Positions 1 to 64,000 of a stretch of DNA of 64,000 bases are shown here, in pieces; within the stretch, counting starts at the first letter, position 1; every line of letters starts with the position of its first letter. Made by a program: the position numbers and the translations under genes. The DNA is from Actinomyces sp. AC-20-1 (GTDB lineage Bacteria; Actinomycetota; Actinomycetes; Actinomycetales; Actinomycetaceae). The notes under the pieces were generated by a model. It was given only the letters and a program-made list of their open reading frames with translations. It searched no databases and was not told the DNA's origin. The stretch is from the NCBI RefSeq assembly GCF_023369555.1, contig NZ_JACJVC010000004.1:1-64000 (forward strand). The letters run 5' to 3'.

Positions 1-561
1 GGCCTGAGCGCGCTGCTGCTCGTGCCCGGGCTGCACTGGGTGGCCAGCACGGGCGTCGTGCTCGCCGCAGCGCTCCTCGCAACCGTCGCGGTGGGCGACC
101 CGGCCCGGCGGGCGGCCTTCGACGGCGGGCCGGACGCCTCATGGCCGGCCTCGCCCCGGTGGGTGCGCGCCGGCCACCTCGTGGTGCCGGCGGCGTGCCT
201 CATGGTGTGGGGCGCGGTGCTCGGCGGGGTGCTCGCCCTCGCCGGTGGCGGGCGGGCAGGCTCTGCCGGCTGGCTCCTCGGGGCCGGGGTGCTCGCCGGC
301 GTCGGCTGGGGCGGCGTGGCCGTGCGCTCGGCCATGCGGGCCCACCCGAACTGGTCCGACGTCATCGCCTCCCCGGTCGGCCCGGTCCCCCAGGGCCTCC
401 TGCGCCCCCTCTCCCAGGGCCCGGACGCCGCGGCGCTCGTCATGTGGCCCCTCGTCATGGTCCTGCTCGGGGCGGGCGCAGGTCCCACGCTGCTGCTGGC
501 GCAAGCCGTGGTGAGCGTCTTCGCCGTCGCCCTGGCCCTGTGGACGGCCGGCCGCGACTGA
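1..561 (+). CDS. Membrane protein, C-terminal part (possibly DUF6297-like)
   Basis: The reading frame is open to the left window edge, so this is the 3' part of a gene; the GTG at 22 is only an internal candidate start. The visible about 186 residues show about five hydrophobic segments (near residues 5-30, 58-78, 86-104, 142-155 and 160-178) and no catalytic motif. A short stretch around residues 115-140 (PNWSDVIASPVGPVPQG, then LLRPLSQGPD) recalls DUF6297-type proteins, which often neighbour ABC exporters of actinobacteria. That family assignment is from memory and weak. It ends 62 bp before the end of the convergent response regulator gene. Confidence 0.6.
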   Translation, partial: GLSALLLVPGLHWVASTGVVLAAALLATVAVGDPARRAAFDGGPDASWPASPRWVRAGHLVVPAACLMVWGAVLGGVLALAGGGRAGSAGWLLGAGVLAGVGWGGVAVRSAMRAHPNWSDVIASPVGPVPQGLLRPLSQGPDAAALVMWPLVMVLLGAGAGPTLLLAQAVVSVFAVALALWTAGRD

Positions 562-623
562 GCGGGACCGCCCTCTCAGCCGCGAGCCGCCCCCCGGCCC
601 CACCAACCAGGCCCGACCCGCGC

Positions 624-1340
624 TCAGGCGCCCTCGGCCAGCACCTCCTCGACGTCGACCACCCCGGCCCGCATCGCCGTGAGGACGAGCTGGACCCGGT
701 CGCGGCTGCCGGTCTTGGCCAGCAGGTGGGACACGTGCGTCTTGACCGTCGTCATCGACAGCCACAGCCGGTCACACAGCTCCTGGTTCGTCAGCCCCAG
801 CGCGATGAGCCGCAGCACCTCGCGCTCCCGCTCGGTCAGCCCCGCCGCCAGGCCCGGCACCGGCCCTGCCCCGCCCGGGCCGGTGCGCCCCGCGCCCGGG
901 GCCGCCCCCCGGCGCACCGCCGCCAGCAGGCGCCGCGTCGGGCCCGGTGAGATGACGCTGTCACCGGCGTGGACGGTGCGGATCGCGTCGAGCAGGTCCG
1001 CGGGCGGGGTGCTCTTGAGCAGGAAGCCGGCCGCCCCGGCCTCGATCGCCCCGAGGACGTAGCCGTCGGTGTCGAAGGTCGTGAGGATGACGACCCGCCC
1101 CTGGGCGCCCTCCGCGACGAGCCGCCGGGTCGTCTCGATGCCGTCCAGACCGGGCATCTGCACGTCCAGGAGGAGGACGTCCACCGGGTCGCTCACGGCC
1201 CGGCGCAGCGCGGTGGCGCCGTCGGCGGCCTGCCAGGCCACCTCCATGTCCTCCTGGGCGGACAGGATCATCGCCAGGCCGGCGGTGAGCAGGGGCTCGT
1301 CGTCGGTCAGGGCCACGCGGACCGGGACCTGGGCGCTCAT
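624..1340 (-). CDS. LuxR/NarL-family response regulator
   Basis: A 238-residue response regulator. The receiver domain covers about residues 6-125, with acidic pocket D13-D14, phospho-acceptor D59 in the LLLDVQMPG stretch, and the switch/lysine region LLKSTPP. An alanine/glycine/proline-rich linker (about 145-168) leads to a C-terminal LuxR helix-turn-helix (about 170-225, beginning LTEREREVL). Its ATG overlaps the stop of the upstream histidine kinase by 4 bp (ATGA), so the two are co-translated. It should bind DNA after phosphorylation and probably controls the divergent ABC exporter at 2825-5487. The inferred target is the 10-bp inverted repeat at 2691-2747. Confidence 0.95.
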   Translation of the reverse strand: MSAQVPVRVALTDDEPLLTAGLAMILSAQEDMEVAWQAADGATALRRAVSDPVDVLLLDVQMPGLDGIETTRRLVAEGAQGRVVILTTFDTDGYVLGAIEAGAAGFLLKSTPPADLLDAIRTVHAGDSVISPGPTRRLLAAVRRGAAPGAGRTGPGGAGPVPGLAAGLTEREREVLRLIALGLTNQELCDRLWLSMTTVKTHVSHLLAKTGSRDRVQLVLTAMRAGVVDVEEVLAEGA

Positions 1341-2695
1341 GCCCGGCCTCCACCCACGGGCACGACGGCGTGCACCCGCCAGCCGCCGTCGGCAAGAGCC
1401 CCTGCGGTGAGGGTGCCGCCGACGGCGTGGACGCGCTCGCTCATCGACACCAGTCCCAGCCCGCTGCGGCGCGCACCGGCGTCGGCCCCGGGCTGGCAGG
1501 CGGTGTTGCTCACGGTGGCCTCCACCCGGCTCTCAGTGACGTCCACCTCGACGGCGACCGAGGCGCCCGGCGCGTGGCGCACGGCGTTGGTCAGGGCCTC
1601 CTGGACCACCCGGTAGGCGCACGCGCTCACCGGCTCGGGGACCGCGGCGGCGACGTCGAGCCTCAGGGTGAGCGCCGTGCCCGCCTCGCGCACCCCGGCC
1701 ACGAGGCCCGGCACGTCCTCGACGCCCGGCTCGCGGCCGGTCCCACCGGCCCCCGCGCCCGCCGCAGCATCCGCAGCAGCGTCCGGGCTGCTCCCCGCAG
1801 CACCGCCCGGCGCACCGGGCTCGACAGTGCCTCCCGGGCCGAGGGGCCGGGCAGCCGGCTCGTCGTCGTCGCCGCGCAGGACGTCCACGAGGGCGCGCAC
1901 GTCGTCAACGGCCCGCCGGCTCGTCTCCCCGATGACCGCGAGCGCCCGCTCGGCCTCCTCGGGCCGGGTGGCCAGGACGGCGCGGGCGCCCTCGGCCTGC
2001 ATACCGATGACCGACAGGCAGTGGCCGAGCAGGTCGTGGACGTCGCGGGCGATGCGGCTCCTCTCCTGGACGACGGCGAGGCGCCGCTCAGTCTCCTGCT
2101 GGGCCGTGAGCAGGGCCAGGCGCTCACGCACCTGGTCCCGGCGCTCGCGGGAGCGGCGCCGCAGCAGTCCCGTGAGGGCGGCCGTGGCGACGAAGACGAG
2201 CGCGATGGTGACCAGGGCCCCCATCCGGGCCGGCTCCATCTCCAGCCCCGCGCCCCGGTACCCGGCCAGGACGGTGCCGGCGGCGGCGCCCACGCCCTGG
2301 GCGGCGAGCAGGACCCAGGCCCAGGGGCGCGGCAGGCGGCTCGTCGTCGTCTCCACCGCGATGAGCCCGGCCCCGACGGCGAGGAAGGACAGGGAGTCAT
2401 AGACCGCCAAGTGGACCAGGCAGGCGAGGCAGGCCAGCAGGACGCTCGCCATCGGCAGGACGCGGCGCAGGAGGGTGGCCACGGCCCCGGCGGCGACGAG
2501 GACGGCGAACAGGGCCGGCGCCCCGGTCGCGCCGATGTGGGCGGAGGCCGAGGCGGACAGGGGGTCGGGGACGTTCCAGGCGCTGACGTACACGAGCAGG
2601 GCGGCGGCGACGAGGTCCGGCCAGCCGGGGCGGGGCAGGCGGCGCAGGCGCGCGAGCGGCCCGGGCTCCTGCGGGCTCCGGTGGGGCTGGGTCAT
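1337..2695 (-). CDS. Sensor histidine kinase (HisKA_3 type)
   Basis: A 452-residue membrane kinase. Several N-terminal transmembrane segments (about residues 28-178) have almost no extracytoplasmic sensor, as in intramembrane-sensing or ABC-associated kinases. A linker helix follows, then HisKA_3 with the phospho-acceptor H220 in RDVHDLLGH, and a C-terminal HATPase domain with N-box QEALTNAVRH and G-box SGLGLVSM. A proline/alanine/glycine-rich insert sits between the two catalytic domains. The ATG at 2695 was chosen because the upstream extension of the frame enters the divergent promoter and reads as low-quality sequence. It is the partner of the response regulator that follows with a 4-bp overlap. 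Confidence 0.93.
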   Translation of the reverse strand: MTQPHRSPQEPGPLARLRRLPRPGWPDLVAAALLVYVSAWNVPDPLSASASAHIGATGAPALFAVLVAAGAVATLLRRVLPMASVLLACLACLVHLAVYDSLSFLAVGAGLIAVETTTSRLPRPWAWVLLAAQGVGAAAGTVLAGYRGAGLEMEPARMGALVTIALVFVATAALTGLLRRRSRERRDQVRERLALLTAQQETERRLAVVQERSRIARDVHDLLGHCLSVIGMQAEGARAVLATRPEEAERALAVIGETSRRAVDDVRALVDVLRGDDDEPAARPLGPGGTVEPGAPGGAAGSSPDAAADAAAGAGAGGTGREPGVEDVPGLVAGVREAGTALTLRLDVAAAVPEPVSACAYRVVQEALTNAVRHAPGASVAVEVDVTESRVEATVSNTACQPGADAGARRSGLGLVSMSERVHAVGGTLTAGALADGGWRVHAVVPVGGGRA

Positions 2696-2747
2696 ACCCG
2701 CCACCGTAGCGACGGCCGGGCGGCGCCTCGTCCTACCCGGGTATGAC
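2691..2747. promoter_or_regulatory. Inverted repeat in divergent HK/ABC promoter region
   Basis: GTCATACCCG (2691-2700) and CGGGTATGAC (2738-2747) form a perfect 10-bp inverted repeat spaced by 37 bp. The right half is part of the 10-bp palindrome TACCCGGGTA (2734-2743). The left half covers the kinase start codon. Position and symmetry suit an operator for the neighbouring LuxR-type regulator acting on both its own operon and the ABC exporter. This is inference from sequence only. Confidence 0.45.
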
Positions 2748-2824
2748 GGTCGCGCACCCCGGGGCGGTGAGGATCGGACCCGGGCCTGACGACGCCCGGC
2801 CCCGCGGCGGGAAGCCTTGGGGGC

Positions 2825-3850
2825 ATGACACAGCACTCTCTCACACACCAGCATCCGGCCGAGGCCGGCGCCCGCCCCGGCGGCGCGGCCCGCCCCGCCC
2901 ACGGGGACCTCGCCGTCGTCACCCACGGCCTGACCAAGACCTTCGGCAAGGGCGAGGCGGCGCGCACCGTCGTCAGCGGCCTGGACCTGGCCGTCCCGCG
3001 CGGCGCCGTCTACGGCTTCCTGGGCCCCAACGGCTCGGGCAAGTCGACGACGATGAAGATGCTCCTGGGCCTGCTGGCCCCCACCCGCGGCGACGTCGCT
3101 CTCCTGGGGCAGCCGCTCACCCGCGCCACACGCGCCGCGCTCATGGCGCGCACGGGCTCGATGATCGAGCAGCCGCCCGGTTACGGTCACCTCACGGGGG
3201 CGGAGAACATGCGGGTCGTCGCCCGGATGCTGTCCCTGTCCCAGGCGCAGGTGGACCGGGCCCTGGCCCTGGTGCGCCTGAGCGAGCACAAGGACCGGCT
3301 CGTGCGCACCTACTCGCTGGGCATGAAGCAGCGCCTGGGCATCGCCATGGCGCTGGCCCGCGAGCCGGAGCTACTGGTCCTGGACGAGCCCACCAACGGC
3401 CTCGACCCGGCCGGCATCGAGGAGGTGCGCCACCTGCTCGTGTCCCTGGCCGGTGAGGGGGTCACGGTCATGATCTCAAGCCACCTGCTGGACGAGATCG
3501 ACCGGACGGCCTCCGTCCTGGGGGTGCTGGCGGCCGGGCGCCTCGTCTTCCAGGGCACGCGCGCGGCGCTCATGGAGCGCTCGGTGCCGGACCTGCGGGT
3601 GGTGACGCCCGACGTCGCCGCCCTGTCCCCCGAGGAGGCCGGGCGGCTGCTCGCCGGGTTGGTCGCGGCCCCCGGTGTGGCCAGGCGCAGTGCTGACGGC
3701 CTCGTGGTGCCGGGGCTGGCGGCCGACGGCGTGGCCGAGCTCGTGCGCCGGCTCGTGGCCCACGGGGTGTCGGTGCACGAGGTGCGGCGCGAGTCCCAGA
3801 GCCTGGAGGACGTGTTCATGGCGCTCACCGGCGGGGCGGGGGTCCTGTGA
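2825..3850 (+). CDS. ABC-2 exporter ATP-binding protein (bacteriocin-immunity/BcrA type)
   Basis: A 341-residue ATPase subunit. After a poorly conserved 28-residue N-terminus come Walker A GPNGSGKS (67-74), a Q-loop (IEQPPGYGHL), the signature YSLGMKQRLG (about 163-172), Walker B LLVLDEPTNGLDPAG and the H-loop SSHLLDE. The 'TGSMIEQP' and 'YSLGMKQR' forms are typical of the BcrA/LanF branch that exports lantibiotics, bacitracin-like peptides or other envelope-active compounds. The last about 110 residues are a regulatory tail. The stop overlaps the ATG of the first permease (TGATG). With the two permeases and the divergent two-component system it forms a LanFEG-like resistance module. Confidence 0.93.
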   Translation: MTQHSLTHQHPAEAGARPGGAARPAHGDLAVVTHGLTKTFGKGEAARTVVSGLDLAVPRGAVYGFLGPNGSGKSTTMKMLLGLLAPTRGDVALLGQPLTRATRAALMARTGSMIEQPPGYGHLTGAENMRVVARMLSLSQAQVDRALALVRLSEHKDRLVRTYSLGMKQRLGIAMALAREPELLVLDEPTNGLDPAGIEEVRHLLVSLAGEGVTVMISSHLLDEIDRTASVLGVLAAGRLVFQGTRAALMERSVPDLRVVTPDVAALSPEEAGRLLAGLVAAPGVARRSADGLVVPGLAADGVAELVRRLVAHGVSVHEVRRESQSLEDVFMALTGGAGVL

Positions 3851-4689
3851 TGACGACGACGCCCGGACCCCTGCCCACCTCACCGGCCGCCGGGGGCCCC
3901 GGCCCCGCCGCAGGCGGCCTGTCCTGGGCGACGGCGGTGCGCCTGGAGGTGGCCAAGACGCGCCGCCTGCGGCTGTGGCCGGTCGCCCTGGCCCTGCTGG
4001 GCGTGTGCCTGGCCCTGTCCCTTCCCGTCTCGGCCTCCGCCCGCGACCACCTCGCCAACGCGGTGAGGGACCCCTGGCCCGACCGGCTGCTGACCGTGTC
4101 GATGTCAGCCGCGCTCGTCTCCCCGCTGCTCGTGTCGGTCCTGGCGAGCCGGCTCGTCGACGTCGAGCACACCGGTGGGGGCTGGAACCTGTCGGCGACG
4201 ATGGGGCTGACGCCCGGGCGCCTGTGCCGGGCCAAGCTCACCGCCCTGGCCGGGGTGCTGGCGCCCGTCGTCGTCCTTCAGGTCGCGCTCCCGGTGGTGG
4301 CCGGGCGACTGGTCGGCGCCACGTGGGCGCTGGACACCGCACCGTGGCTGGCCTACGGGCTGAGCCTGTTCGTCCTCGACGTCGTCGCCTGCGGGCTGCA
4401 CCTGCTGCTGGCGGCGCTGGTGGACAACCAGATCATCTGCGTCGGGGTGGGGTTCCTCGGCTCCTTCATCTCCCTGTTCGCCCTGCTCATGCCGCCGTGG
4501 CTGACGCACCTCGTCCCCTGGGGCTACTGGGCGGCCATCACCCCGGCGGTGACCGTGGGGGACCTGGATGACGGCGCCTTCCAGGTGGTCTACACGTCCC
4601 CCGACTGGCCGTGGGTCATCGGCTTCCTCCTCCTGGCGGCCACCACCTTCGCCGCCGCCACCGCACGACTCGACCGGATCGAGAGGTAA
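3850..4689 (+). CDS. ABC-2 type permease, first subunit
   Basis: A 279-residue integral membrane protein with about six hydrophobic segments after a proline/glycine-rich N-terminus. The early LEVAKTRRLRLW element, a charged helix just before the first membrane span, is typical of LanE/LanG-like permeases. The ATG at 3850 overlaps the stop of the ATPase gene; an alternative GTG lies one codon earlier at 3847. The next permease gene begins 3 bp after its stop. The likely role is one half of the membrane channel of an exporter dimer; the substrate is unknown. Confidence 0.85.
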   Translation: MTTTPGPLPTSPAAGGPGPAAGGLSWATAVRLEVAKTRRLRLWPVALALLGVCLALSLPVSASARDHLANAVRDPWPDRLLTVSMSAALVSPLLVSVLASRLVDVEHTGGGWNLSATMGLTPGRLCRAKLTALAGVLAPVVVLQVALPVVAGRLVGATWALDTAPWLAYGLSLFVLDVVACGLHLLLAALVDNQIICVGVGFLGSFISLFALLMPPWLTHLVPWGYWAAITPAVTVGDLDDGAFQVVYTSPDWPWVIGFLLLAATTFAAATARLDRIER

Positions 4690-4692
4690 GAC

Positions 4693-5487
4693 ATGAGCAC
4701 GTCCGCATCTCTTCAGCACGCGCCCCGCCGGGCCGCCCTCATCGACCTCATGGCGGTCGAGGCGCTCAAGCTGCGCCGCTCCCTCGTGTGGGTGTTCACG
4801 CTCCTGCTGCCAGCGCTCACCGTCATCACCGGCAGCGTCAACTACGCCGGCAACCAGGGGGTCCTGTCTCCGGGCTGGGCCTCCTACACGAGCCAGGTGA
4901 CGCTGTTCTACGGGCTCCTGTTCCTCTCGGTCGGGGTGGCGCTCGTCTGCGCGGCCGTGTGGCGCCCCGAGCACCGGGGGACCTCCTGGAACGCCATGCG
5001 CACCACCCCGGCCTCCGTGGCGCAGGTGGCCGTCGCCAAGACGCTCGTCACGATGGTCCCGGTCCTCGCGATGCAGGTGGTGCTCGTGTCCCTCACCTGG
5101 CTCTCGGGCGCTGTGGTGCTGCGCCTGCCGGGCGGCCTGCCGGCGGTGGTGGCCGTGGCCGGGGCGCTGACGGTGGTCGCGGCGCTGCCGCTCGTGGCCC
5201 TGCAGTCCCTGCTGGCGATGGTGCTGCGCTCCTTCGGCACGCCGGTGGCGCTGGGGCTGGTGGGCACGGTCGTGGGGATCGCGCTGAGCGTCAAGGCCTC
5301 GGCGCTGGCGCGGCTGTGGCCGTACTCTCTGGTGACCTCGGCCCAGTCCCTGGGCTCGACGGCGCTGTCGGGCTCCGGCGCCCTGGACTGGGCCGGCATC
5401 GGCCCGGTCCTGGTGGGCGCCGCCGCGTCCGGCGTCATCTGCTGGGGTCTGCTCGTGGCGGTGGCCGCCCGCAGCGCGAGGCGGTGA
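4693..5487 (+). CDS. ABC-2 type permease, second subunit
   Basis: A 264-residue membrane protein with about six hydrophobic segments and the same 'MAVEALKLRRSLVW' pre-membrane helix as its neighbour, so the two are related halves of a heterodimeric exporter. The ribosome site GAGAGGTAAG precedes the ATG. It is the last gene of the ATPase-permease-permease unit. The downstream DNA changes to lower GC at the Abi locus, so the operon probably ends here. Confidence 0.85.
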   Translation: MSTSASLQHAPRRAALIDLMAVEALKLRRSLVWVFTLLLPALTVITGSVNYAGNQGVLSPGWASYTSQVTLFYGLLFLSVGVALVCAAVWRPEHRGTSWNAMRTTPASVAQVAVAKTLVTMVPVLAMQVVLVSLTWLSGAVVLRLPGGLPAVVAVAGALTVVAALPLVALQSLLAMVLRSFGTPVALGLVGTVVGIALSVKASALARLWPYSLVTSAQSLGSTALSGSGALDWAGIGPVLVGAAASGVICWGLLVAVAARSARR

Positions 5488-5514
5488 GGGCGGGCGACAC
5501 CACCCACTTCAGCA

Positions 5515-5600
5515 TTCACACATATCGAGAGGTGCGATAGTGTGCCTCTCATCAGACACCGCCCCCCGCTGTTGGCTCGCCATCACGGGGGCGGTTTTCT
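5515..5600 (+). ncRNA. Candidate structured RNA upstream of the Abi gene, ending in a Rho-independent terminator
   Basis: Two hairpins lie between the permease stop and the Abi start. Hairpin 1 (5527-5550) has arms GAGAGG/CCTCTC extended by G-U pairs to about 10 bp around an ATAG loop. Hairpin 2 pairs CCGCCCCC (5559-5566) with GGGGGCGG (5587-5594) around a 20-nt loop and is followed by TTTTCT, a classic intrinsic terminator just 12 bp before the Abi start codon. A possible promoter is TTCACA (5515) with GATAGT (5536), 15 bp apart, which is poor. The 5' end is therefore unknown. Abi_2/AbiF-type toxins are known to carry small upstream RNAs (RAGATH-18-like) as antitoxin partners, and this element sits in that position. 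Confidence 0.5.
5558..5600 (+). terminator. Intrinsic terminator immediately before the Abi gene
   Basis: This is an 8-9 bp GC stem (5558-5566 with 5587-5595), a 20-nt loop and the T-rich tail TTTTCT. It would stop transcripts from the ABC operon or a short leader RNA before they reach the Abi gene, so Abi expression would depend on read-through or a promoter inside the AT-richer stretch TTTTCTATAGCGCAT. Confidence 0.75.
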
Positions 5601-5611
5601 ATAGCGCATAG

Positions 5612-6631
5612 GTGGCAACACCGTCGTTCCCCAAGCACTCGCGCAGTGACGAGGAGCTGTTGGACCTCCTGGTGGAGCGAGGTCTCAGTGTTCCTGACCG
5701 GACGGGCGCACTGCGGGACCTCCAGACCTACGGCTACCACCGGCTCGGCGGCTACCGCTATCCCCTTCGTCAGCTTCTCCCGGATGACGAGCAAGACCCG
5801 GCCCAGCGACGGTTTCGGTCAGACGAGTTCATCGAGGGTGCGAGCCATGACGATGTCATGCGCCTGTACAAGTTCGACCGTCGGCTCAGGGAGGTCGTGC
5901 TCCAGGGGGTTCTCGAGTACGAAGCACGCCTACGCAGCGCGCTCATCGGCGTTGTCTCCGTGCGAGGGGCTTACGCGCACCTCGACCAGCCTCGTGACAG
6001 TCTTGACCCACGAAAGACCGCACAGCAACAAAAGGGGTCGTCAGCCACACTCCTGGAGCGGTGGGAGCACACCGTTCGGGATGCGACACATGATGCGAGG
6101 CAGAGCGACGCAGTGGCTCACCACCTCGTTGCCTACGAGAACACACCTCCCCCGATCTGGATCGCGCTCGACGTCGTCTCCTTCGGCTCCCTTCCATACT
6201 TCATGGACCTCATGCGTGACGAGGACCGTAACGCCGTCGCCCGGCTCTTCGGGGTACGCAACGGCAACGCCTTGACTCGGTGGACTCGCGCCTTCGTTGA
6301 CCTTCGCAACATTTGTGCGCATGACCTGCGGCTGTTCAACAGCAACGTCAAGCGCAAGATCACGATCCAGCCGAGCCAGGTCCCAGCAGACGCCTTGCAG
6401 CACTTACGCGGCCACAAGTCACCGAAGATCTACATGCACCTCACGCTCCTGGCCTATGTGTTGCGGAGCCACCCAGCCGAAAGCCGCTGGCACCTGCCGC
6501 TGCGGACCCAGATCCGGAAGCTCCCCACCGGGATCAGAGACGGAAGCGGTGCACCGCTGGACCTGACAGTCATGGGTTTTCCTGAGAACTGGGAGACGCT
6601 GGCCCCCTGGCAAGACAACGCACGACTATGA
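5612..6631 (+). CDS. Abi_2/AbiF-type abortive infection protein with HEPN motif
   Basis: A 339-residue protein with the layout of the Abi_2 (AbiD/AbiF) family. An N-terminal region has the conserved 'TYGYHRLGGYRYPLR' stretch (39-53), then 'LYKFDRRLREVV' (85-96), and a C-terminal HEPN-like helix with the RX4H ribonuclease motif R232-NICA-H237 followed by a conserved D and NSN. A second R-x4-H (R118/H123) may be fortuitous. The start is GTG with almost no Shine-Dalgarno and lies 12 bp after an intrinsic terminator. GC content is clearly lower than that of the flanking genes, which suggests recent transfer. The family causes growth arrest on phage infection, probably by RNA cleavage, and related proteins are regulated by a neighbouring small RNA. 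Confidence 0.87.
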   Translation: MATPSFPKHSRSDEELLDLLVERGLSVPDRTGALRDLQTYGYHRLGGYRYPLRQLLPDDEQDPAQRRFRSDEFIEGASHDDVMRLYKFDRRLREVVLQGVLEYEARLRSALIGVVSVRGAYAHLDQPRDSLDPRKTAQQQKGSSATLLERWEHTVRDATHDARQSDAVAHHLVAYENTPPPIWIALDVVSFGSLPYFMDLMRDEDRNAVARLFGVRNGNALTRWTRAFVDLRNICAHDLRLFNSNVKRKITIQPSQVPADALQHLRGHKSPKIYMHLTLLAYVLRSHPAESRWHLPLRTQIRKLPTGIRDGSGAPLDLTVMGFPENWETLAPWQDNARL

Positions 6632-6637
6632 GGTAAC

Positions 6638-6681
6638 GACGGCGGCCCGCCGCCTCCGCTGGGAGGTGGCGGGCCGCCGTC
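6638..6681. terminator. Bidirectional terminator hairpin between Abi and catalase genes
   Basis: A 20-bp stem (6638-6657 with 6662-6681, one G-T pair) closes on the loop GCTG. It lies between two convergent genes. There is no marked T-tract, but the stem is very GC-rich and symmetrical, as expected for a shared terminator. Confidence 0.7.
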
Positions 6682-6712
6682 GGACGCCCGGTTCCGTGGG
6701 CAGAGCCGGGGC

Positions 6713-8461
6713 TCAGAGCACGTAGGGGTCGTTCATGGGGTCGGTGAGCGAGGTCGGGTCGGCCGCGTTGGTGTCGCGTCCGGCCGGGCCGAGCCCCGCC
6801 GCCGAGGCCGGGGAGGCCGGCGCCGTCGGGACGTCGAGCTCGGCGTTGGCGCGGTTGCGCTCGAGCCACAGCTCGTAGGAGTCGGCGGTGGGGCCGTCGA
6901 GGTCCACGGCACCGATGTCGATGCCCAGTGCCTGGGCCACGCCCCGGCCGTAGGCGGGGTCCGCGTGGTAGCAGTTGAAGATGTGGCGGTGCTTGATCTG
7001 CAGGGTCGAGTCGCCCATGGCACGGGCGGTGTTCTCGCACAGGACGAGCTGCTGCTCGGGGGTCATGGCGCGCCAGAGCATGCCGGGCTGGGTGTAGTAG
7101 TCGTGGTCGTCCTCGCGGAAGTCGTACATGGCGACGTCGCCGCCGGCCTGGACGGGCTCGGAGAGCCCGCGAGAGTCCTGCCAGTTGCCGTAGGAGTTGG
7201 GCTCGTAGGCGTTCTGGGAGCCGGCGTTGCCGTCCACCCGCATGGCGCCGTCGCGGTGGAAGGAGTGCGGGCAGGCCACGCCGCGCGGGGAGTTGACCGG
7301 GATCTGGTGGTGGTTGACGCCCAGGCGGTAGCGCTGGGCGTCGCCGTAGGAGAACAGGCGGGCCTGGAGCATCTTGTCCGGGGAGTAGCCGATGCCCGGG
7401 ACGATGTTCTGGGGCGTGAAACCGGCCTGCTCGACGTCCTGGAAGTAGTTGTCGGGGTTGCGGTTGAGCTCGAGGACGCCGACCTCCTGGAAGGGGTAGT
7501 CGGCCTTGGGCCACATCTTGGTCAGGTCGAAGGGGTTCCAGCCGGTGATGGCCTCGGCCTGCTCGACGGTCATGGTCTGGACGTACATGGTCCAGCGGGG
7601 GTACTGGCCCTTCTCGATGGACTCGTAGAGGTCGCGCTGGTTGGACTCGCGGTCCTGGGCGACGACGGCGGCGGCCTCCTGGTCGGTGAGGTTGGCGACG
7701 CCCTGCTGGGAGCGGAAGTGGAACTTGACCCAGGTGCGCACGCCCTCGGCGTTGATGAAGGAGTAGGCGTGGGAGGAGAAGCCGTGCATGTACCGGTAGG
7801 ACAGCGGGATGCCGCGGTCGGACATGGTGATGGTGACCTGGAGCAGGGACTCGGGCAACGAGGTCCAGAAGTCCCAGTTGGTGTTGGGGCTGCGCAGGTT
7901 GGTGCGCGGGTCGCGCTTGACGGCGTGGTTGAGGTCGATGAACTTCTTGCCGTCGCGGAAGAAGAAGACGGGGGTGTTGTTGCCGACGACGTCCCAGTTG
8001 CCCTCGGAGGTGAACAGGCGCACGGAGAAGCCGCGGATGTCGCGCTCGGCGTCGGCGGCGCCGCGCTCACCGGCGACGGTGGACATGCGCATGAAGAGCT
8101 CGCACTGGTTGCCCTCGGTGGCGAAGATCGCGGCGCGGGTGAGCTCGGGGATGGCGCGGGTGACGGTGAAGGTGCCCCAGGCGCCCGAGCCCTTGGCGTG
8201 CATGCGGCGCTCGGGGATGACCTCGCGGTTGAAGTGGGCGTGCTTCTCGAGCAGCCAGGCGTCCTGGAGGGCGATGGGGCCGCGCACGCCGGCGGTCATG
8301 GAGTCCTGGTTGTTGTGGACGGGTGAGCCGTTGGCCATCGTCATGCGGCCCTGGCCGGTGGTGTCGTTGCGGCTGGGCAGGTGCTCGCCCAGTCCGGCGC
8401 GGTCCATGGGGCAGCCGGTGGGGGCGGTGTCCTGAGGGTCGCGGTGGGTGCTGTCGCTCAT
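6713..8461 (-). CDS. katA: Monofunctional haem catalase
   Basis: A 582-residue clade-type haem catalase converting H2O2 to water and oxygen in the cytoplasm. The distal histidine is H88 (RRMHAKG), the distal asparagine N161 ([11 protein letters not shown]) and the proximal haem-ligand tyrosine Y372 ([12 protein letters not shown]). The nucleotide-binding stretch LNRNPDNYF is also present. The ATG at 8461 was chosen because AAGGAGA lies 7 bp upstream; the frame extends 21 codons further but without conservation. The C-terminal about 60 residues are an alanine/proline-rich tail. It is monocistronic, with its own AT-rich promoter region and a palindrome at 8599-8619. It fits an organism that also carries an oxygen-sensitive ribonucleotide reductase and must handle peroxide. 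Confidence 0.97.
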
Positions 8462-8598
8462 GGGTGTCTCCTTGCTCGGCCGCCAGGCCGGGTCTCGTGC
8501 TGGCGGGTGCGCGGTCGCGTGCACCGGTCGGGGCGTCGACGGCGTCGAGGACGTCCTGACCGGGTGTCAGCAACCATAGCCGAACAATAAGAACTTGT

Positions 8599-8619
8599 CT
8601 CAGTAGTTGCTCTACTGAG
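8599..8619. promoter_or_regulatory. Palindrome upstream of catalase
   Basis: CTCAGTAG (8599-8606) and CTACTGAG (8612-8619) are perfect inverted 8-bp arms with a 5-bp spacer. They lie in the AT-rich stretch about 140 bp upstream of katA. This is a probable operator for a redox or peroxide regulator. It does not match a PerR box. The regulator is not identifiable from the window. Confidence 0.45.
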
Positions 8620-8677
8620 TGGAATCACCAATGTAATATGGGGGTCGACGTCGGGACCGCCGTCGGCCCCCGACCCC

Positions 8678-8908
8678 TCAGCGCCCCAGACGGTGGGCCG
8701 CGCGCTCAGCCCTGGCGGCCGCAGCACGCTCCTTGTCCCCCCGGGCCCGCACGCCGAAGGCGGCGAGCACGTTCGCGATGAGGCCGATGACCACGACGGT
8801 GACCCCGAAGGCCGCGCCCGAGGCGGAGCCCGTCAGCCCCACCAGCGGGGAGGCGATGCCGCCGGCGACGAACTGGACGAAGCCCAGCCGGGCTCGCCCA
8901 CCCCCTTC
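8678..8908 (-). pseudogene. C-terminal remnant of a Bcr/CflA-type MFS efflux transporter
   Basis: Reading the minus strand from about 8908 to the TGA at 8680-8678 gives about 75 residues, including LGFVQFVAGGIASPLVG, a second hydrophobic helix (FGVTVVVIGLIANVLAAFG) and a basic tail. This resembles the last two membrane helices of Bcr/CflA-family drug transporters. There is no start codon context and the frame is closed upstream, so only the 3' end of the gene survives. It fills the otherwise empty interval between katA and the glycosidase gene. Confidence 0.6.
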
Positions 8909-8969
8909 TCACAGGAGCGGCACAACCCGGCCTCACGGCCGTCACACGCCCACCGCCGACGCTCACGCC

Positions 8970-9949
8970 ATGAGCACACAGCACGTCCGCGGCCAGACCC
9001 TGCCGCGCACCAGCCGCCGCACCCTCCTCGTGGGCGGCGCCGCCCTCCTCGGCCTGTCCGCCACCGGCGCCGGCACCTGGGCGCTGGACCGCTTCGTCAT
9101 CGACCACACCGAGATCGCCGACGTCGCCGCCCACGAGGCGGCCCACTCCACCTCGGCAGCCTCCACCGCCTCCTCCGCGACCCCCACCGGCGCGCGGGTC
9201 GAGGGCCGCACGTACACCTCGTCGGCGACCAGCATCAGCATCGAGACGCTCACCACCGGCTCCGGCTCGGACACGGTCACCTACCACGTCGCCGACGTCG
9301 TCCTGTCCGACGCCACGGCCCTGCGCTCAGCCTTCGCGCACAACCAGTACGGCCGCAACATCACCCAGGCCCCCAGCGAGATCGCCCAGTCCGTGGGCGC
9401 CGTCCTCGCCGTCAACGGCGACTACTACGGCTTCCGCGAGGACGGCATCCTCATCCGCAACGGCGTCGTCTACCGCGAGGACGGCGTGCGCGAGGGCATC
9501 GCCCTCTTCACCGACGGCCACGCCGAGGTCTACACGAGACCACGACCAGCGCCCAGGCGCTCCTCGACGCGGGCGCGTGGTCCACCTGCTCCTTCGGCCC
9601 GGCGCTCGTGCGCGCGGGCGCCGTCATCGAGGGCATCGACCGGGTCGAGGTGGACACGAACGTCGGCAACCACTCCATCCAGGGCAACCAGCCGCGCACG
9701 GCCATCGGCTGGGTGGATGACGCGCACTACGTGGTGGTCGTCGTCGACGGCCGCGACGAGGGCTACTCGCGGGGCATGACGCTGCCGGAGCTGGCCGGCC
9801 TCATGGCGGGCCTGGGCTGCCAGTGCGCCTACAACCTCGACGGCGGCGGCTCCTCGGCCATGTACTTCAACGGCGAGATCGTCAACCAGCCGTCCAACGG
9901 CGGCGAGCGCGCCACCTCCGACATCCTCTACGTCGCGACGGGGGCCTGA
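8970..9949 (+). pseudogene. Frameshifted phosphodiester glycosidase (NAGPA-like domain), exported
   Basis: Two overlapping frames together encode one protein of about 325 residues. The first half (from ATG 8970) starts with a twin-arginine-like signal (TSRRTLLVGGAALLGLSA) and continues through AVNGDYYGFR and RNGVVYRED. At about 9534 the frame breaks. The second half runs in the +1-shifted frame with FGPALVRAG, PRTAIGWVDD, the hallmark NLDGGGSSAMYF and the C-terminal SNGGERATSDILYV. Loss of a single base in the codon after GTCTAC would explain the break exactly. The family (GlcNAc-1-phosphodiester alpha-N-acetylglucosaminidase domain) acts on sugar phosphodiesters in the cell envelope. It may be a true pseudogene or a sequencing error. 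It is followed at once by a glycosyltransferase gene. Confidence 0.8.
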
Positions 9950-9950
9950 G

Positions 9951-11042
9951 ATGAGCACCCGTCCGAGCGCCCAGGCCTCCCTGCCCGGGCGTGGGACGGC
10001 CCCGTCCCACGCCCCGACGGCGCCCGCGCGCCTGGTCGTCCTCATACCCGCCTACCGGCCCGACGCCCGCCTGCCCCGGCTCGTCACCAGCCTGCGCCGT
10101 GACCTGGAGGGCGTGCAGGTGCTCGTCGTCGACGACGGCTCCGGTCCCGCCTGGGCGGACGTCTTCGACGAGGCCCGCCAGCGCGGCGCCGAGGTCCTGT
10201 CCTACCCGGTCAACGCCGGCAAGGGGCGGGCGCTGCGCAGGGGCCTGGCCCGGGCGGCCGACGCCTGGCCGGGTGCGGACGTCGTGTGCGCCGACGCCGA
10301 CGGCCAGCACACGCCGTCGGACATCGCGGCGGTGGCCGGGCGGGTGCGCGAGTCCGGCCGGATGACGCTGGGCGTGAGGGAATTCACCAGCCCGGTGCCG
10401 GCCCGCTCGCGGATCGGCAACGACGTCACCGCCCTGCTCTTCCGGGGCGCGACCGGATGGCGGCTGCGTGACACGCAGACGGGGCTGCGCGGCTACCCGG
10501 CGGGCGGCTACGGCTGGATGCTCGAGGTGCCGGGCGACCGCTACGAGTACGAGCTCAGCGCCCTGCTGCGTGCCCACGAGATGGGTCTCGAGGTGGAGCA
10601 GGTCGGCATCGAGACGGTCTACGAGCCGGGCAACACCTCGAGCCGTTTCCGGCCGCTGCGGGACTCGGCGCGGATCTACGCGCCGCTGCTGCGCTTCACG
10701 GGCGCGAGCCTGGGCGGCTTCTTCATCGACTGGCTCATGGTGCTTCTGCTGCACGCCCTGACCGGCAGCCTGCTGGCCGCGGTGGCGGGGGCTCGCCTCG
10801 TGTCCGGGGCGTCGAACTTCGCGATGAACCGGCGCGTCTTCCGGGCGACGGGCCCGCTGTGGCGCACGGGCGTGCGCTACGTCCTGCTGGCCGTGGGGCT
10901 CGTGGCGGCCTCCTACCTAGGACTGGCCGTGCTGACCGGGGCGGGTGCGCCGCTGGCGCTGGCCAAGCCGGTGGTGGACGGCCTGCTCTACCTCGCCTCG
11001 TACACGCTCCAGCGTCGGGTCGTCTTCCGCGAGCACGGGTGA
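9951..11042 (+). CDS. Glycosyltransferase family 2 fused to a GtrA-like membrane domain
   Basis: A 363-residue two-domain protein. The N-terminal GT-A fold (about 25-235) shows LVVLIPAYRPD, the nucleotide-binding VVDDGSG, NAGKGRALRRG and the metal-binding DADGQH motif, like dolichyl/polyprenyl-phosphate mannose synthases. The C-terminal GtrA-like domain (about 245-360) has four membrane segments (FFIDWLMVLLLHAL ... YVLLAVGLVAASY). It probably transfers a sugar onto polyprenyl phosphate and helps flip it for cell-surface glycan or teichoic-acid-like decoration. It starts 1 bp after the stop of the frameshifted glycosidase, so the two were probably an envelope-glycan operon. Confidence 0.9.
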   Translation: MSTRPSAQASLPGRGTAPSHAPTAPARLVVLIPAYRPDARLPRLVTSLRRDLEGVQVLVVDDGSGPAWADVFDEARQRGAEVLSYPVNAGKGRALRRGLARAADAWPGADVVCADADGQHTPSDIAAVAGRVRESGRMTLGVREFTSPVPARSRIGNDVTALLFRGATGWRLRDTQTGLRGYPAGGYGWMLEVPGDRYEYELSALLRAHEMGLEVEQVGIETVYEPGNTSSRFRPLRDSARIYAPLLRFTGASLGGFFIDWLMVLLLHALTGSLLAAVAGARLVSGASNFAMNRRVFRATGPLWRTGVRYVLLAVGLVAASYLGLAVLTGAGAPLALAKPVVDGLLYLASYTLQRRVVFREHG

Positions 11043-11044
11043 GG

Positions 11045-11280
11045 CGGCAGGGGCCGTGGCACGCTCATGACGCTCGAGTGATTCCGGCGATCCCGGGTTT
11101 TCGTTGCGATCCCGGGGCTCACGCCCCGATCTCGAGGACGGTTGCGCTGGCTCCCATGTGCATGAGGACCGCTCACGCACATGGGAGCCCCAGGAAGCCA
11201 CGCGAGCAATCCGAAAAACCGTGGAATCATGCGGATCATGCTCAGCGCCTAATCACATGAGCGTGCCACGGCCCCTGCCG
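11045..11280. repeat. 236-bp nested palindromic (MITE-like) element
   Basis: The ends are perfect 25-bp inverted repeats (11045-11069 and 11256-11280), lying just beyond the stop codons of two convergent genes. Inside are a 13-bp perfect inverted pair GGCTCCCATGTGC / GCACATGGGAGCC near 11150-11190, a CGGGGC/GCCCCG hairpin, and GATTCC/GGAATC and TTTTCG/CGAAAA pairs. The two halves are therefore diverged mirror images. No gene lies inside and no clear target-site duplication was seen. It could be a miniature transposable element or a very long bidirectional terminator. Confidence 0.6.
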
Positions 11281-11282
11281 GC

Positions 11283-11561
11283 TCATCCCAGCGGGTCGAC
11301 GACCTCCAGCCCGCGCGCCCGAGCGGCGCCGCCCAGGCGCGCGTCGTGGGTGAAGACGGTCACCGGGTCGCGCGGGTCGTCCAGTAGGAGGGCGGTGGCC
11401 AGGTGGATCGCGTCCAGGGAGTTCAGCTCGCCCGTCAGGGCGCAGGCACGGTCCACGACCTGCTGGTCGGGCACCAGGCGCGTCAGGAAGGCCCGTGCCG
11501 CCTCGGCTCCGGACTGCTGCAGGAGAATGAGGAGCGCCGCCGACGTGTCGACGTCGATCAC
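11283..11561 (-). CDS. VapC-like PIN-domain toxin, central part missing
   Basis: A 92-residue protein, where PIN toxins usually have about 125-140. The first acidic residue (MIDVDTSAAL), LNSLDAIHLATALLL and the late VFTHDARL motif are present. The central section, which normally carries the conserved glutamate and helices 3-4, is absent between about residue 29 (LTR) and 30 (LVPDQ). This looks like an in-frame deletion of about 40 codons. The start GTG overlaps the antitoxin stop by 4 bp. Without the glutamate the RNase is probably weak or inactive. Confidence 0.75.
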   Translation of the reverse strand: MIDVDTSAALLILLQQSGAEAARAFLTRLVPDQQVVDRACALTGELNSLDAIHLATALLLDDPRDPVTVFTHDARLGGAARARGLEVVDPLG

Positions 11562-11887
11562 CTCTCCTCCTCGCGCTCCCCGAGCAGAAACTCCTCCAGG
11601 TCCACACCCTCAGGCAGCACGTACCGCTCCGTCGGGATCCGGAAGGGTCGCTTGGCCCGGCGCACCTGCCCCAGGCGGACCAGCCGCTCGAAGGGGGTCT
11701 CGTCGCGACGGATCGGGACGATCTGGGCGATAGGGCGGCCGTGGTCGGTGACGGTCACGGGTACACCGGTGGACTCGACCTCGCGGTAGATCTGGCCGGC
11801 GCGCTGGTTGACCTCGCGCAGACCGACGGTTCTCTCACCGGAGGCAACCCTGACGGCGGGCTCAACAGGGGCTGTGCTCGCGTTCAT
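11558..11887 (-). CDS. Phd/YefM-type antitoxin
   Basis: A 109-residue protein with an N-terminal Phd/YefM DNA-binding fold (VGLREVNQRAGQIYREVESTG, then VTVTDHGRPIAQIVP) and a C-terminal charged tail (about 70-109) that would neutralise the PIN toxin encoded just downstream with a 4-bp overlap. A palindrome just upstream (11908-11923) is a likely autoregulatory operator. No good Shine-Dalgarno precedes the ATG. Confidence 0.88.
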   Translation of the reverse strand: MNASTAPVEPAVRVASGERTVGLREVNQRAGQIYREVESTGVPVTVTDHGRPIAQIVPIRRDETPFERLVRLGQVRRAKRPFRIPTERYVLPEGVDLEEFLLGEREEER

Positions 11888-11907
11888 GACACCGGTCTAC
11901 GAAGCCA

Positions 11908-11923
11908 GTAGCACATGTTCTAC
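11908..11923. promoter_or_regulatory. Near-perfect palindrome upstream of the Phd/VapC-like operon
   Basis: GTAGCACATGTTCTAC is symmetrical except for one pair and is centred on ACATGT. It lies about 20 bp upstream of the antitoxin ATG, overlapping the expected promoter, as expected for Phd/YefM self-repression. Inference from position and symmetry. Confidence 0.5.
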
Positions 11924-11989
11924 CCCCTGTGGTCCTGACTCGGCCCGGACCCACGGGCGGCGTGCCGTGCGTCCCCGGCAGCCCGTCAC

Positions 11990-12505
11990 CTACTCGCAGG
12001 CGATCCCGTCCTTGTCACGGTCCAGGCCCGACCTGTAGCCCGGATCGCCGACGTACAAGGGCGCGGCACCCGCCTGCCTGGCCTCGGTGCAGTTGGCGTA
12101 GTACGCATCCGCCTGAGCCGGCTCCGGCGCGGGGGCTGGGACCGGATCGGCAACAGACGCCGCTCCATCGCTGTCGCTCGTTTCTTGCGGAGCAGTGGTG
12201 TAGATGAAGGTGGGGACCGGTGTCGGCACGGGGGTCGGTTCGTAGACAACCGTTGGCACCAGGGTGGGTACCGGCGTCGGCTCGTACACCACTGTCACCA
12301 CAGGAGACGGCGCCACCTGAGGGGTCGAGGACTCACCCTCGGCGGTCGCGGCACCCCCGATCCCCACTCCCAGGACGAAGGCCGGGACGGCAGCCAACGC
12401 AGCAACCTTCCCGGCACCTGCCGAGCGCTGAGGCGGTGACTGACGGAAAGGTGCCGTGGGCCGAGGCGGGTAGGGAGCACCGGGGCGGGCAGGTGGGAAC
12501 GTCAT
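11990..12505 (-). CDS. Excalibur calcium-binding domain lipoprotein-like/secreted protein
   Basis: A 171-residue protein. A proline-rich cytoplasmic head (1-30) is followed by one hydrophobic segment (about 33-53), then a low-complexity stalk with repeats of the form VVYEPTPVPT and a threonine/proline tract. The C-terminal excalibur domain (about 134-171) has NCTEARQAG, the GDPGYRSGLDRD segment and the DKDGIACE calcium-binding end. It probably displays a small Ca-binding module at the cell surface. GAGG precedes the ATG. It is monocistronic and its function is otherwise unknown. Confidence 0.88.
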   Translation of the reverse strand: MTFPPARPGAPYPPRPTAPFRQSPPQRSAGAGKVAALAAVPAFVLGVGIGGAATAEGESSTPQVAPSPVVTVVYEPTPVPTLVPTVVYEPTPVPTPVPTFIYTTAPQETSDSDGAASVADPVPAPAPEPAQADAYYANCTEARQAGAAPLYVGDPGYRSGLDRDKDGIACE

Positions 12506-12663
12506 GAGAACCTCGCGGGGACAAGGTGGGACCTGGAAGAAGGCAGTTGAGCGCGCCCCGAACCGCCAAGGACTCGGCGTCGCCGAAGAGGGAAAGGCGA
12601 CCCGCGGGAACGGGCGTCGGGAGGGCCACCGTCACTGTAGCGCTGATCCGAGTACGTCGGGAC

Positions 12664-13296
12664 TCAGACCAGGCCCGCCTCGTAGGCGGCGATGACGAGC
12701 TGGGCGCGGTCGCGGGCCCCCAGGCGGGCCAGCAGCGCGGTGATGTGGGTGCGGCACGTCGCCCGGGTGATGCCCAGCTCGGCCTCGATCTCGGCGTTGG
12801 AGCGGCCCCGGGCGATGAGCCGCAGCACCTCGGTCTGGCGCGGGGTCAGCCCCTCGATCCCACCGCCCCCTGCGGGCACCGGGTCGATGAGCCGGGCCAG
12901 GGCCCGGGGGCTGAGCAGGCTCTGCCCGGCGTGGACGGCGCGCACGGCGTCCACGACGGCCTGGGGCTCGGCGTCCTTGAGCAGGAAGCCGGAGGCCCCG
13001 GCTCGCAGGGCGCCCAGGACGTACTCGTCGACCTCGAACATCGTGAGGACGAGCACGCGCGTGCCCGGCAGCGCCTCGCAGATGAGCCGGGTCGCCTCGA
13101 TCCCGTCGGTGACCGGCATGCGGATGTCGGTGAGGACGACGTCGGGGGCGAGGCTCATCGCCAGCCGCACGGCCTCGGCGCCGTCGGCGGCCTGGGCGAC
13201 GACCTGGATATCGGGCTCGGCGTCGAGCAGTGCGGCCAGGGAGGCTCGCAGCAGGGCCTGGTCCTCGGCCACGAGCACCCGCACCGGCGCGCTCAC
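12664..13296 (-). CDS. LuxR/NarL-family response regulator
   Basis: A 210-residue regulator with acidic pocket E11-D12, phospho-acceptor D57 (DVVLTDIRMP), the lysine of FLLKDAEP, and a C-terminal LuxR helix-turn-helix (about 148-205, LTPRQTEVLRLIARG). Its start overlaps the stop of the kinase gene by 4 bp. It is paralogous to the regulator at 624-1340, and both are divergent from ABC-2 exporters. It probably acts at the repeated GGTCCGA sites at 14214-14246. Confidence 0.95.
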   Translation of the reverse strand: MSAPVRVLVAEDQALLRASLAALLDAEPDIQVVAQAADGAEAVRLAMSLAPDVVLTDIRMPVTDGIEATRLICEALPGTRVLVLTMFEVDEYVLGALRAGASGFLLKDAEPQAVVDAVRAVHAGQSLLSPRALARLIDPVPAGGGGIEGLTPRQTEVLRLIARGRSNAEIEAELGITRATCRTHITALLARLGARDRAQLVIAAYEAGLV

Positions 13297-14177
13297 CGCT
13301 CTGCCCCCGCGTCCAGGGGAATCCTTGCACTGAGCCGGAAACCGGGGCCTGCGGCGACGGCGGGACCGTCCCCCACCTCAGCGGCCCGTCCCTCCCGCGG
13401 CCCGGCGCTCAGCCTTGCCCCGACCCGCTCGGCCCGCTCCGCCAGGGCGGCCAGGCCGGTGCCGGTGCCGGGGCGCGCCGCCCAGCCCGGGGCGGGACCC
13501 TCGTCAACGACCTCGACGCTCAGCGCCTCGCCGTCGGACAGCACTGAGACACCGACCGCGACGGGCCCAGCGTGCCGGGCGGCGTTCACCAGCCCCTCGC
13601 GCACCACGGCCAGAGCCAGGTCCCCGGCGGCGGGGGCGGCCGCACCGGGCTCGACGCGTGCGCGGACCTCGAGGCCGAGGGCCCGGGCCCCGGCCGCGGC
13701 CTGCTCGACGGCCTCGGCCAGGCGGGGCGTGCCAGGGGCCGGGGCGGGGTCCTGTCCGCGCAGGACGGCCAGCATGGAGCGCAGGTCCGCCGTCGCGGCC
13801 CGCGAGACCTGCTCGACCTCGGCCAGGGCGGCGCGCAGGCCGTCGGCGCCGGTCTCCAGGCGCTGGGCGACGGCGGCGCGCACGGTGATCGTCCCCAGGC
13901 TGCCGGAGACGAGGTCGTGCAGGTCGCGGGCGATGTCCAGACGGTCCTCCGCCACGGCGGTGCGGGCCGCCTGCTCGGTCAGGGCCGCCTCATAGGCGGC
14001 CCGGTCCCGCCGTCGCAGCCACAGCAGAGCACCGACGAGGAGCACGAGGACGGCCCAGGCGAGGGCCTGGACCCAGGCCGCCCGCTCCGGCCCCGGGGCG
14101 ACGCCCACCATGAGGAGGACGGCGAGGCCGAGAACCACGGCCGTCCGACGCAGGCGGGAGCGAAGGGCAACGGGCAC
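13293..14177 (-). CDS. Sensor histidine kinase (short, HisKA_3 type)
   Basis: A 294-residue kinase. It has two N-terminal hydrophobic segments (about 12-28 and 36-54) with almost no external loop, then H87 in IARDLHDLVSG, and an HATPase domain with REGLVNAARHAG and GTGLAALAERAERVG. The lack of a sensor domain suggests that it senses through its membrane segments or the adjacent ABC exporter. It forms a 4-bp overlapping operon with the response regulator and is divergent from the exporter genes at 14312-16589. Confidence 0.92.
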   Translation of the reverse strand: MPVALRSRLRRTAVVLGLAVLLMVGVAPGPERAAWVQALAWAVLVLLVGALLWLRRRDRAAYEAALTEQAARTAVAEDRLDIARDLHDLVSGSLGTITVRAAVAQRLETGADGLRAALAEVEQVSRAATADLRSMLAVLRGQDPAPAPGTPRLAEAVEQAAAGARALGLEVRARVEPGAAAPAAGDLALAVVREGLVNAARHAGPVAVGVSVLSDGEALSVEVVDEGPAPGWAARPGTGTGLAALAERAERVGARLSAGPREGRAAEVGDGPAVAAGPGFRLSARIPLDAGAER

Positions 14178-14213
14178 GCCCCGCAGTGTAGGGACAAGCG
14201 GCCGGCGTCCTCA

Positions 14214-14246
14214 TCGGACCAGGGTCCGAGGGTCCTGGGTCCGAGG
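14214..14246. promoter_or_regulatory. Repeated GGTCCGA sites in the divergent HK/ABC promoter
   Basis: TCGGACCAGGGTCCGA (14214-14229) has perfect 7-bp arms. It is followed by GGGTCCTGGGTCCGAGG, a partly degenerate second copy. The tandem palindromic sites lie between the kinase (minus) and the permease (plus), a suitable position for binding of the cognate LuxR-type regulator. Confidence 0.45.
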
Positions 14247-14311
14247 CCCGCGACGCCCGCTCGTCCAGGGCGCCGATGCGCTCCTCCGGCGCCCGCGCCC
14301 AGCCTGGTCCC

Positions 14312-15202
14312 ATGAACGACACCCTTCCGCTCTCACGCGGCGCCACCGGTCCTGGCGGCCCGGGCCACCCTGGTGGCCACGGCCGCCCGGAGCACCGCGA
14401 CCTCCACCCCGCCCAGCCGGGCCGCCCCGTCCTGCTGCGGGCCCTGCACGCCGAGGCGCTCAAGCTGGCCGCGCTCCCCGGAGCCTGGGTGGGGGCAGCC
14501 CTCACCGTGGTCCTGCCGGTAGCCCTCGTCCTGTTCAACACCCGGGGCATGGCCGATGAGCTGGCAGCCGACCCGGGGTCCTACCTGCACGAGATGCGGC
14601 CCGACATGGGCGTCATGGACGCGAGCTTCGGGGTGGTGGGCGTCGTCGTCCTCGCCACCGTGTGCCTGGCCGCGGAGCACACCCCCAACACCCAGACGCT
14701 CGGCTCGGCGCGCCAGGTGAGCACCACCCTCCTCGTCGAGCCCCGGCGCTCAGCCACGGTGGCCGCCAAGGTGCTCCTCGTGCTCGCGACGGCGGCGGTG
14801 CTGGCCGCCCTGACCTGCGCGCTCACCTTCACCATCACGACGAGGGCGCTGGGCGAGTGGTCGCCGACCCTGTGGCCGGTGCCCTGGGGCAGGGTGGCGG
14901 GCCTGTACGCCTGGTGGGTCGTCAGCGCCCTGGGCGCGATGGGCCTGGCCTGCCTCACCCGCGGGGCGCTCGTGCCCCTGACCTGGTGCGTGACCACCAC
15001 CGTGCTGGTCTCCCCCAGCCTCCTGCTGTCCAGGGTGACGGACCTGGCCGCCGGGCTTCCCGACGCCGCCGCCTACAGCCTCATGCTCACCGACTACAGC
15101 GGCCGCGCGCTACCGGCCGGCGGGGCGTGGGCCGCGCTGGCCGCCTGGGCGCTGGCCGGGCTCGCGCTCACCGTCGTCCCCTGGACACGAAAGGACGCCT
15201 GA
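14312..15202 (+). CDS. ABC-2 type permease
   Basis: A 296-residue membrane protein with about six hydrophobic segments following a glycine/proline-rich N-terminus and the pre-membrane helix LLRALHAEALKLAALPGAW. ATG 14312 was preferred over an upstream in-frame start at 14276, which would add only non-conserved residues. The ATPase gene follows after 2 bp. It forms an exporter with the second permease at 15909; the order permease-ATPase-permease differs from the first module. Confidence 0.82.
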   Translation: MNDTLPLSRGATGPGGPGHPGGHGRPEHRDLHPAQPGRPVLLRALHAEALKLAALPGAWVGAALTVVLPVALVLFNTRGMADELAADPGSYLHEMRPDMGVMDASFGVVGVVVLATVCLAAEHTPNTQTLGSARQVSTTLLVEPRRSATVAAKVLLVLATAAVLAALTCALTFTITTRALGEWSPTLWPVPWGRVAGLYAWWVVSALGAMGLACLTRGALVPLTWCVTTTVLVSPSLLLSRVTDLAAGLPDAAAYSLMLTDYSGRALPAGGAWAALAAWALAGLALTVVPWTRKDA

Positions 15203-15204
15203 GG

Positions 15205-15912
15205 ATGATCACCATCGAGAACCTCATCAAGCGGCACGGCTCGCGCACGGTGCTCCACGACCTGGACCTGGTGGCCCGTCCCGGCAGGGTCACCGGCTTC
15301 GTCGGGCCCAACGGGGCGGGCAAGTCCTCCACCCTGCGCTGCCTGCTCGGCCTGGACCGGATCGACGCCGGCACCGCCCTGCTGGGCGGGCGCCCCTACC
15401 GCGAGCTGCGCCACCCCCTGCACACGGTCGGCGCGGTGCTCGACGGCGCCGGCGCCCACCCCTCCTCCACGGGACGCGCGCACCTGCGCTGGGTGGCCGC
15501 CGGATCGGGCATCCCCCGACGTCGGGTGGAGGAGGTCCTCGAGCTCGTGGACCTGGCCGAGGCGGCCGGGCGCCGCGTGCGCACCTACTCCCTGGGCATG
15601 GGCCAGCGCCTGGGGCTGGCGGCGGCCCTGCTCGGCGACCCTGAGATCCTCATCCTCGATGAGCCCGTCAACGGCCTGGACCCCGCCGGCATCCGCTGGA
15701 TGCGCGACCTCATGCGCGAGCGGGCCCGTGCGGGAGGCACCGTCCTGGTCTCCAGCCACGTGCTGTCCGAGCTGGCCGAGGTCGCCGACGACATCACCGT
15801 CATCTCCGAGGGCAGGGTGCGCGCCAGCGGCACGCTGGCCGAGGTGGCCCGGGGCCACAGCGACCTGGAGGAGGCCTTCTTCGCTCTGACCTCCCCGGAA
15901 GGCTCGCGGTGA
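15205..15912 (+). CDS. ABC-2 exporter ATP-binding protein
   Basis: A 235-residue ATPase with Walker A GPNGAGKS (34-41), a Q-loop region AVLDGAGAHP, signature YSLGMGQRLG, Walker B ILILDEPVNGLDPAG and SSHVLSE. It is compact and lacks the long C-terminal tail of the first module's ATPase. AGGACGCCTGAGG precedes the ATG. The stop overlaps the next permease start by 4 bp (GTGA). The likely role is to energise export or removal of an envelope-active compound together with the flanking permeases. Confidence 0.93.
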   Translation: MITIENLIKRHGSRTVLHDLDLVARPGRVTGFVGPNGAGKSSTLRCLLGLDRIDAGTALLGGRPYRELRHPLHTVGAVLDGAGAHPSSTGRAHLRWVAAGSGIPRRRVEEVLELVDLAEAAGRRVRTYSLGMGQRLGLAAALLGDPEILILDEPVNGLDPAGIRWMRDLMRERARAGGTVLVSSHVLSELAEVADDITVISEGRVRASGTLAEVARGHSDLEEAFFALTSPEGSR

Positions 15913-16589
15913 ACGTGCTGAGGGCGGAGGCGCTCAAGGCGGCCTGCCTGCCGTCACTGCGCTGGACGGTGGCGCTCACGGCGGCCGCCTGCGTCCTCGT
16001 GCTCGCCGCCCTGCGCCAGGACGCGCCCGCCGCGGACTCGGTGACGCCCGAGGCCATCGCCGCGGCTTTGTGGACCTGGGCGGGGCTCGTCCAGGCCGGC
16101 TTCCTCGCCGTCGGCGTCCTCATGTCCACCAAGGAGCACATGAGCGCGATGGGCAGCACGACGCTGCTCGTCGTGCCCGGGCGGGGTGCCGTCTGGGCGG
16201 GGCGGCTGGTGGTCCTGGCGGCTGCGGTGCTGCCAGTGGCCGTGGTGCTGGCGGCCACCGCGCTGGTCGTGCTCGACCAGCACCCGGCTCGGGCCTCGGT
16301 GGAGGTGGCGGTGCGCACCGGGGCCTGGCTCGTGGCGGTGGCGCTCCTGTCCGCCGGGACGGGCGCGCTCCTCAGGCACGTGCTCGCCACGACCTCGGTT
16401 CTCCTGCTGCTCGTCGTCGTCGCCCCGGCGACCTCCCAGGCCCTGGGGTCCTGGGCGACGTGGCTGCCGGGGGCGGCGGCCCAGGACTGGGTGCGCGAGG
16501 GGGCCTGGCACGATGGCGCCGTCGTGCTCGCGTGGGTGGTGACGGCGGTGGTCGCCGGGGGCCTGCGCCTGGTGCGCTCCGACGCCTGA
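15909..16589 (+). CDS. ABC-2 type permease
   Basis: A 226-residue membrane protein with about six hydrophobic segments. It begins with the NVLRAEALKAACLPSLRW pre-membrane helix seen in its partner. GTG start in 4-bp overlap with the ATPase. It is the last gene of the second two-component/exporter module. Confidence 0.82.
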   Translation: MNVLRAEALKAACLPSLRWTVALTAAACVLVLAALRQDAPAADSVTPEAIAAALWTWAGLVQAGFLAVGVLMSTKEHMSAMGSTTLLVVPGRGAVWAGRLVVLAAAVLPVAVVLAATALVVLDQHPARASVEVAVRTGAWLVAVALLSAGTGALLRHVLATTSVLLLLVVVAPATSQALGSWATWLPGAAAQDWVREGAWHDGAVVLAWVVTAVVAGGLRLVRSDA

Positions 16590-16622
16590 GCCGGCCCTTC
16601 CGCTCCGGCTGAGGCCTGACGT

Positions 16623-16665
16623 CTCACACTGGCGCCTGGCCCCTCGGGTCAGGTCTCAGCGTGAG
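16623..16665. terminator. Weak hairpin between convergent exporter and nrdG genes
   Basis: CTCACACTG (16623-16631) pairs with CAGCGTGAG (16657-16665) except for one position, around a 25-nt loop. It lies between two convergent genes and may act as a terminator. There is no T-tract. Confidence 0.35.
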
Positions 16666-16724
16666 GGCTCAGGTCTCGGCACCACGACGGCGGGGGCAGG
16701 GTTATCGGGCCGACGGCGTCGCGC

Positions 16725-17474
16725 TCAGGCGGGCCGGTAGGTGAAGCGCTCCCAGCCCAGGGCCTCGATGGCGGCGGCCATGCGCTCGCACTGGGCGTCC
16801 CAGCCGGGGGCCGCCGCCGGGAAGGTGCCGCTCGTGCCCCGTGAGCGCGCCTGCTGCAGGGCGTAGACCCGGGCCCCGGCCTCGTGGACCCGGCGGGCGA
16901 CCTCCACGGCGTCGTCGGCGGTGACGTCACCGGGGACGACGGTGGTGCGCACCTCCAGGTCCGTGCCGGAGGCGAGCAGGGCCTCGAGCGAGTCCCACAC
17001 CTTGGCCGCGGCGTTCGGTCGGCCGACCACCTGCGTGTAGTGCTCGGGCAGGGCCTTGACGTCGAGTCCGACCCAGTCGACGAGGCCGGCCCCCACCAGG
17101 TCCCGCAGGCGACGCGGGTACATGCCGGCCGTGTGCAGGCCCACCTGGAAGCCCATGTCCTTGACCTCGCGGGCGGCGTCGGCCAGGCAGTCCTGGCGCA
17201 GGGCCTCTCCGCCCGTGAGGACGACGCCGTCGAGCAGCCCCCGGCGTCGCGCGAGCAGGTCGCGGACCTCCTGCCAGGCGACGGCGCCGGGGGTGCGGGT
17301 GGGGATGAGGTCGCGGTTGTGGCAGTAGAAGCAGTTCCAGGGGCAGCCCTGTGTGAAGACGGTCGCGGTGAGGTGGTCCGGCCAGTCCACGGTGGACATG
17401 GGCACGAGCCCCGCGATCCGCAGCGAGTCCGCGGGGCTTGCCGGCAGGGTTCTCGCCCCCTCAGCCTCAGGCAT
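16725..17474 (-). CDS. nrdG: Anaerobic ribonucleotide reductase activating protein (radical SAM)
   Basis: A 249-residue radical SAM enzyme that installs the glycyl radical on NrdD. The 4Fe-4S cluster motif CX3CX2C is C44-C48-C51 (CPWNCFYC), preceded by VDWPDHLTATVF and followed by the TGGEAL SAM-binding motif. Further conserved pieces are LDVKALPEHY and VRTTVVPG. The ATG at 17474 overlaps the stop of the upstream RHH antitoxin gene by 8 bp; the frame extends further but would lie inside that gene. nrdD is about 0.7 kb upstream on the same strand, with a toxin-antitoxin pair between. Confidence 0.93.
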   Translation of the reverse strand: MPEAEGARTLPASPADSLRIAGLVPMSTVDWPDHLTATVFTQGCPWNCFYCHNRDLIPTRTPGAVAWQEVRDLLARRRGLLDGVVLTGGEALRQDCLADAAREVKDMGFQVGLHTAGMYPRRLRDLVGAGLVDWVGLDVKALPEHYTQVVGRPNAAAKVWDSLEALLASGTDLEVRTTVVPGDVTADDAVEVARRVHEAGARVYALQQARSRGTSGTFPAAAPGWDAQCERMAAAIEALGWERFTYRPA

Positions 17475-17703
17475 CGAGGCCGAGGGCCGCCGCGATCTCA
17501 TCGAGGCGGCGCGTCTTGATCTCGCCACGTCGCGCCGCCTCCGCTTCCGCGTTCAGCGCGTACGCGTACTCCAGCTCATCGATGTAGGACTCAACGGCCT
17601 GACGCACATAAAAGGTCGCCGAGCGACCGGTGCGACTGCCCAGGTCGTCGAGCCGGTGCTTGAGGTCCTCCGGAAGCCGTACGCTCAGAACCGCTGTAGA
17701 CAT
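17467..17703 (-). CDS. Ribbon-helix-helix antitoxin (RelB-like, DUF6290 type)
   Basis: A 78-residue protein starting MSTAVLSVRLPEDLKHRLDD. A short beta strand and two helices form a ribbon-helix-helix DNA-binding domain (RSATFYVRQAVESYIDELEY), followed by a charged C-terminal tail (about 48-78) that fits a RelE toxin. An upstream in-frame ATG at 17736 would add 11 residues. The ATG at 17703 is preceded by TATGCT at about the -10 position of a leaderless promoter, so it may have its own transcription. Its presumed toxin partner lies upstream, reversing the usual antitoxin-toxin order. The stop overlaps the nrdG start. Confidence 0.83.
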   Translation of the reverse strand: MSTAVLSVRLPEDLKHRLDDLGSRTGRSATFYVRQAVESYIDELEYAYALNAEAEAARRGEIKTRRLDEIAAALGLDA

Positions 17704-17777
17704 GTTTACAGCATAAGAGTGAACCTCGCTCACCACAACCCCGCAACCCGTACGGCACCGGACACAGGCCCCTCATC

Positions 17778-17832
17778 GCTGAGGAGTCGGGGGCTCTCAC
17801 CACAGAAACGGTGAGAGCCCCGACTCCTCAGC
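17778..17832. repeat. Strong hairpin between RelE-like toxin and RHH antitoxin genes
   Basis: Arms 17778-17801 and 17810-17832 are complementary over 23 bp with a single bulged G, closing on the 8-nt loop ACAGAAAC. There is no T-tract on either side. It fills most of the 157-bp gap between the two TA genes. It could terminate toxin transcripts, stabilise mRNA ends, or be the footprint of a mobile palindrome. Confidence 0.75.
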
Positions 17833-17860
17833 GGTCTACTCGCGACCAGGCCCGGCAACG

Positions 17861-18130
17861 TCAGCGATCATAGACAGCGGAACGGTGACCGACATCGATC
17901 GCGAGGATCACGCAGCGCGCATCCTGGACATCGATGACCACCCGGTAGCCCCCAACCCGGAGCCGGAACTTCCCCGCGAGTGGTCCCGTCATCGGCTTCA
18001 AGAAGGCCCGCGGCTCATCTGCCGCCTGGACCTCCCGCAGCTTGCGGACCACACGCTCCTGAACGCTGCGATCAAGCCGGGTCAGCGCCTTCTCGGCACG
18101 CGGGGTGAGCTCAACGCTCCAATCCGCCAC
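17861..18130 (-). CDS. RelE/ParE-family toxin
   Basis: An 89-residue protein of the RelE/ParE fold: WSVELTPRAEKALTRLDRSV, VVRKLREVQ, then KPMTGPLAGKFRLRVGGYRVVIDV and the end VGHRSAVYDR. The family cleaves mRNA at the ribosome. The start is GTG with an excellent AAGGAGG 9 bp upstream. It begins 27 bp after nrdD and reads in the same direction, so it may be co-transcribed with the RNR. The probable antitoxin is the RHH gene downstream, separated by a hairpin. Confidence 0.88.
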   Translation of the reverse strand: MADWSVELTPRAEKALTRLDRSVQERVVRKLREVQAADEPRAFLKPMTGPLAGKFRLRVGGYRVVIDVQDARCVILAIDVGHRSAVYDR

Positions 18131-18157
18131 TCGTTCCTCCTTCTCCGGGGCGGGTGC

Positions 18158-20098
18158 TCACGCGCTCGTCGCGGTCAGGTGCGAGACGGCCGGGCCGTGG
18201 GCACCGGCGGCCCCCTCGGTGAACATCGTGCGCTCGGCGTACTCGCCCTTCTTGCCGATGTTGAAGGACTGCACCGGGCGGAAGTAGCCCATGACGCGCG
18301 TCCACACCTCGCACTCGACGGGCTCGGCGCCGGGGTGCAGCTCGGCGCACTTGGGGCAGGTGGTGTGCTCGCCGGCGAGGTAGCCGTGGGTCGGGCAGAT
18401 CGAGAAGGTCGGCGTGATCGTGATGTAGGGGGAGCGGAAGGCCGTGAGCGAGCGGCGCACGAGCTCCTTGCAGGCCTGGGCCGAGGAGACGCGCTCGTTC
18501 ATGTACAGGTGCAGGACGGTGCCACCTGTGTACTTGGTCTGCAGCTCCTCCTGCATCTCCTGGGCGAGGAAGGGGTCGTCCGTGTAGCCGACGGGGATCT
18601 GGGAGGAGTTCGTGTAGTACGGGTTGGCGTCCGTGCCGGCCTGGAGGATGCCGGGCAGCCGCTTGCGGTCCTCCTTGGCGAAGCGGTAGGTGGTGCCCTC
18701 CGCGGGCGTGGCCTCCAGGTTGTACAGGTGGCCGGTGGCCTCCTGGACCTGGACCATGCGCTCGCGCACGTGGTCGAGCAGGCGCACGCACATGTCGTGG
18801 CCGCGCAGGTCGGTGAGGTCGTAGGCGTCGGACGTGAAGTTGCGGACCATCTCGTTCATGCCGTTGACGCCGATGGTCGAGAAGTGGTTGTCGAGGGTGC
18901 CGAGCCAGCGCTTGGTGAAGGGGAACAGGCCGGCGTCGATGTGGTGCTGGATGACGACGCGCTTGAGCTCGAGGGTGTCGGAGGCGATGTCGATGAGGCG
19001 GTCGAGGGCGGCGACCAGGCCCTCCTCGTCACCGGCGTGGAGGTAGCCCAGCCGCGCCATGTTGATGGTGACGACGCCGACGCTCCCGGTCTGCTCAGCG
19101 GAGCCGAAGAGGCCGTTGCCGCGCTTGAGGAGCTCGCGCAGGTCGAGCTGGAGGCGGCAGCACATGGAGCGGATCATGCCGGGGTCGAGCTCGGAGTTGA
19201 TGAAGTTCTGGAAGTAGGGCAGGCCGTACTTCGCCGTCATCTCGAACAGCAGGTCCGCGTTGTCCGCGTCCCAGTCGAAGTCCTTGGTGATGTTGTAGGT
19301 GGGGATGGGGAAGGTGAAGACGCGTCCGTCGGCGTCGCCCGCGGTCATGACCTCCATGAAGGCGCGGTTGATCATGGCCATCTCGTCGGCGAGGTCGCCG
19401 TAGGTGAAGCCGCACAGCTCGTCGCCGACCAGGGGGTGCTCGTCGGCGAGGTCCGCAGGGCAGGTCCAGTCGAAGGTGAGGTTGGTGAAGGGCGTCTGGG
19501 TGCCCCAGCGGGAGGGGACGTTGAGGTTGAAGATGAGCTCCTGCATGCACTGCAGGACCTGGTCGTAGGTCATGGCGTCCAGGCGGACGAAGGGCGCCAT
19601 GTAGGTGTCGAAGGAGCTGAAGGCCTGGGCACCGGCCCACTCGTTCTGGAGGGTGCCGAGGAAGTTGACGATCTGGCCGACGGCGCTGGAGAAGTGGCGG
19701 GGCGGGTTGCAGGCGATCTTGCCGGGGACGCCGTTGAAGCCCTGCTGCAGGAGGGACTTGAGCGACCAGCCGGCGCAGTAGCCGGCGAACATGTCGAGGT
19801 CGTGGATGTGGATGTCGCCGTTGCGGTGGGCGTCGCCGGCGGCCTGGGAGTAGATCTGGCTCAGCCAGTAGTTGGCGATGACCTTGCCGCTGGTGTTGAG
19901 GATCATGCCGCCCAGCGAGTACCCCTGGTTGGCGTTGGCGTTGACGCGCCAGTCGGAGCGGTCCAGGTACTCGGTGATGGTGGCGACGGCGTCGACGACG
20001 GGGCGCGAGCCGTGGGCGACGGCGGAGTCGGCGGAGCCGTGGGCCACGAGCTCGGGGTGGGCTGCTGCGAGGTGCGCGTCGGACACGGGTCTCTCCAT
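18158..20098 (-). CDS. nrdD: Anaerobic ribonucleoside-triphosphate reductase, class III
   Basis: A 646-residue glycyl-radical enzyme reducing ribonucleoside triphosphates to deoxy forms without oxygen. Visible features are GDIHIHDLD (94-102), NLNVPSRWGTQTPFTNLTFD, the zinc-site cysteines (C568, C581, C584 with ICPTHGY and CPKC), and the radical glycine G604 in TRVMGYFRP. There is no N-terminal ATP-cone, so overall activity control would be absent or different. ATG 20098 gives a sensible N-terminus; GTG at 20083 is an alternative. Upstream DNA carries a possible NrdR box. The activase nrdG is on the same strand beyond an inserted TA pair. Confidence 0.95.
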   Translation of the reverse strand: MERPVSDAHLAAAHPELVAHGSADSAVAHGSRPVVDAVATITEYLDRSDWRVNANANQGYSLGGMILNTSGKVIANYWLSQIYSQAAGDAHRNGDIHIHDLDMFAGYCAGWSLKSLLQQGFNGVPGKIACNPPRHFSSAVGQIVNFLGTLQNEWAGAQAFSSFDTYMAPFVRLDAMTYDQVLQCMQELIFNLNVPSRWGTQTPFTNLTFDWTCPADLADEHPLVGDELCGFTYGDLADEMAMINRAFMEVMTAGDADGRVFTFPIPTYNITKDFDWDADNADLLFEMTAKYGLPYFQNFINSELDPGMIRSMCCRLQLDLRELLKRGNGLFGSAEQTGSVGVVTINMARLGYLHAGDEEGLVAALDRLIDIASDTLELKRVVIQHHIDAGLFPFTKRWLGTLDNHFSTIGVNGMNEMVRNFTSDAYDLTDLRGHDMCVRLLDHVRERMVQVQEATGHLYNLEATPAEGTTYRFAKEDRKRLPGILQAGTDANPYYTNSSQIPVGYTDDPFLAQEMQEELQTKYTGGTVLHLYMNERVSSAQACKELVRRSLTAFRSPYITITPTFSICPTHGYLAGEHTTCPKCAELHPGAEPVECEVWTRVMGYFRPVQSFNIGKKGEYAERTMFTEGAAGAHGPAVSHLTATSA

Positions 20099-20248
20099 CG
20101 GTGCGGGGCGGGGTGCGGTTGGGCGGCGGTCGTCGGAGCGCGCCCTGTGCAGCGGCTCGGGGAGGTCCGGGGCGTCGTCGCCGGTCACGACACTACAACC
20201 GAACCACACGGTTGTGACACATCATCCGGTGGTCGAGAAGAATCGCGA

Positions 20249-20264
20249 CCACAAGATGTTGTGG
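20249..20264. promoter_or_regulatory. Candidate NrdR box upstream of nrdD
   Basis: CCACAAGATGTTGTGG has perfect 6-bp arms and follows the NrdR pattern (CACAA-n-AT-n-TTGTG). A second, weaker CACA-CGGT-TGTG element lies at 20206-20217, 45 bp centre to centre, which is not the usual about 31-bp spacing. An additional inverted pair ACAACCG/CGGTTGT spans 20195-20215. NrdR normally represses RNR genes when nucleotides are plentiful. Confidence 0.45.
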
Positions 20265-20428
20265 TGTAGTGAGATGCTGCCACGGGAATAGGTGGCCGTT
20301 TTCGCCAGTATTCCGCGACAGGCCGGACGGGAGCCCTAGGAGCTTCGAGGTGACGGGCATCACATCCCTGGGGTGCGGGACGGCGTGTCGCACCACCCCA
20401 CTCACACCACCCGCACCATCCAGCCCAC

Positions 20429-20490
20429 CTCCTCGGTTTGCGCTCGACCGTACGCCACAACCCCAGGGAGCTCGAGCGCGAACCGAGGAG
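20429..20490. repeat. Palindromic intergenic repeat, copy 1
   Basis: Arms CTCCTCGGTTTGCGCTCGA (20429-20447) and its complement (20472-20490) match at 18 of 19 positions around a 24-bp centre containing CGTACG and CCAGGGAGC. A second copy in opposite orientation lies at 26442-26501. It sits exactly at the 5' edge of a truncated ImmA/IrrE gene. Confidence 0.85.
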
Positions 20491-20513
20491 CTCGAGACAA
20501 GGGTCAGGAGGGC

Positions 20514-21059
20514 GTGGACGCCTTCAGCTTCTGGGCCGACGGGGAGCCCTTCGTGGTCCTGGCGCGGTCGAAGACGGCGGAGCGCGCACGCTTCGACCTG
20601 GCGCACGAGCTCGGGCACCTCGTCATGCACGCCGACACACGCGGCGAGCACGTCACGGACCGTTACCTGGAGCGCGAGGCCAACCGTTTCGCGGCGGAGC
20701 TCCTGGTACCGCGCCAGACTCTTCGCGCGCGAGTGCCAGCACCAGTCGGCCTGGAGGCGCTGCTGGACCTCAAAGCGCGGTTCGGCGTGCCCGCGCGGGC
20801 GATGGCGTACTCGCTCAAGGACGCGGGCCGCCTGTCCGACTGGGCGGCGCGCCAGGCCCTCACCGAGCTGGAGCGTCGGGGCTTCCGCACGGGAGAGCCG
20901 GGCAGCCGCCTGTCCTGGGAGAGGTCCCGGGTCTTCGACGCCCTGCCGGGGGCGCTGCGCACGAGGGGCGTGTCTCCGGGGTCGTGGGTCGACGCGATCG
21001 GGCAGCGCCGTGAGGACGTCCTCGCCTTCACCTTCGGCCAGATGATGCTGGCGGTGTAG
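20514..21059 (+). pseudogene. ImmA/IrrE-type (M78) metallopeptidase, N-terminus missing
   Basis: The conserved part starts at about 20514 (DAFSFWADGEPFVVLARSK) and contains the zinc-protease motif HELGH (RFDLAHELGHLVMH), then LEREANRFAAELLVP with the third metal ligand region, and a C-terminal MAYSLKDAGRLS stretch. Full-length relatives have a preceding XRE helix-turn-helix domain and about 100 more residues. Here the frame runs upstream straight through the palindromic repeat at 20429-20490, giving nonsense sequence. The gene therefore appears to have been cut by a deletion or insertion at the repeat. A GTG at 20514 has AGGAGG only 2 bp upstream. The family cleaves repressors, in phage- and stress-type switches. 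Confidence 0.72.
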
Positions 21060-21197
21060 CGGCCCGGGCGCCCTCAGACCAGCGCGGCCCCGGTCACCTC
21101 GGCGAGGGTGGTCGGCCGGCGCGCGACGGCGTCACCAACAGGGCAGGCACCTCACCCCATGACCTACCGTGTCCGCAGACCCGAGGAGGAGGCACTG

Positions 21198-22166
21198 ATG
21201 GAGGACCCGGCCGGCGCGCTCACGCACAAGGACCTGCTGGCCCTGGACGTCGCCCACCTCTACCACGAGGCCGGCCTCACCCAGGCGGAGGTCGCCGAGA
21301 GGGTGCACCTGTCACGCCCCACCGTCTCCAAGCTGCTCACCCACGCCCTGCAGCGCGGCTTCGTGAGGATCGAGGTGTGGGACCCCCGCGAGCACGACGG
21401 CAACGTCATCGCCACTCTCACCGAGCGCTTCGACCTCACGGAGGTCCGTCTCGTCACGGCCCCGCCGCACCTGCCCGGCTACGCGCGTACCGCGCTGGGG
21501 GCCCAGGGCGCGGACCTGCTGTCCACTATCGTGCGCGACGGCGACGTCATCGCCGTCCAGGGCTCGCCCCTGCTCGCCGACGTCGTCCGCTGCCTCAACC
21601 CGACCCCGCTGCGCTCGGCGCGTGTGGTCCAGATGGCCCGCAGCCTCACGGACTGCCTGTCGGGACGCGAGGAGACCACCTCGGCCCCACTGCTCGCCAA
21701 CGCCCTGAGCGCCCGCTCGCTCCCGCTGCCCGGCCCCCTCGTCGCCGACAGCGTCCCCGAGGCGAACCGGCTCAGGCTCACCGGTCCCATGCGCGAGCCC
21801 CTGGCCGCTCTCGGCGGCGCCCGCATCGCCCTGTTCACCGCGACGCCGGCCTCCCGCCTTCTGCCCCTGCTCGACCGTCTGCTCCTGACCGAGGAGGAGA
21901 GCGAGACGCTGCGCGAGCACGCCGTCGGCGAGATCTGCGGGCGGATCGTCGACGCCGACGGGTGCGTCTGCCTGCCCGACCTCAACAACCGCACGCTGGG
22001 CGTGTCCCTGACCGAGCTGCGCCACATCGAGCAGAAGGTCCTGCTCACCTGCGGCCGCGACAGCGCCTCCGTCGTGCGCGCCGCCCTGTCCAACGGCTAC
22101 GTCGACCGGCTCATCGTCGACGTCGCCACGGCCCGGGAGGTCCTCGCCCTGGACCGGGCGGCCTGA
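21198..22166 (+). CDS. SorC-family transcriptional regulator (DeoR of Bacillus type)
   Basis: A 322-residue regulator. The N-terminal helix-turn-helix is at about residues 8-55 (DVAHLYHEAGLTQAEVAERV, then HLSRPTVSKLLTHAL). The rest is a sugar-phosphate-binding SorC domain including GDVIAVQGSP, the TAPLL-like region, GEICGRIVDADG and a C-terminal FAGG-equivalent. The ATG at 21198 has GAGGAGG 9 bp upstream and was preferred over upstream starts. It directly precedes the deoC-deoP-mutarotase-deoK operon. In Bacillus subtilis the SorC-type DeoR represses deoC and responds to deoxyribose-5-phosphate; the same role is inferred here. Confidence 0.88.
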   Translation: MEDPAGALTHKDLLALDVAHLYHEAGLTQAEVAERVHLSRPTVSKLLTHALQRGFVRIEVWDPREHDGNVIATLTERFDLTEVRLVTAPPHLPGYARTALGAQGADLLSTIVRDGDVIAVQGSPLLADVVRCLNPTPLRSARVVQMARSLTDCLSGREETTSAPLLANALSARSLPLPGPLVADSVPEANRLRLTGPMREPLAALGGARIALFTATPASRLLPLLDRLLLTEEESETLREHAVGEICGRIVDADGCVCLPDLNNRTLGVSLTELRHIEQKVLLTCGRDSASVVRAALSNGYVDRLIVDVATAREVLALDRAA

Positions 22167-22272
22167 CGGGACCGGGCGACGGCCCCGTGGCGGGCCCGCA
22201 CCACGCCCCGGAGGCACAGATGTGCCGACGGCGCACCTCCGAGCCACCTCAGGCGCACCCGCACCCAAGGAC

Positions 22273-22317
22273 AGCGACCTTTCCCCGTCATCACAGGGAT
22301 TTCCTGGGGTTGTCGCT
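22273..22317. promoter_or_regulatory. Possible DeoR-type operator upstream of deoC
   Basis: AGCGAC (22273-22278) ... CCCC (22283-22286) are mirrored by GGGG (22306-22309) ... GTCGCT (22312-22317), forming an imperfect inverted repeat in the 242-bp gap before deoC. This gap otherwise contains only the deoC ribosome site (AAAGGAG). Operator assignment is inference. Confidence 0.35.
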
Positions 22318-22408
22318 TCCGTCGTGGACCCTTTCGCCGCCCTGTGCGCCGCTCCTAGCCTCCATCTCACCGCCCGCCCCACCGGGTGGAGAGAACAAAG
22401 GAGTTCAC

Positions 22409-23068
22409 ATGACACCTCGAGCGTCACTCATCGACCACACGCTCCTGACACCGACGGCGAGCCGCGAGGCCGTCACCACCCTGTGCCGTGAGGCCGCCGA
22501 GCTCGGCATGGCCTCCGTGTGCGTCAACCCGGTGCACGTCCCCCTCGCCGCACGCCTGCTCGCCGACGCTCCCGTCGCGGTGTGCACCGTCATCGACTTC
22601 CCCCTCGGGGCGAGCAGCACCGTCTCCAAGGCGGAGCAGGCCCGCCTGGCCGTCGCCGACGGCGCCACCGAGGTCGACATGGTCATCGCCCTCGGCGCCG
22701 TCAAGGAGCACGACTGGGACTACGTCGAGCAGGACGTGCGCGCCGTCGTCGAGGCCGCCGGCCCCGCCGCCACCGTCAAGGTCATCCTCGAGACCTGCCT
22801 GCTCGACGACGAGGAGGTCACCCGCGCCTGCCTGTGCGCCGAGGCCGCGGGGGCGGGCTTCGTCAAGACCTCCACCGGCTTCTCCACCGGTGGGGCCAGC
22901 GTCCACGCCGTCGGCCTCATGCACGCCGCCGTCGGTGGCCGCCTGGGGGTCAAGGCCTCCGGCGGCATCCACACCCCGCAGGAGCTGGACGCCCTCGTCG
23001 CGGCCGGCGCCACCCGCATCGGGGCCTCCGCCGGACGCGCGCTGCTGGGAGAGGAGGCCCGGGCATGA
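22409..23068 (+). CDS. deoC: Deoxyribose-phosphate aldolase
   Basis: A 219-residue class I aldolase cleaving 2-deoxyribose-5-phosphate to acetaldehyde and glyceraldehyde-3-phosphate. The Schiff-base lysine is K153 (FVKTSTGF), with the partners D90 (TEVDMVIALGA) and K182 (GVKASGGIHT). Other family motifs are IDHTLLTP and VCVNPVHV. AAAGGAG lies 7 bp before the ATG. Its stop overlaps the ATG of the permease gene. It is the first gene of a four-gene deoxyribose operon. Confidence 0.97.
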   Translation: MTPRASLIDHTLLTPTASREAVTTLCREAAELGMASVCVNPVHVPLAARLLADAPVAVCTVIDFPLGASSTVSKAEQARLAVADGATEVDMVIALGAVKEHDWDYVEQDVRAVVEAAGPAATVKVILETCLLDDEEVTRACLCAEAAGAGFVKTSTGFSTGGASVHAVGLMHAAVGGRLGVKASGGIHTPQELDALVAAGATRIGASAGRALLGEEARA

Positions 23069-24453
23069 GCACCACCGTCGTCCCCTCCCGCTCACGGGGC
23101 CTCATCCCCGACCCCAGCCGCCAGCTCACCGACGGCTACCTCGACCGCACCCCGGTCTTCCAGTACATCCTGCTGTCGATCTGCTTCCCGATGTGGGGTG
23201 CCGCCGCCTCCCTCAACGACATCCTCATCACCCAGTTCAAGTCCGTGTTCACGCTGTCGGACTTCGCCTCCGCCTTCGTGCAGTCGGCCTTCTACGGCGG
23301 CTACTTCGTCCTGGCGATCCCCGCCTCCCGGGTGATCCGCAAGTGGAGCTACAAGACCGGCATCCTCACCGGCCTGACCTTCTACATCATCGGCTGCACG
23401 ATGTTCTTCCCCGCCTCCCGGGTCGCCACCTACTCGGTGTTCCTCGCCGCGATCTTCGCGATCGCCGTCGGGCTGTCCTTCCTCGAGACGTCCTGCAACA
23501 CGTACTCCTCGATGATCGGCCCCAAGCGCCTGTCGACGCTGCGGCTCAACATCTCGCAGACCTTCTACCCCATCGGCTCGATCGCCGGCATCCTGCTGGG
23601 CAAGTACCTCATCTTCACCGAGGGCGAGGCCCTGCACACCCAGCTCGAGGGGCTGTCGGCGACCGAGGCGCACGAGCTGAGCCAGCAGATGCTCCTGCGC
23701 ACGCTTCAGCCCTACCGCTTCCTCGTCATCGTCCTGCTCGTGCTGCTCGTCGTCGTCGCCCTCACCCAGATGCCGTCCTGCAAGCCCCAGCACGTGACCG
23801 CCACCGGGACTGAGAAGGACCAGGCGACCATCGGCCAGACACTGAGCTACCTGGCCCACAACAACCGCTTCCGCCGGGGCATCGTCACCCAGTTCCTGTA
23901 CGTCGGGATGCAGACGGCGGTGTGGTCCTTCACCATCCGCCTGGCGCTCAACCTCGACTCCGCCATCAACGAGCGCTCCGCCTCCAACTTCATGATCCTG
24001 GCCTTCATCGCCTTCTTCGCCGGCAAGTTCCTGGCGAACATCCTCATGACCCGCTTCAACGAGAACCTCGTCCTCGTGACGTACTCGGCCGCGGGCGTGG
24101 CCGCCCTCCTGTACGTCGTGCTCGTGCCGAACATCAGCGCGGTGTACGCCGCGATCCTCGTGTCGGGCCTGTTCGGCCCGTGCTGGGCGACGATCTACGC
24201 CCGCACCCTGGACTCCATCGAGGACAAGCGCCACACGGAGACCGGCGGGGCCGTCATCGTCATGTCGATCATCGGCGGCGCCGTCGTGCCCGTCATCCAG
24301 GGCCTCGTGTCGGACACGGTCGGGTCGATGCAGGTGTCCTTCGCCGTCAACATCGTCTGCTTCGCCGCGGTCCTGCTCTACTTCCTCGCCGAGTACCGCC
24401 GGCCCGCCTCCACTACCGCGCCCGCGGCCGACACCCACCGTAAGGACTCCTGA
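23065..24453 (+). CDS. deoP: MFS sugar:H+ symporter, FucP-like, probable deoxyribose permease
   Basis: A 462-residue 12-helix transporter of the fucose permease branch. Typical pieces are FPMWGAAASLNDILITQFK, FVQSAFYGGYFVLAIPAS, SFLETSCNTYSSMIGP and LRLNISQTFYPIGSIAG. A larger cytoplasmic loop separates the halves (about 190-260). The ATG overlaps the deoC stop by 4 bp. Placement between deoC and the deoxyribokinase, with a mutarotase following, matches the DeoP permease of enterobacterial deoxyribose operons; the substrate is inferred from that context. Confidence 0.87.
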   Translation: MSTTVVPSRSRGLIPDPSRQLTDGYLDRTPVFQYILLSICFPMWGAAASLNDILITQFKSVFTLSDFASAFVQSAFYGGYFVLAIPASRVIRKWSYKTGILTGLTFYIIGCTMFFPASRVATYSVFLAAIFAIAVGLSFLETSCNTYSSMIGPKRLSTLRLNISQTFYPIGSIAGILLGKYLIFTEGEALHTQLEGLSATEAHELSQQMLLRTLQPYRFLVIVLLVLLVVVALTQMPSCKPQHVTATGTEKDQATIGQTLSYLAHNNRFRRGIVTQFLYVGMQTAVWSFTIRLALNLDSAINERSASNFMILAFIAFFAGKFLANILMTRFNENLVLVTYSAAGVAALLYVVLVPNISAVYAAILVSGLFGPCWATIYARTLDSIEDKRHTETGGAVIVMSIIGGAVVPVIQGLVSDTVGSMQVSFAVNIVCFAAVLLYFLAEYRRPASTTAPAADTHRKDS

Positions 24454-24455
24454 CC

Positions 24456-25475
24456 ATGCTCACGATCCCCCTCCACCCCGCCCTGTTCACCTGCGAGCCC
24501 CTCGTCGTCGCCCACGACGGCGACCTCAGGGCCACCGCCTCGCGCTACCCCAGCGGTGTCGCCTCGCTGCGGGTCGAGACCCGTCGCGGGCACGTCGAGG
24601 TGCTGCCCTTCATGGGCCAGATCATCTGGGGCGCCGTCATGGACGGCGTGAGCCTGCGCATGGACAACATGTTCCGTGAGCCCGTCCCGGCCACCGAGAT
24701 CACCGGGACCTACGGCTGCTTCGCCTTCCACTCCGGCCTGCTGGCCGCGGGCTGCCCGGCCCCCGAGGACGACCACCCGCTGCACGGGGAGTTCTCCTGC
24801 GCCCCGATGCAGGAGGCCTGGCTCGAGGTCGACGGCGACAGGGTGCGCGTCGTCTCGCGCTACGAGTACGTCATGGGCTTCGGCAACCACTACGAGGCCC
24901 GCCCCTGGGTGGAGGTGCGTGACGGCTCCACCCTGTTCGACATCGGCCTGGAGGTGACGAACCTGTCCGCCTACGCGCCCATGCCGCTGCAGTACATGTG
25001 CCACATGAACTACGCCTTCGTCCCCGACGGGCGCATGGAGCAGACCCTGCCCGACGGCGCCTTCGCCCTGCGGCGCACCGTCCCGGCGCACGTGCACCCG
25101 ACTCCTCGGTGGACCGCCCTCAACGAGGACATCCTGGCCGGCAGGCTCGACCCCGACTGCCTCACCGGCGCGGAGGAGTTCGACCCGGAGATCGTCTACT
25201 TCGCCGACGACCTGCCCCGCTACGGCGAGGACCTGGAGTTCACGCTCTCCTCCCCCGAGGGCCGGACCTTCGTCACGCGCTTCTCCTCGGCGGACTTCCC
25301 CGTGGCGACCCGCTGGGTCCTGCACAACCCCGACCAGAAGGTGGCAGCCTTCGTCCTGCCGGGCACGTCACGGCCGGAGGGGCGCCTGGCCGCCGAGCAG
25401 GCGGGCACGCTCATCAGCCTGGCCGCCGGCGAGACCCGCCGCTTCCTCGTCACCACCGGCCTGAAGGAGAGCTGA
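24456..25475 (+). CDS. Aldose 1-epimerase-like protein, probable deoxyribose mutarotase (DeoM/DeoX)
   Basis: A 339-residue protein of the galactose-mutarotase-like/DUF4432 superfamily. Recognisable are VEVLPFMGQIIWGAVMDG near the start, TYGCFAFHSGLLAAGCP, HPLHGEFSCA, the strand region around MGFGNHYEARPWVEV, and PMPLQYMCHMNYAFVPDG with a possible catalytic histidine (CHMNYAF). It starts 2 bp after the permease stop. In deoxyribose operons the DeoX/DeoM protein interconverts deoxyribose anomers to feed the kinase, and the same job is inferred here. Confidence 0.82.
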   Translation: MLTIPLHPALFTCEPLVVAHDGDLRATASRYPSGVASLRVETRRGHVEVLPFMGQIIWGAVMDGVSLRMDNMFREPVPATEITGTYGCFAFHSGLLAAGCPAPEDDHPLHGEFSCAPMQEAWLEVDGDRVRVVSRYEYVMGFGNHYEARPWVEVRDGSTLFDIGLEVTNLSAYAPMPLQYMCHMNYAFVPDGRMEQTLPDGAFALRRTVPAHVHPTPRWTALNEDILAGRLDPDCLTGAEEFDPEIVYFADDLPRYGEDLEFTLSSPEGRTFVTRFSSADFPVATRWVLHNPDQKVAAFVLPGTSRPEGRLAAEQAGTLISLAAGETRRFLVTTGLKES

Positions 25476-25476
25476 C

Positions 25477-26421
25477 ATGACCCGCACCAGTACCACCGAC
25501 CCGCAGATCGCGGTCATCGGCTCGAACATGGTCGACCTCATCTCCTACATCCGCCGGATGCCCAAGGAGGGTGAGACGCTTGAGGCGCCCGACTTCTCCA
25601 TGGGCTGCGGCGGCAAGGGCGCGAACCAGGCCGTGGCCGCCTCGCGCCTGGGCTCGAGGGTGCTCATGGTCACGAGGGTCGGCAACGACATCTTCGCCCA
25701 GAACACCATCGCGAACTTCGAGCGCAACGGGATCGACACCACCTACGTGCTGCAGACCGAGGCCACGAGCGGTGTCGCCCCGATCTTCGTCGACGAGGAG
25801 TCGCACAACTCGATCCTCATCATCAAGGGCGCCAACGCCCTGCTCACGCCGGCGGACCTTGAGGCCGCCGAGCAGGACGTGGCGCGCTGCCGGCTCATCG
25901 TGCTGCAGCTGGAGATCCCGCTGGAGACGGTCTACGCGGCCATCGAGATGGGCCAGCGCCTAGGCATCCCGGTGCTGCTCAACCCGGCGCCGGCCCAGCC
26001 GGACCTGCTGCTCGAGCGTGTCAAGGGCTGCGACTTCCTCGTGCCCAACGAGTCCGAGCTGTCCCTGCTCACGGGCATGCCCGTGGACACCGAGCAGGAC
26101 GTGCGGCGCGCGGCCTCCGTGCTGCGCCGGGCGGGGGTGCGTCACGTCATCGTCACCCTGGGCTCGCGCGGGGTGCTGTGGCTCAGTGACGACGGCGAGG
26201 AGCTGCTTCCGGCGACGGACACGCAGCCCCTGGACACGACCGGGGCGGGGGACGCGTTCATCGGCTGCTTCAGCCACGTGCTCGTCGAGACCGGTGACAT
26301 CCGTGAGGCGATCGTCCAGGCCAACGCCTACGCGGGCGACTCGGTGACCAAGCGCGGGACGCAGACCTCGTACGCCACCGCCGAGGAGTTCGCCGCCGTC
26401 CTCGAGGCCCTGCGGGGCTGA
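25477..26421 (+). CDS. deoK: Deoxyribokinase (PfkB family)
   Basis: A 314-residue ribokinase-like enzyme phosphorylating 2-deoxyribose at C5. The N-terminal signature GSNMVDLISYIRRMPKEG, GCGGKGANQAV, SGVAPIFVDEESHNSI and the C-terminal anion-hole/base motif DTTGAGDAF (base D259) are all present. The early 'GSNMVDLI...MPKEGETLEAP' form is characteristic of deoxyribokinases rather than ribokinases. It starts 1 bp after the mutarotase stop and is the last gene of the operon. The palindromic repeat copy 2 follows 20 bp downstream. Confidence 0.9.
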   Translation: MTRTSTTDPQIAVIGSNMVDLISYIRRMPKEGETLEAPDFSMGCGGKGANQAVAASRLGSRVLMVTRVGNDIFAQNTIANFERNGIDTTYVLQTEATSGVAPIFVDEESHNSILIIKGANALLTPADLEAAEQDVARCRLIVLQLEIPLETVYAAIEMGQRLGIPVLLNPAPAQPDLLLERVKGCDFLVPNESELSLLTGMPVDTEQDVRRAASVLRRAGVRHVIVTLGSRGVLWLSDDGEELLPATDTQPLDTTGAGDAFIGCFSHVLVETGDIREAIVQANAYAGDSVTKRGTQTSYATAEEFAAVLEALRG

Positions 26422-26441
26422 GCCCCGGTCCTTCCCCGACA

Positions 26442-26501
26442 TCCTCGGTTTGCGCTCGAGCTCCCTGGGAGTTCCCCGTACGTTCGAGCGCAAACCGAGG
26501 A
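26442..26501. repeat. Palindromic intergenic repeat, copy 2
   Basis: Perfect 18-bp arms TCCTCGGTTTGCGCTCGA (26442-26459) and complement (26484-26501) enclose a 24-bp centre. The reverse complement of the centre matches that of copy 1 (20429-20490) at 18 of 24 positions, so the two are one family in opposite orientation. It sits between deoK and the helicase gene and may also act as the deo operon terminator. Confidence 0.85.
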
Positions 26502-26526
26502 GTTGGGGGGAGGGCACACTGTCCCC

Positions 26527-29091
26527 GTGCCCGCCGCCCCTACCCCGCCCGCCGTCCCGCGCTCCCCCGCACGCGACCTCACCGGCCTGCTGGAGTCCAT
26601 CGGCGCGCGCGACGGCCGCCTCATCCACCTCGAGCGCACGCCCGCCCGCCCCGGGCGGCACGGCCACTGGCCCGCCTGGGCGGACGCGGACCTCGTCGCC
26701 GCCTACGCCCGCCTGGGCGTCACGCGCCCGTGGACGCACCAGGAGGAGGCGGCCGACGCCGTCCACCGCGGCCACCACACGGTCCTCGCCACAGGCACCG
26801 GCTCGGGCAAGTCGCTGGCCGCCTGGCTGCCGGCCCTCTCCGACGTCCTCGACGCCCAGCGGCCCGGGGGCTCCTCCGCGCGGATCTCCTCCTACGGGCG
26901 GCGTCCCACCACCCTGTACCTGTCGCCCACCAAGGCCCTGGCCGCGGACCAGGCCGCCGCCCTGGAGCGGCTCGTCGGAGAGCTCGAGGCCCTTCAACGT
27001 GAGGCCGGCGCCCCCGCCGGGTCGGTGCGCACCGTGCGCACGGGCACCTGCGACGGCGACACCTCGATGCCGGAGCGCGACTGGGCCCGGGCGCACGCCG
27101 ATGTCGTGCTCACCAACCCCGACTTCCTGCACTTCTCCCTCCTGCCCGGCCACGAGCGGTGGAACCGCTTCCTGCGCTGCCTGCGCTACGTCGTCATCGA
27201 CGAGTGCCACGCCTACCGCGGCGTCCTCGGCGCGCACGTGGCCCTCGTCGTGCGCCGCCTGCTGCGGCTCGTACGGCGCCTGCGCCCGGACGGCCCCGGG
27301 CCCGTCGTGCTGTGCGCCTCCGCGACCGCCGCCGAGCCCGCCCTGACGGCCGCACGCCTCATCGGGGTCGAGAAGTCCGCTGTCGTCACCGTCACCGACG
27401 ACGGCGCCCCCGCCGGTGAGCGGACCCTCGCCCTGTGGCAGCCGGCCCTGAGGGAGCCGTGGGCCACCTGGCAGGACAGCGGGCCGAGTGGGCCGGGCGG
27501 GTCCGTCGCCGTCGGGACGCCGCAGGGGGCCGCTGGGCCGGACTCCGGCGACCCGACCGAGGACCCCAGCGCGCGGCGCTCGGCCGTCATCGAGGCCGCC
27601 GAGCTGCTCGTCGACCTCATGAGCGTCGGCGCCCGTGCGCTCGTGTTCGTGCGCTCGCGCCGCAGCGCGGAGGTCGTCGCCGAGCGCGCCCGCCACAGCC
27701 TCGGGCTGTCCGCGCCCGAGCTGGTGCCGGCCGTGGGCGCCTACCGGGGCGGCTACCTGCCCGAGGAGCGGCGCGCCCTCGAGCGCGACCTGCGGCGTGG
27801 CGCCCTGCGCGCCCTGGCCACCACCAACGCCCTCGAGCTCGGCATCGACGTCACGGGCCTGGACGCCGTGCTCATCGCCGGCTGGCCGGGCACGCGCGTC
27901 TCGCTGGGTCAGCAGGCCGGGCGCGCCGGACGGGCCGGGTCGCGCGGAGTGGCCGTGCTCATCGCCTCCGACAACCCCCTGGACAGCTATCTCGTCCACC
28001 ACCCCGAGGACGTCTTCGCCGCCCCCGAGGCCACGGTCTTCGACCCGGCCAACCCCTACGTCCTGGCCCCGCACCTGTGCGCCGCCGCCAGCGAGTCACC
28101 CCTGCGCGCCGAGGACCTGGCCCTGTTCGGGTTGAGGGACGAGTCCCTCCTCGAGGACCTGGCCGCGCGCGGGGCGCTGCGGCGCCGGCCGGCGGGCTGG
28201 TTCTGGAACACGGGCCTGCCCGGCCGCGCCCAGGACCTCACCAGCCTGCGGGGCGACGGGCCGCCGGACGTGCCGGTGGTCGAGGCGGCCACCGGCACCG
28301 TCATCGGCACGGTGGACGGGGCCGCGGCCGGTTCCACGGTCCACGAGGGCGCCGTCTACGTCCACCAGGGGCGCAGCTACGTCGTCGACGCGCTCACCGA
28401 CGAGGCCGCCGTCGTCACCGAGAGGCGGGCCGTCGGCTACCGCACGCGCGCCCGCGAGCACACGAGCGTGCGCGTCATCGCCGAGCGCGACAGGCAGCAG
28501 TGGGCCGACGGCGTCACCTGGTCCTTCGGGTCCGTGGAGGTCACGAGCCAGGTCGTCGGGTACATGAAGCAGGCCCTGCCCGGCATGGAGGTCATCTCCC
28601 AGCACCCCCTGGACATGCCCGAGCACGTCCTGCCGACGGCGGCCGTGTGGTGGACGGTTCCCGTTGAGGTCACCGAGGCCGCCGGGCTCACGCCCGCCGA
28701 CCTGCCGGGGGCGCTGCACGCGGCCGAGCACGCCTCCATCGGGATGCTGCCGCTGCTGGCGACCTGCGACCGCTGGGACATCGGCGGGCTGTCCACGGCC
28801 GTGCACCCGCAGACGATGGTGCCGACCGTGTTCGTGCACGACGCCCAGGCGGGCGGGGCGGGCTTCGCCGAGCGGGGGTTCAGGGCCGGGCGCGAGTGGC
28901 TGACGGCGACGCTCGCGGTCATCGAGGGCTGCGGCTGCGCGGCCGGCTGCCCGTCCTGCGTGCAGTCCCCCAAGTGCGGCAACAACAACGAGCCCCTGGA
29001 CAAGGCCGGGGCGGCGACGCTGCTGCGCCTCCTGCTGGCGGCCGCCCCCGGCACGCAGCCGGCTGTGGGTGGGGGCCCGGTTGACCGGTGA
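26527..29091 (+). CDS. DEAD/DEAH-box helicase with DUF1998 C-terminus (YprA/Hrq1-like)
   Basis: An 854-residue superfamily 2 helicase. It has Walker A ATGTGSGKS (88-96), YLSPTKALAADQ, a DECH box with VVIDECHAYRG, SATAAEP, and motif V/VI region TNALELGIDVTGLDAVL with QQAGRAGRAG. The C-terminal DUF1998 region ends in a four-cysteine cluster (CGCAAGCPSCVQSPKCG) likely to bind metal. GTG 26527 lies after a G-rich ribosome site (GGGGGGAGGG); a TTG at 26503 is an alternative but overlaps the palindrome region. A role in DNA repair (Hrq1/MrfA-like, crosslink or mitomycin repair) is inferred. Confidence 0.92.
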   Translation: MPAAPTPPAVPRSPARDLTGLLESIGARDGRLIHLERTPARPGRHGHWPAWADADLVAAYARLGVTRPWTHQEEAADAVHRGHHTVLATGTGSGKSLAAWLPALSDVLDAQRPGGSSARISSYGRRPTTLYLSPTKALAADQAAALERLVGELEALQREAGAPAGSVRTVRTGTCDGDTSMPERDWARAHADVVLTNPDFLHFSLLPGHERWNRFLRCLRYVVIDECHAYRGVLGAHVALVVRRLLRLVRRLRPDGPGPVVLCASATAAEPALTAARLIGVEKSAVVTVTDDGAPAGERTLALWQPALREPWATWQDSGPSGPGGSVAVGTPQGAAGPDSGDPTEDPSARRSAVIEAAELLVDLMSVGARALVFVRSRRSAEVVAERARHSLGLSAPELVPAVGAYRGGYLPEERRALERDLRRGALRALATTNALELGIDVTGLDAVLIAGWPGTRVSLGQQAGRAGRAGSRGVAVLIASDNPLDSYLVHHPEDVFAAPEATVFDPANPYVLAPHLCAAASESPLRAEDLALFGLRDESLLEDLAARGALRRRPAGWFWNTGLPGRAQDLTSLRGDGPPDVPVVEAATGTVIGTVDGAAAGSTVHEGAVYVHQGRSYVVDALTDEAAVVTERRAVGYRTRAREHTSVRVIAERDRQQWADGVTWSFGSVEVTSQVVGYMKQALPGMEVISQHPLDMPEHVLPTAAVWWTVPVEVTEAAGLTPADLPGALHAAEHASIGMLPLLATCDRWDIGGLSTAVHPQTMVPTVFVHDAQAGGAGFAERGFRAGREWLTATLAVIEGCGCAAGCPSCVQSPKCGNNNEPLDKAGAATLLRLLLAAAPGTQPAVGGGPVDR

Positions 29092-29178
29092 CCGGCCCCA
29101 CCCCCGCGCGACCCGCCTTCGACCGCGACGCCGAGGAGTGCCCAGGCGGGCGCGAGGCTCACGTCTCGGGGCCGGTGC

Positions 29179-30594
29179 TCAGCGCCTGAAGGTCGCGGCC
29201 ACCTGCGGGTTCTGGTCGAGGTAGCCGTCCAGGACGTCACGGGCGACGGTGACCGAGTCGACCAGCGGGTGCGAGGCGAGGGCGCGCCAGGCCAGGGCCC
29301 GGTCACCGCTGAGGGCCGCGTCGATGACGAGCTCCTCACACCCCTTGACCGTCGTCACCAGCCCCAGCTCGGTGCCGCCGAGGGCGGCGACCCTCCGGGG
29401 GTGGACACCGTCGGCGTCCACGACGCAGGGCACCTCGATGACGGCGTCCTCGCGCAGCTGGGGGATGAGGAGGCCGGCGCCGTCGGACGCGTCGGCGTTG
29501 CCGACGTCGAGGATCATGCGCGCGCTCGTCCCGGTGGACACGGCCGTCATGAGGTCGAGGGCCACCTGCTGGTAGCCGCCTCCGGCGAGGTCCTCCTCTC
29601 GGCGCCCGGCGCGCTCGGACTCGTCCCGCGACTCTGCCATGTAGGTGGCCTCGCGCTCGTCGTGGGCGGCGGTCCACAGCCGGCCGGCGCTGCGCGGGTC
29701 CCTCTCGGCGGCCTCGTAGAAGGCGCGCTGCTGGCGCTCGAGGAACTCGCCGCGGGTGCGCTCCTCGGCGAGGATCCGCGCCACGGACTCGCGGTTGAGG
29801 TAGTAGTAGAAGAGGTACTCGTTGGGGAGCATCCCGAGTGCGCGGATCCAGTCGACGCCGATGGTGCGGGCCTCCTCGATGTGGTCGAGGGCGGCGTCGT
29901 CGGCGAGGAGCCCCGGCAGGCGCTCCTGGCCGCCGAGGCTCAGGGACCGCAGCCAGCCGAGGTGGTTGAGGCCCACGTAGTCGAAGTCGACGGCGTCCCC
30001 GGCCGCCGTCCCCTCGACCGTGGACACCCGGACGGCGTCCCCGCCCACGGCGGCCGTCACGCGGCGCACGAGGCCGATCGGGGTGTCGCAGATGCCGACG
30101 ACGCGGTCCCCGAGGACCGTGCGCATCGCCTGGGTGATGATGCCGGCGGGGTTGGTGAAGTTGATGACCCAGGCCTCGGGGGCGAGGTCCCTCACCGCGC
30201 GCGCGAGCTCCATGGCGACCGGGATCGTGCGGAAGGCGTAGGCGTAGCCGCCCACGCCGACCGTCTCCTGGCCGAGGACGCCGTGGGCCAGGGCCACGCG
30301 CTCGTCGATGACGCGGCCGTGGGTGCCGCCCACGCGGATCGCGGAGAAGATGAAACCGGCCCCGGTGACGGCCTCGCGCAGGTCGGTCGTGGAGGTGATG
30401 GTGGGGGCCTGCGGGTAGTCGAGGTCGGCGAGCACGGCGCGCATGACGTCGAGGCGGCGCTGCGAGGAGTCGTACAGGCACAGCTCGTCAACGACGAGTC
30501 CCGGGTAGGCGCCGGTGCCGGCGCGCGCCTGGGCCAGGACCTCGGCGACCTGGGGGACGCGGAAGCCGCCTCCACCGGCGATGACGAGCTTCAT
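29179..30594 (-). CDS. GH4 family glycosidase (6-phospho-beta-glucosidase-like)
   Basis: A 471-residue NAD- and metal-dependent glycosidase. The N-terminal nucleotide fold is VIAGGGGFRVP (4-14). Further conserved are IRVGGTHGRVIDE, GVLGQETVGVGG, FRTIPVAMELA, NFTNPAG with N148, the metal-site cysteine C169 (GICDTPIGL) and LNHLGWL. The sequence is closest in pattern to phospho-beta-glucosidases (LicH/CelF type), although the locus has an ABC importer rather than a PTS. The start overlaps the stop of the DeoR-type regulator by 4 bp. Confidence 0.9.
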   Translation of the reverse strand: MKLVIAGGGGFRVPQVAEVLAQARAGTGAYPGLVVDELCLYDSSQRRLDVMRAVLADLDYPQAPTITSTTDLREAVTGAGFIFSAIRVGGTHGRVIDERVALAHGVLGQETVGVGGYAYAFRTIPVAMELARAVRDLAPEAWVINFTNPAGIITQAMRTVLGDRVVGICDTPIGLVRRVTAAVGGDAVRVSTVEGTAAGDAVDFDYVGLNHLGWLRSLSLGGQERLPGLLADDAALDHIEEARTIGVDWIRALGMLPNEYLFYYYLNRESVARILAEERTRGEFLERQQRAFYEAAERDPRSAGRLWTAAHDEREATYMAESRDESERAGRREEDLAGGGYQQVALDLMTAVSTGTSARMILDVGNADASDGAGLLIPQLREDAVIEVPCVVDADGVHPRRVAALGGTELGLVTTVKGCEELVIDAALSGDRALAWRALASHPLVDSVTVARDVLDGYLDQNPQVAATFRR

Positions 30595-31340
30595 GCGAGC
30601 ACAACCTCCGTGCTGGTGCCCGCCAGCGTGTCCAGCGGGGCGGTTGAGGGGTCGGCCGTGGTGATGACGGCCTGAAGGTCGGTGACGGGTAGGACCGGCA
30701 GGAGGCCCGAGCCCGGGAGCTTGTCGGTGGTCGCGACGAGGACGGTGCGCTCGGAGGCGGCCCGGATGGCGTGCTTGATCGGCACCTCGGTGCCGGTGGA
30801 GTCCATGACGGTTCCGTCCGCGCGCAGGCCGGAGGTGCCCAGGAAGGCGATGTCGGCGCGCAGCTGGGCGAGGGCCTGCTGGGTCAGCGTGCCCACGAGT
30901 GAGAGGTAGGAGGAGCGCAGCAGCCCGCCCAGGACGATGAGCTCGACGTCGTGGTCCCCGCGCAGCTCGTCGACGACGGCGAGGGAGGCTGTGACGACGG
31001 TGAGGGCACGGCCGCGCAGGTGGCGGGCGACGGCGGCGCAGGTCGTGCCGATGTCGAGGACGACGACGTCGCGCTCCTCCACCATGGCGGCGGCGGCCGC
31101 GCCGACGCGGTCCTTCTCGTCCGCGGCGCGGGCGGCCACCTGGGGGAAGGGCTGGTCGTCGGCCTCGGGGGTGCCGCCCCCGCGCACGCGCTGCAGCAGC
31201 CCCGCCTTGTCCATCTGGTTGAGGTCCCGGCGGATCGTCGAGGGCGAGACCTCGAGGCGCTCGGCGAGCTCGCCGACGGAGGCGCCGCCGTGCGCGCGCA
31301 CCATCTGGAGGATGACGGACTGGCGCTGCTGGGCGATCAT
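30591..31340 (-). CDS. DeoR/GlpR-family transcriptional regulator
   Basis: A 249-residue repressor. The N-terminal DeoR helix-turn-helix (about 5-58) has RQSVILQMVRAHGGASVGELAE and STIRRDLNQMDKAGLLQRVRGG. The effector domain contains the DEKDRVGAAAA motif, DIGTTCAAVARHL, ELIVLGGLLRS and FLGTSGL. It senses a sugar phosphate. ATG 31340 was chosen where the domain begins; the frame extends 35 poor-quality codons upstream. It is divergent from the kinase/ABC importer genes and in operon with GH4, so it probably controls both sides of the 139-bp intergenic region. Confidence 0.92.
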   Translation of the reverse strand: MIAQQRQSVILQMVRAHGGASVGELAERLEVSPSTIRRDLNQMDKAGLLQRVRGGGTPEADDQPFPQVAARAADEKDRVGAAAAAMVEERDVVVLDIGTTCAAVARHLRGRALTVVTASLAVVDELRGDHDVELIVLGGLLRSSYLSLVGTLTQQALAQLRADIAFLGTSGLRADGTVMDSTGTEVPIKHAIRAASERTVLVATTDKLPGSGLLPVLPVTDLQAVITTADPSTAPLDTLAGTSTEVVLA

Positions 31341-31479
31341 GAGCAGAGAATAGCGCGGTCCCATCACCGTTTCAGTCAAATCTGAGCAGAATCGTCTACG
31401 GATGCGCAGATGCGGCGTAGAGTAGAGCCACGTCATGTGACGCATGTCGCTCAGGCCGGAGGAGAAGGAGGGAGTCGTG

Positions 31480-32508
31480 ATGTGTCAGGCAGACACCCCG
31501 GGCGGTGCACGCAGCACCCTCCTGCCGATGGCGCCCAGCCCGGCGCACCCCGTCGTCGCCGTCGGCCCCATCTTCCTCGACGTCATCATGACCGGCCTCG
31601 CCCACGCCCCGCGCCCGGGCGAGGAGCAGTGGGTGAGCGGTTGCGCGCTCATGCCCGGAGGCGCTGCCAACCAGGGCGTCGCGCTCGCCCGGCTCGCTCT
31701 GCCCACGGCCCTGGTCTGCCACCTCGGCACCGACGCCGCCGGCGCCCTGGTCCGCTCCATGCTCGAGCGCGAGCGCATCGACCTGGGGTGGGCGGTCGCC
31801 GTCGAGCAGCAGAACGTCACCACCTCCCTCGCCTTCGACGGCGACCGCGCCATGACCACCGTCGGGCGCGACGACGCCCCCTCACTGGCCGCGCTCGCCC
31901 GGACGGGCACGGTCCCAGCCGTCGTCGTCACCGACCAGCGGGCCGTCACGGCCAACGCCGCCGTCCTGGCCTCCTGGCGCAGCGGGGACGTACGCCCCTG
32001 CGTCGTGTCCGACACCGGCTGGGACCCCGCCGGGGCCTGGGACCCCGCGGACCTGGCGCGGCTCGACCTCGTGGACGTGTTCACCCCCAACGAGGGCGAG
32101 GCGACGCGCTACACCCGCACCGCCACCGCCGAGCAGGCCGCCCGGGCACTGGCCGAGCGGGTCCCCCTGGCCGTGGTCACCCGGGGCGGGGACGGCGTCG
32201 TCGCCTGCGACGGCAGCACCCTCATCGCCCTCCCGGCGACGCCCGTGCGCCCCGTGGACACGACGGGAGCCGGCGACTCCTTCACGGCGGGACTCGTCTG
32301 GGCCCTGTCCCACGGGCTGGGCCTGCGGGCGGCGCTGAGCGCGGGGAGCCTGACCGCCTCCTGCACACTCGGGCGCCCCGGCGGCTCGGCCAACGCCCCG
32401 ACCCTGACCGAGGTCGCCGCCCACGCCCGCTCGCTCGACCTCAGTGACGACTACGACCTCACCCTCCTCGACCTCATCAACCCCACCCCGAGCACGACCG
32501 ACCACTGA
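31480..32508 (+). CDS. PfkB-family carbohydrate kinase
   Basis: A 342-residue ribokinase-like kinase. It shows VVAVGPIFLDVIMTGL, the PGGAANQGVALARL substrate motif, TPNEGEATRY, VTRGGDGVV and the catalytic DTTGAGDSF (base D266). The ribosome site GGAGGAGAAGGAGGG is strong; ATG 31480 is preceded by an adjacent GTG. It lies upstream of a sugar ABC importer, so it probably phosphorylates the imported sugar or a disaccharide for the GH4 enzyme across the divergent promoter. The exact substrate is unknown. Confidence 0.88.
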   Translation: MCQADTPGGARSTLLPMAPSPAHPVVAVGPIFLDVIMTGLAHAPRPGEEQWVSGCALMPGGAANQGVALARLALPTALVCHLGTDAAGALVRSMLERERIDLGWAVAVEQQNVTTSLAFDGDRAMTTVGRDDAPSLAALARTGTVPAVVVTDQRAVTANAAVLASWRSGDVRPCVVSDTGWDPAGAWDPADLARLDLVDVFTPNEGEATRYTRTATAEQAARALAERVPLAVVTRGGDGVVACDGSTLIALPATPVRPVDTTGAGDSFTAGLVWALSHGLGLRAALSAGSLTASCTLGRPGGSANAPTLTEVAAHARSLDLSDDYDLTLLDLINPTPSTTDH

Positions 32509-32571
32509 CCCCCACCGCAGACAGCGCAGCCCACCGACGAGCACCGCGCCACCCCCGTGAAGGAGAAGACC

Positions 32572-33978
32572 ATGAGCCCCCGTCCCACCCCGACCGCCTC
32601 GCAGGCGCTGCGCCTGGCCACCACCCGCCGAGGCTTCCTCATCTCCACGGGCGCCCTCGCCACAGCGGGCGTCCTCGCCTCCTGCGCACCCGGCTCCTCG
32701 GGCGGATCCGACGGCACCAGCGCCGCCCCAGTGGAGGTCACCACCGACATCGCCTCCCTGCCCGAGCAGACGCTCGTCGTGTGGGACCAGGAGGTCCGCG
32801 GCGGCCAGAACGAGCAGATGGAGCTGCTCAACACGGCCTTCATGAAGAAGTACCCGAACATCACGATCGAGCGGAACTCGCAGTCCTTCGACGACCTGCA
32901 GACCACGCTGCGCCTGGCACTGACCGGCGACGACGCCCCCGACGTCGTCGAGGCGAACAACGGCCGCAGCACCATGGGCCAGTTCGTCGCCGCCGGCCAG
33001 CTCGTGTCCCTCGACCCGTGGACCGAGGCATACGGCTGGGACTCCTCCTACTCGCCGTCGATCCTCAGCTACTCCTCCTACTCCGAGGACGGCACGGTCT
33101 TCGGCGAGGGACGGCTGTGGGGCCTGCCCCAGGTCGGTGAGTCCGTCGGCATCTACTACTCGCCCTCACGCCTGGCCGCGCTCGGCATGGACCTGCCGGC
33201 CACCTGGGAGGACTTCACCGCGGGCCTGAGGACCATCAAGGACGCGGGCAAGACCCCTCTCATGCTGGGCAACGTCGAGAAGTGGCCCGCCCTGCACGTG
33301 TTCGGCCCCGTCCAGGGCGCCCACGTCGACCCGCAGACCATCCGCGCCCTGGGCTTCGGCAACGCCGGCGCCTCCTGGAGCACCCCTGAGAACCTCGCCG
33401 CCGCCACCGAGATCCAGGGCTGGGCCACCAGCGGCTACTTCAACGAGGGCTTCAACGGCGTCGACTACGACACCGTCTGGCAGGACTTCTCCACCGGCAC
33501 GGGCGTCTACCTCATCGCCGGCTCCTGGCTGGCCCCGGACCTCGAGGCCGTCATGGGTGAGGACGTGCGCTTCATGCTCCCGCCCCAGGCGCAGGGCATG
33601 AGCACGGTGGCGACCACCGGGGGCACCGGCCTGCCCTTCGCCATCACCTCCGCGGCGAAGGACAAGAACGTCGCCGCCGCCTACATCGACTTCATCACCA
33701 ACGCCGACGCCATGAAGGTCCTGGCCCAGACCGGCAACGTGCCCGTCAACGACACGGCCGCCTTCACCACCGGGGACACGAGCGTCGTCAACGACGTCAT
33801 GACCGCCTTCGAGCAGGTCACCACCGCGGGCGAGGTGCTGCCCTACCTCGACTACGCGACCCCGACCTTCGACCAGGTCATGGGCGACGCCCTGCAGACA
33901 CTGCTCGACAACCGCTCGACCCCGCAGGAGTTCCTCGACACCCTCGAGGCCGCCTACACGCAGTTCACGGGCGCCTGA
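32572..33978 (+). CDS. Sugar ABC transporter substrate-binding lipoprotein
   Basis: A 468-residue family 1 solute-binding protein. The N-terminus combines a twin-arginine-like TTRRGFLISTG with a lipobox ending GVLASC, followed by a serine/glycine linker. The mature part has the usual WDQEVRGGQNEQME, NITIERNSQSFDDLQTTLRLAL, PDVVEANNGRSTMGQF and the GLPFAI/TGNVPV region. AAGGAG 9 bp before ATG 32572 decides the start. It feeds the two permeases that follow; the preceding gene is the PfkB kinase. Confidence 0.92.
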   Translation: MSPRPTPTASQALRLATTRRGFLISTGALATAGVLASCAPGSSGGSDGTSAAPVEVTTDIASLPEQTLVVWDQEVRGGQNEQMELLNTAFMKKYPNITIERNSQSFDDLQTTLRLALTGDDAPDVVEANNGRSTMGQFVAAGQLVSLDPWTEAYGWDSSYSPSILSYSSYSEDGTVFGEGRLWGLPQVGESVGIYYSPSRLAALGMDLPATWEDFTAGLRTIKDAGKTPLMLGNVEKWPALHVFGPVQGAHVDPQTIRALGFGNAGASWSTPENLAAATEIQGWATSGYFNEGFNGVDYDTVWQDFSTGTGVYLIAGSWLAPDLEAVMGEDVRFMLPPQAQGMSTVATTGGTGLPFAITSAAKDKNVAAAYIDFITNADAMKVLAQTGNVPVNDTAAFTTGDTSVVNDVMTAFEQVTTAGEVLPYLDYATPTFDQVMGDALQTLLDNRSTPQEFLDTLEAAYTQFTGA

Positions 33979-34014
33979 GCGCCACCGGGGCGGCCCACCA
34001 CCCGAGGTTCACCG

Positions 34015-34938
34015 ATGACCGCTCAGACCACGCCGCCGGCGACGGCCGGGCCTCCGCGCCGGAGGCTGTCGACCAGGCGCAGCCACGTCGTCGTCTCCAT
34101 CGCGCTGCTGGCACTGCCCGTGCTCGTCTACGCGCTGTTCATGCTCTACCCGCTGGCGAGGGTGGTACAGTTGTCCTTCTACCGGTGGGACGGCCTGAGC
34201 CTGGGCACCTGGGTGGGGCTCGACAACTACCGGACCACCTTCACCGATGAGCGCCTCGTCGGCGCCTTCGCCCACGCGCTCGTCCTCATCGTCTTCTACG
34301 CCCTCCTCCCGCTGGCGATCGGCCTCGTGCTGGCCAGCCTCCTGGCGCGCTCCGAGGTGCGGGGCACCGGCTTCTTCCGCACGGTCGTGTTCCTGCCGCA
34401 GGTCATCGCGATGGTCGTCCTGGCGGTGTCGTGGCGCAGGATCTACGCACCGGACGGCCTGCTCAACTCCGGGCTCAGGCTCGTCGGGCTCGACGCCCTC
34501 ACGAGGTCCTGGCTGGGCGACTTCGACACGGCTCTCGTCACCGTCGGCCTCATCGGCACGTGGGTGAGCACCGGCCTCGTGACGGTCCTGCTCATGTCCG
34601 GCATCGCCGGCATCCCGAAGGACTACTACGAGGCCGCCACGCTCGACGGAGCCGGCTGGTGGCGCCGCTTCTGGCACGTGACGGTCCCCGGCGTGCGCGC
34701 CGAGATCCTCGTGTCCCTCACGCTCACGGTCATCGCGGCCCTCAAGACCTTCGACCTGGTGTACGTCACCACCTCCGGCGGACCGGGGACCTCGACGACG
34801 GTGCCCTCCTACGAGGTCTACAACCAGGCCTTCCGGCTCGGCCAGGTGGGCACGGCGTCCTCGTTGGCGGTCGTGCTCACGCTGGTCATCTTCGTCATCA
34901 ACCTCACCATCAACCTGCTCGGGGAGCGTGAGCGATGA
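34015..34938 (+). CDS. Sugar ABC transporter permease (MalF type)
   Basis: A 307-residue permease with six membrane segments and the cytoplasmic EAA loop (YEAATLDGAGWWRRFWHVTVPGV). It has NLTINLLGERER at the C-terminus and overlaps the next permease gene by 4 bp. No ATPase gene is present in the locus, so a shared MsmK/MalK-type ATPase from elsewhere is expected. Confidence 0.93.
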   Translation: MTAQTTPPATAGPPRRRLSTRRSHVVVSIALLALPVLVYALFMLYPLARVVQLSFYRWDGLSLGTWVGLDNYRTTFTDERLVGAFAHALVLIVFYALLPLAIGLVLASLLARSEVRGTGFFRTVVFLPQVIAMVVLAVSWRRIYAPDGLLNSGLRLVGLDALTRSWLGDFDTALVTVGLIGTWVSTGLVTVLLMSGIAGIPKDYYEAATLDGAGWWRRFWHVTVPGVRAEILVSLTLTVIAALKTFDLVYVTTSGGPGTSTTVPSYEVYNQAFRLGQVGTASSLAVVLTLVIFVINLTINLLGERER

Positions 34939-35744
34939 GCGTGTCCCGGGCCGAGAGGGCCCTCACCTACGTCGTCCTGCTGCTCTTCGCGCTCCAGGCG
35001 CTCGTCCCCGTCCTGTACGTCCTCCTCCTGGCGCTGGGCTCGGAGCGGATCGGAGACTCCTCCTGGGGCCACGTGGAGAACTTCGCGACCGCCTGGGAGC
35101 AGGGGCACTTCTCCCAGTACATGACGAACTCGGTGCTCATCGCCGTGCTCGTCGTCTCACTCGCCCTCGTGCTCTCGCTCATGAGCGGATACGTGCTGGG
35201 CATCCTGCGCCCCAGGGGCGCCAACCTCGTCTTCTACGTGTTCCTCATCGGCATCATGGTGCCCTCCGAGGCGATCGTGCTGCCCCTGTTCTTCGACATG
35301 CGCGTCCTCGGCCTGACGGACACCATCTGGGCTGTGGCGCTGCCCCAGACAGCCCAGTCACTGGCCTTCGGCACCTTCTGGATGCGCGCCTTCTTCCGCG
35401 GCGTGGACCCGGCGATCCTCGAGGCCGCCCGCATCGACGGCGCGACGGACGTGAGGATCCTCGTGTCGATCCTGCTGCCCATCGGCCGGCCCGCGGTCGT
35501 CACCCAGGTGGTGCTGACCTTCATGTGGACGTGGAACGACTTCCTCATCCCCCTGGTGATGAGCCCGTCGGGGCGGATGCGCACCGCGCCGCTGGGCCTG
35601 GCCTTCTTCCAGGGCCAGTACACGCAGGGCACGACGCTGCTCGCGGCCGGCGCCGTGCTCGTCGCGCTGCCGATGGTGCTGCTGTACCTCGTCCTGCAGA
35701 AGCAGTTCATCTCCGGCATGACCGACGGCGCCGTCAAGGGCTGA
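34935..35744 (+). CDS. Sugar ABC transporter permease (MalG type)
   Basis: A 269-residue permease with six membrane segments, LMSGYVLGILRPRG, the EAA loop LEAARIDGATDVRILVSILLP and TFMWTWNDFLIPLV, typical of MalG/ThuG proteins. It is the last gene of the importer operon and is convergent with the TadE-like genes 13 bp away. Confidence 0.93.
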   Translation: MSVSRAERALTYVVLLLFALQALVPVLYVLLLALGSERIGDSSWGHVENFATAWEQGHFSQYMTNSVLIAVLVVSLALVLSLMSGYVLGILRPRGANLVFYVFLIGIMVPSEAIVLPLFFDMRVLGLTDTIWAVALPQTAQSLAFGTFWMRAFFRGVDPAILEAARIDGATDVRILVSILLPIGRPAVVTQVVLTFMWTWNDFLIPLVMSPSGRMRTAPLGLAFFQGQYTQGTTLLAAGAVLVALPMVLLYLVLQKQFISGMTDGAVKG

Positions 35745-35757
35745 GGCCCGCGGCCAC

Positions 35758-36195
35758 TCACCCCGTCCGCTCCACCGGGCCGGCCCGGGCAGCGGCCGCC
35801 GCCGTGCGCCCCACGCCCAGCACGCTGGCGCTGACGGCGACCCGCACCGTCACGTCCTCGCCCAGCACGGTGCAGCCGGTGAGCACGGCCCCGTTGGCCT
35901 CGGCGACCCGCTGCGCCACCGCGCACGCCTCGCCCGGGGAGACGAGTGAGCTCTGGGCCGTCGCCCCGCCCAGCGCCGCGAGGTCCGCGGCCAGGCGCGC
36001 CCGGCCGGCAGCCGCCTGCGCCTGGATGAGACCGGTGGTGGCGACAGCGAGGACGAGCAGGACGGCGATGACCGCGAGCGCGGTCACGGTGCCCGACCCG
36101 TCCTCGGGGTCGCGGCGGGTGGCCTGAGGCAGACCGCGTCGCGCTGCCGGATCCGGTCCGCAGCCTGGTCGGGCGCACCACCTGCCCGGGCTCAT
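35758..36195 (-). CDS. Rv3654c/TadE-like pilus-associated protein
   Basis: A 145-residue protein with a basic, cysteine-containing N-terminus, then DGSGTVTALAVIAVLLVLAVATTGLI, a type IV-pilin-like membrane helix, and a short exterior domain with two cysteines (SPGEACAVAQRV, LTGCTVLGED). It matches the last gene of the actinobacterial tad-like locus (Rv3654c type). The ATG overlaps the stop of the TadE gene by 4 bp. No tadA/B/C genes are nearby. Confidence 0.75.
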   Translation of the reverse strand: MSPGRWCARPGCGPDPAARRGLPQATRRDPEDGSGTVTALAVIAVLLVLAVATTGLIQAQAAAGRARLAADLAALGGATAQSSLVSPGEACAVAQRVAEANGAVLTGCTVLGEDVTVRVAVSASVLGVGRTAAAAARAGPVERTG

Positions 36196-36596
36196 GGCGC
36201 ACCCGGCTCGGTCCAGGCGCAGGCGCGGCTGCGCGCGCTCAGCCCGGCGGCGCCCAGGGGCCCGGGCACGGCGCGGCTGGCGCTCACGCAGGTGAGGCCG
36301 CCCTCCGTCGAGACGCTCAGCTCGACCCCGCCCGCCGCGCGCGAGGCGGGTCCGACCAGGTCGCTCTCTCCGACGGCGGCGGCCCGGGCGGCCACGCGGG
36401 CGGCGTCGGCCACGCGCAGCTGGGTGACGCCGGCGCTCACGCCGGACAGGACGAGGATGAGCACGAGAGCGACGGCCGGCATGGTCACGGCGGTCTCCGC
36501 CGTCACCATGCCGTGCTCGCCGCCTCGGGGCGTGCGCCCTCGCGCCCGCCCGTCCTGCTCGCACCGCGCCCGTGGGGTCCCCCAGGCCCGGCGCAC
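36192..36596 (-). CDS. TadE-like pseudopilin protein
   Basis: A 134-residue protein: a basic leader, then GMVTAETAVTMPAVALVLILVLSG, a prepilin-type hydrophobic helix with the conserved glutamate, followed by about 75 extracellular residues with two cysteines. GTG start 3 bp after the upstream DUF4244 gene. It is probably processed by a prepilin peptidase and assembled in a Flp/Tad fibre, if the machinery exists elsewhere. Confidence 0.78.
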   Translation of the reverse strand: MRRAWGTPRARCEQDGRARGRTPRGGEHGMVTAETAVTMPAVALVLILVLSGVSAGVTQLRVADAARVAARAAAVGESDLVGPASRAAGGVELSVSTEGGLTCVSASRAVPGPLGAAGLSARSRACAWTEPGAP

Positions 36597-36599
36597 GGC

Positions 36600-36869
36600 T
36601 CAGCCGATCGAGAGGGCCGACTCGATGAGGCTCTGGATGAGCCCGCCGATGGAGCCGGAGCGGATGACGGCGAGCAGCAGGCCCCCGAAGGCCGCTGCCG
36701 CGAGCGTGCCGATGGCGTACTCGGCGGTGGCCATGCCGGCCTCCTGGCCGGGGTCGCTGCTGCCGTCCGGGGCGGTCCGGCCGCCGTCCGCGGGGTGGGC
36801 CAGCAGCCATGAGGTGCGCACGGCGTCCAGGAAGCGGCGCGAGTGAGTGGCGTGGGTGGTGGTGGGCAT
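36600..36869 (-). CDS. DUF4244 protein (Flp pilin-like)
   Basis: An 89-residue protein with a hydrophilic leader followed by QEAGMATAEYAIGTLAAAAFGGLLLAV, a Flp-pilin-like processing site and helix. AGGAGGAG precedes the ATG. This is the third of three small tad-type genes in one operon, without the ATPase (TadA), platform (TadB/C) or TadZ genes that normally lie immediately upstream. Upstream is a GNAT gene instead. Confidence 0.82.
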   Translation of the reverse strand: MPTTTHATHSRRFLDAVRTSWLLAHPADGGRTAPDGSSDPGQEAGMATAEYAIGTLAAAAFGGLLLAVIRSGSIGGLIQSLIESALSIG

Positions 36870-37033
36870 GTCTCCTCCTCAGGGTGAGCGACGGCGGCCC
36901 TGTGCCGGCTCCGTCGTCCGCGGGCGGCCTGCCCGCCTGCTCAGAGTGGCCCGGCGGCGTCCTGGGGCGCACCGCGCCTGGGCGCACCTGTGGACAGGGG
37001 TGTCACGGCCGGAGCCTGTGGTGCCCGGGCGGC

Positions 37034-37555
37034 TCAGGCGGGGCGGCGGTAGACGAGGTCGCGGTCCTCGTGGGCGCCGACGAGGAAGACGTGCTCACCG
37101 GCCTGCGTGAAGCCGAAGCGCTGGTAGAAGCGCTGGGCACCGACGTTGTCCTCCCACACGCCGAGCCACAGCACGCGCGGGCCGTCGGCCAGGAGCCACT
37201 GCATCGCCGCGTCCATGAGGGCGGCGCCACGGCCACCGCCCTGGTGGGTGCGGCGCAGGTAGAGGCGCTTGACCTCGCCGTCGCCGGGGCGCACGTCCTC
37301 GTGCTCGAGGTCGCAGGGGCCGGCGAGCACGTAGCCGACAGCCGTGGCCGCGCCGTCGTCCTCCTCCTCGCACAGCAGGAAGCGGTGGGCGGGGTCGTCG
37401 AGAAGAGCGGTGAGGGCGGCCTCGGAGTAGGTCTCGGCGAGGAAGGCCTCCAGGTCCTCGGGGGTGTAGAGGCGGGCGAAGGTCTGGCAGAAGGTCTCGA
37501 TGGACAGGGCCCGCAGCGCGGGCAGGTCCTCGCGGGTGGCTGGGCGGATGATCAT
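37034..37555 (-). CDS. GNAT-family N-acetyltransferase
   Basis: A 173-residue acetyltransferase. It has MIIRPATREDLPALRAL at the start, EVKRLYLRRTHQGGGRGAALMDAA (acetyl-CoA P-loop, motif A) and GVWEDNVGAQRFYQRFGFTQAGEHVF (motif B). The start at 37555 was chosen at the family's usual first strand; an upstream extension is unsupported. The substrate is unknown. The neighbours are unrelated. Confidence 0.9.
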   Translation of the reverse strand: MIIRPATREDLPALRALSIETFCQTFARLYTPEDLEAFLAETYSEAALTALLDDPAHRFLLCEEEDDGAATAVGYVLAGPCDLEHEDVRPGDGEVKRLYLRRTHQGGGRGAALMDAAMQWLLADGPRVLWLGVWEDNVGAQRFYQRFGFTQAGEHVFLVGAHEDRDLVYRRPA

Positions 37556-37595
37556 GTGGGCATTGTGCTCAGGAAGCGTGACGGCCGGGGCCCTC

Positions 37596-40500
37596 TCACC
37601 CCTGAAGCAGCTCGCGGATCTCCTCGGCCGTGAGCGAGGTCCGTGCCGGCGCCTCGCCGCCCTCGATGACACGGGCGAAGAGGTCGGCCTTCCTCTCCTT
37701 GAGGGCCATGACCTTCTCCTCGATGGTGCCCGCGCACACGAGCCGGTAGACGAGCACCGGCCGGTCCTGGCCGATGCGGTGCACGCGGTCGACCGCCTGC
37801 TCCTCCACCTGCGGGTTCCACCACGGGTCGAGCAGGAAGACGTAGTCGGCCTCGGTGAGGGTCAGGCCGAATCCCCCGGCCTTGAGCGAGACGAGGAAGA
37901 CGTCGCCCTCACCCGCCCGGAAGCGGGAGATGACGCCGTCGCGGTCCGAGGTGGAGCCGTCGAGGTAGAGCACGCGCAGGCCGGCCCCCTCGAGGACCTC
38001 CTGGACGCTGCGCAGGTAGCGCGTGAACTGGCTGAAGACGAGGGCCTTGTGCCCCTCGGCGATGACGGGCCCCAGGGTCTCGAGCAGCAGCCCTGCCTTC
38101 GCCGCGGGCCGGCGCCGGGTGGTCCCACCGGCCTGCTCCCCGTCCTGCTCGTCCAGCGCGACAAGAGCGGGGTCGAGCGCCATCTGGCGCAGGATGGTCA
38201 GCGAGCGCAGGGCGGAGAAGCGGGCCTGGGCGGTGTCGTCCTCGAGCAGGCCCATGACCTTCTGCCGCTCGCGGATGAGCCTGAGCTCGTAGGCGCGCCG
38301 GTGCGCGGGGCTGAGCTCGACGCTCAGCACCTGCTCGGTCTTGACCGGCAGGTCGGCGGCGACCTGCTCCTTGGTGCGGCGCAGCATGAAGGGGCCGATG
38401 CGCCGGCGCAGGTCCGCCAGCCTCCGCGAGCCCGCTGCTCCCCCGCGCTCGATGGTGCGCCGGTAGAGGTCGTTGAAGCGCTCGGGCCCGGGCAGCAGGC
38501 CGGGGGCGCTGACGCTCAGCAGGCTCCACAGGTCCATGAGGGAGTTCTCCAGCGGCGTGCCGGTGACCGCCAGGGCGCAGGGCGTGCGCAGGCGCCGCAC
38601 GGCCCGGTAGGTGGCGGAGGCGTGGTTCTTGATGAACTGGGCCTCGTCGAGCACCACCCAGGACCAGTCGGCGCCGGCCCAGGCCTCCTCGTCCAGGCGC
38701 ACGATCGTGTAGCTGGTGACGACGAGGTCCGCGCCGTCGGTCTCCTGCTCGAGCGCGGTGCCGCGCGCGGCACGGGTGCGGGTGACGGCACGCACGTCCA
38801 GGTCCGGGCAGAAGCGCCGGGCCTGCTCCACCCAGGCCCCGACGACGCTCGTGGGGGCGACGACGAGCACCGGCGGGCGGGGCCCGTCGGCCTCCTCGAC
38901 CATCTGCTGGACCTCGGCGAGGACCTGCACGGTCTTGCCCAGCCCCATGTCGTCCGCGAGCACGCCGCCCAGGCCCGCGCCGCGCAGCAGGTGCAGCCAG
39001 CGGTAGCCCTCGAGCTGGTAGGGGCGCAGGCCGGCGCGCAGGCCCTGCGGGGCGGGGGCGTCGAGGGCCAGGGCCCCCTGAGCCGACGGCGAGGCGCCGC
39101 CGGGCTGCCCGGGCCCGGTCTGCTCCGTCTCCCCGAGCGCACCGGCCCCGCCCTCCACCACCGCCAGGAGGCGCTCGACGCTCTCGCGCCAGCGCTGCGC
39201 GGTCTCGCCCACGACCCCCATCTCCACCAGCTCGGCGTAGTAGCCCGCCTGGTAGGCGGTCACGCTCATGGCACCCGGGTCCTTGGCGTGCGGCTCGGCC
39301 AGCTCGCGCCCCTGCTCCATGAGGGCCGCGAGCCGGTGCACCTCGGGGCGGTCCACCTCGACCCAGGCGCCGGAGTCGAGGAGGATCTCCTTGTCCCCGT
39401 TGGCCACGGCGGCGATGAGGCGCTCGATGGGCACCTGGTCCTCGCCGACGTGCACGCGCACGCGCAGGGAGAACCAGTCGGGCCGGTCCTCCTCCTCGCT
39501 CACCTGCGTCGAGACGACGAGCTCGCCCTCGGCGGCACGGTAGTCCGGGACGTCTCCGACGACCTCGACCTCGAGGCCGTCCAGCGCCTGGAGCACCGGC
39601 AGGCTGCGGACCATGAAGCGGGCGGTCTCGATGCCGCTCATGCGCCTGGAGTGCCACAGGAGGCCGTGCTCGGCCGCCAGGGGGATGAGCCCGGAGAGCG
39701 CCTGGCGGGCGGCGCGCCGCTCGGCGGTCAGGTCCCGGGGGACCGGGCGGGCGACCTCACGGGCGGGTGGGCGCTCCCGCCTGCCCGCCCCGTCCCCCTC
39801 AGCCCCCTCGGCACCGAGGTCGCCCAGCAGGACCTCGCGGCGCAGCTCCCCGCCGGGCGTGAGGTAGCGCATGAGCCAGTCGGTGCGGGCCCGGTGGGTG
39901 GCGCCGTCGACCGTCACCCGCAGGACCGGGGTGACGACGGCGGGCTCGGGCACCGCGACGCCCTCGCCCACCCGGAGCACGGGCACGGCGCGCACCAGCC
40001 GCGGCAGGTGCTCGGACTCGAAGCGGGGCACGTCCACCTCGGGCACGACGACGCGGCGCTCGGGGTCCGCGAGCAGGCGGGCGAGGACCTCGTCCGGGGC
40101 GGGGTCGACCGGCATGAGGACGAGCCGGTCCGGGGTGGAGGCGGCGAAGGCGTGGACCGGCTGCCCGACCGGCTCAAGATCGAGGGCGGGCCCGTTGCCC
40201 GGGTGGGCCTGGCGCAGCGCCTCGACCCGGGAGGTGTCGACCTCGGGGAGGATGACGAGGGAGCCGTCCTCCTGGCGCTCGATGCCCACCCCGGCGCGCA
40301 GGCCCGGCTGGATGAGGACCGGCGTGCCGCCGCGCTGGGCGGTGGTGAGGGTCAGGCCCGCGGCGACGGCGCGGCGCAGGGCGTCCCAGACGCGAGGCGG
40401 GACGTCGTCGAGGCTCACGCGCTCGTCCTCGTAGTAGAAGCCGGCCGGGGACATGCGGCCGACCTCCTGGACGGGCTCCAGCACCTCGGGGGCGACCTCG

Positions 40501-41024
40501 TCCCTCAGCCCGCCGCCGAGCACCGTGCCCCAGGCGGCGCCGCGCCTGTTCCAGCCCTGCCTGCCCTCGATGAGGGGCAGGAGGGTGAGCCCGTGGCTCC
40601 ACCCGCGCGGGTCCTCGGCCACCTCCAGCGCCAGGGCCCGGGTGGGGCGCTCGCTCACGCGCAGGAGCTCGTCGAGCTGCGCCTGCCAGTCCTCGGTGGC
40701 GCCGGGGGCCAGGGCCTGGGCGCGGGCGGTGAGCAGGAGGGCGACGGTGTGCTTGCAGTCGGTGCGCACGGGGCAGGAGCAGGAGCCGCTCCAGATGGGC
40801 TGCTCGCCGTGGCCGGTGACGTGGAGCATCGTCTGGTAGGTGCGCCCGCTGCCGCGGACCTGGGCCATGAGGATGTCGCCTCCGGCGGAGACGGACACGC
40901 TCAGGACCCACCCCTCGTCGGCGTAGCGGCGCCCGCGCAGGAAGGCCTGGCCGCCGACCCGCACCACGACCTGCTCGTCGCTCACGCGGGCGGGCCAGTC
41001 CTCCTCGGTGATCTCGCGCGCCAC
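37596..41024 (-). CDS. SWIM zinc-finger SNF2-family helicase
   Basis: A 1142-residue protein. An N-terminal SWIM zinc finger (C82, C84, C90, H92 in CSCPVRTDCKH) and a long middle region (about 150-650) lead to an SNF2 ATPase. That part has Walker A DDMGLGKT, VVLDEAQFIKN (DEAQ box), TGTPLENSLMDLWSLL, and a C-terminal helicase half with VFSQFTRYL, LDGSTSDRD, LKAGGFGLTLTEADYV and DRVHRIGQ. Such proteins are common in actinobacteria and are thought to remodel protein-DNA complexes; the function here is unknown. GTG start with a TAACCT box about 8 bp upstream, so translation may be leaderless. An equally long open frame on the opposite strand is a GC artefact. Confidence 0.93.
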   Translation of the reverse strand: MAREITEEDWPARVSDEQVVVRVGGQAFLRGRRYADEGWVLSVSVSAGGDILMAQVRGSGRTYQTMLHVTGHGEQPIWSGSCSCPVRTDCKHTVALLLTARAQALAPGATEDWQAQLDELLRVSERPTRALALEVAEDPRGWSHGLTLLPLIEGRQGWNRRGAAWGTVLGGGLRDEVAPEVLEPVQEVGRMSPAGFYYEDERVSLDDVPPRVWDALRRAVAAGLTLTTAQRGGTPVLIQPGLRAGVGIERQEDGSLVILPEVDTSRVEALRQAHPGNGPALDLEPVGQPVHAFAASTPDRLVLMPVDPAPDEVLARLLADPERRVVVPEVDVPRFESEHLPRLVRAVPVLRVGEGVAVPEPAVVTPVLRVTVDGATHRARTDWLMRYLTPGGELRREVLLGDLGAEGAEGDGAGRRERPPAREVARPVPRDLTAERRAARQALSGLIPLAAEHGLLWHSRRMSGIETARFMVRSLPVLQALDGLEVEVVGDVPDYRAAEGELVVSTQVSEEEDRPDWFSLRVRVHVGEDQVPIERLIAAVANGDKEILLDSGAWVEVDRPEVHRLAALMEQGRELAEPHAKDPGAMSVTAYQAGYYAELVEMGVVGETAQRWRESVERLLAVVEGGAGALGETEQTGPGQPGGASPSAQGALALDAPAPQGLRAGLRPYQLEGYRWLHLLRGAGLGGVLADDMGLGKTVQVLAEVQQMVEEADGPRPPVLVVAPTSVVGAWVEQARRFCPDLDVRAVTRTRAARGTALEQETDGADLVVTSYTIVRLDEEAWAGADWSWVVLDEAQFIKNHASATYRAVRRLRTPCALAVTGTPLENSLMDLWSLLSVSAPGLLPGPERFNDLYRRTIERGGAAGSRRLADLRRRIGPFMLRRTKEQVAADLPVKTEQVLSVELSPAHRRAYELRLIRERQKVMGLLEDDTAQARFSALRSLTILRQMALDPALVALDEQDGEQAGGTTRRRPAAKAGLLLETLGPVIAEGHKALVFSQFTRYLRSVQEVLEGAGLRVLYLDGSTSDRDGVISRFRAGEGDVFLVSLKAGGFGLTLTEADYVFLLDPWWNPQVEEQAVDRVHRIGQDRPVLVYRLVCAGTIEEKVMALKERKADLFARVIEGGEAPARTSLTAEEIRELLQG

Positions 41025-41097
41025 GGGGCCAGGTTACGAGGCGCCACTGACACGTGGAGGACGACGAGCACAGCCCCTCCGCCCCGGCGCCCCGGCC

Positions 41098-42471
41098 TCA
41101 GTGCGTGCGGTGCGTCAGGTGCGCGCGCACCTGCTCACGCCACAGGCGCCGCTCCTCCTCGATGTCCGCCAGCCGCTGCGCCAGGTGCTGGGCCTCGGCG
41201 TGCGTGAGCCCCCGCTCCTCCAGGCCCGCCTCGGCCTGGGTCGAGGGCCCCTGGACGACGCCGAGGGCCTCGACCGCGGGGACCTTGTCCTCCTCGCTCT
41301 GCAGCAGCAGGCCGAGCACCGGCATGACGAGCACGCTCACCGCGCCGGCCAGGACGAGCGAGGAGGCGACGGCCTGGCTCATGGCGCCGGAGTCCACGGC
41401 CACCTGCGTCACGGCGACGATGATCGGCAGGGCCGTCGTGGAGTAGACAGCCACCTGCGTGGACTGGCGCAGGGAGAACACGCGAGCGCCGTCGGTGCGG
41501 CGCTCGGCGCTCGCCGCCACCCACACGGGCAGCCCCCGCACGAGCACGAGCAGCACGAGGACCGCCCCGATCTGGCCGAGGGAGTCGCGGTCGAGCGCCA
41601 GCTCGATGCCCATGCCGGAGCAGACGAAGAAGATCGGCACGAAGAACCCGTAGGCGAGGCCGTCGAGCTTCTCCTCGAGCTCGGCGTCGCCGTCGGGGAC
41701 CGCGTAGCGCAGGATGAACCCGGCGGCGAAGGCCCCCAGGACGACGTCGAGGTGGAAGACCTCCGCCAGCGTGCACAGCCCCACGAGCAGGACGGCGGTC
41801 AGGCGCACGGTGGTCTGCGCCGTCGTCGAGCCGCCCAGGTGGATGGCGTCCACGAGCCGCTTGCCCAGGCGCTTGACCCCCTCCGTGAAACGGATGATGA
41901 GGAGCGTGACGGCCAGGAAGACGGCGAGCACCACCGCCGACCGCCAGGTCGAGCGCGAGCCCAGCAGCAGGGCCATGAGGATGACCGGCCCCACCTCCCC
42001 GACGGCCCCGTGGTTGAGGATGGAGGCGCCCACCGCCGTGGGCATCAGCCCCCGCTCGCGCAGGATCGGCAGGATGGTGCCGATCGCCGTCGAGGTCATG
42101 GCGATGGCGATGGCGATGCCGTTGACGCTCAGGAGACCTCCCGCCACACCGATGACGCTGACGGCCGCGAAGGCCAGCACGAGCGAGCCCGTCCAGGCGA
42201 CCACGGCGTGGCGCCCACCGGGGCCGCGCAGCTCGTTGACGTCGATCTCGTAGCCGGCCATGAGGAAGAGGAAGGCGACGCCGAGCTCGCGCAGGAACTC
42301 GACGGAGGTCGTGATGGTCGCCGCCCCCAGCAGGCTGGGGCCGATGAGGACGCCGCCGAGGATGAGCAGGACCGTGTCCGGGACGATCCGCCGGGGCACG
42401 ACGCGCGAGACGAGCGGCGCGAGGAACGCGACGACCATGATGAGGAAGAGGGAGACGAAGGACTGTCCCAC
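41098..42471 (-). CDS. Kef-type cation/proton antiporter (CPA2)
   Basis: A 457-residue membrane protein with 12-13 hydrophobic segments. It contains LLILGGVLIGPSLLG, LRELGVAFLFLMAGYEIDV (the conserved acidic site), NHGAVGEVGPV, GAFAAGFILRYAVPDGDAELEEKLDGLAYGFF-type pieces and a short C-terminal cytoplasmic helix rather than a TrkA-N domain. It exchanges K+ or Na+ for protons. AAGGAG 9 bp before the GTG. It is divergent from the MFS gene. Confidence 0.9.
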   Translation of the reverse strand: MGQSFVSLFLIMVVAFLAPLVSRVVPRRIVPDTVLLILGGVLIGPSLLGAATITTSVEFLRELGVAFLFLMAGYEIDVNELRGPGGRHAVVAWTGSLVLAFAAVSVIGVAGGLLSVNGIAIAIAMTSTAIGTILPILRERGLMPTAVGASILNHGAVGEVGPVILMALLLGSRSTWRSAVVLAVFLAVTLLIIRFTEGVKRLGKRLVDAIHLGGSTTAQTTVRLTAVLLVGLCTLAEVFHLDVVLGAFAAGFILRYAVPDGDAELEEKLDGLAYGFFVPIFFVCSGMGIELALDRDSLGQIGAVLVLLVLVRGLPVWVAASAERRTDGARVFSLRQSTQVAVYSTTALPIIVAVTQVAVDSGAMSQAVASSLVLAGAVSVLVMPVLGLLLQSEEDKVPAVEALGVVQGPSTQAEAGLEERGLTHAEAQHLAQRLADIEEERRLWREQVRAHLTHRTH

Positions 42472-42579
42472 GGGCGGCTCCTTCCGGGCGGGGTGCGCGG
42501 GGGAAGCCTAGCGGGGCGCTGTGGCGCGCGGGCGCGCCGGGCCTCATCGGGCCGCGCCCCGGGGGCCTAAGGTGCGCTC

Positions 42580-43833
42580 GTGCCCGCCCTGACCGCACGC
42601 GGCGTCGTCACCGCCGACAAGCCGACGACGACGCCCCCCGCCTCCTGGTCCCTCACCCTCACTCTCACGATGCTGGGCCTGTTCTCCGCCTGGTTCGGCC
42701 CCATCCAGGTCCTCCTTGGACTCCAGGCCGCCCAGCTGGCACCGGGGCACAAGGAGGCGACCCTGTCCCTCGTCACCGGTCTGGGGGCCCTTGTCTCCAC
42801 CCTCGGCAACCCCGTCTTCGGGGCCCTGAGCGACCGCACGCGCTCGCGCCTCGGGCGCCGCCTGCCGTGGATCGCCGGCGGGCTCGTCCTCGGCACGGTG
42901 GGTCTGGTCGTCCTGTCGGTCGCGACGACGGTGCCGGTCATGGTCCTGGGCTGGTGCCTCGTGCAGGCCTTCCTCAACGCCGCCTACGCGGCCCTCAACG
43001 CCTCGGTGGCGGACCAGGTGCCCGAGTCGCGGCGCGGGACCGTCTCCGGGTTCATCGGGGTCGCCCAGACCGCCGGCCTGGTCCTGGGCGCCGGCGTCGC
43101 CGCGATGGCCGGTGGCGTGTCCACCGGCTACCTGGTCCTGGCCGCCATGGTGGTCGCCCTGGGGGTGCCGCACGTGCTCAACGCCCGCGACCTGCGCCTG
43201 GTGGGCGAGCGGCGCCAGGAGTCGCTGCTGGACGTGCTGCGCGGCTTCGTCCCGCCCCTGCGCCGCCACCCCGACTTCGGCTGGGCGTGGGTGACGCGCT
43301 TCCTCGTCAACCTCGGCAGCTCCACCGGGACCCTGTACCTGCTCTACTACCTCATGGACGCCGTCGGGCTGACACCGGACGAGGCGACCGGCGGGGCGCT
43401 GCGCCTGACGATCATCTACGCGCTCGCCGTCTTCGTCTCCACCGTCGCCGGCGGGGTCTGGTCCGACCGCCTGGGCCGGCGCAAGCCCTTCGTCATCGCC
43501 GCCGCGCTCCTGACCGGGCTGGCGGCCCTGGTCCTGGCCACCGTCCAGACGATGACCGGGGCGACCGTGGGCGCCGTCATCCTCGGCATCGGCTTCGGCG
43601 CCTTCACGAGCGTGGACTTCGCCCTGGTGACGCAGGTGCTGCCGAGCTCGGGCGACGAGGCCCGCGACCTGGGGATCATCAACATCGCCTCCGCGGGGGC
43701 GCAGGTGCTCGCCCCCGTCCTGGCGGCGCCGGTCGTCACCCACCTGGGCGGGTACACGAGCCTGTACGTCATGGCCGCCCTGGCCTGCGTCGTCGGCGGC
43801 CTGTGCGTGAACCGGATCCGCACCGTCGACTGA
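42580..43833 (+). CDS. MFS transporter (glycoside/sugar-type)
   Basis: A 417-residue 12-helix transporter with GNPVFGALSDRTRSRLGRR between helices 2 and 3 and GGVWSDRLGRRKP in the second half. NAAYAALNASVADQVPESRRG is the pattern seen in actinobacterial 'SLC45/GPH-like' MFS proteins. AAGGTG lies just upstream of the GTG. The substrate is unknown. The stop is followed after 96 bp by the DUF4921 gene on the same strand. Confidence 0.88.
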   Translation: MPALTARGVVTADKPTTTPPASWSLTLTLTMLGLFSAWFGPIQVLLGLQAAQLAPGHKEATLSLVTGLGALVSTLGNPVFGALSDRTRSRLGRRLPWIAGGLVLGTVGLVVLSVATTVPVMVLGWCLVQAFLNAAYAALNASVADQVPESRRGTVSGFIGVAQTAGLVLGAGVAAMAGGVSTGYLVLAAMVVALGVPHVLNARDLRLVGERRQESLLDVLRGFVPPLRRHPDFGWAWVTRFLVNLGSSTGTLYLLYYLMDAVGLTPDEATGGALRLTIIYALAVFVSTVAGGVWSDRLGRRKPFVIAAALLTGLAALVLATVQTMTGATVGAVILGIGFGAFTSVDFALVTQVLPSSGDEARDLGIINIASAGAQVLAPVLAAPVVTHLGGYTSLYVMAALACVVGGLCVNRIRTVD

Positions 43834-43929
43834 GCCGGCCCACGGCGGCACCGGCTTCCCGTACCGGTCCCGGGGGGCCTGCCGGGCCTAAGCCGCCCGC
43901 CGTCGGCGCCCCCGGGCCACAATGTCCCC

Positions 43930-45276
43930 ATGGTGACCCTCATGCCCTACCTTCCCTCCGCCGAGCCGCTCACCCGGCTGGCGGACGGCACGGTCAAGCA
44001 GGTCAGCCCCTTCACGGGGACCGAGGTGTGGACCGTGCCGGGTCGCGGCAACCGGCCGATCTCCCACCCCGTCGCCGAGGTCCATGACCTCGAGCCCCAC
44101 GAGCGCACGGGCACCTGCGCCTTCTGCTGCGAGCACTACCTGGAGACGCCGCCGGAGAAGGCCCGGGTCGTCGCCCGGGCGGACGGCTCCTTCGAGCGGG
44201 TCGATACCCTTCCGGCCTCGGCGCTCTTCGAGACGGTGGCGGCCTTCCGCCGGGTCCCGAACCTCTTCGAGATCCTGTCCTTCGACTACTGGCGGGCCAA
44301 CCACGGCTACGAGCTGCCGGACACGGCCCGCGAGCGCATGGAGGCCTACCTGGCCGAGCCGGCCGGGCACGAGCACGTGAGCCGGGTGGCCCGCACCAAG
44401 CTGCGGGCCTCGGGCCAGGACCCCGCCCGCTGGGAGGCGATGAGCGCGGCCGAGCAGCGCGCCTACGCGGCCCCCTTCTTCGCCTCCGGCCACGACGTCA
44501 TCATCGCCCGGCGCCACTACACGGACGACGCCGTCGACTCCTCGGGCCTGGCGAGCTCGGGCACGCTGAGCGTGGCGGAGCACCGGGCGTACACGCGCCT
44601 GGCGGTGCAGTCGGCGCAGAGCCTGTACGAGGCCAACCGGTGGGTGCGCTACGTGGCGGTCTTCCAGAACTGGCTGCGGCCGGCGGGGGCGTCCTTCGAC
44701 CACCTGCACAAGCAGCTCGTGGGGATCGACGAACGCGGGGTCTCCAGCCAGCTCGAGCTGCAGCGGGTGCGGGCGAACCCCAACATCTACAACGAGATGG
44801 GGGTGGACTACGCGGCCTACAACGGGCTGCTGGTGGCCTCGAACGAGCACGCGGTGGCCTTCGCGGGCTTCGGCCACCGCTACCCGACGCTGGAGGTGTA
44901 CTCGACGTCGCCGGTCTGCGAGCCGTGGCTCATGAGCCGCGAGGAGGTCGACGCCGTGTCCGACCTGCTGCACGCCCTGCACGCGGCGACGGGCGCGGGC
45001 GTGCCCTGCAACGAGGAGTGGCACCACCGGCCCATCGACGTCGACCAGTCGATGCCGTGGCACGTGACGCTCAAGTGGCGCGTGTCCACGCTGGCGGGCT
45101 TCGAGGGCGGCACGAAGATCTATCTCAACACGATCGACCCGTGGAGCCTGCGCGAGCGTGTGGTGGAGCGGCTGGAGGACCTGCGGGCGGACCGGCTCAT
45201 CGCGCCGATGGCGGTGGGTGAGGAGTGCCCGACGACGCCCAACCGGCTGCTGTACAACCCGGTCCTCACGCGCTGA
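43930..45276 (+). CDS. DUF4921 protein, GalT/HIT-superfamily-like
   Basis: A 448-residue protein resembling galactose-1-phosphate uridylyltransferase-like DUF4921 proteins. It has a CX2C-type start (TCAFCCEHYLETPPEKAR), FRRVPNLFEILSFDYW, FQNWLRPAGASFDHLHKQLVGID with the HxH-like catalytic segment (DHLHK), and EEWHHRPIDVDQSMPWHVTLKWRV near the end. It probably transfers nucleotidyl groups on a sugar phosphate, but its reaction is not known. The CACAATGT box 5 bp before the ATG suggests leaderless expression. Confidence 0.85.
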   Translation: MVTLMPYLPSAEPLTRLADGTVKQVSPFTGTEVWTVPGRGNRPISHPVAEVHDLEPHERTGTCAFCCEHYLETPPEKARVVARADGSFERVDTLPASALFETVAAFRRVPNLFEILSFDYWRANHGYELPDTARERMEAYLAEPAGHEHVSRVARTKLRASGQDPARWEAMSAAEQRAYAAPFFASGHDVIIARRHYTDDAVDSSGLASSGTLSVAEHRAYTRLAVQSAQSLYEANRWVRYVAVFQNWLRPAGASFDHLHKQLVGIDERGVSSQLELQRVRANPNIYNEMGVDYAAYNGLLVASNEHAVAFAGFGHRYPTLEVYSTSPVCEPWLMSREEVDAVSDLLHALHAATGAGVPCNEEWHHRPIDVDQSMPWHVTLKWRVSTLAGFEGGTKIYLNTIDPWSLRERVVERLEDLRADRLIAPMAVGEECPTTPNRLLYNPVLTR

Positions 45277-45283
45277 GTCCGCC

Positions 45284-46147
45284 TCACAGCCCCAGGGCGC
45301 TGCGCTCCTCGGCCCCGACCCAGCCGGGGCGGGCCTCCAGGGCCCGGAACCAGCGGGCCAGTGCCGGCCAGAAGGACAGCGAGGGCGCGTCCCCGCCCGG
45401 CATGTGGCGGCGGCCGCCGTAGGTGTAGGACTGCAGCGTGGTGAACAGGCGGATGTCGCTGCCGGTGGGCTGGTCGCCGCACAGGTACTGGCCGACGGCG
45501 ATGACGGCGGACAGCGGCGGGGCGTCCTGGATCGTCAGGCCCGCCTCCCGTGAGGCCTCCATGCGGGTGGCGCGGGCGAGGACCGTGTCGATGACGTCGA
45601 GGGCCACGAGCATCTCGTGGGCGGCGGCCTCGGCGACCTCCTCGTCCTCAGCGTGGGTGGCGACGCCGTAGGCCCGGTTGACGTGCTCGCCGACCCAGGC
45701 GTCCCAGGCGTCCGTCGAGTGGCGCCGGTCCAGGGGGTACAGGTCCGGGGAGCCGGCCGCGTGCAGGTCCCACCAGGCGGTGGCGAGGTCGAGGAGCAGG
45801 TCGCCGGAGTCGTCGCAGACCACCTGCCCGGTGGTGGTGTCCACGAGCGCGGGGATGGTGAGCGGGTCCTCGTGGCCGGGCGTGGCCGCGTAGACCTCGG
45901 CGAGCGAGCGCGCCCCGAGGACGGGGTCGGTGCCGGGCTCCCCGCTGGCGTCGGTCAGCTCCCAGTAGCCGTCCTCGCCGCGCCCGTAGCACCAGGAGAC
46001 GGGCAGGGCCTCGGTCAGGCCCAGCAGGCGGCGGGCGATGAGCACCCGGCGGCACCAGGGGCAGGAGCCGGAGGCGACGAGCCGGTAGCGGCCCGGCTCG
46101 GGGGTGAGGTCCCCGGCGGTGAAGCGGTGCGAGGTGGCGATGGCCAT
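45284..46147 (-). CDS. Glutathione S-transferase-like protein (Xi class/S-glutathionyl-hydroquinone reductase type)
   Basis: A 287-residue two-domain protein. The thioredoxin-fold N-terminus has the active-site SGSCPWCRRVLIARRLLGL. The all-helical C-terminal domain includes VNRAYGVATHAEDEEVAEAA and GDQPTGSDIRLFTTL (N-capping box and hydrophobic staple). The family reduces glutathionylated quinones and similar mixed thiols. Actinobacteria usually make mycothiol rather than glutathione, so the true thiol is uncertain. GGAGGAC before ATG 46147 sets the start. It lies on the same strand, 135 bp downstream of the thiol-linked ABC transporter operon. Confidence 0.87.
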   Translation of the reverse strand: MAIATSHRFTAGDLTPEPGRYRLVASGSCPWCRRVLIARRLLGLTEALPVSWCYGRGEDGYWELTDASGEPGTDPVLGARSLAEVYAATPGHEDPLTIPALVDTTTGQVVCDDSGDLLLDLATAWWDLHAAGSPDLYPLDRRHSTDAWDAWVGEHVNRAYGVATHAEDEEVAEAAAHEMLVALDVIDTVLARATRMEASREAGLTIQDAPPLSAVIAVGQYLCGDQPTGSDIRLFTTLQSYTYGGRRHMPGGDAPSLSFWPALARWFRALEARPGWVGAEERSALGL

Positions 46148-46282
46148 GATGTCCTCCAGGACTCGGCGGTGTCGCGGGGCCCCGGTGGGGCGCGTCTCCA
46201 TGGTGGGGCCTGGGCCGCGAGCGCGCCACGCTTTTCCCGTCAGGCGGAACCTCCCGCGGCGCCGGCTGCCCGGACCGGCCCC

Positions 46283-48031
46283 TCAGGCGGCCCGCCGCCG
46301 TGAGCGGCGGGCCGCCTGGATGTCGGGGTCCGGCACGGGCACGGCCGCCACGAGGCGGCGCGTGTAGTCCTGCTGCGGGCGGGCGAGCACCTGTTCGGTG
46401 ACCCCCTCCTCGACGACCCTGCCCTGCGACAGGACGAGGGTGCGGGCGGCCACGGAGTCGACGACGGCGAGGTCGTGGGAGACGAAGAGGCAGGCGAAGC
46501 CGAGCTCGTGCTGGAGAGCGCGCAGCAGGTCGAGGACGACCGCCTGGACGGAGACGTCCAGGGCGCTGGTCGGCTCGTCGGCGATGACCAGGCGGGGGTC
46601 CAGGGCCAGGGCGCGGGCGATGGCGACGCGCTGGCGCTGGCCCCCGCTCATCTCGTGCGGGTAGCGCTCGGACATCGAGGCGGGCAGGTGCACCGCGTCG
46701 AGCAGCTCGAGGACGCGCCGGCGGCGTACCGGGGCGCTGAGCCCGCCGTGGATGACGAGCGGCTCGGCGACCGAGGAGCCGACCGTGCGGCGCGGGTTGA
46801 GTGAGGAGGCCGGGTTCTGGTAGACGACGCCGGTGCTGCGCCGGGCCTCCAGGAGGTCCCTGCGCCCGGCGCCGGCGACCTCGACGCCGCCTACTCGCAC
46901 CGAGCCGGAGGCCACGGGCACGAGGCCCGTGAGGGCGGTGGCGATGGTCGACTTGCCGGAGCCGGACTCGCCGACGAGGCCGAGGACCTCCCCGGGCGCG
47001 ATGGTGAGGCTGACGTCGTGGACGGCGTGGACCCGGCGGCGCCCGTTGCGGTAGATGACGTTGAGGTCCGTGACCTCGACGACGTTGTCCACGCCCTCCT
47101 CGCGTGGCGCGCGCTCGCGGGCGACCGCCTCGAAGGGGTTCTCCTGGCGCAGGGAGTCCAGGCGCGGGACGGCGGTGAGGAGCTGGCGCGTGTAGGGGTG
47201 TCGGGGGCGGTGGAAGACCTCGCGGACCTCGCCGCGCTCGACGACCCGCCCGTGGCGCATGACGGCGACGTCGTCGGCCACGTCCGCGACCACGCCCATG
47301 TCGTGGGTGATGAGCAGGACGGCGACGCCCGTGCGGGTGAGCTCGCGCAGCAGGTCGAGGATCCCGGCCTGGACGGTGACGTCGAGGGCGGTGGTCGGCT
47401 CGTCGGCGATGAGGACCCGTGGCCCGCAGGCCATGGCCAGCGCGATGCAGGCGCGTTGGAGCTGGCCGCCGGAGAGCTGGTGCGGGTAGGAGCGGGCGAT
47501 GCGGGCCAGGTCCTCCCCCTCGCCCAGGCCGGCGCGTGAGAGCAGGCCGAGGACCCGGGGCGCCAGGTCCCGACGGCGCAGGCGACCCTCGTGGGCGCGC
47601 ACCGCCTCGCCGACCTGGGAGGCGATGGTCTCGAGCGGGTCGAGGGCGGTGGTCGGCTCCTGGAAGACGGTGCCGACGAGGCGCCCGCGCACGTCGTCGA
47701 GAACGCGGCGCGAGGCGCCCACGAGCTCGGTGGCCCTGGACCCGTCCTGGGCCAGCAGGGCGGAGCCGGAGACGGTGGCGGTCGGGGGGAGGAGGCCCAG
47801 CGCCCCCATGGCGGTGACCGACTTGCCCGAGCCGGACTCGCCGACGAGGGCGAGGACGCGTCCGGGCAGGAGGTCGAGGTCGACGTCGGCGCTGGCGGGG
47901 CGGGGGCTTCCCACGAAGGACACGCCGAGGCCGCGCAGGCTGAGGGCGGGACCCGTCGGGCCGCCCAGCGCCTGGGTCGTCACCTGGCCGGCCGGGCCGT
48001 GGGGGTGGGTCCGGGCCTCCTCCCCGCCCAT
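46283..48031 (-). CDS. Double ABC-domain ATPase of an Opp/Dpp-family importer (GsiA-like)
   Basis: A 582-residue fusion of two complete ABC domains of the oligopeptide type. Domain 1: Walker A GESGSGKS, signature [14 protein letters not shown], Walker [15 protein letters not shown] and [13 protein letters not shown]. Domain 2: [36 protein letters not shown] and [11 protein letters not shown]. Each domain ends with the family's [12 protein letters not shown] or [12 protein letters not shown] element. The single-chain DppD-DppF arrangement is that of GsiA, the glutathione importer ATPase, and of some peptide and nickel systems. ATG 48031 overlaps the stop of the binding-protein gene (TGATG). 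Confidence 0.95.
46284..46318 (-). terminator. Hairpin at the end of the double ATPase gene
   Basis: A perfect 15-bp stem (46284-46298 with 46304-46318) with the loop CGTGA overlaps the last ten codons of the gene and its stop. It has no T-tract. It may end the transporter transcript and partly uncouple the downstream glutathione-transferase-like gene. Confidence 0.5.
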
Positions 48032-49722
48032 CAGGCGCTCACCCCGACGACGAGGTAGTTGGGGTACGCCGGGTAGGACTCGACGAAGAAGTCCGTCACG
48101 CCCGAGCCCGCCAGGAAGCTGTTGCGGCGGTTGGCCAGCGGCACCACAGGCGCCTGGGCGGCGACCCGCTGGTCGATGGCGGCCCACTTGGCCCCGGCCT
48201 CGGCGGGGTCGAGCGTCGCGATGGCCTCCTCGATGGCGGCGTCGACCTCGGGGTCGGAGTAGCGAGAGATGTTGTAGCCGCCGCCCCCGATCTCCGAGGA
48301 GGCGAACAGCGGCTGGATGTAGGCGCTGGCGGAGGGGAAGTCGGCGTTCCACGAGCCGATGGCGAGGTCGTAGGTGGAGCCGTCGCCCTGGGTGGCGCGC
48401 TCGGAGACCACCTCGGACTCCTGCGGGTCGATGGTCACCCTCAGGCCCGCCTCGGTCAGGGCCTGCTGGACCGCCTGGGCGACCGCCTGGGTGGCGGTGT
48501 CGTTGGCGGCCAGGAGGATGAGCTCGCCGACCTCCTTGCCCGCCAGGGTGGCGGCCACGGCCTCGACATCGGTCGGGTACAGGTCGTACTCGACACGCCC
48601 GGGGATGCCGGGGGCGATGTAGGTCGTGGCCGCGGAGGCCCCGAGCTGGCCTCCCAGGGCGGAGACGACCGCGGTCTTGTCCACGGCCCGGGAGATCGCC
48701 TGGCGGACCTCGACGTCGGTGACACGCTCGGTGTTGATCGCCAGGTACTGCAGCGGGCCGCCCTCGGCGGGGGTCGCCAGGCGCTCGGCGGCCTCGGCGT
48801 TGCCGGAGACCTGGGCGAGCTGGGCGGCGGCGACACGGTCCGCGCAGAAGGCGTGGGCGTCGTCGCCGGCGGAGGCGATAATGCGCTGGATGGAGGTCGA
48901 CTCGTCCTGGCCGAGCTCGAAGACGATGGTGTCGGGCAGGGCGAGGCGGACATCGTCGGTGTCGGCGGACCAGTGCTCGTTGCGCACGAGGGTGGCGGAG
49001 ACGCCGGTGGAGTACTGCTCGACCCGGTAGGGGCCGGAGGCGATGGGCGTGCGCGCGTAGGTGGCGACGTCGTCCTTGTCCTCGGGCACCGGGGAGAAGG
49101 CGGGCTGGGCGACGATCCACGGCCAGTCGCCGTAGGTCTGCCTGAGGTGGAAGACGATCGTCTTGTCGTCCGGGGTCTCGATGGAGTCGAGGTGGGCGCC
49201 GTCGAAGGGGCCCTCGTAGCCCTCGGTGCCGGCCAGGAGGGTCTTGTGGTAGCCCAGGCCCCCGGCGAGGGCGGGAGCGAAGGAGCGCTCGAGGCCGTAC
49301 TTGACGTGCGCGGAGGTGATGGCCGTGCCGTCCTCGAAGAAGAGCCCGTCCTTGAGGGTGTAGGTCCAGGACAGGCCGTCCTCGGAGACGGTGCCGGTGT
49401 CGGTGGCGAGGTCCGCGACGACCTCGACCTCGGACCCCTCGCTCAGGGACCAGGTGGTGAGCCGGCGGTGGACGAGGACGAGGGAGGTCACGGGCATCGA
49501 CTGGCTCTTGGCGGGGTCCCAGTTGATGTCGGTGCCAGAGGTGAGGATGCCCAGGCGGCCACCGGGGGAGACCTCGGCGCTGCCCGCGCTGCCGGAGGTG
49601 GAGGAGGACCCGGTGGAGCTGGCCCCGCAGGCGGCGAGCGTGAGGGCGAGGGCGGAAAGCCCTGCGCCGGCGAGGAGGCTGCGGCGGCTGGGGTTCAGGG
49701 TGCGTGCCATGGTGGTGCTCAT
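48031..49722 (-). CDS. Peptide/thiol ABC transporter substrate-binding lipoprotein (SBP family 5)
   Basis: A 563-residue extracellular binding protein. The signal peptide ends in a lipobox (LTLAACG), with a preceding basic RRSLL. The mature part has SQSMPVTSLVLVHRRLTTW, GLSWTYTLKDGLFFEDG, the IASGPYRVEQY motif, VRQAISRAVDK and the C-terminal GSWNADFPSASAYIQPLFAS typical of Dpp/Opp binding proteins. A second ATG at 49710 has AGGA about 12 bp upstream and could be the real start. It lies between the permease DppB-like gene and the double ATPase gene. Confidence 0.92.
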   Translation of the reverse strand: MSTTMARTLNPSRRSLLAGAGLSALALTLAACGASSTGSSSTSGSAGSAEVSPGGRLGILTSGTDINWDPAKSQSMPVTSLVLVHRRLTTWSLSEGSEVEVVADLATDTGTVSEDGLSWTYTLKDGLFFEDGTAITSAHVKYGLERSFAPALAGGLGYHKTLLAGTEGYEGPFDGAHLDSIETPDDKTIVFHLRQTYGDWPWIVAQPAFSPVPEDKDDVATYARTPIASGPYRVEQYSTGVSATLVRNEHWSADTDDVRLALPDTIVFELGQDESTSIQRIIASAGDDAHAFCADRVAAAQLAQVSGNAEAAERLATPAEGGPLQYLAINTERVTDVEVRQAISRAVDKTAVVSALGGQLGASAATTYIAPGIPGRVEYDLYPTDVEAVAATLAGKEVGELILLAANDTATQAVAQAVQQALTEAGLRVTIDPQESEVVSERATQGDGSTYDLAIGSWNADFPSASAYIQPLFASSEIGGGGYNISRYSDPEVDAAIEEAIATLDPAEAGAKWAAIDQRVAAQAPVVPLANRRNSFLAGSGVTDFFVESYPAYPNYLVVGVSA

Positions 49723-49820
49723 TCCTGTTGAGTCATACCCCTTACAGGTATGGGGTTCCTTTATGGGTGGGCCGGCCCGGAGGCCGGGGCATGGGGGCCG
49801 CGCGGCGCGGCGGGGGCGGG

Positions 49821-50807
49821 CTAGACCCGCGGGTCGATGACGGCCGCGAAGGCGTCGACGACGAGGTTGGCGATGACGACGAAGGAGGCTGACACGATCG
49901 TCACGCCCATGACGACGGGCACGTCCACGGTGCCGACGGCGTCCATGAGCAGGGCGCCCAGGCCCTGCATGGAGAAGACGCGTTCGGTGATGACCGCGCC
50001 GCCGAGCATCCCGCCCAGGTCGAGGGCGAAGTAGGTCACCACCGGCAGCGAGATGTTGCGCATGACGTGGCGCCCGATGACGCGCCGCTCGCTCAGGCCC
50101 ACGGCCCGGCCGGTGCGCACGTAGTCCTCACCGAGGTTCTCGAGCACCTCGCCGCGCACCATCCGGGCGTAGACGGCGGCGGAGATGAGCGCGAGGACGG
50201 TCCACGGCAGGACAAGGTGCCACAGCCAGCCCACCGGGTCCCGGGTGAGCGGGACGTAGCCGGAGGTCGGCACCAGGCCGAGGGTGAAGCCGAGCAGGAG
50301 GATGCCCAGCAGGCCCAGCAGGTAGGAGGGGGCGGAGACCCCCAGGACCGTGCCGGTCATGATGACGCGGTCGAGCCTCGTGCCACGGCGCAGGGCGGAG
50401 ACCATGCCCGCGACGACTCCCATGAGCAGCCACAGGACGGCCGCGCCCACCGCGATGGAGGCGGTGACGGGCAGGCGGGTGGCGATGAGCTCGGTCACCG
50501 GCGTCGACAGGCGGAAGGAGTAGCCCAGGCAGGGGGCGGAGCAGACGATCGCCCCCGTCCCGGAACCGAAGGTCCGGCCCGCGACGATGCCGGTGACGTA
50601 GTGCCAGAACTGCGCGTACCAGGGGTCGTCGTAGCCCATGAGCTCGCGCGCCCGCTCGAGGTTCGCGGGCGTGCAGGGCTTGCCGCAGGCCAGGCTGGCC
50701 GGGTCCGAGGGCCACAGGGAGAAGATCGCGAAGGTGACGAAGGCGACCACGAGCAGGACGAGGAGGGTCTGGACGAGCCGGGAGGCGAGGAAGCGCAGGC
50801 GGTTCAT
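49821..50807 (-). CDS. ABC transporter permease (DppB/GsiC type)
   Basis: A 328-residue permease: LASRLVQTLLVLLVVAFVTFAIFSLWPSDPA at the start (family N-terminus), a cysteine-containing external loop (SLACGKPCTP, CSAPCLGY), six membrane segments, ARMVRGEVLENLGEDYVRTGRAVGLSERRVIGRHVMRN (EAA loop) and the ending LVVDAFAAVIDPRV. The ATG overlaps the stop of the DppC-like gene by 4 bp. Confidence 0.93.
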   Translation of the reverse strand: MNRLRFLASRLVQTLLVLLVVAFVTFAIFSLWPSDPASLACGKPCTPANLERARELMGYDDPWYAQFWHYVTGIVAGRTFGSGTGAIVCSAPCLGYSFRLSTPVTELIATRLPVTASIAVGAAVLWLLMGVVAGMVSALRRGTRLDRVIMTGTVLGVSAPSYLLGLLGILLLGFTLGLVPTSGYVPLTRDPVGWLWHLVLPWTVLALISAAVYARMVRGEVLENLGEDYVRTGRAVGLSERRVIGRHVMRNISLPVVTYFALDLGGMLGGAVITERVFSMQGLGALLMDAVGTVDVPVVMGVTIVSASFVVIANLVVDAFAAVIDPRV

Positions 50808-51814
50808 CGGTGCTCACCGGTCCTGGGGTCGAGGGCGTCGCGCAGGCCGTCACCGAAGAGGTTGAAGGCGAGGGTGACGAGGAAGAGGGCGGCGCCGGGG
50901 AAGAGCAGGTACCAGGGGTCCGTGCTCACCCAGGTGACGGCGTTGCCGATGGAGCGGCCCCAGGAGGGTGTCGGTGGGGCGACGCCGACGCCGAGGAAGG
51001 ACAGGGCGGCCTCGGCGGTGATCTTGCCGGGGATGGAGACCGTGGTGAAGACGATGATGGTGGCGACGAGGTTGGGCAGGACCTGCGTGAGCAGGACGTG
51101 CGGCTCGCTGGCGCCCATGGCCCGGGAGGCGCCGACGAAGGTGCGTGCGCGCACGGCCAGGGTGCGGCTGCGCAGGACGCGTGCCGTCGACGGCCAGCCC
51201 AGGACCCCGATGATGACGATCATGACGAGCACGCGCGGGGCGGTGGCCGGGATGAGCGCGGAGACGGCGATCATGAAGATGAGGTGGGGGAAGCCGAGGG
51301 TGACGTCGGTGACGCGCGAGACGAGGGCGTCCCACCAGCCGCCGAAGTACCCCGCGCTCACGCCCAGGGCGATGGCGATGACCATCGACAGCAGGGTCGC
51401 GCCCATGCCGATGGAGAAGGAGGTGCGCGTGCCCTCGACGACGATGGCAAACAGGTCGCGGCCGGTCTGCGGCTCGACGCCGAAGGGGTGGGCGGCGCTC
51501 ACGCCCCCGAGGGGTCCCAGCGGCAGTCCGAGGTCGTCGAGGAGGTCGAGGTTGTAGCTGTAGGCGTCCACCCCGACCGCCCGCGTGAGGAGCGGGGCGA
51601 GGAGTGCGACGAGCGTCGTGAGCACGACGATGACGGCGCCGGCGACAGCGCCCCGGTCGCGGCCGAGGCGGTGCGCGACGGCGCGCCAGCCGCTGGGGCG
51701 GCCCGCAGCGCGGTCGGCGTCGTCGGCAGCCGGGTGGGCGGCGACGGCCGGGGAGACGTCGGCGGCAGGCTCAGCGGTCGCAGGGGTACGGGGGTCCTGT
51801 ACGGACGGGGCCAC
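50804..51814 (-). CDS. ABC transporter permease (DppC/GsiD type)
   Basis: A 336-residue permease with a long alanine/proline-rich N-terminal tail (1-50), then AGAVIVVLTTLVALLAPL, SAAHPFGVEPQTGRDLFAIVVEGTRTS, VGASRAMGASEPHVLLTQVLPNL (EAA loop) and LVTLAFNLFGDGLRDALDPR at the end. GTG start with GAGGTG 9 bp upstream. It is the first structural gene of the operon. The poly-cysteine leader peptide lies about 70 bp upstream. Confidence 0.93.
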   Translation of the reverse strand: MAPSVQDPRTPATAEPAADVSPAVAAHPAADDADRAAGRPSGWRAVAHRLGRDRGAVAGAVIVVLTTLVALLAPLLTRAVGVDAYSYNLDLLDDLGLPLGPLGGVSAAHPFGVEPQTGRDLFAIVVEGTRTSFSIGMGATLLSMVIAIALGVSAGYFGGWWDALVSRVTDVTLGFPHLIFMIAVSALIPATAPRVLVMIVIIGVLGWPSTARVLRSRTLAVRARTFVGASRAMGASEPHVLLTQVLPNLVATIIVFTTVSIPGKITAEAALSFLGVGVAPPTPSWGRSIGNAVTWVSTDPWYLLFPGAALFLVTLAFNLFGDGLRDALDPRTGEHR

Positions 51815-51837
51815 AACGGCACCTCACGGGGGTCGGT

Positions 51838-51855
51838 GAGCGCGGGAGCGCGCTC
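51838..51855 (-). promoter_or_regulatory. Second hairpin in the leader, before the first permease gene
   Basis: On the minus strand GAGCGCG pairs with CGCGCTC around CTCC (perfect 7-bp stem). It lies between the poly-cysteine leader and the Shine-Dalgarno of the permease gene (CACCTC on the plus strand at 51820-51825) and could act as attenuator or sequester translation. Confidence 0.4.
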
Positions 51856-51874
51856 GAGGGCGAATGGGTGTGGA

Positions 51875-51892
51875 GCTGTCGTCAACGACAGC
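51875..51892 (-). promoter_or_regulatory. Hairpin covering the last cysteine codons and stop of the leader peptide
   Basis: GCTGTC and GACAGC (minus strand) form a 6-bp stem with a 6-nt loop that includes the leader stop codon. A ribosome stalled on the cysteine codons would open it, which is the logic expected of cysteine-responsive attenuation. Confidence 0.45.
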
Positions 51893-51917
51893 AGCAGCAA
51901 CACATTCGCTTGGTCAT
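51882..51917 (-). CDS. Poly-cysteine leader peptide
   Basis: This 11-residue open frame, MTKRMCCCCCR then TGA, has five consecutive cysteine codons (TGT TGC TGC TGC TGT). Short poly-cysteine upstream ORFs are known in actinobacteria (described in mycobacteria) as cysteine-responsive attenuators of the genes behind them. When cysteine is scarce the ribosome stalls and the downstream operon is expressed. It lies 67 bp before the first gene of the Opp/Dpp operon and in the same orientation. No clear Shine-Dalgarno precedes the ATG (GAGAGG is about 10 bp away). It is too short for gene finders. Confidence 0.72.
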   Translation of the reverse strand: MTKRMCCCCCR

Positions 51918-51981
51918 GCGACCGGGACCTCTCGACGTGGGTGGTGGGCGGCCGTGCTCGGGCGCCCGTCGGCTGGTCCCG

Positions 51982-52011
51982 GACGCTAGCAAGGTGCCGA
52001 CCGACAGGTCG
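51982..52011 (-). promoter_or_regulatory. Possible promoter and operator for the leader/transporter operon
   Basis: On the minus strand a TCGACC -35-like box (52006-52011) and a TAGCGT -10-like box (51982-51987) are 18 bp apart. The -35 overlaps a short palindrome CGACC-GACA-GGTCG (51997-52010) that could bind a regulator. The predicted start of transcription is about 60 bp before the leader peptide. Assignment is by eye. Confidence 0.35.
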
Positions 52012-52055
52012 ATACCCTCCCGTGATCTGAGACGAGCCTCTCAGTGGCCCCGTCC

Positions 52056-52793
52056 TCACACACCGAGGAAGCGGGCGACCTCCTCGTCTCCCGGGTGCGC
52101 CCGCAGCGCCCCCATGGTGCCCAGGGCGCGCAGCCGTCCGGCGACCATGACCCCCACCCGGTCCGCGACGGCCTCGGCCTCGGCGTGGTCGTGCGTGACG
52201 TAGAGGGCGGTCATGCCCTCGGCCCGCAGGATCCTCGCCAGGTCCTGGGACAGGGACTCGCGCAGGGCCCGGTCCAGGGCGGACAGGGGCTCGTCGAGCA
52301 GGAGGAGGCGGGGTCGCGGGGCCAGGGAGCGGGCCAGGGCCACGCGCTGCGCCTGCCCGCCGGACAGGGTGGTCACGGCCCGGTGCCCGTAGCCGGGCAG
52401 GCCGACGAGTGCGAGGACCTCGTCCACGCGGGCCTCGCGCTCGGCGCGCGGCAGACCCGCCAGGCCGTAGGCGACGTTGCCGGCGACGTCCCGGAAGGGG
52501 AAGAGCTGGCCGTCCTGGAAGACCATCCCGAAGCCGCGCCTGTGGACGGGGGTGGCGACGACGTCCCGCCCCGCCCAGCGGACCGCGCCTGCGGCAACGG
52601 GCTCGAGCCCGGCGACGGCGCGCAGGAGGGAGGACTTGCCGCAGCCGGAGGGGCCGAGGAGGGCGAGGACCTCGCCGTCGGCCACGGTCAGGCTCACGGC
52701 GTCGACGGCGGTGACGGGTGCGCTCCGGCTCGCGCCGCGGCCCGTGGCCGGGTAGACGACGCTGAGGTCCGCGACCTCGAGGGCGGTGCTCAT
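52056..52793 (-). CDS. thiQ: Thiamine-type ABC transporter ATP-binding protein
   Basis: A 245-residue ATPase. Walker A is GPSGCGKSS, followed by the Q-loop VFQDGQLFPFRDVAGNVAYGL, signature LSGGQAQRVALARSL, Walker B LLLLDEPLSALDRA and VTHDHAEAEAVADRV. ATG 52793 follows AAGGAGAG and overlaps the permease stop by 4 bp; the longer frame upstream would lie inside the permease gene. It powers import of thiamine, thiamine phosphate or a precursor; the ThiQ assignment rests on the TPP riboswitch and the ThiB-like binding protein in the same operon. Confidence 0.9.
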   Translation of the reverse strand: MSTALEVADLSVVYPATGRGASRSAPVTAVDAVSLTVADGEVLALLGPSGCGKSSLLRAVAGLEPVAAGAVRWAGRDVVATPVHRRGFGMVFQDGQLFPFRDVAGNVAYGLAGLPRAEREARVDEVLALVGLPGYGHRAVTTLSGGQAQRVALARSLAPRPRLLLLDEPLSALDRALRESLSQDLARILRAEGMTALYVTHDHAEAEAVADRVGVMVAGRLRALGTMGALRAHPGDEEVARFLGV

Positions 52794-54619
52794 GCGCTCT
52801 CCTTCTCCTGCGTCCCCCGCGAGCTCGAGGGTTCTGTCGCGACGTCGAGGGTGACGCCCTCGAACTCGGCACGTAACCCTCGAGCTCGCGCCCGCAGGCG
52901 GTACGGGCGGTGTGGGCGGGCGGCGGGGCGGGATGCCCGCAGGCGCGCGGTCTGGGCCCACTCGCAGGCCAGCATGAGCGCCGCCGTCCCGGCCGCCAGG
53001 ACCACGCCGGCGGCCAGCCCCATCCCCTGGTTCTGGGCCCCGGGCGAGCCGATGAGCCGGTAGAGGACGACCGGCAGCGTCTGGGTAGCGGGCCGCACGA
53101 GGAAGGACGTGGCCCCGAACTCCCCCAGGCTCGTGGCCAGGGCGAAGCCCGCGGCGAGCCCGCCGGCGCGCAGCAGGTGCGGGCCGTCCACGCTGGCGAG
53201 CACCCGCCCGGGCCCGGCGCCGAGCGTGGCGGCCGCCTCACGCTGGCGCGGGTCGATGGCCCGCAGCGCCGGCAGGAGGGTGCGCACCACGAGGGGCACG
53301 GCGACAACCGCCTGGGCGAGCGGAAGCACCCACCACGAGCGGGTCAGTGCCAGGGGCGGGCGGGTGAGGGTGATGAGGAAGCCGAATCCCACGGTGACGG
53401 CGCTGACCCCCAGCGGCAACATGAAGGCCGAGTCGAGGGCGCGCACACCGCGCCGCAGCCAGGGCGATCGGGGACGGCGCGAGACGACCAGGGCCACCGC
53501 CACCCCGATGACCAGCGAGATCGCGGCGGCGACGACAGCGACCCTCAGGGAGCTGGCGGCCGCCTCCCAGACGGTGACGGTCAGGGCGTTGCGCCCGCCG
53601 GTGGTGCCCAGGTCCGTGTAGTTCGCGAGCGTCCAGCGCCCGGCGCGCCGCAGCGAGCGGGCGAGCAGCACCGCCATGGGGCCGATGAGCAGCCCGGTGA
53701 CGACGGCCAGGGTGAGCAGCAGGGCCGGGGCGTCGCCGCGGCGCAGGGGGGTGGCGGGCACGTCCAGATGCAGGCGCAGGGCGGCCTGGTGGGCGGCGCG
53801 GGCCCGCTCACTGACCCACAGGCAGGCGGCGATGACGGCCAGCTGGAGCACGCTGAGGACGGCTGCGGCGCGCAGGTCGAGGTACTGGGCGGTGAGCACG
53901 TAGATCTCGGTCTCGATGGTGCCGATGCCGGGGCCGCCCAGGACGAGGACGACGCCGTAGGCGGTCGCGCAGAACAGGAAGGCGAGGGAGGCGGCGGAGG
54001 CGATGGCGGGGGCCAGGCTCGGCAGCGTCACGGTGAGGAAGGCCCGCCAGGGGGAGGCTCCCAGGGTGCGGGCGGCCTCGACGGCGCGCGGGTCGAGACG
54101 CGACCACATGGTGCCGACGGTGCGCACCACGAGCCCGTAGTTGAAGAAGGTGAGGGCGGCGACGACGGTCACCGTGGAGCCGGCGAGCGCGCCGTCGAAC
54201 CAACCGCCCAGCGGGCCGCCGGTGGTGACCATGGCGTGGAAGGCGACGCCGACGACGACGCTGGGCAGCACGAAGGGCACGGTGACCAGGGCGCGCAGCA
54301 GGTCGCGTCCGGGGAAGCGGCGCCGGTAGAGCACGAGCGCGCCGGGAACGCCCAGGACGACGCAGACGGCGGTGGCGGCGGTGGCCTGCAGGAGGGTCTG
54401 GCGGATGATCCGCCACGTGCGCTCGCGGGTGAGGACCTCCCCGAAGCCGGACAGGTCGAGCGTCCCGTCGGGGGCCAGGCCCCGGGCGACGAGGGTGGCG
54501 ACGGGCCAGGCGAACAGGACGCCGAGGAAGACGAGGGGCAGGCCGACGGCGAGCGCCCAGCCCGCGCACTCACCCGCCGTCGGCCCCGGGCCCCTGACCC
54601 GCCCAGCCCGTGCGCTCAC
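52790..54619 (-). CDS. thiP: Thiamine-type ABC transporter permease (two fused half-permeases)
   Basis: A 609-residue permease with about twelve membrane segments. Each half has its own EAA loop: EAARTLGASPWRAFLTVTLP (first) and REAAATLGAGPGRVLASVDGP (second), as in ThiP and Fe3+ permeases. GTG at 54619 overlaps the binding-protein stop by 4 bp. The last about 30 codons run through a long palindrome (52818-52890) and encode a charged tail (ending EPSSSRGTQEKESA) not seen in relatives. The tail therefore seems to be donated by an inserted repeat. Confidence 0.9.
   Translation of the reverse strand: MSARAGRVRGPGPTAGECAGWALAVGLPLVFLGVLFAWPVATLVARGLAPDGTLDLSGFGEVLTRERTWRIIRQTLLQATAATAVCVVLGVPGALVLYRRRFPGRDLLRALVTVPFVLPSVVVGVAFHAMVTTGGPLGGWFDGALAGSTVTVVAALTFFNYGLVVRTVGTMWSRLDPRAVEAARTLGASPWRAFLTVTLPSLAPAIASAASLAFLFCATAYGVVLVLGGPGIGTIETEIYVLTAQYLDLRAAAVLSVLQLAVIAACLWVSERARAAHQAALRLHLDVPATPLRRGDAPALLLTLAVVTGLLIGPMAVLLARSLRRAGRWTLANYTDLGTTGGRNALTVTVWEAAASSLRVAVVAAAISLVIGVAVALVVSRRPRSPWLRRGVRALDSAFMLPLGVSAVTVGFGFLITLTRPPLALTRSWWVLPLAQAVVAVPLVVRTLLPALRAIDPRQREAAATLGAGPGRVLASVDGPHLLRAGGLAAGFALATSLGEFGATSFLVRPATQTLPVVLYRLIGSPGAQNQGMGLAAGVVLAAGTAALMLACEWAQTARLRASRPAARPHRPYRLRARARGLRAEFEGVTLDVATEPSSSRGTQEKESA
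52818..52890. repeat. Palindrome inside the 3' end of the thiamine permease gene
   Basis: Perfect 16-bp arms CGCGAGCTCGAGGGTT (52818-52833) and complement (52875-52890) enclose 41 bp, which contain a second inverted pair CGAGGG/CCCTCG. The element differs from the repeat at 20429/26442, although both contain GAGCTCGAG. It lies within the last 30 codons of the permease gene. Confidence 0.7.
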
Positions 54620-55704
54620 GCGCCGACGGCCTCGGTCCAGGCGGCGAGCCAGGCCTCGCGGTTGGCGTCGATGTCCGCCGGGTCGACGACGACCGGGGTC
54701 CGGCTCACGGCGCCGAAGGCCTCGATCTCCTCGCTGAGCGCGGCCCGGGTGTTGACCGGGTACATGTACATGTTGTCCGGGATGGACTCCTGGACCTCGA
54801 CGGACAGCATCCACTCGATGAAGGCCGTGGCTCCCTCGGGGTTGGCGGCCCCGGCGAGAACCCCGGCGTACTCGACCTGGCGGGTGGCGGTGGCCGGGAC
54901 GGAGGCGGTGGTCGACGTCGTGCCGTCCTCGCTGACGGTGGCGGCCGGGGAGGAGGAGTAGGAGACGACGATCGGGTAGGTGCCACCCTCGCCGCTGCCG
55001 GAGAAGTCCGTGTAGTAGGCGTCGCTCCACCCCTCGTCGATCTTGGCGCCGTTGGCCACGAGGTCCTTCCAGTACTGCTGCCAGGCGCCCTCGCCGAAGT
55101 GGCCAATGGTGGCGACGAGGAAGGCGAGGCCGGTGGAGGAGGAGGTGGGGTTGATGAGGACGCTCAGGCCCTTGTGCTCCGGCTTGGTGAGGTCCTCGAA
55201 GCTGGTGGGCTCGGCCAGGCCGTGCTCGGTGAACCAGGTGGTGTCCGTGTTGAGGCAGACCTCGCCGAAGTCGACGGGCACGAGCGCGGGGGTGTCCGCG
55301 ACGAGGTACTGCTCGACGTCGACGCCGTCGGGCAGGGTGACCGTGACGCCGGTGTCGATGACGCCCTCGCCCAGGGCGCGGGAGGCGAAGGTGTTGTCGA
55401 TGCCGTAGACGGCGTCGCCCAGGGGGGCGTCCTTGGTCAGGACGAGCTTGTTGACCAGCTCGCCGGCGTCCCCAGCGGGCACGAGCTCGAGGGTGAGGCC
55501 GGTGGAGGACTCGAAGGCGGCGATGAGCTCGTCGGGCACGTGGAAGGAGTCGTGGGTGAGGACGGCGACGGTGGAGGCGCCGGCCTGGGTGTCGCCGTCG
55601 GCGCCCCTGGACCCGCAGGCGGCGAGGGTGAGGCCGACGGCGCCGAGGGCGGCCCCGGTGAGCAGCGCGCGGCGGGCGATCGGGCGGTTCGGGAGGGTGG
55701 TCAT
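54616..55704 (-). CDS. thiB: Thiamine-type ABC transporter substrate-binding lipoprotein (ThiB/TbpA-like)
   Basis: A 362-residue extracellular binding protein. Signal peptide ARRALLTGAALGAVGLTLAACG with a lipobox cysteine. The mature part has STVAVLTHDSFHVPDELIAAFE, APLGDAVYGIDNTFASRAL, PVDFGEVCLNTD and GLAFLVATIGHFGEGAWQQYWKDL, all typical of TbpA-like proteins. AGGAG precedes the ATG. It is the first gene of the thiamine operon, directly behind a TPP riboswitch. Confidence 0.92.
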   Translation of the reverse strand: MTTLPNRPIARRALLTGAALGAVGLTLAACGSRGADGDTQAGASTVAVLTHDSFHVPDELIAAFESSTGLTLELVPAGDAGELVNKLVLTKDAPLGDAVYGIDNTFASRALGEGVIDTGVTVTLPDGVDVEQYLVADTPALVPVDFGEVCLNTDTTWFTEHGLAEPTSFEDLTKPEHKGLSVLINPTSSSTGLAFLVATIGHFGEGAWQQYWKDLVANGAKIDEGWSDAYYTDFSGSGEGGTYPIVVSYSSSPAATVSEDGTTSTTASVPATATRQVEYAGVLAGAANPEGATAFIEWMLSVEVQESIPDNMYMYPVNTRAALSEEIEAFGAVSRTPVVVDPADIDANREAWLAAWTEAVGA

Positions 55705-55761
55705 GGTGGTCTCCTGGACGTGTGTCAGGAGGGCCTGCGCGGCCCGGGGGGCGCGCAGGGA

Positions 55762-55853
55762 GATGCTCGACTTCCTTCGCCGGTGCTAACCGGAGCAGGT
55801 TCGAGGGTCTGCGGGCTTACCGCACTCTCAGCGCCGGTCGGCGCTCCCCTGTC
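55762..55853 (-). promoter_or_regulatory. TPP (thiamine pyrophosphate) riboswitch
   Basis: On the minus strand the leader reads AGGGGAGC, then GCTGAGAGTGC and ACCCTCGAACCTG, followed by CCGGTTAGCACCGGCGAAGGAAG. These are the invariant elements of the THI-box aptamer, in order (CTGAGA, ACC..GAACCTG, CGxAGGxAA). It lies about 60 bp before the ThiB-like gene and would switch off the importer when TPP binds. The arms pair as expected: GCGCCGACCGGCGC forms the variable P3-side hairpin. Confidence 0.95.
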
Positions 55854-55939
55854 GTGTGGCAGCAGGCTACCCGGTTGTCCGGGACCTGTTCACCCTCACG
55901 GGGGATGACGACGGCGACCGCGTTCGTGAGACTGTGCCC

Positions 55940-57406
55940 ATGAGCACCACTGACCCGGCCTCGCGCCCCTTCACCTCGTTCACGGGGGCGCGCTCGCCCC
56001 GCTACCCGGCCCCGGACGTCGCGCGCGGCTTCATGCTGCTGCTCATCGCCGTGGCGAACGTGCCGTTCTGGCTCATGCTCTGGACGGACATCGCCGAGCC
56101 GACGGCGGTCGGCACCGCCTGGGAGTGGGTGCGCGGCGCCCTGGTGAACCAGCGCTCCTACCCGCTGTTCGCCCTGCTGTTCGGCTTCGGTCTCATGGTG
56201 ATGGCCCGCCGTCGGATCGAGCACGACACCGACTCCGTGCTGGAGGCCAACCGCGCCTTCCACGACTGCCTGCCCGAGGCGCACCGGGAGGCCTTCGTGG
56301 CGGCGGTGCGCGAGGCGGCGACGGTGGACGCGCGCCGGATGGTGCGCCGCCGCGGGTGGTGGATGATCCTGTTCGGGGCGGTCCACTCCCTGTTCTTCTT
56401 CGGCGACATCATCGGCGCCTACGGCCTCATCGCCGTCGTCTTCGCCGGGACCTTCGTGCACCGGCGCAAGGTGACGATGTGGGTGGTGAGCGTCCTCGTC
56501 GTCCTGCTCAGCTCGCTCATGCTGGGGTCGAGCTCGTGGCTGCTGTCCACGGGTCCGTCGGGTGTCATGGGCACGGCGGCCTCGGCCGGCGCGGTGGGGG
56601 ACGCGACGGGCCCCGGCGCCTTCGGGGCGGGGCTGTCCGACCTCATGACCTCGCCCTGGTACCCGCTCATCGGCCTGGGCCTGTGGCTCATCAACACGCC
56701 GATGACGCTGCTGATGTCGATGGCGCTGCCGGCGTCCTTCCTCGGGGCGTGGATCGCGGGCACGGACCTGCTCACGCACCCGGAGCGCCGACGCGGGGCG
56801 CTCATCGGCGGCGGGCTGGCGGGCCTGGCGGTCGCCGCGCTCACGTGGGCGCCCTTCAACGCCCTGGTGGACGGCGCTCAGATGCCGGTGTGGGCGGCGG
56901 TCCTCACCGGCCCGGGCACGACGATCGTGGGTGGGCTGGCGGGTGCCTGCGGGTGGCTGGCGCTGCTGGCGGCCTTCGCCGGTGGGGCACGTGCCGACGG
57001 CGAGCCGCTGACCGGGGTGCGCTGGCTGCTGGCCGCGGTGGGCAAGCGGTCGATGACGGCCTACCTGTCGCAGACGGTCTGCTTCGGGCTGCTGTACGGG
57101 GGGCTTGCGGTCGCGGGGGCCGAGGTGCCGGGGACGGCGCCGATGGCGCTGAGCGCGGTGCTCGTGTGGGCGCTCGTGGCGGGGCTGTGCGCGTGGCTGG
57201 AGCGGGCGGGCCGGCGCGGGCCCTTCGAGCGGCTGCTGCGCGCCGCGGTGGCGCGCTCGGCGGGGCACACGCGGCTCTCGGAGCTGGCGGTGCCGCCGGC
57301 GGGGGCAGCGACAGGCGCTCCCACTGAGGCTTCCGCAGGGGCGAGCGCTGAGGCGCCGGGCTCGCCCGGCGGCCCGGCCGAGGGCCCACGGCCGCAGCCG
57401 GTGTGA
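55940..57406 (+). CDS. DUF418-type membrane protein
   Basis: A 488-residue protein with about ten membrane segments. Features include PDVARGFMLLLIAVANVPFWL, LVNQRSYPLFALLFGFGLMVMARRR, WWMILFGAVHSLFFFGDIIGAYGLIAVV, MTAYLSQTV and a C-terminal tail of alanine/proline-rich residues. The family resembles acyltransferase-like membrane proteins of unknown function. ATG 55940 was chosen over an upstream start because the frame before it crosses the riboswitch region. Divergent from the thiamine operon. Confidence 0.85.
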   Translation: MSTTDPASRPFTSFTGARSPRYPAPDVARGFMLLLIAVANVPFWLMLWTDIAEPTAVGTAWEWVRGALVNQRSYPLFALLFGFGLMVMARRRIEHDTDSVLEANRAFHDCLPEAHREAFVAAVREAATVDARRMVRRRGWWMILFGAVHSLFFFGDIIGAYGLIAVVFAGTFVHRRKVTMWVVSVLVVLLSSLMLGSSSWLLSTGPSGVMGTAASAGAVGDATGPGAFGAGLSDLMTSPWYPLIGLGLWLINTPMTLLMSMALPASFLGAWIAGTDLLTHPERRRGALIGGGLAGLAVAALTWAPFNALVDGAQMPVWAAVLTGPGTTIVGGLAGACGWLALLAAFAGGARADGEPLTGVRWLLAAVGKRSMTAYLSQTVCFGLLYGGLAVAGAEVPGTAPMALSAVLVWALVAGLCAWLERAGRRGPFERLLRAAVARSAGHTRLSELAVPPAGAATGAPTEASAGASAEAPGSPGGPAEGPRPQPV

Positions 57407-57470
57407 GGCATGATCGGGTCTGGCGCGCCGTCGGGCACGGCGGGCGCGGACGAGACGAAGGAGCACCCCG

Positions 57471-57779
57471 ATGGCGAAGTCCGGTAGCAAGGCCCAGGCC
57501 GACCTCATGTGGAAGGCGACGAGCGTGGTCACCACGCTCGTGGCGGGTCTGGTGGCTGACAACGTCGTGGCCGCGGGATGGAAGCTGGTGACGGGCCGGC
57601 CGGCGCCGAAGGAGGAGGACCAGCTCCTCGACTACAAGCTGATGGAGGTCGTGGCCTTCGCGGTGATCTCGGGGGCGGCGCTCACGCTCACGCGGCAGCT
57701 CACGCTGCGCCAGGCCGCCAAGTGGTACGGCGGCAAGAGGCTCAACCCGCTGACCGGCACCCGCATGCTCGAGTCCTGA
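57471..57779 (+). CDS. DUF4235 protein
   Basis: A 102-residue small membrane-associated protein. It has two hydrophobic segments (SVVTTLVAGLVADNVVAAGW at about 18-37, and LMEVVAFAVISGAALTLT at about 57-74) and ends with AAKWYGGKRLNPLTG. This is a conserved actinobacterial protein of unknown function. AAGGAG precedes the ATG. Confidence 0.85.
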   Translation: MAKSGSKAQADLMWKATSVVTTLVAGLVADNVVAAGWKLVTGRPAPKEEDQLLDYKLMEVVAFAVISGAALTLTRQLTLRQAAKWYGGKRLNPLTGTRMLES

Positions 57780-57780
57780 G

Positions 57781-57833
57781 CACGGCTGGGGCGGGCACGG
57801 CGCAGCAACACGGCTGGGGCGGGCACGGCGCAG
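57781..57833 (+). repeat. Two-unit tandem repeat
   Basis: A 25-bp identical unit beginning CACGGCTGGGGCGGGC occurs at 57781-57805 and 57809-57833 (period 28, with CAA between). It follows the DUF4235 gene and precedes the EtfD-like gene. No function is apparent. Confidence 0.8.
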
Positions 57834-57902
57834 GAGAACCCGGGACGGAGCGCCAGCGCAGCCCGGGGCGGGCCTCGTGCGGGCGCCCACTAGGCTGCGA
57901 GC

Positions 57903-60380
57903 ATGACGTTCCTGGCGGCCTTGCGACTGGTGTGCACCGTCGTCGTCCTCGGTCTCACAGCCGTCGGCGTCACGCTGTTCGCGCGCGCCTGCGCGGTGCT
58001 CGTGGCCCGGATGCGGCTCGGCCGGCCCGCCCCCGAGCGCTGGCGCCCCGTCCTCGCCCGGGCCGGGGCGATGCTCGGCGAGGTCCTCGGGCACAGCGCC
58101 TTCAGGGGGCGCCCCTGGATCCGGGTGGCGCACTGGCTCGTCATGGTGAGCCTCCCGCTGCTGCTCCTCACCCTGGTGACCGGCTACGGCCAGGTGCTGG
58201 CCGGCCCGGGCTTCACCCTGCCGTGGCTGGACGCCCAGGTGTGGTGGGCCTGGGGCGTGGAGCTCATCGCCTGGCTGAGCCTGGCCGGGATCCTCCTGCT
58301 CGTCGCCGTGCGCCGTCGTCTCACCGCCCGCGGCGTAGCCGCCCCGCCCTTCGACGCCACCAGCGAGGCCGGCACCCGTACCCGCTCCTCGCGCTTCGCG
58401 GGCTCGACCGCCCGCCAGGCGGTCTTCGTCGAGGCGGTCATCGTCGGCGTCGTCGTCTGCGTGCTGCTGCTGCGGATGCTCGAGCACGCGCACCTGCAGC
58501 TGGCCGCACCGGCCTCCGCGGACTCGGCCCCCGCCTGGCTGCTCTTCCCCCTCACGGCCTGGACCGCTCCCCTGCTCACGCCGCTGGGAGCCGAGGTCAT
58601 CGAGGGTCTCATCGTCGTCGTCGCCACCGTCAAGGTGGTGGTCTCGATGAGCTGGATGGTCGTCGTCGGGCTGCAGCCCTCCATGGGGGTGGCCTGGCAC
58701 CGCTTCCTCGCCGTCGTCAACGTCTACGCCCGCCGGGACATGGCGGCAACGGCCGCGGACCCGGCCGCCGTCGCCAAGCGGACCGGGGAGCGGCCGGGCG
58801 CCGTCGCCGAGCGGATCGCCGAGGCTGTGCCCGCCGCCCGCCCCGGTGCCAAGTCCCTGGGCCCGCTGCTGCCACTGACCTTCGCCGGCGCCGGTGGCGA
58901 GCGCGTCGCCCTCACCGCCGGGACCATGGACGAGCTCGACGCGGCGATGGAGGCGGCTGAGGAGGAGGGGCGCGAGCTGCGCCTCGGGGCGGGCCGGGTG
59001 CAGGACCTGACCTGGAAGGGCCTGCTCGACTTCTCCACCTGCACCGAGTGCGGCCGCTGCCAGGACCTGTGCCCAGCCTGGAACACGGGCAAGCCCCTGT
59101 CGCCCAAGCTCTTCACGCTGGCGGTGCGCGACCACCACGCGGCCGCCGCCCCGTACCTGACGGCCGCCGCCGAGCTGGGCGTGGAGCCGCAGGACGTGAC
59201 CGAGGAGCAGGCGGCCGCCCACGGCGGGCTCCTGCGTGGCGGCCGCACGGGCCTGGCCGAGGGCAGCGCCCACACACCCGATGTCCTCGGGGCGCTCCTG
59301 GCCGCGAAGGCCGCCCCCGGCGAGAGGGGCGTGGCCGCCCGGCCGGCGCCGCTGGCCGGTGAGGTCGTGCCGGCGGACGTCCTGTGGTCCTGCACCACCT
59401 GCGGCGCCTGCGTGGACCAGTGCCCGGTGGACATCGAGCACGTGGACCACATCATCGACATCCGCCGCCAGCAGGTGCTCATGGAGTCCGCCTTCCCCAA
59501 GGAGCTGGGGCAGATGTTCCGGCGCCTGGAGTCCAAGGGCAACCCGTGGGGGCTGGCGGCGCGCAAGCGCCTGGAGTGGGCGAAGGACCTGGACTTCGAG
59601 GTGCCGGTGGTCGGCGTGGACGTCGAGGACGCCGGCGAGGTCGACTACCTGTTCTGGGTGGGCTGCGCGGGCGCCTACGAGGACCGGGCGCGCCGCACGA
59701 CGCGCGCCGTCGCCGAGCTGCTGCACACGGCCGGGGTGTCCTTCGCGGTGCTGGGGGACGGCGAGTCCTGCACGGGTGACCCGGCGCGGCGCGCCGGCAA
59801 CGAGATCCTCTTCCAGATGCTCGCCGCCCAGAACGTCGAGACGCTCAACGAGGCGGGGGCGCAGCGGATCGTCGTCACCTGCGCGCACTGCTTCAACACG
59901 CTGGCGCGCGAGTACCCGCAGGTCGGGGGGCACTACGAGGTCCTGCACCACACGCAGCTGCTCAACCGGCTGGTGCGCGAGGGCCGTCTGCGCCCCGCGC
60001 CGCCGGACTCGGGGGCCCGGCCGACGGTGACGTACCACGACGCCTGCTACCTGGGGCGTCACAACCAGGTCTACTCGCCGCCGCGCGAGCTGGTGGAGGC
60101 GACGGGAGCGGAGGCCGTGGAGATGCCGCGCAGCCGTGAGCGCGCCCTGTGCTGCGGGGGCGGTGGGGCGCGGGCCTTCATGGAGGAGTCGATCGGCACG
60201 CGCATCGCCGTCGAGCGCTCCCGGGAGGCTCTGGGCACCGGCGCGCAGGTGGTGGCGACCGCCTGCCCCTTCTGCACGACGATGCTCTCCGACGGCGTGG
60301 CCAGTGAGGGTGCCCAGGTGCGGGTGGCGGACGTGGCGACCCTCATGCTCGAGGCCGTGCGCCGGGGGCAGGGGCAGTAA
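57903..60380 (+). CDS. Membrane (Fe-S) oxidoreductase, EtfD-like (heterodisulfide reductase-related)
   Basis: An 825-residue protein. The N-terminal membrane part (about 5-270) has several helices (AALRLVCTVVVLGLTAVG, LLLLTLVTGYG). Two ferredoxin-type 4Fe-4S motifs follow, CTECGRCQDLCP and CTTCGACVDQCPVD. The C-terminal half has two CCG-type domains: GCAGAYEDRARR with ESCTGDPARR, and ALCCGGGGARAFMEE with ACPFCTTMLSDG. The architecture matches mycobacterial EtfD (Rv0338c), which passes electrons from electron-transferring flavoprotein into the quinone pool. The function is inferred from this match; no etfAB genes are in the window. Confidence 0.88.
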   Translation: MTFLAALRLVCTVVVLGLTAVGVTLFARACAVLVARMRLGRPAPERWRPVLARAGAMLGEVLGHSAFRGRPWIRVAHWLVMVSLPLLLLTLVTGYGQVLAGPGFTLPWLDAQVWWAWGVELIAWLSLAGILLLVAVRRRLTARGVAAPPFDATSEAGTRTRSSRFAGSTARQAVFVEAVIVGVVVCVLLLRMLEHAHLQLAAPASADSAPAWLLFPLTAWTAPLLTPLGAEVIEGLIVVVATVKVVVSMSWMVVVGLQPSMGVAWHRFLAVVNVYARRDMAATAADPAAVAKRTGERPGAVAERIAEAVPAARPGAKSLGPLLPLTFAGAGGERVALTAGTMDELDAAMEAAEEEGRELRLGAGRVQDLTWKGLLDFSTCTECGRCQDLCPAWNTGKPLSPKLFTLAVRDHHAAAAPYLTAAAELGVEPQDVTEEQAAAHGGLLRGGRTGLAEGSAHTPDVLGALLAAKAAPGERGVAARPAPLAGEVVPADVLWSCTTCGACVDQCPVDIEHVDHIIDIRRQQVLMESAFPKELGQMFRRLESKGNPWGLAARKRLEWAKDLDFEVPVVGVDVEDAGEVDYLFWVGCAGAYEDRARRTTRAVAELLHTAGVSFAVLGDGESCTGDPARRAGNEILFQMLAAQNVETLNEAGAQRIVVTCAHCFNTLAREYPQVGGHYEVLHHTQLLNRLVREGRLRPAPPDSGARPTVTYHDACYLGRHNQVYSPPRELVEATGAEAVEMPRSRERALCCGGGGARAFMEESIGTRIAVERSREALGTGAQVVATACPFCTTMLSDGVASEGAQVRVADVATLMLEAVRRGQGQ

Positions 60381-60525
60381 GCCCGGCGGCGCTGCCGCTC
60401 GTGTCACCCAGCCCTAGTCAGAGCCCGTCCCGGCCCGCCCAGGTGCTGCAGAAACCGCGGGATCCCGAAGAACCTTCCAACCGAGAATCGCTCTAACTAG
60501 GCCTCAGTGACAGCCACGGCCCGCC

Positions 60526-63500
60526 TCACCGCCGGTAGGGGTCGATGTGCAAGCGCATGCCGCGCGGGTCGCGCACGAGCCCGGCAGCCGCCAGCAGGTC
60601 GCTGACCGCGCGGTCGAGCGCGGGGATCCCGTTGAGGCTCTCCACCACCCGTCTGCCGGGGCGGGGTTCCCGCAGTGCCGCACTGGTCTCGGCCTCGACC
60701 AGGGCGGCCAGGGCACGCTCCAGCTCCCGCCCGTCGGTGGTGTAGCAGGTGAGGGTGCGCAGGCGCTCGGCGGCGTGGAGCACCGGCCTGCCGCCGCGCA
60801 CGACGACATGCGCCCCCTGCCGTGCGGCCGGACGCGCAGGCTCCGCGCCGGCGCGCGTCAGCCCGGGCGGCAGGGCCGGCTCGGGCCAGGGGACGAGGTC
60901 GCCCACGAGGCAGGCCGGGTCCTTGAGGTCGAGCACCACAGGCTCGGTAGGCCCGCCGCTGGCCAGGTCCCGCAGCCGGTCGACGTCCTCCCGCGCCGCG
61001 AACTGGCTGGGCCCGAGCCCCTCGACGAAGGCGCCGCGCAGCACGAGGCCGGTGTCCTCCATGCGCCGCAGCACGGGCAGCAGGGCGCCGATGCCGCCCC
61101 GCACGCCGCCGGTGAGCGCGGTGTCCCGGCTGACGACGCCGTAGCGGTCGAGCAGGGACTCGACGTCGGCCAGTGCCTGCTCCTCGGCCGTCACCGCGGG
61201 CGCGGTGAGCCGGTGCCACGTGGCCGCCTCGAGCGCCGCCTCCACGGGTGACAGGGGCGCCCCGCCGAGCGCCCCAGCGCGGCCGGGACCGAGCCCGCGG
61301 CGGGCTCGCCGGCTGCGCACCCGGCGTGGCGGCGCGGCCGCGGGGCGGGGCTGCAGCAGCGCGCGCACCGGCGCGAAGGAGCCGGCCGTCAGCTCACCGG
61401 CGCGCACCAGCGACCACTGCTCCTCCCGGTCCAGCTCCCCCTGACGCAGGCTCGCGCCGACCGCGGGCGCCAGCGGCGAGTCGGAGGGGACGAGGGCGAT
61501 CTCGCCCAGGCCCTCGGCGGCACCGCCCTGGTCCCGGCAGACCCAGATGACGTCGCCGGAGGCCAGGAGGTCGTCCAGCATGGCGGGACGGTAGCCGGGC
61601 ACCCGGGCCGGCAGCACGACGGACTCCCACAGCCCGGCCGGCAGCCAGACGCCCTCGAGGGCGGCGATCGTCTCCGCGAGCGCCTCCTCGGCCGCCGCCT
61701 GGCCGACCATGCCCGCGCGCTCGAGCACGAGCTGTTGGAGCGCTGAGGGCGGCACCGGCTTGACGGCCTCGCGCGCCTTGGCCAGGGAGCGGTTGCGCAC
61801 CCGGGTGAGGACCTGGGGCGCGATCCAGCGGCCCTGCTCAGCGCTGCCCAGGCGCATGAGCGCACCCGTGCCACCGAGCTCGGCCAGGGCGCCGGCGGCC
61901 ACCGCCGTCCCGAGGCCGAGGGCCCGGGCGACGTCGTCGGCGGTGACCAGGACGTGGGTGCGGGCGTGGCGCAGCACGAGGTCGGCCAGGGGTGTGCGCT
62001 CTCGCTCCGACGGCGGCGCCCCGGTCCCGTCGTCCTCCGGCGTCCCAGCCCAGTCGGGCACCGGCGCCCCGAGAGCCAGGTGCAGGGCGGGCGCGTCCTC
62101 CGCACGCGCCCAGCACTCGCGCTCCCCCAGCCTCACGGGGAAGGTACGCCGGCTGCGCTCGAGCTCCGCGAGTCCGGCGCGCACGGCCGCCAGGGCGCCG
62201 CCCTCACCCCGGCTGCGCGCCACCAGCTCGTCGAGCGTCAGCGGGCCGAGCTCGCGCAGGAGGTCGGCGACCCCCTCGGCGTCGGCCCGCACCCGCCGTC
62301 GGGCCGCCAGGTGCTGCAGCTCGGAGGCGACCTCGGCCATGACCTCCTCGTCCAGCAGGTCGGCAATGCCGCCGTCGCCCACGAGCGAGGCGACGACGTC
62401 GGGATCCAGGGAGAGCAGCTGCGCCCGGCGCTCGGTGTGCGGCAGGTCCTCCTGGTACAGGAAGGCGCTGGTGTAACCGAACAGCAGCGGGCGGGCGAAG
62501 GGCGACGGCACCTGCGTGACCGCCTCCATCACGCGCACCTGCTGGTGGGCCAGGCGCTCCATGAGGACGCGCAGGGAGGGAAGGTCCCACACGTCCTGCA
62601 GGCACTCGCGGGCGGCCTCCACCGAGACCGGGAAACCGGAGACCTGCCGTGAGGCCTCCAGGAGCTGGCCGGCCTTGAGGCGCTGGAGCCACAGCGGGGT
62701 GCGGCTGCCGGGGCGCGCCGTCGGCATGAGCAGGCAGCGGGCGGCGCACTCGCGGAAGCGGGCGGCGAAGACCGCGGTCTGGTCGACGCCGGTGCGCACC
62801 AGCTGGTCGATCTCCACCGGGTCGAAGAGGAGCAGGTCCGCGCCCGGTGGTTGCTCGGTGTCCGGCAGCAGCAGCACCATGCCGTCATCGCCGGTGACGA
62901 CCTGCGGGTCGGTGCCCAGCGTGCGGCGCACCCGCTCCTTGACAGCCATGGCCCAGGGCTCGTGGACGCGACGGCCCAGCATGCTGTGCAGGATGAGGCG
63001 CCAGCTGCCGCTCTCGTCCCGGCACTGCTCCAGCACGAGCGCGGTGTCGCAGGGGATGACGCCGGTCGCCCTGCGCTGCTCGCGCAGCAGCGACACGAGG
63101 TTGGCCTGGGCGTGAGCGTCCAGGCCGGCGCGCCCCAGGCGCTCGGTGAGAGCCGGTTGCGGCGCCTCCCCGGGGCCGCCGACGCCCAGGAGCCCGGCCG
63201 CCTCCCGCAGGAACGCGCCCTTGGCTGCACCGGTGGCGGCCGGCCGTCCGGCCCCCTCGCCGCGCCAGAAGGGCAGGCGGGCGCTGCGGCCGGGTGCCGG
63301 GTCGACGACGACGCGGTCCGTACCGATCTGCCGGATGCGCCAGGAGGAGGTGCCCAGGGTGATGACGTCCCCGACGCTGGACTCGTTGACCATCTCCTCG
63401 TCCAGCTCGCCCACGCGCCGGCGGCCCGCGGTGGCCTCACCCTCGGGCAGCACGACCGGGAACAGGCCGCGGTCGGGGATGGTCCCGGAGGCGGCGACGG

Positions 63501-64000
63501 CGAGGCGCTGCGCGCCGGGGCGGGCGGTGAGGGTACCGGTCTCGCGGTCCCACACGATCCGTGGGGAGAGGTCGCTGAGGTCGGCGCTGGCGTTGCCTCC
63601 GGCGAGCAGCGTGAGCACGGAGTCGAAGGCGGCGCGCGGCAGGGCCGTGTAGGGGGCGGCGCGGGTGACGGTGGCGTACCAGTCATCGGCGGTGCGCTCC
63701 TCGGTGCTCACGGCGGCGACGGTCTGCTGGGCGAGCACGTCCAGGGCGTTGGGGACCAGGGCGGTGCGCTCGATGCTGCCGGAGCGCATGCCCTCGGCGA
63801 CGACGACGGCGTCGATGAGCTGGGTGCGCTCGATGGGGTAGATGGTGCCGCGCGGGCGCCCGCCGACGCGGTGCTCGGCGCGTCCCACGCGCTGCAGGCC
63901 GGCGGCCACCGACGGCGGGGGCGCCACCTGGAGGACGAGGTCGATGGAGCCCATGTCGATGCCGAGCTCGAGGGAGGCGGTGGCCACGACGCAGCGCAGC
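60526..64000 (-). CDS. Lhr-type DEAD/DEAH helicase, C-terminal part
   Basis: The frame is open to the right window edge, so the N-terminal helicase core lies outside. Visible from the left edge of the protein are VVATASLELGIDMGSIDLV (helicase motif V), then AAGLQRVGRAEHRVGG (motif VI). About 1000 residues follow, with the Lhr winged-helix and core-C domains (IRQIGTDRVVVDPAPG, PFARPLLFGYTSAFLYQEDLPH-type region) and a C-terminal domain ending LHIDPYRR. Lhr proteins are 3'-5' DNA helicases of repair; mycobacterial Lhr has a similar long C-terminal domain. The true start is unknown; a GTG at 63987 is only internal. Confidence 0.9.
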   Translation of the reverse strand, partial: LRCVVATASLELGIDMGSIDLVLQVAPPPSVAAGLQRVGRAEHRVGGRPRGTIYPIERTQLIDAVVVAEGMRSGSIERTALVPNALDVLAQQTVAAVSTEERTADDWYATVTRAAPYTALPRAAFDSVLTLLAGGNASADLSDLSPRIVWDRETGTLTARPGAQRLAVAASGTIPDRGLFPVVLPEGEATAGRRRVGELDEEMVNESSVGDVITLGTSSWRIRQIGTDRVVVDPAPGRSARLPFWRGEGAGRPAATGAAKGAFLREAAGLLGVGGPGEAPQPALTERLGRAGLDAHAQANLVSLLREQRRATGVIPCDTALVLEQCRDESGSWRLILHSMLGRRVHEPWAMAVKERVRRTLGTDPQVVTGDDGMVLLLPDTEQPPGADLLLFDPVEIDQLVRTGVDQTAVFAARFRECAARCLLMPTARPGSRTPLWLQRLKAGQLLEASRQVSGFPVSVEAARECLQDVWDLPSLRVLMERLAHQQVRVMEAVTQVPSPFARPLLFGYTSAFLYQEDLPHTERRAQLLSLDPDVVASLVGDGGIADLLDEEVMAEVASELQHLAARRRVRADAEGVADLLRELGPLTLDELVARSRGEGGALAAVRAGLAELERSRRTFPVRLGERECWARAEDAPALHLALGAPVPDWAGTPEDDGTGAPPSERERTPLADLVLRHARTHVLVTADDVARALGLGTAVAAGALAELGGTGALMRLGSAEQGRWIAPQVLTRVRNRSLAKAREAVKPVPPSALQQLVLERAGMVGQAAAEEALAETIAALEGVWLPAGLWESVVLPARVPGYRPAMLDDLLASGDVIWVCRDQGGAAEGLGEIALVPSDSPLAPAVGASLRQGELDREEQWSLVRAGELTAGSFAPVRALLQPRPAAAPPRRVRSRRARRGLGPGRAGALGGAPLSPVEAALEAATWHRLTAPAVTAEEQALADVESLLDRYGVVSRDTALTGGVRGGIGALLPVLRRMEDTGLVLRGAFVEGLGPSQFAAREDVDRLRDLASGGPTEPVVLDLKDPACLVGDLVPWPEPALPPGLTRAGAEPARPAARQGAHVVVRGGRPVLHAAERLRTLTCYTTDGRELERALAALVEAETSAALREPRPGRRVVESLNGIPALDRAVSDLLAAAGLVRDPRGMRLHIDPYRR

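Follow-up and report, generated by a model that had tools for sequence, protein, structure and literature searches.

A Shine-Dalgarno-led cysteine-codon leader in a covarying stem before an Opp/Dpp-type importer of Actinomyces: a predicted ribosome-read sensor of cysteine supply

Five adjacent cysteine codons in a frame of 11 residues, placed just before an importer operon of Actinomyces sp. AC-20-1, raise the question of whether such a frame is a chance occurrence or a leader through which the supply of cysteine is read. An examination of this frame, of its counterparts in related genomes and of the RNA in which it is embedded suggests an answer, which is developed below.

A cysteine-codon frame before an importer operon

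The frame (minus strand: ATG ACC AAG CGA ATG TGT TGC TGC TGC TGT CGT TGA) has its own Shine-Dalgarno sequence and ends at a distance of 67 bp from the GTG start codon (51814) of an OppC-like gene; an earlier note on this DNA had given its reading, orientation and spacing exactly. In the window, by which we mean the whole stretch of 64,000 nucleotides that was analysed, the motif ATGTGYTGYTGYTGYTGYCGYTGA with up to three mismatches has a single site, and it has none in 100 dinucleotide shuffles of the window. On both strands the leader is the sole open reading frame of up to 14 codons with at least three cysteines. When 10 Mb of single strand was simulated with a Markov model, frames of this size with at least five cysteines never occurred and those with at least four occurred six times. 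Runs of at least four TGY codons are not enriched as such in the 2.7-Mb genome, because 11 overlapping matches, amounting to nine distinct runs, compare with 67 matches for the reversed-pattern control. Two of the nine runs are held by tiny frames, defined by a start at most five codons and a stop at most six codons away, and both of these frames lie 5' of ABC importers. The cysteine-codon leader is thus not a chance occurrence.

The operon that follows has the order oppC-oppB-substrate-binding protein-oppDF according to its Pfam domains, which agree with the Opp/Dpp-type importer that had been claimed 3' of the leader, and is itself followed by a glutathione-S-transferase-like gene (Table 1). 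The GTG start of the OppC-type permease aligns with the starts of its relatives, and the nearest named records that carry this operon are from Actinomyces. For the binding protein the nearest solved chain is 2wok, clavulanic acid biosynthesis oligopeptide binding protein 2 (E 2e-64). Among NCBIfam models the fused ATPase, with its two domains scored jointly, passes the cut-offs of a dipeptide subfamily, NikD and NikE; for the permeases and the binding protein of the window no model reaches its cut-off, and neither this importer nor the second one described below receives a cysteine-specific name. The glutathione-S-transferase-like gene comes after the importer in all eight named Actinomyces loci and in none of five Propionibacteriaceae loci, within the stretch examined, and may hint at the thiol chemistry of the imported compound. 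Upstream of the leader there is an ABC operon of the thiamine type, with a TPP riboswitch about 4 kb from the leader. This riboswitch is the one match to Rfam 15 in the window at gathering score, at which the leader element has no match, and a search of positions 51750-52060 with E up to 1 also returned none.

Table 1. Features of the locus in window coordinates (class 1: leaders before oppC orthologues)
Feature	Position	Strand	Remarks
TPP riboswitch	55755-55860	-	before thiamine-type ABC importer (54616-55704 and on)
Palindrome TGAGAGGCTCGTCTCA, candidate operator	52028..52043	-	52 nt upstream of extended -10
Extended -10 promoter-like element TGCTAGCGT	51983..51991	-	consensus resemblance only
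Shine-Dalgarno GAGAGG of leader frame	51928..51933	-	10 nt 5' of leader ATG
Leader frame MTKRMCCCCCR-stop	51917..51882	-	Cys-rich leader in 24/24 Actinomyces orthologues
Outer stem 5' arm GCGAATG (Arg-Met codons before Cys run)	51903..51909	-	pairs with 51866-51860
Inner hairpin GCTGTCG-TTGA-CGACAGC	51892..51875	-	pairing in 98.4% of cells, 27 distinct sequences
Outer stem 3' arm CATTCGC	51860..51866	-	partner of 51909-51903
Hairpin 2 GAGCGCG-CTCC-CGCGCTC	51855..51838	-	class 1 only
Shine-Dalgarno GTGAGG of first operon gene	51822..51827	-	GTGAGG in 22/24 Actinomyces class-1 loci
OppC/DppC-type permease, GTG start 51814	50804..51814	-	BPD_transp_1 E 1.4e-26, OppC_N
OppB/DppB-type permease	49821..50807	-	BPD_transp_1_N E 2.2e-36, BPD_transp_1 E 3.2e-36
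Family 5 substrate-binding protein	48031..49722	-	SBP_bac_5 E 1.1e-62
Fused OppD-OppF ATP-binding protein	46283..48031	-	two ABC_tran, two oligo_HPY stretches
Glutathione-S-transferase-like protein, 3' of operon	45284..46201	-	GST_N_2, GST_C_2

Recurrence before two importers and cysK

An orthologue of oppC (E <1e-140) is present in 24 of the 49 genomes of the genus that were searched, and a leader with two to five cysteine codons occupies the equivalent position in every one of them (five cysteines in five genomes, four in nine, three in nine and two in one). These leaders take the forms MCCCCCR, MCCCCR, MCCCYCR, MCCCRCR, MWSCCCR, MRCRCCR, MRCRRCR, MCGCTCR and MCCRRCL, with one GTG form, and in the alignment a purine-rich, Shine-Dalgarno-like stretch precedes their start. 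Orthologues in Propionibacteriaceae, whose best segment is 72-80% identical, carry leaders of the form MCCCCR, MCCCR or MCCCH, with three or four cysteines, in four of five cases; the fifth, from an Acidipropionibacterium MAG, has kept the stem and a single cysteine (MFVRMRICSSR). The conserved runs that the earlier note had proposed to look for before orthologous transporters are hence found in both groups. Its refuting condition, that close relatives keep the operon while lacking the run, is not seen in any of the 24 Actinomyces orthologues; partial counter-cases are the one-cysteine Acidipropionibacterium MAG and, at the second importer described below, four of 41 operons with no leader found and two with just two cysteines.

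At the six nearest oppC relatives from other genera of Actinomycetaceae (50-60% identical) a polycysteine leader was sought and not found; two of these loci have unrelated two-cysteine frames more than 300 nt upstream. It is likewise absent from 29 oppC relatives in the class (45-64% identical; 29 of the 43 matches listed), three of which have chance cysteine frames about 300-430 nt upstream. The gene neighborhoods around the Propionibacteriaceae orthologues are unlike those in Actinomyces, and this, together with the lack of the leader at the oppC relatives in other Actinomycetaceae genera, suggests that operon and leader moved jointly between Actinomyces and Propionibacteriaceae. A scan of the five Propionibacteriaceae genomes for ATG-(TGY)3 gave 26 sites, seven of which have a stop within 14 codons: four are the importer leaders, two lie inside an apparent dnaK and one is MCCCSCSWVHDI. 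The last of these is a short frame without a Shine-Dalgarno sequence, 48 nt before an oxidoreductase-like gene (L300 around 1500, genome of L065), and its genome is that of the Acidipropionibacterium MAG whose importer leader lost the cysteine run.

A covariance model built from 30 leaders (24 of class 1, five of class 2 and one from Acidipropionibacterium) matched 42 of the 49 Actinomyces genomes, with five reverse-strand echoes not being counted. It marks a second site of the element, here termed class 2, 5' of an ATPase-substrate-binding protein-permease-permease operon of the polar amino acid type (GlnQ/SBP_bac_3). The binding protein of this operon is present in 41 of the 49 genomes, and an MCCC-type leader in 35 of these 41, including the genome under study, in which it was read by eye as VRSRMCCCCCH (G000:C16). 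Two further operons (L223, L224) have arginine-rich leaders with two cysteines that end in TRRCRGCRLHR or TRRCRGCRLHH, and four of the 41 have no leader in the about 330 nt searched. The set of class-2 loci used below for promoter, codon and ribosome-site counts leaves out L034, L039, L046, L047 and L049, which duplicate longer loci at identical sites, and L205. At the start of the class-2 gene (L186, L188, L176 and many others) a sequence resembling GAGACGAGGTNCTCGTG forms a 5-bp hairpin, ACGAG/CUCGU, over the Shine-Dalgarno sequence and the start codon.

A model search across the family matched 42 of 213 genomes, all of them Actinomyces, under stricter filters that lose weak matches. On 394 genomes of the class, model R1 gave eight weak matches outside the genome under study (E 1e-4 to 7e-4), and inspection of all eight found no Shine-Dalgarno-led cysteine leader; one of them, L279, has the frame VSRGCCRCR without a Shine-Dalgarno sequence. 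We take these eight as chance matches, by which measure E-values of the model near 1e-4 are optimistic. A third target, the Shine-Dalgarno-led frame MPMGMHCRCCR that one genome carries 5' of a sugar ABC permease (L224 around 1105, the same site as L205), was set aside, as its E of 3e-4 is at the chance level of this class control.

Leaders of a related kind precede cysK. In the genome under study a Shine-Dalgarno-led frame, MTAASVMRVMSASCGRCL followed by a stop, lies at about 1811-1867 of L311 (G000:C2, upstream of cysK at 44569), and 18 of 20 further Actinomyces genomes carry cysteine-rich frames there, MTASNVMCVMSFCCCQCR and MANGVMCAMSLSCCQCR being other Shine-Dalgarno-led examples. Such frames were thus found 5' of cysK in 19 of the 21 genomes read, against three of 21 in the reverse-strand control, which yielded unrelated frames. 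The filter was loose, asking for a Shine-Dalgarno-like sequence, 6-30 codons and two cysteines close together near the end, and the 20 further regions were hand-picked among the 47 genomes, out of 49, in which the cysK search gave a match above the family cut-off. As cysK is a gene of cysteine synthesis, a cysteine-rich leader before it provides the strongest tie of the cysteine codons to cysteine.

The promoter regions share elements of their own. A TGnTAnnnT match lies within 260 nt upstream in 23 of the 24 Actinomyces class-1 loci and in 34 of 35 class-2 loci, as a likeness to consensus only, and class-1 leaders start about 45-110 nt 3' of this promoter-like element. A palindrome, TGAGA-N6-TCTCA, matches at 10 or more of 12 positions in 16 of the 24 Actinomyces class-1 promoters, 15 of which have the extended -10 match 51-52 nt downstream. 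Its strict form, TGAGANNNNSGTCTCA, has a single site in the genome under study, at the class-1 promoter, and over the 49 genomes it has 19 distinct sites, ten at class-1 promoters and nine elsewhere, compared to one for the reversed-pattern control. Both the conservation of the palindrome and the uniqueness of its strict form in this genome make it likely that the class-1 promoter is under a second, protein-based control.

The base-paired stem around the cysteine codons

A 7-bp outer stem, which the earlier note overlooked, encloses the cysteine codons together with an inner hairpin that contains the last cysteine codon and the arginine codon and has the stop in its loop; the inner hairpin and hairpin 2, both described in that note, are where it had placed them. 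The 57-nt fold has a minimum free energy of -24 kcal/mol (z -5.2), and none of 200 shuffles was equally low. Across species the outer stem takes the compensatory forms GCGAATG/CATTCGC, GCGGATG/CATCCGC and GTGGATG/TATCCAC, and the arginine codon in its 5' arm becomes a tryptophan codon where the pairing partner changes. In an alignment of 27 distinct sequences 98.7% of the pair cells are standard and three pairs show two-sided change, and none of 500 shuffles matches the stem in paired fraction, two-sided changes or covariation score. The number of pair types is unexceptional, being reached by 121 of the 500. In this alignment (A3) the ends of L007 were set by hand and L065, L071, L072 and L073 were left out.

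When arms were swapped between loci, the own arm was best or tied in 30 of 33, 8 of 11 and 10 of 13 distinct regions, and a score of 16 was reached by 41 of 64 own arms, with 23 below it, as against 2.5% of shuffles; these alignments and choices of arms are biased towards the structure. Folding of single sequences gives the outer stem a mean probability of 0.83 in class 1 and 0.69 in class 2. Values below 0.2 occur in four of 29 class-1 loci, one of them (L007) owing to a misassigned arm, and in 10 of 35 class-2 loci, among them the class-2 leader of the genome under study, which folds into a different stem. As for hairpin 2, each of its five consensus pairs is present in 22-23 of the 24 class-1 sequences and it is absent in L024; it was looked for in class-2 leaders and not seen there.

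Reading of the cysteine codons and relation to known systems

The occurrence of a like leader before a second importer and of cysteine-rich leaders before cysK points to cysteine sensing. We therefore propose, with a probability of about 0.8 on sequence grounds, that the element is a cysteine-sensing upstream frame by which the importer would be controlled through Cys-tRNA charging as read by the ribosome. A ribosome would initiate at the Shine-Dalgarno-led ATG and translate the cysteine run inside the base-paired stem. With charged Cys-tRNA plentiful it would reach the stop and depart, allowing the stem to refold; with charged Cys-tRNA scarce it would stall on the cysteine codons and hold the stem open, and this state would result in more importer expression. 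That the leader is translated, that ribosomes stall on it upon cysteine limitation and that stalling raises expression is what we infer, and the direction of control, with more importer when cysteine is short, is drawn by analogy. On this proposal the leader-bearing genes are probably switched on by cysteine shortage.

The codons themselves bear on whether translation is the relevant process. Across 64 leaders cysteine makes up 263 of the 305 residues between the methionine and the last residue, with TGT (170) and TGC (93) alternating, TGG occurring four times and TGA never. Some positions of the run are replaced by arginine, serine, tryptophan or histidine, and there are one to six cysteines per leader. 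It is conceivable that an RNA structure or a protein-binding site is the conserved entity and the cysteine run a by-product of repeats in the stem, given a stem that is both conserved and covarying and a model that gives weak scores to the reverse strand as well. This is nevertheless very improbable: neither consensus helix includes codons 1-3 of the run, and yet the run is composed as described, leader length differs by whole codons, a Shine-Dalgarno-like sequence (under a permissive pattern) precedes 64 of 64 leaders, and the run persists in four of five Propionibacteriaceae, whose stems are weaker or different. Even less credible is an action of the peptide in trans, for example as a small cysteine-rich product that senses metal or redox state. 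Cysteine-rich peptides are able to bind metals, and the importer ATPase does pass the two nickel-type cut-offs, NikD and NikE, but the residues outside the run drift, with the change from arginine to tryptophan tracking the stem pairing, the cysteine count varies over the range just given, and nothing suggests that a peptide of about 9-12 residues is a folded product. Judged from these comparisons, both the codons and the fold of the sensor proposed here are under selection. The methionine before the run is conserved as strongly as cysteine: ATG (once GTG, in L007) precedes the variable run in 59 of 59 Actinomyces leaders, the adjoining stem positions covary, and in class 2 its constancy is partly by construction, as the extraction required ATG. 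This constant methionine may reflect methionine sensing, a backup start codon or pairing.

How a stalled ribosome would act on the importer was approached by placing a ribosome footprint on the cysteine codons in folding models of 29 class-1 and 35 class-2 loci. In these models stalling opens the leader's own stem, with pairing of the 3' arm dropping from 0.92 to 0.41 in class 1 and from 0.84 to 0.39 in class 2. The earlier note had envisaged a stall-dependent switch with hairpin 2 at the ribosome site, and translational attenuation of this type, in which the ribosome-binding site is masked by the leader hairpin together with hairpin 2 until stalling on cysteine codons exposes it, would be in keeping with the two conserved hairpins of class 1, with the mechanism reported for mycobacterial leaders and with a Shine-Dalgarno sequence that is partly paired in the models (mean 0.76 in class 1). 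It appears unlikely, as the models give no consistent change at that site: the opening energy changes on average by 0.5 kcal/mol in class 1 and 0.2 in class 2, falling by more than 1 kcal/mol in 7 of 29 and 7 of 35 loci and rising by more than 1 kcal/mol in 3 of 29 and 10 of 35; pairing of the importer's Shine-Dalgarno sequence stays constant (0.76 to 0.78 in class 1, 0.61 to 0.63 in class 2); the freed 3' arm finds no consistent common partner; and hairpin 2 is not seen in class 2. A simple release of the ribosome-binding site accordingly finds no support in the modelled opening energies and pairing probabilities of the 64 loci.

Between leader stop and gene start no terminator U run is seen, the longest T run being 1-4 in 64 of 64 loci, and the lack of any T run above four speaks against an intrinsic terminator and hence against a classical attenuator of that kind. 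This lack of T runs fits with Rho-dependent or coupling attenuation, in which a ribosome on the cysteine codons near the RNA polymerase would keep Rho off a C-rich stretch where transcription would otherwise end early. In class 1 the mean composition between the leader stop and the gene start is 44% C and 23% G, and the 60 nt before the start average the 93rd percentile of C-minus-G relative to the window; in class 2, however, this bias is weaker (71st percentile), rut sites are not identifiable with confidence, and stalling may leave more of the downstream RNA exposed. The Rho route, which has already been suggested for actinobacterial cys leaders (PMC1262725), is thus a possible but tentative completion of the cysteine-sensing scheme. 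Going further, one might imagine a Shine-Dalgarno-led, stem-embedded cysteine-codon sensor common to Actinomyces and Propionibacteriaceae, probably moved along with its importer, in which relatives tie two unrelated importers and cysK to Cys-tRNA charging and the switch consists of nothing more than the stalled ribosome opening the stem, with neither terminator hairpin nor masking of the ribosome-binding site; we regard this combination as doubtful.

The closest counterparts are found in mycobacteria. Canestrari and coworkers are said to have described, in 2020, polycysteine-encoding leaderless short frames before cysteine-linked operons, several per genome, which reportedly act by masking of the ribosome-binding site that is relieved by stalling on the cysteine codons. 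The Actinomyces element resembles these in having the cysteine run near the stop, in lying co-oriented upstream of its operon and in preceding several operons per genome. Unlike them, it is Shine-Dalgarno-led with a promoter-like element tens of nucleotides upstream, as judged from sequence alone, its cysteine codons are embedded in a covarying stem whose inner loop holds the stop, importers make up two of its three target operons, and masking of the ribosome-binding site is not seen in the folding models. It is therefore distinct from the leaderless mycobacterial family, being Shine-Dalgarno-led, stem-embedded and importer-targeting. The control exerted by the mycobacterial leaders is described as translational (PMC13236596).

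Seliverstov et al. (2005) predicted leaders with cysteine runs for the cys operons of Mycobacterium and P. acnes and for cbs of B. longum (PMC1262725). As described there, these share with the Actinomyces element the run near the stop, the actinobacterial hosts and the lack of an intrinsic terminator; they precede biosynthesis genes and have no conserved terminator hairpin, in contrast to the covarying stem and importer targets found here. The uORFC-8-2 motif before cysS of Rhodobacterales is a cysteine-codon upstream frame that likewise, comparing by description, has its cysteine codons in a conserved first stem; it differs by its intrinsic terminator, which has a U run, and its two tandem cysteine codons, as opposed to no U run and up to six cysteines, and in preceding cysS rather than, as in class 1, an importer operon (PMC8632094). 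The metL leader of Streptomyces lividans, before the metNIQ importer, is similar, by its description, in its importer target, its relation to a sulfur amino acid, its actinobacterial host and its lack of a clear terminator, but is leaderless, has 29 residues and mixes methionine and cysteine (PMC8079986). Among the best-ranked matches listed from the open-access literature searched, there is no report of cysteine leaders in Actinomyces.

Leaders with cysteine runs are thus known already in mycobacteria and predicted in P. acnes and B. longum; what sets the present element apart is the importer targets, the Shine-Dalgarno-led start and the covarying stem. With its cysteine codons in such a stem, a terminator lacking and the ribosome-binding site not unmasked in the models, the element offers a clean case for how a lone stalled ribosome alters downstream expression. 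Polycysteine control would be widened by it beyond mycobacteria and from biosynthesis to uptake. For Actinomyces, a genus that includes common oral bacteria, the sequences predict a ribosome-read cysteine regulon, and the two uncharacterised importers within it are suspected of carrying cysteine, cystine or cysteine-containing peptides.
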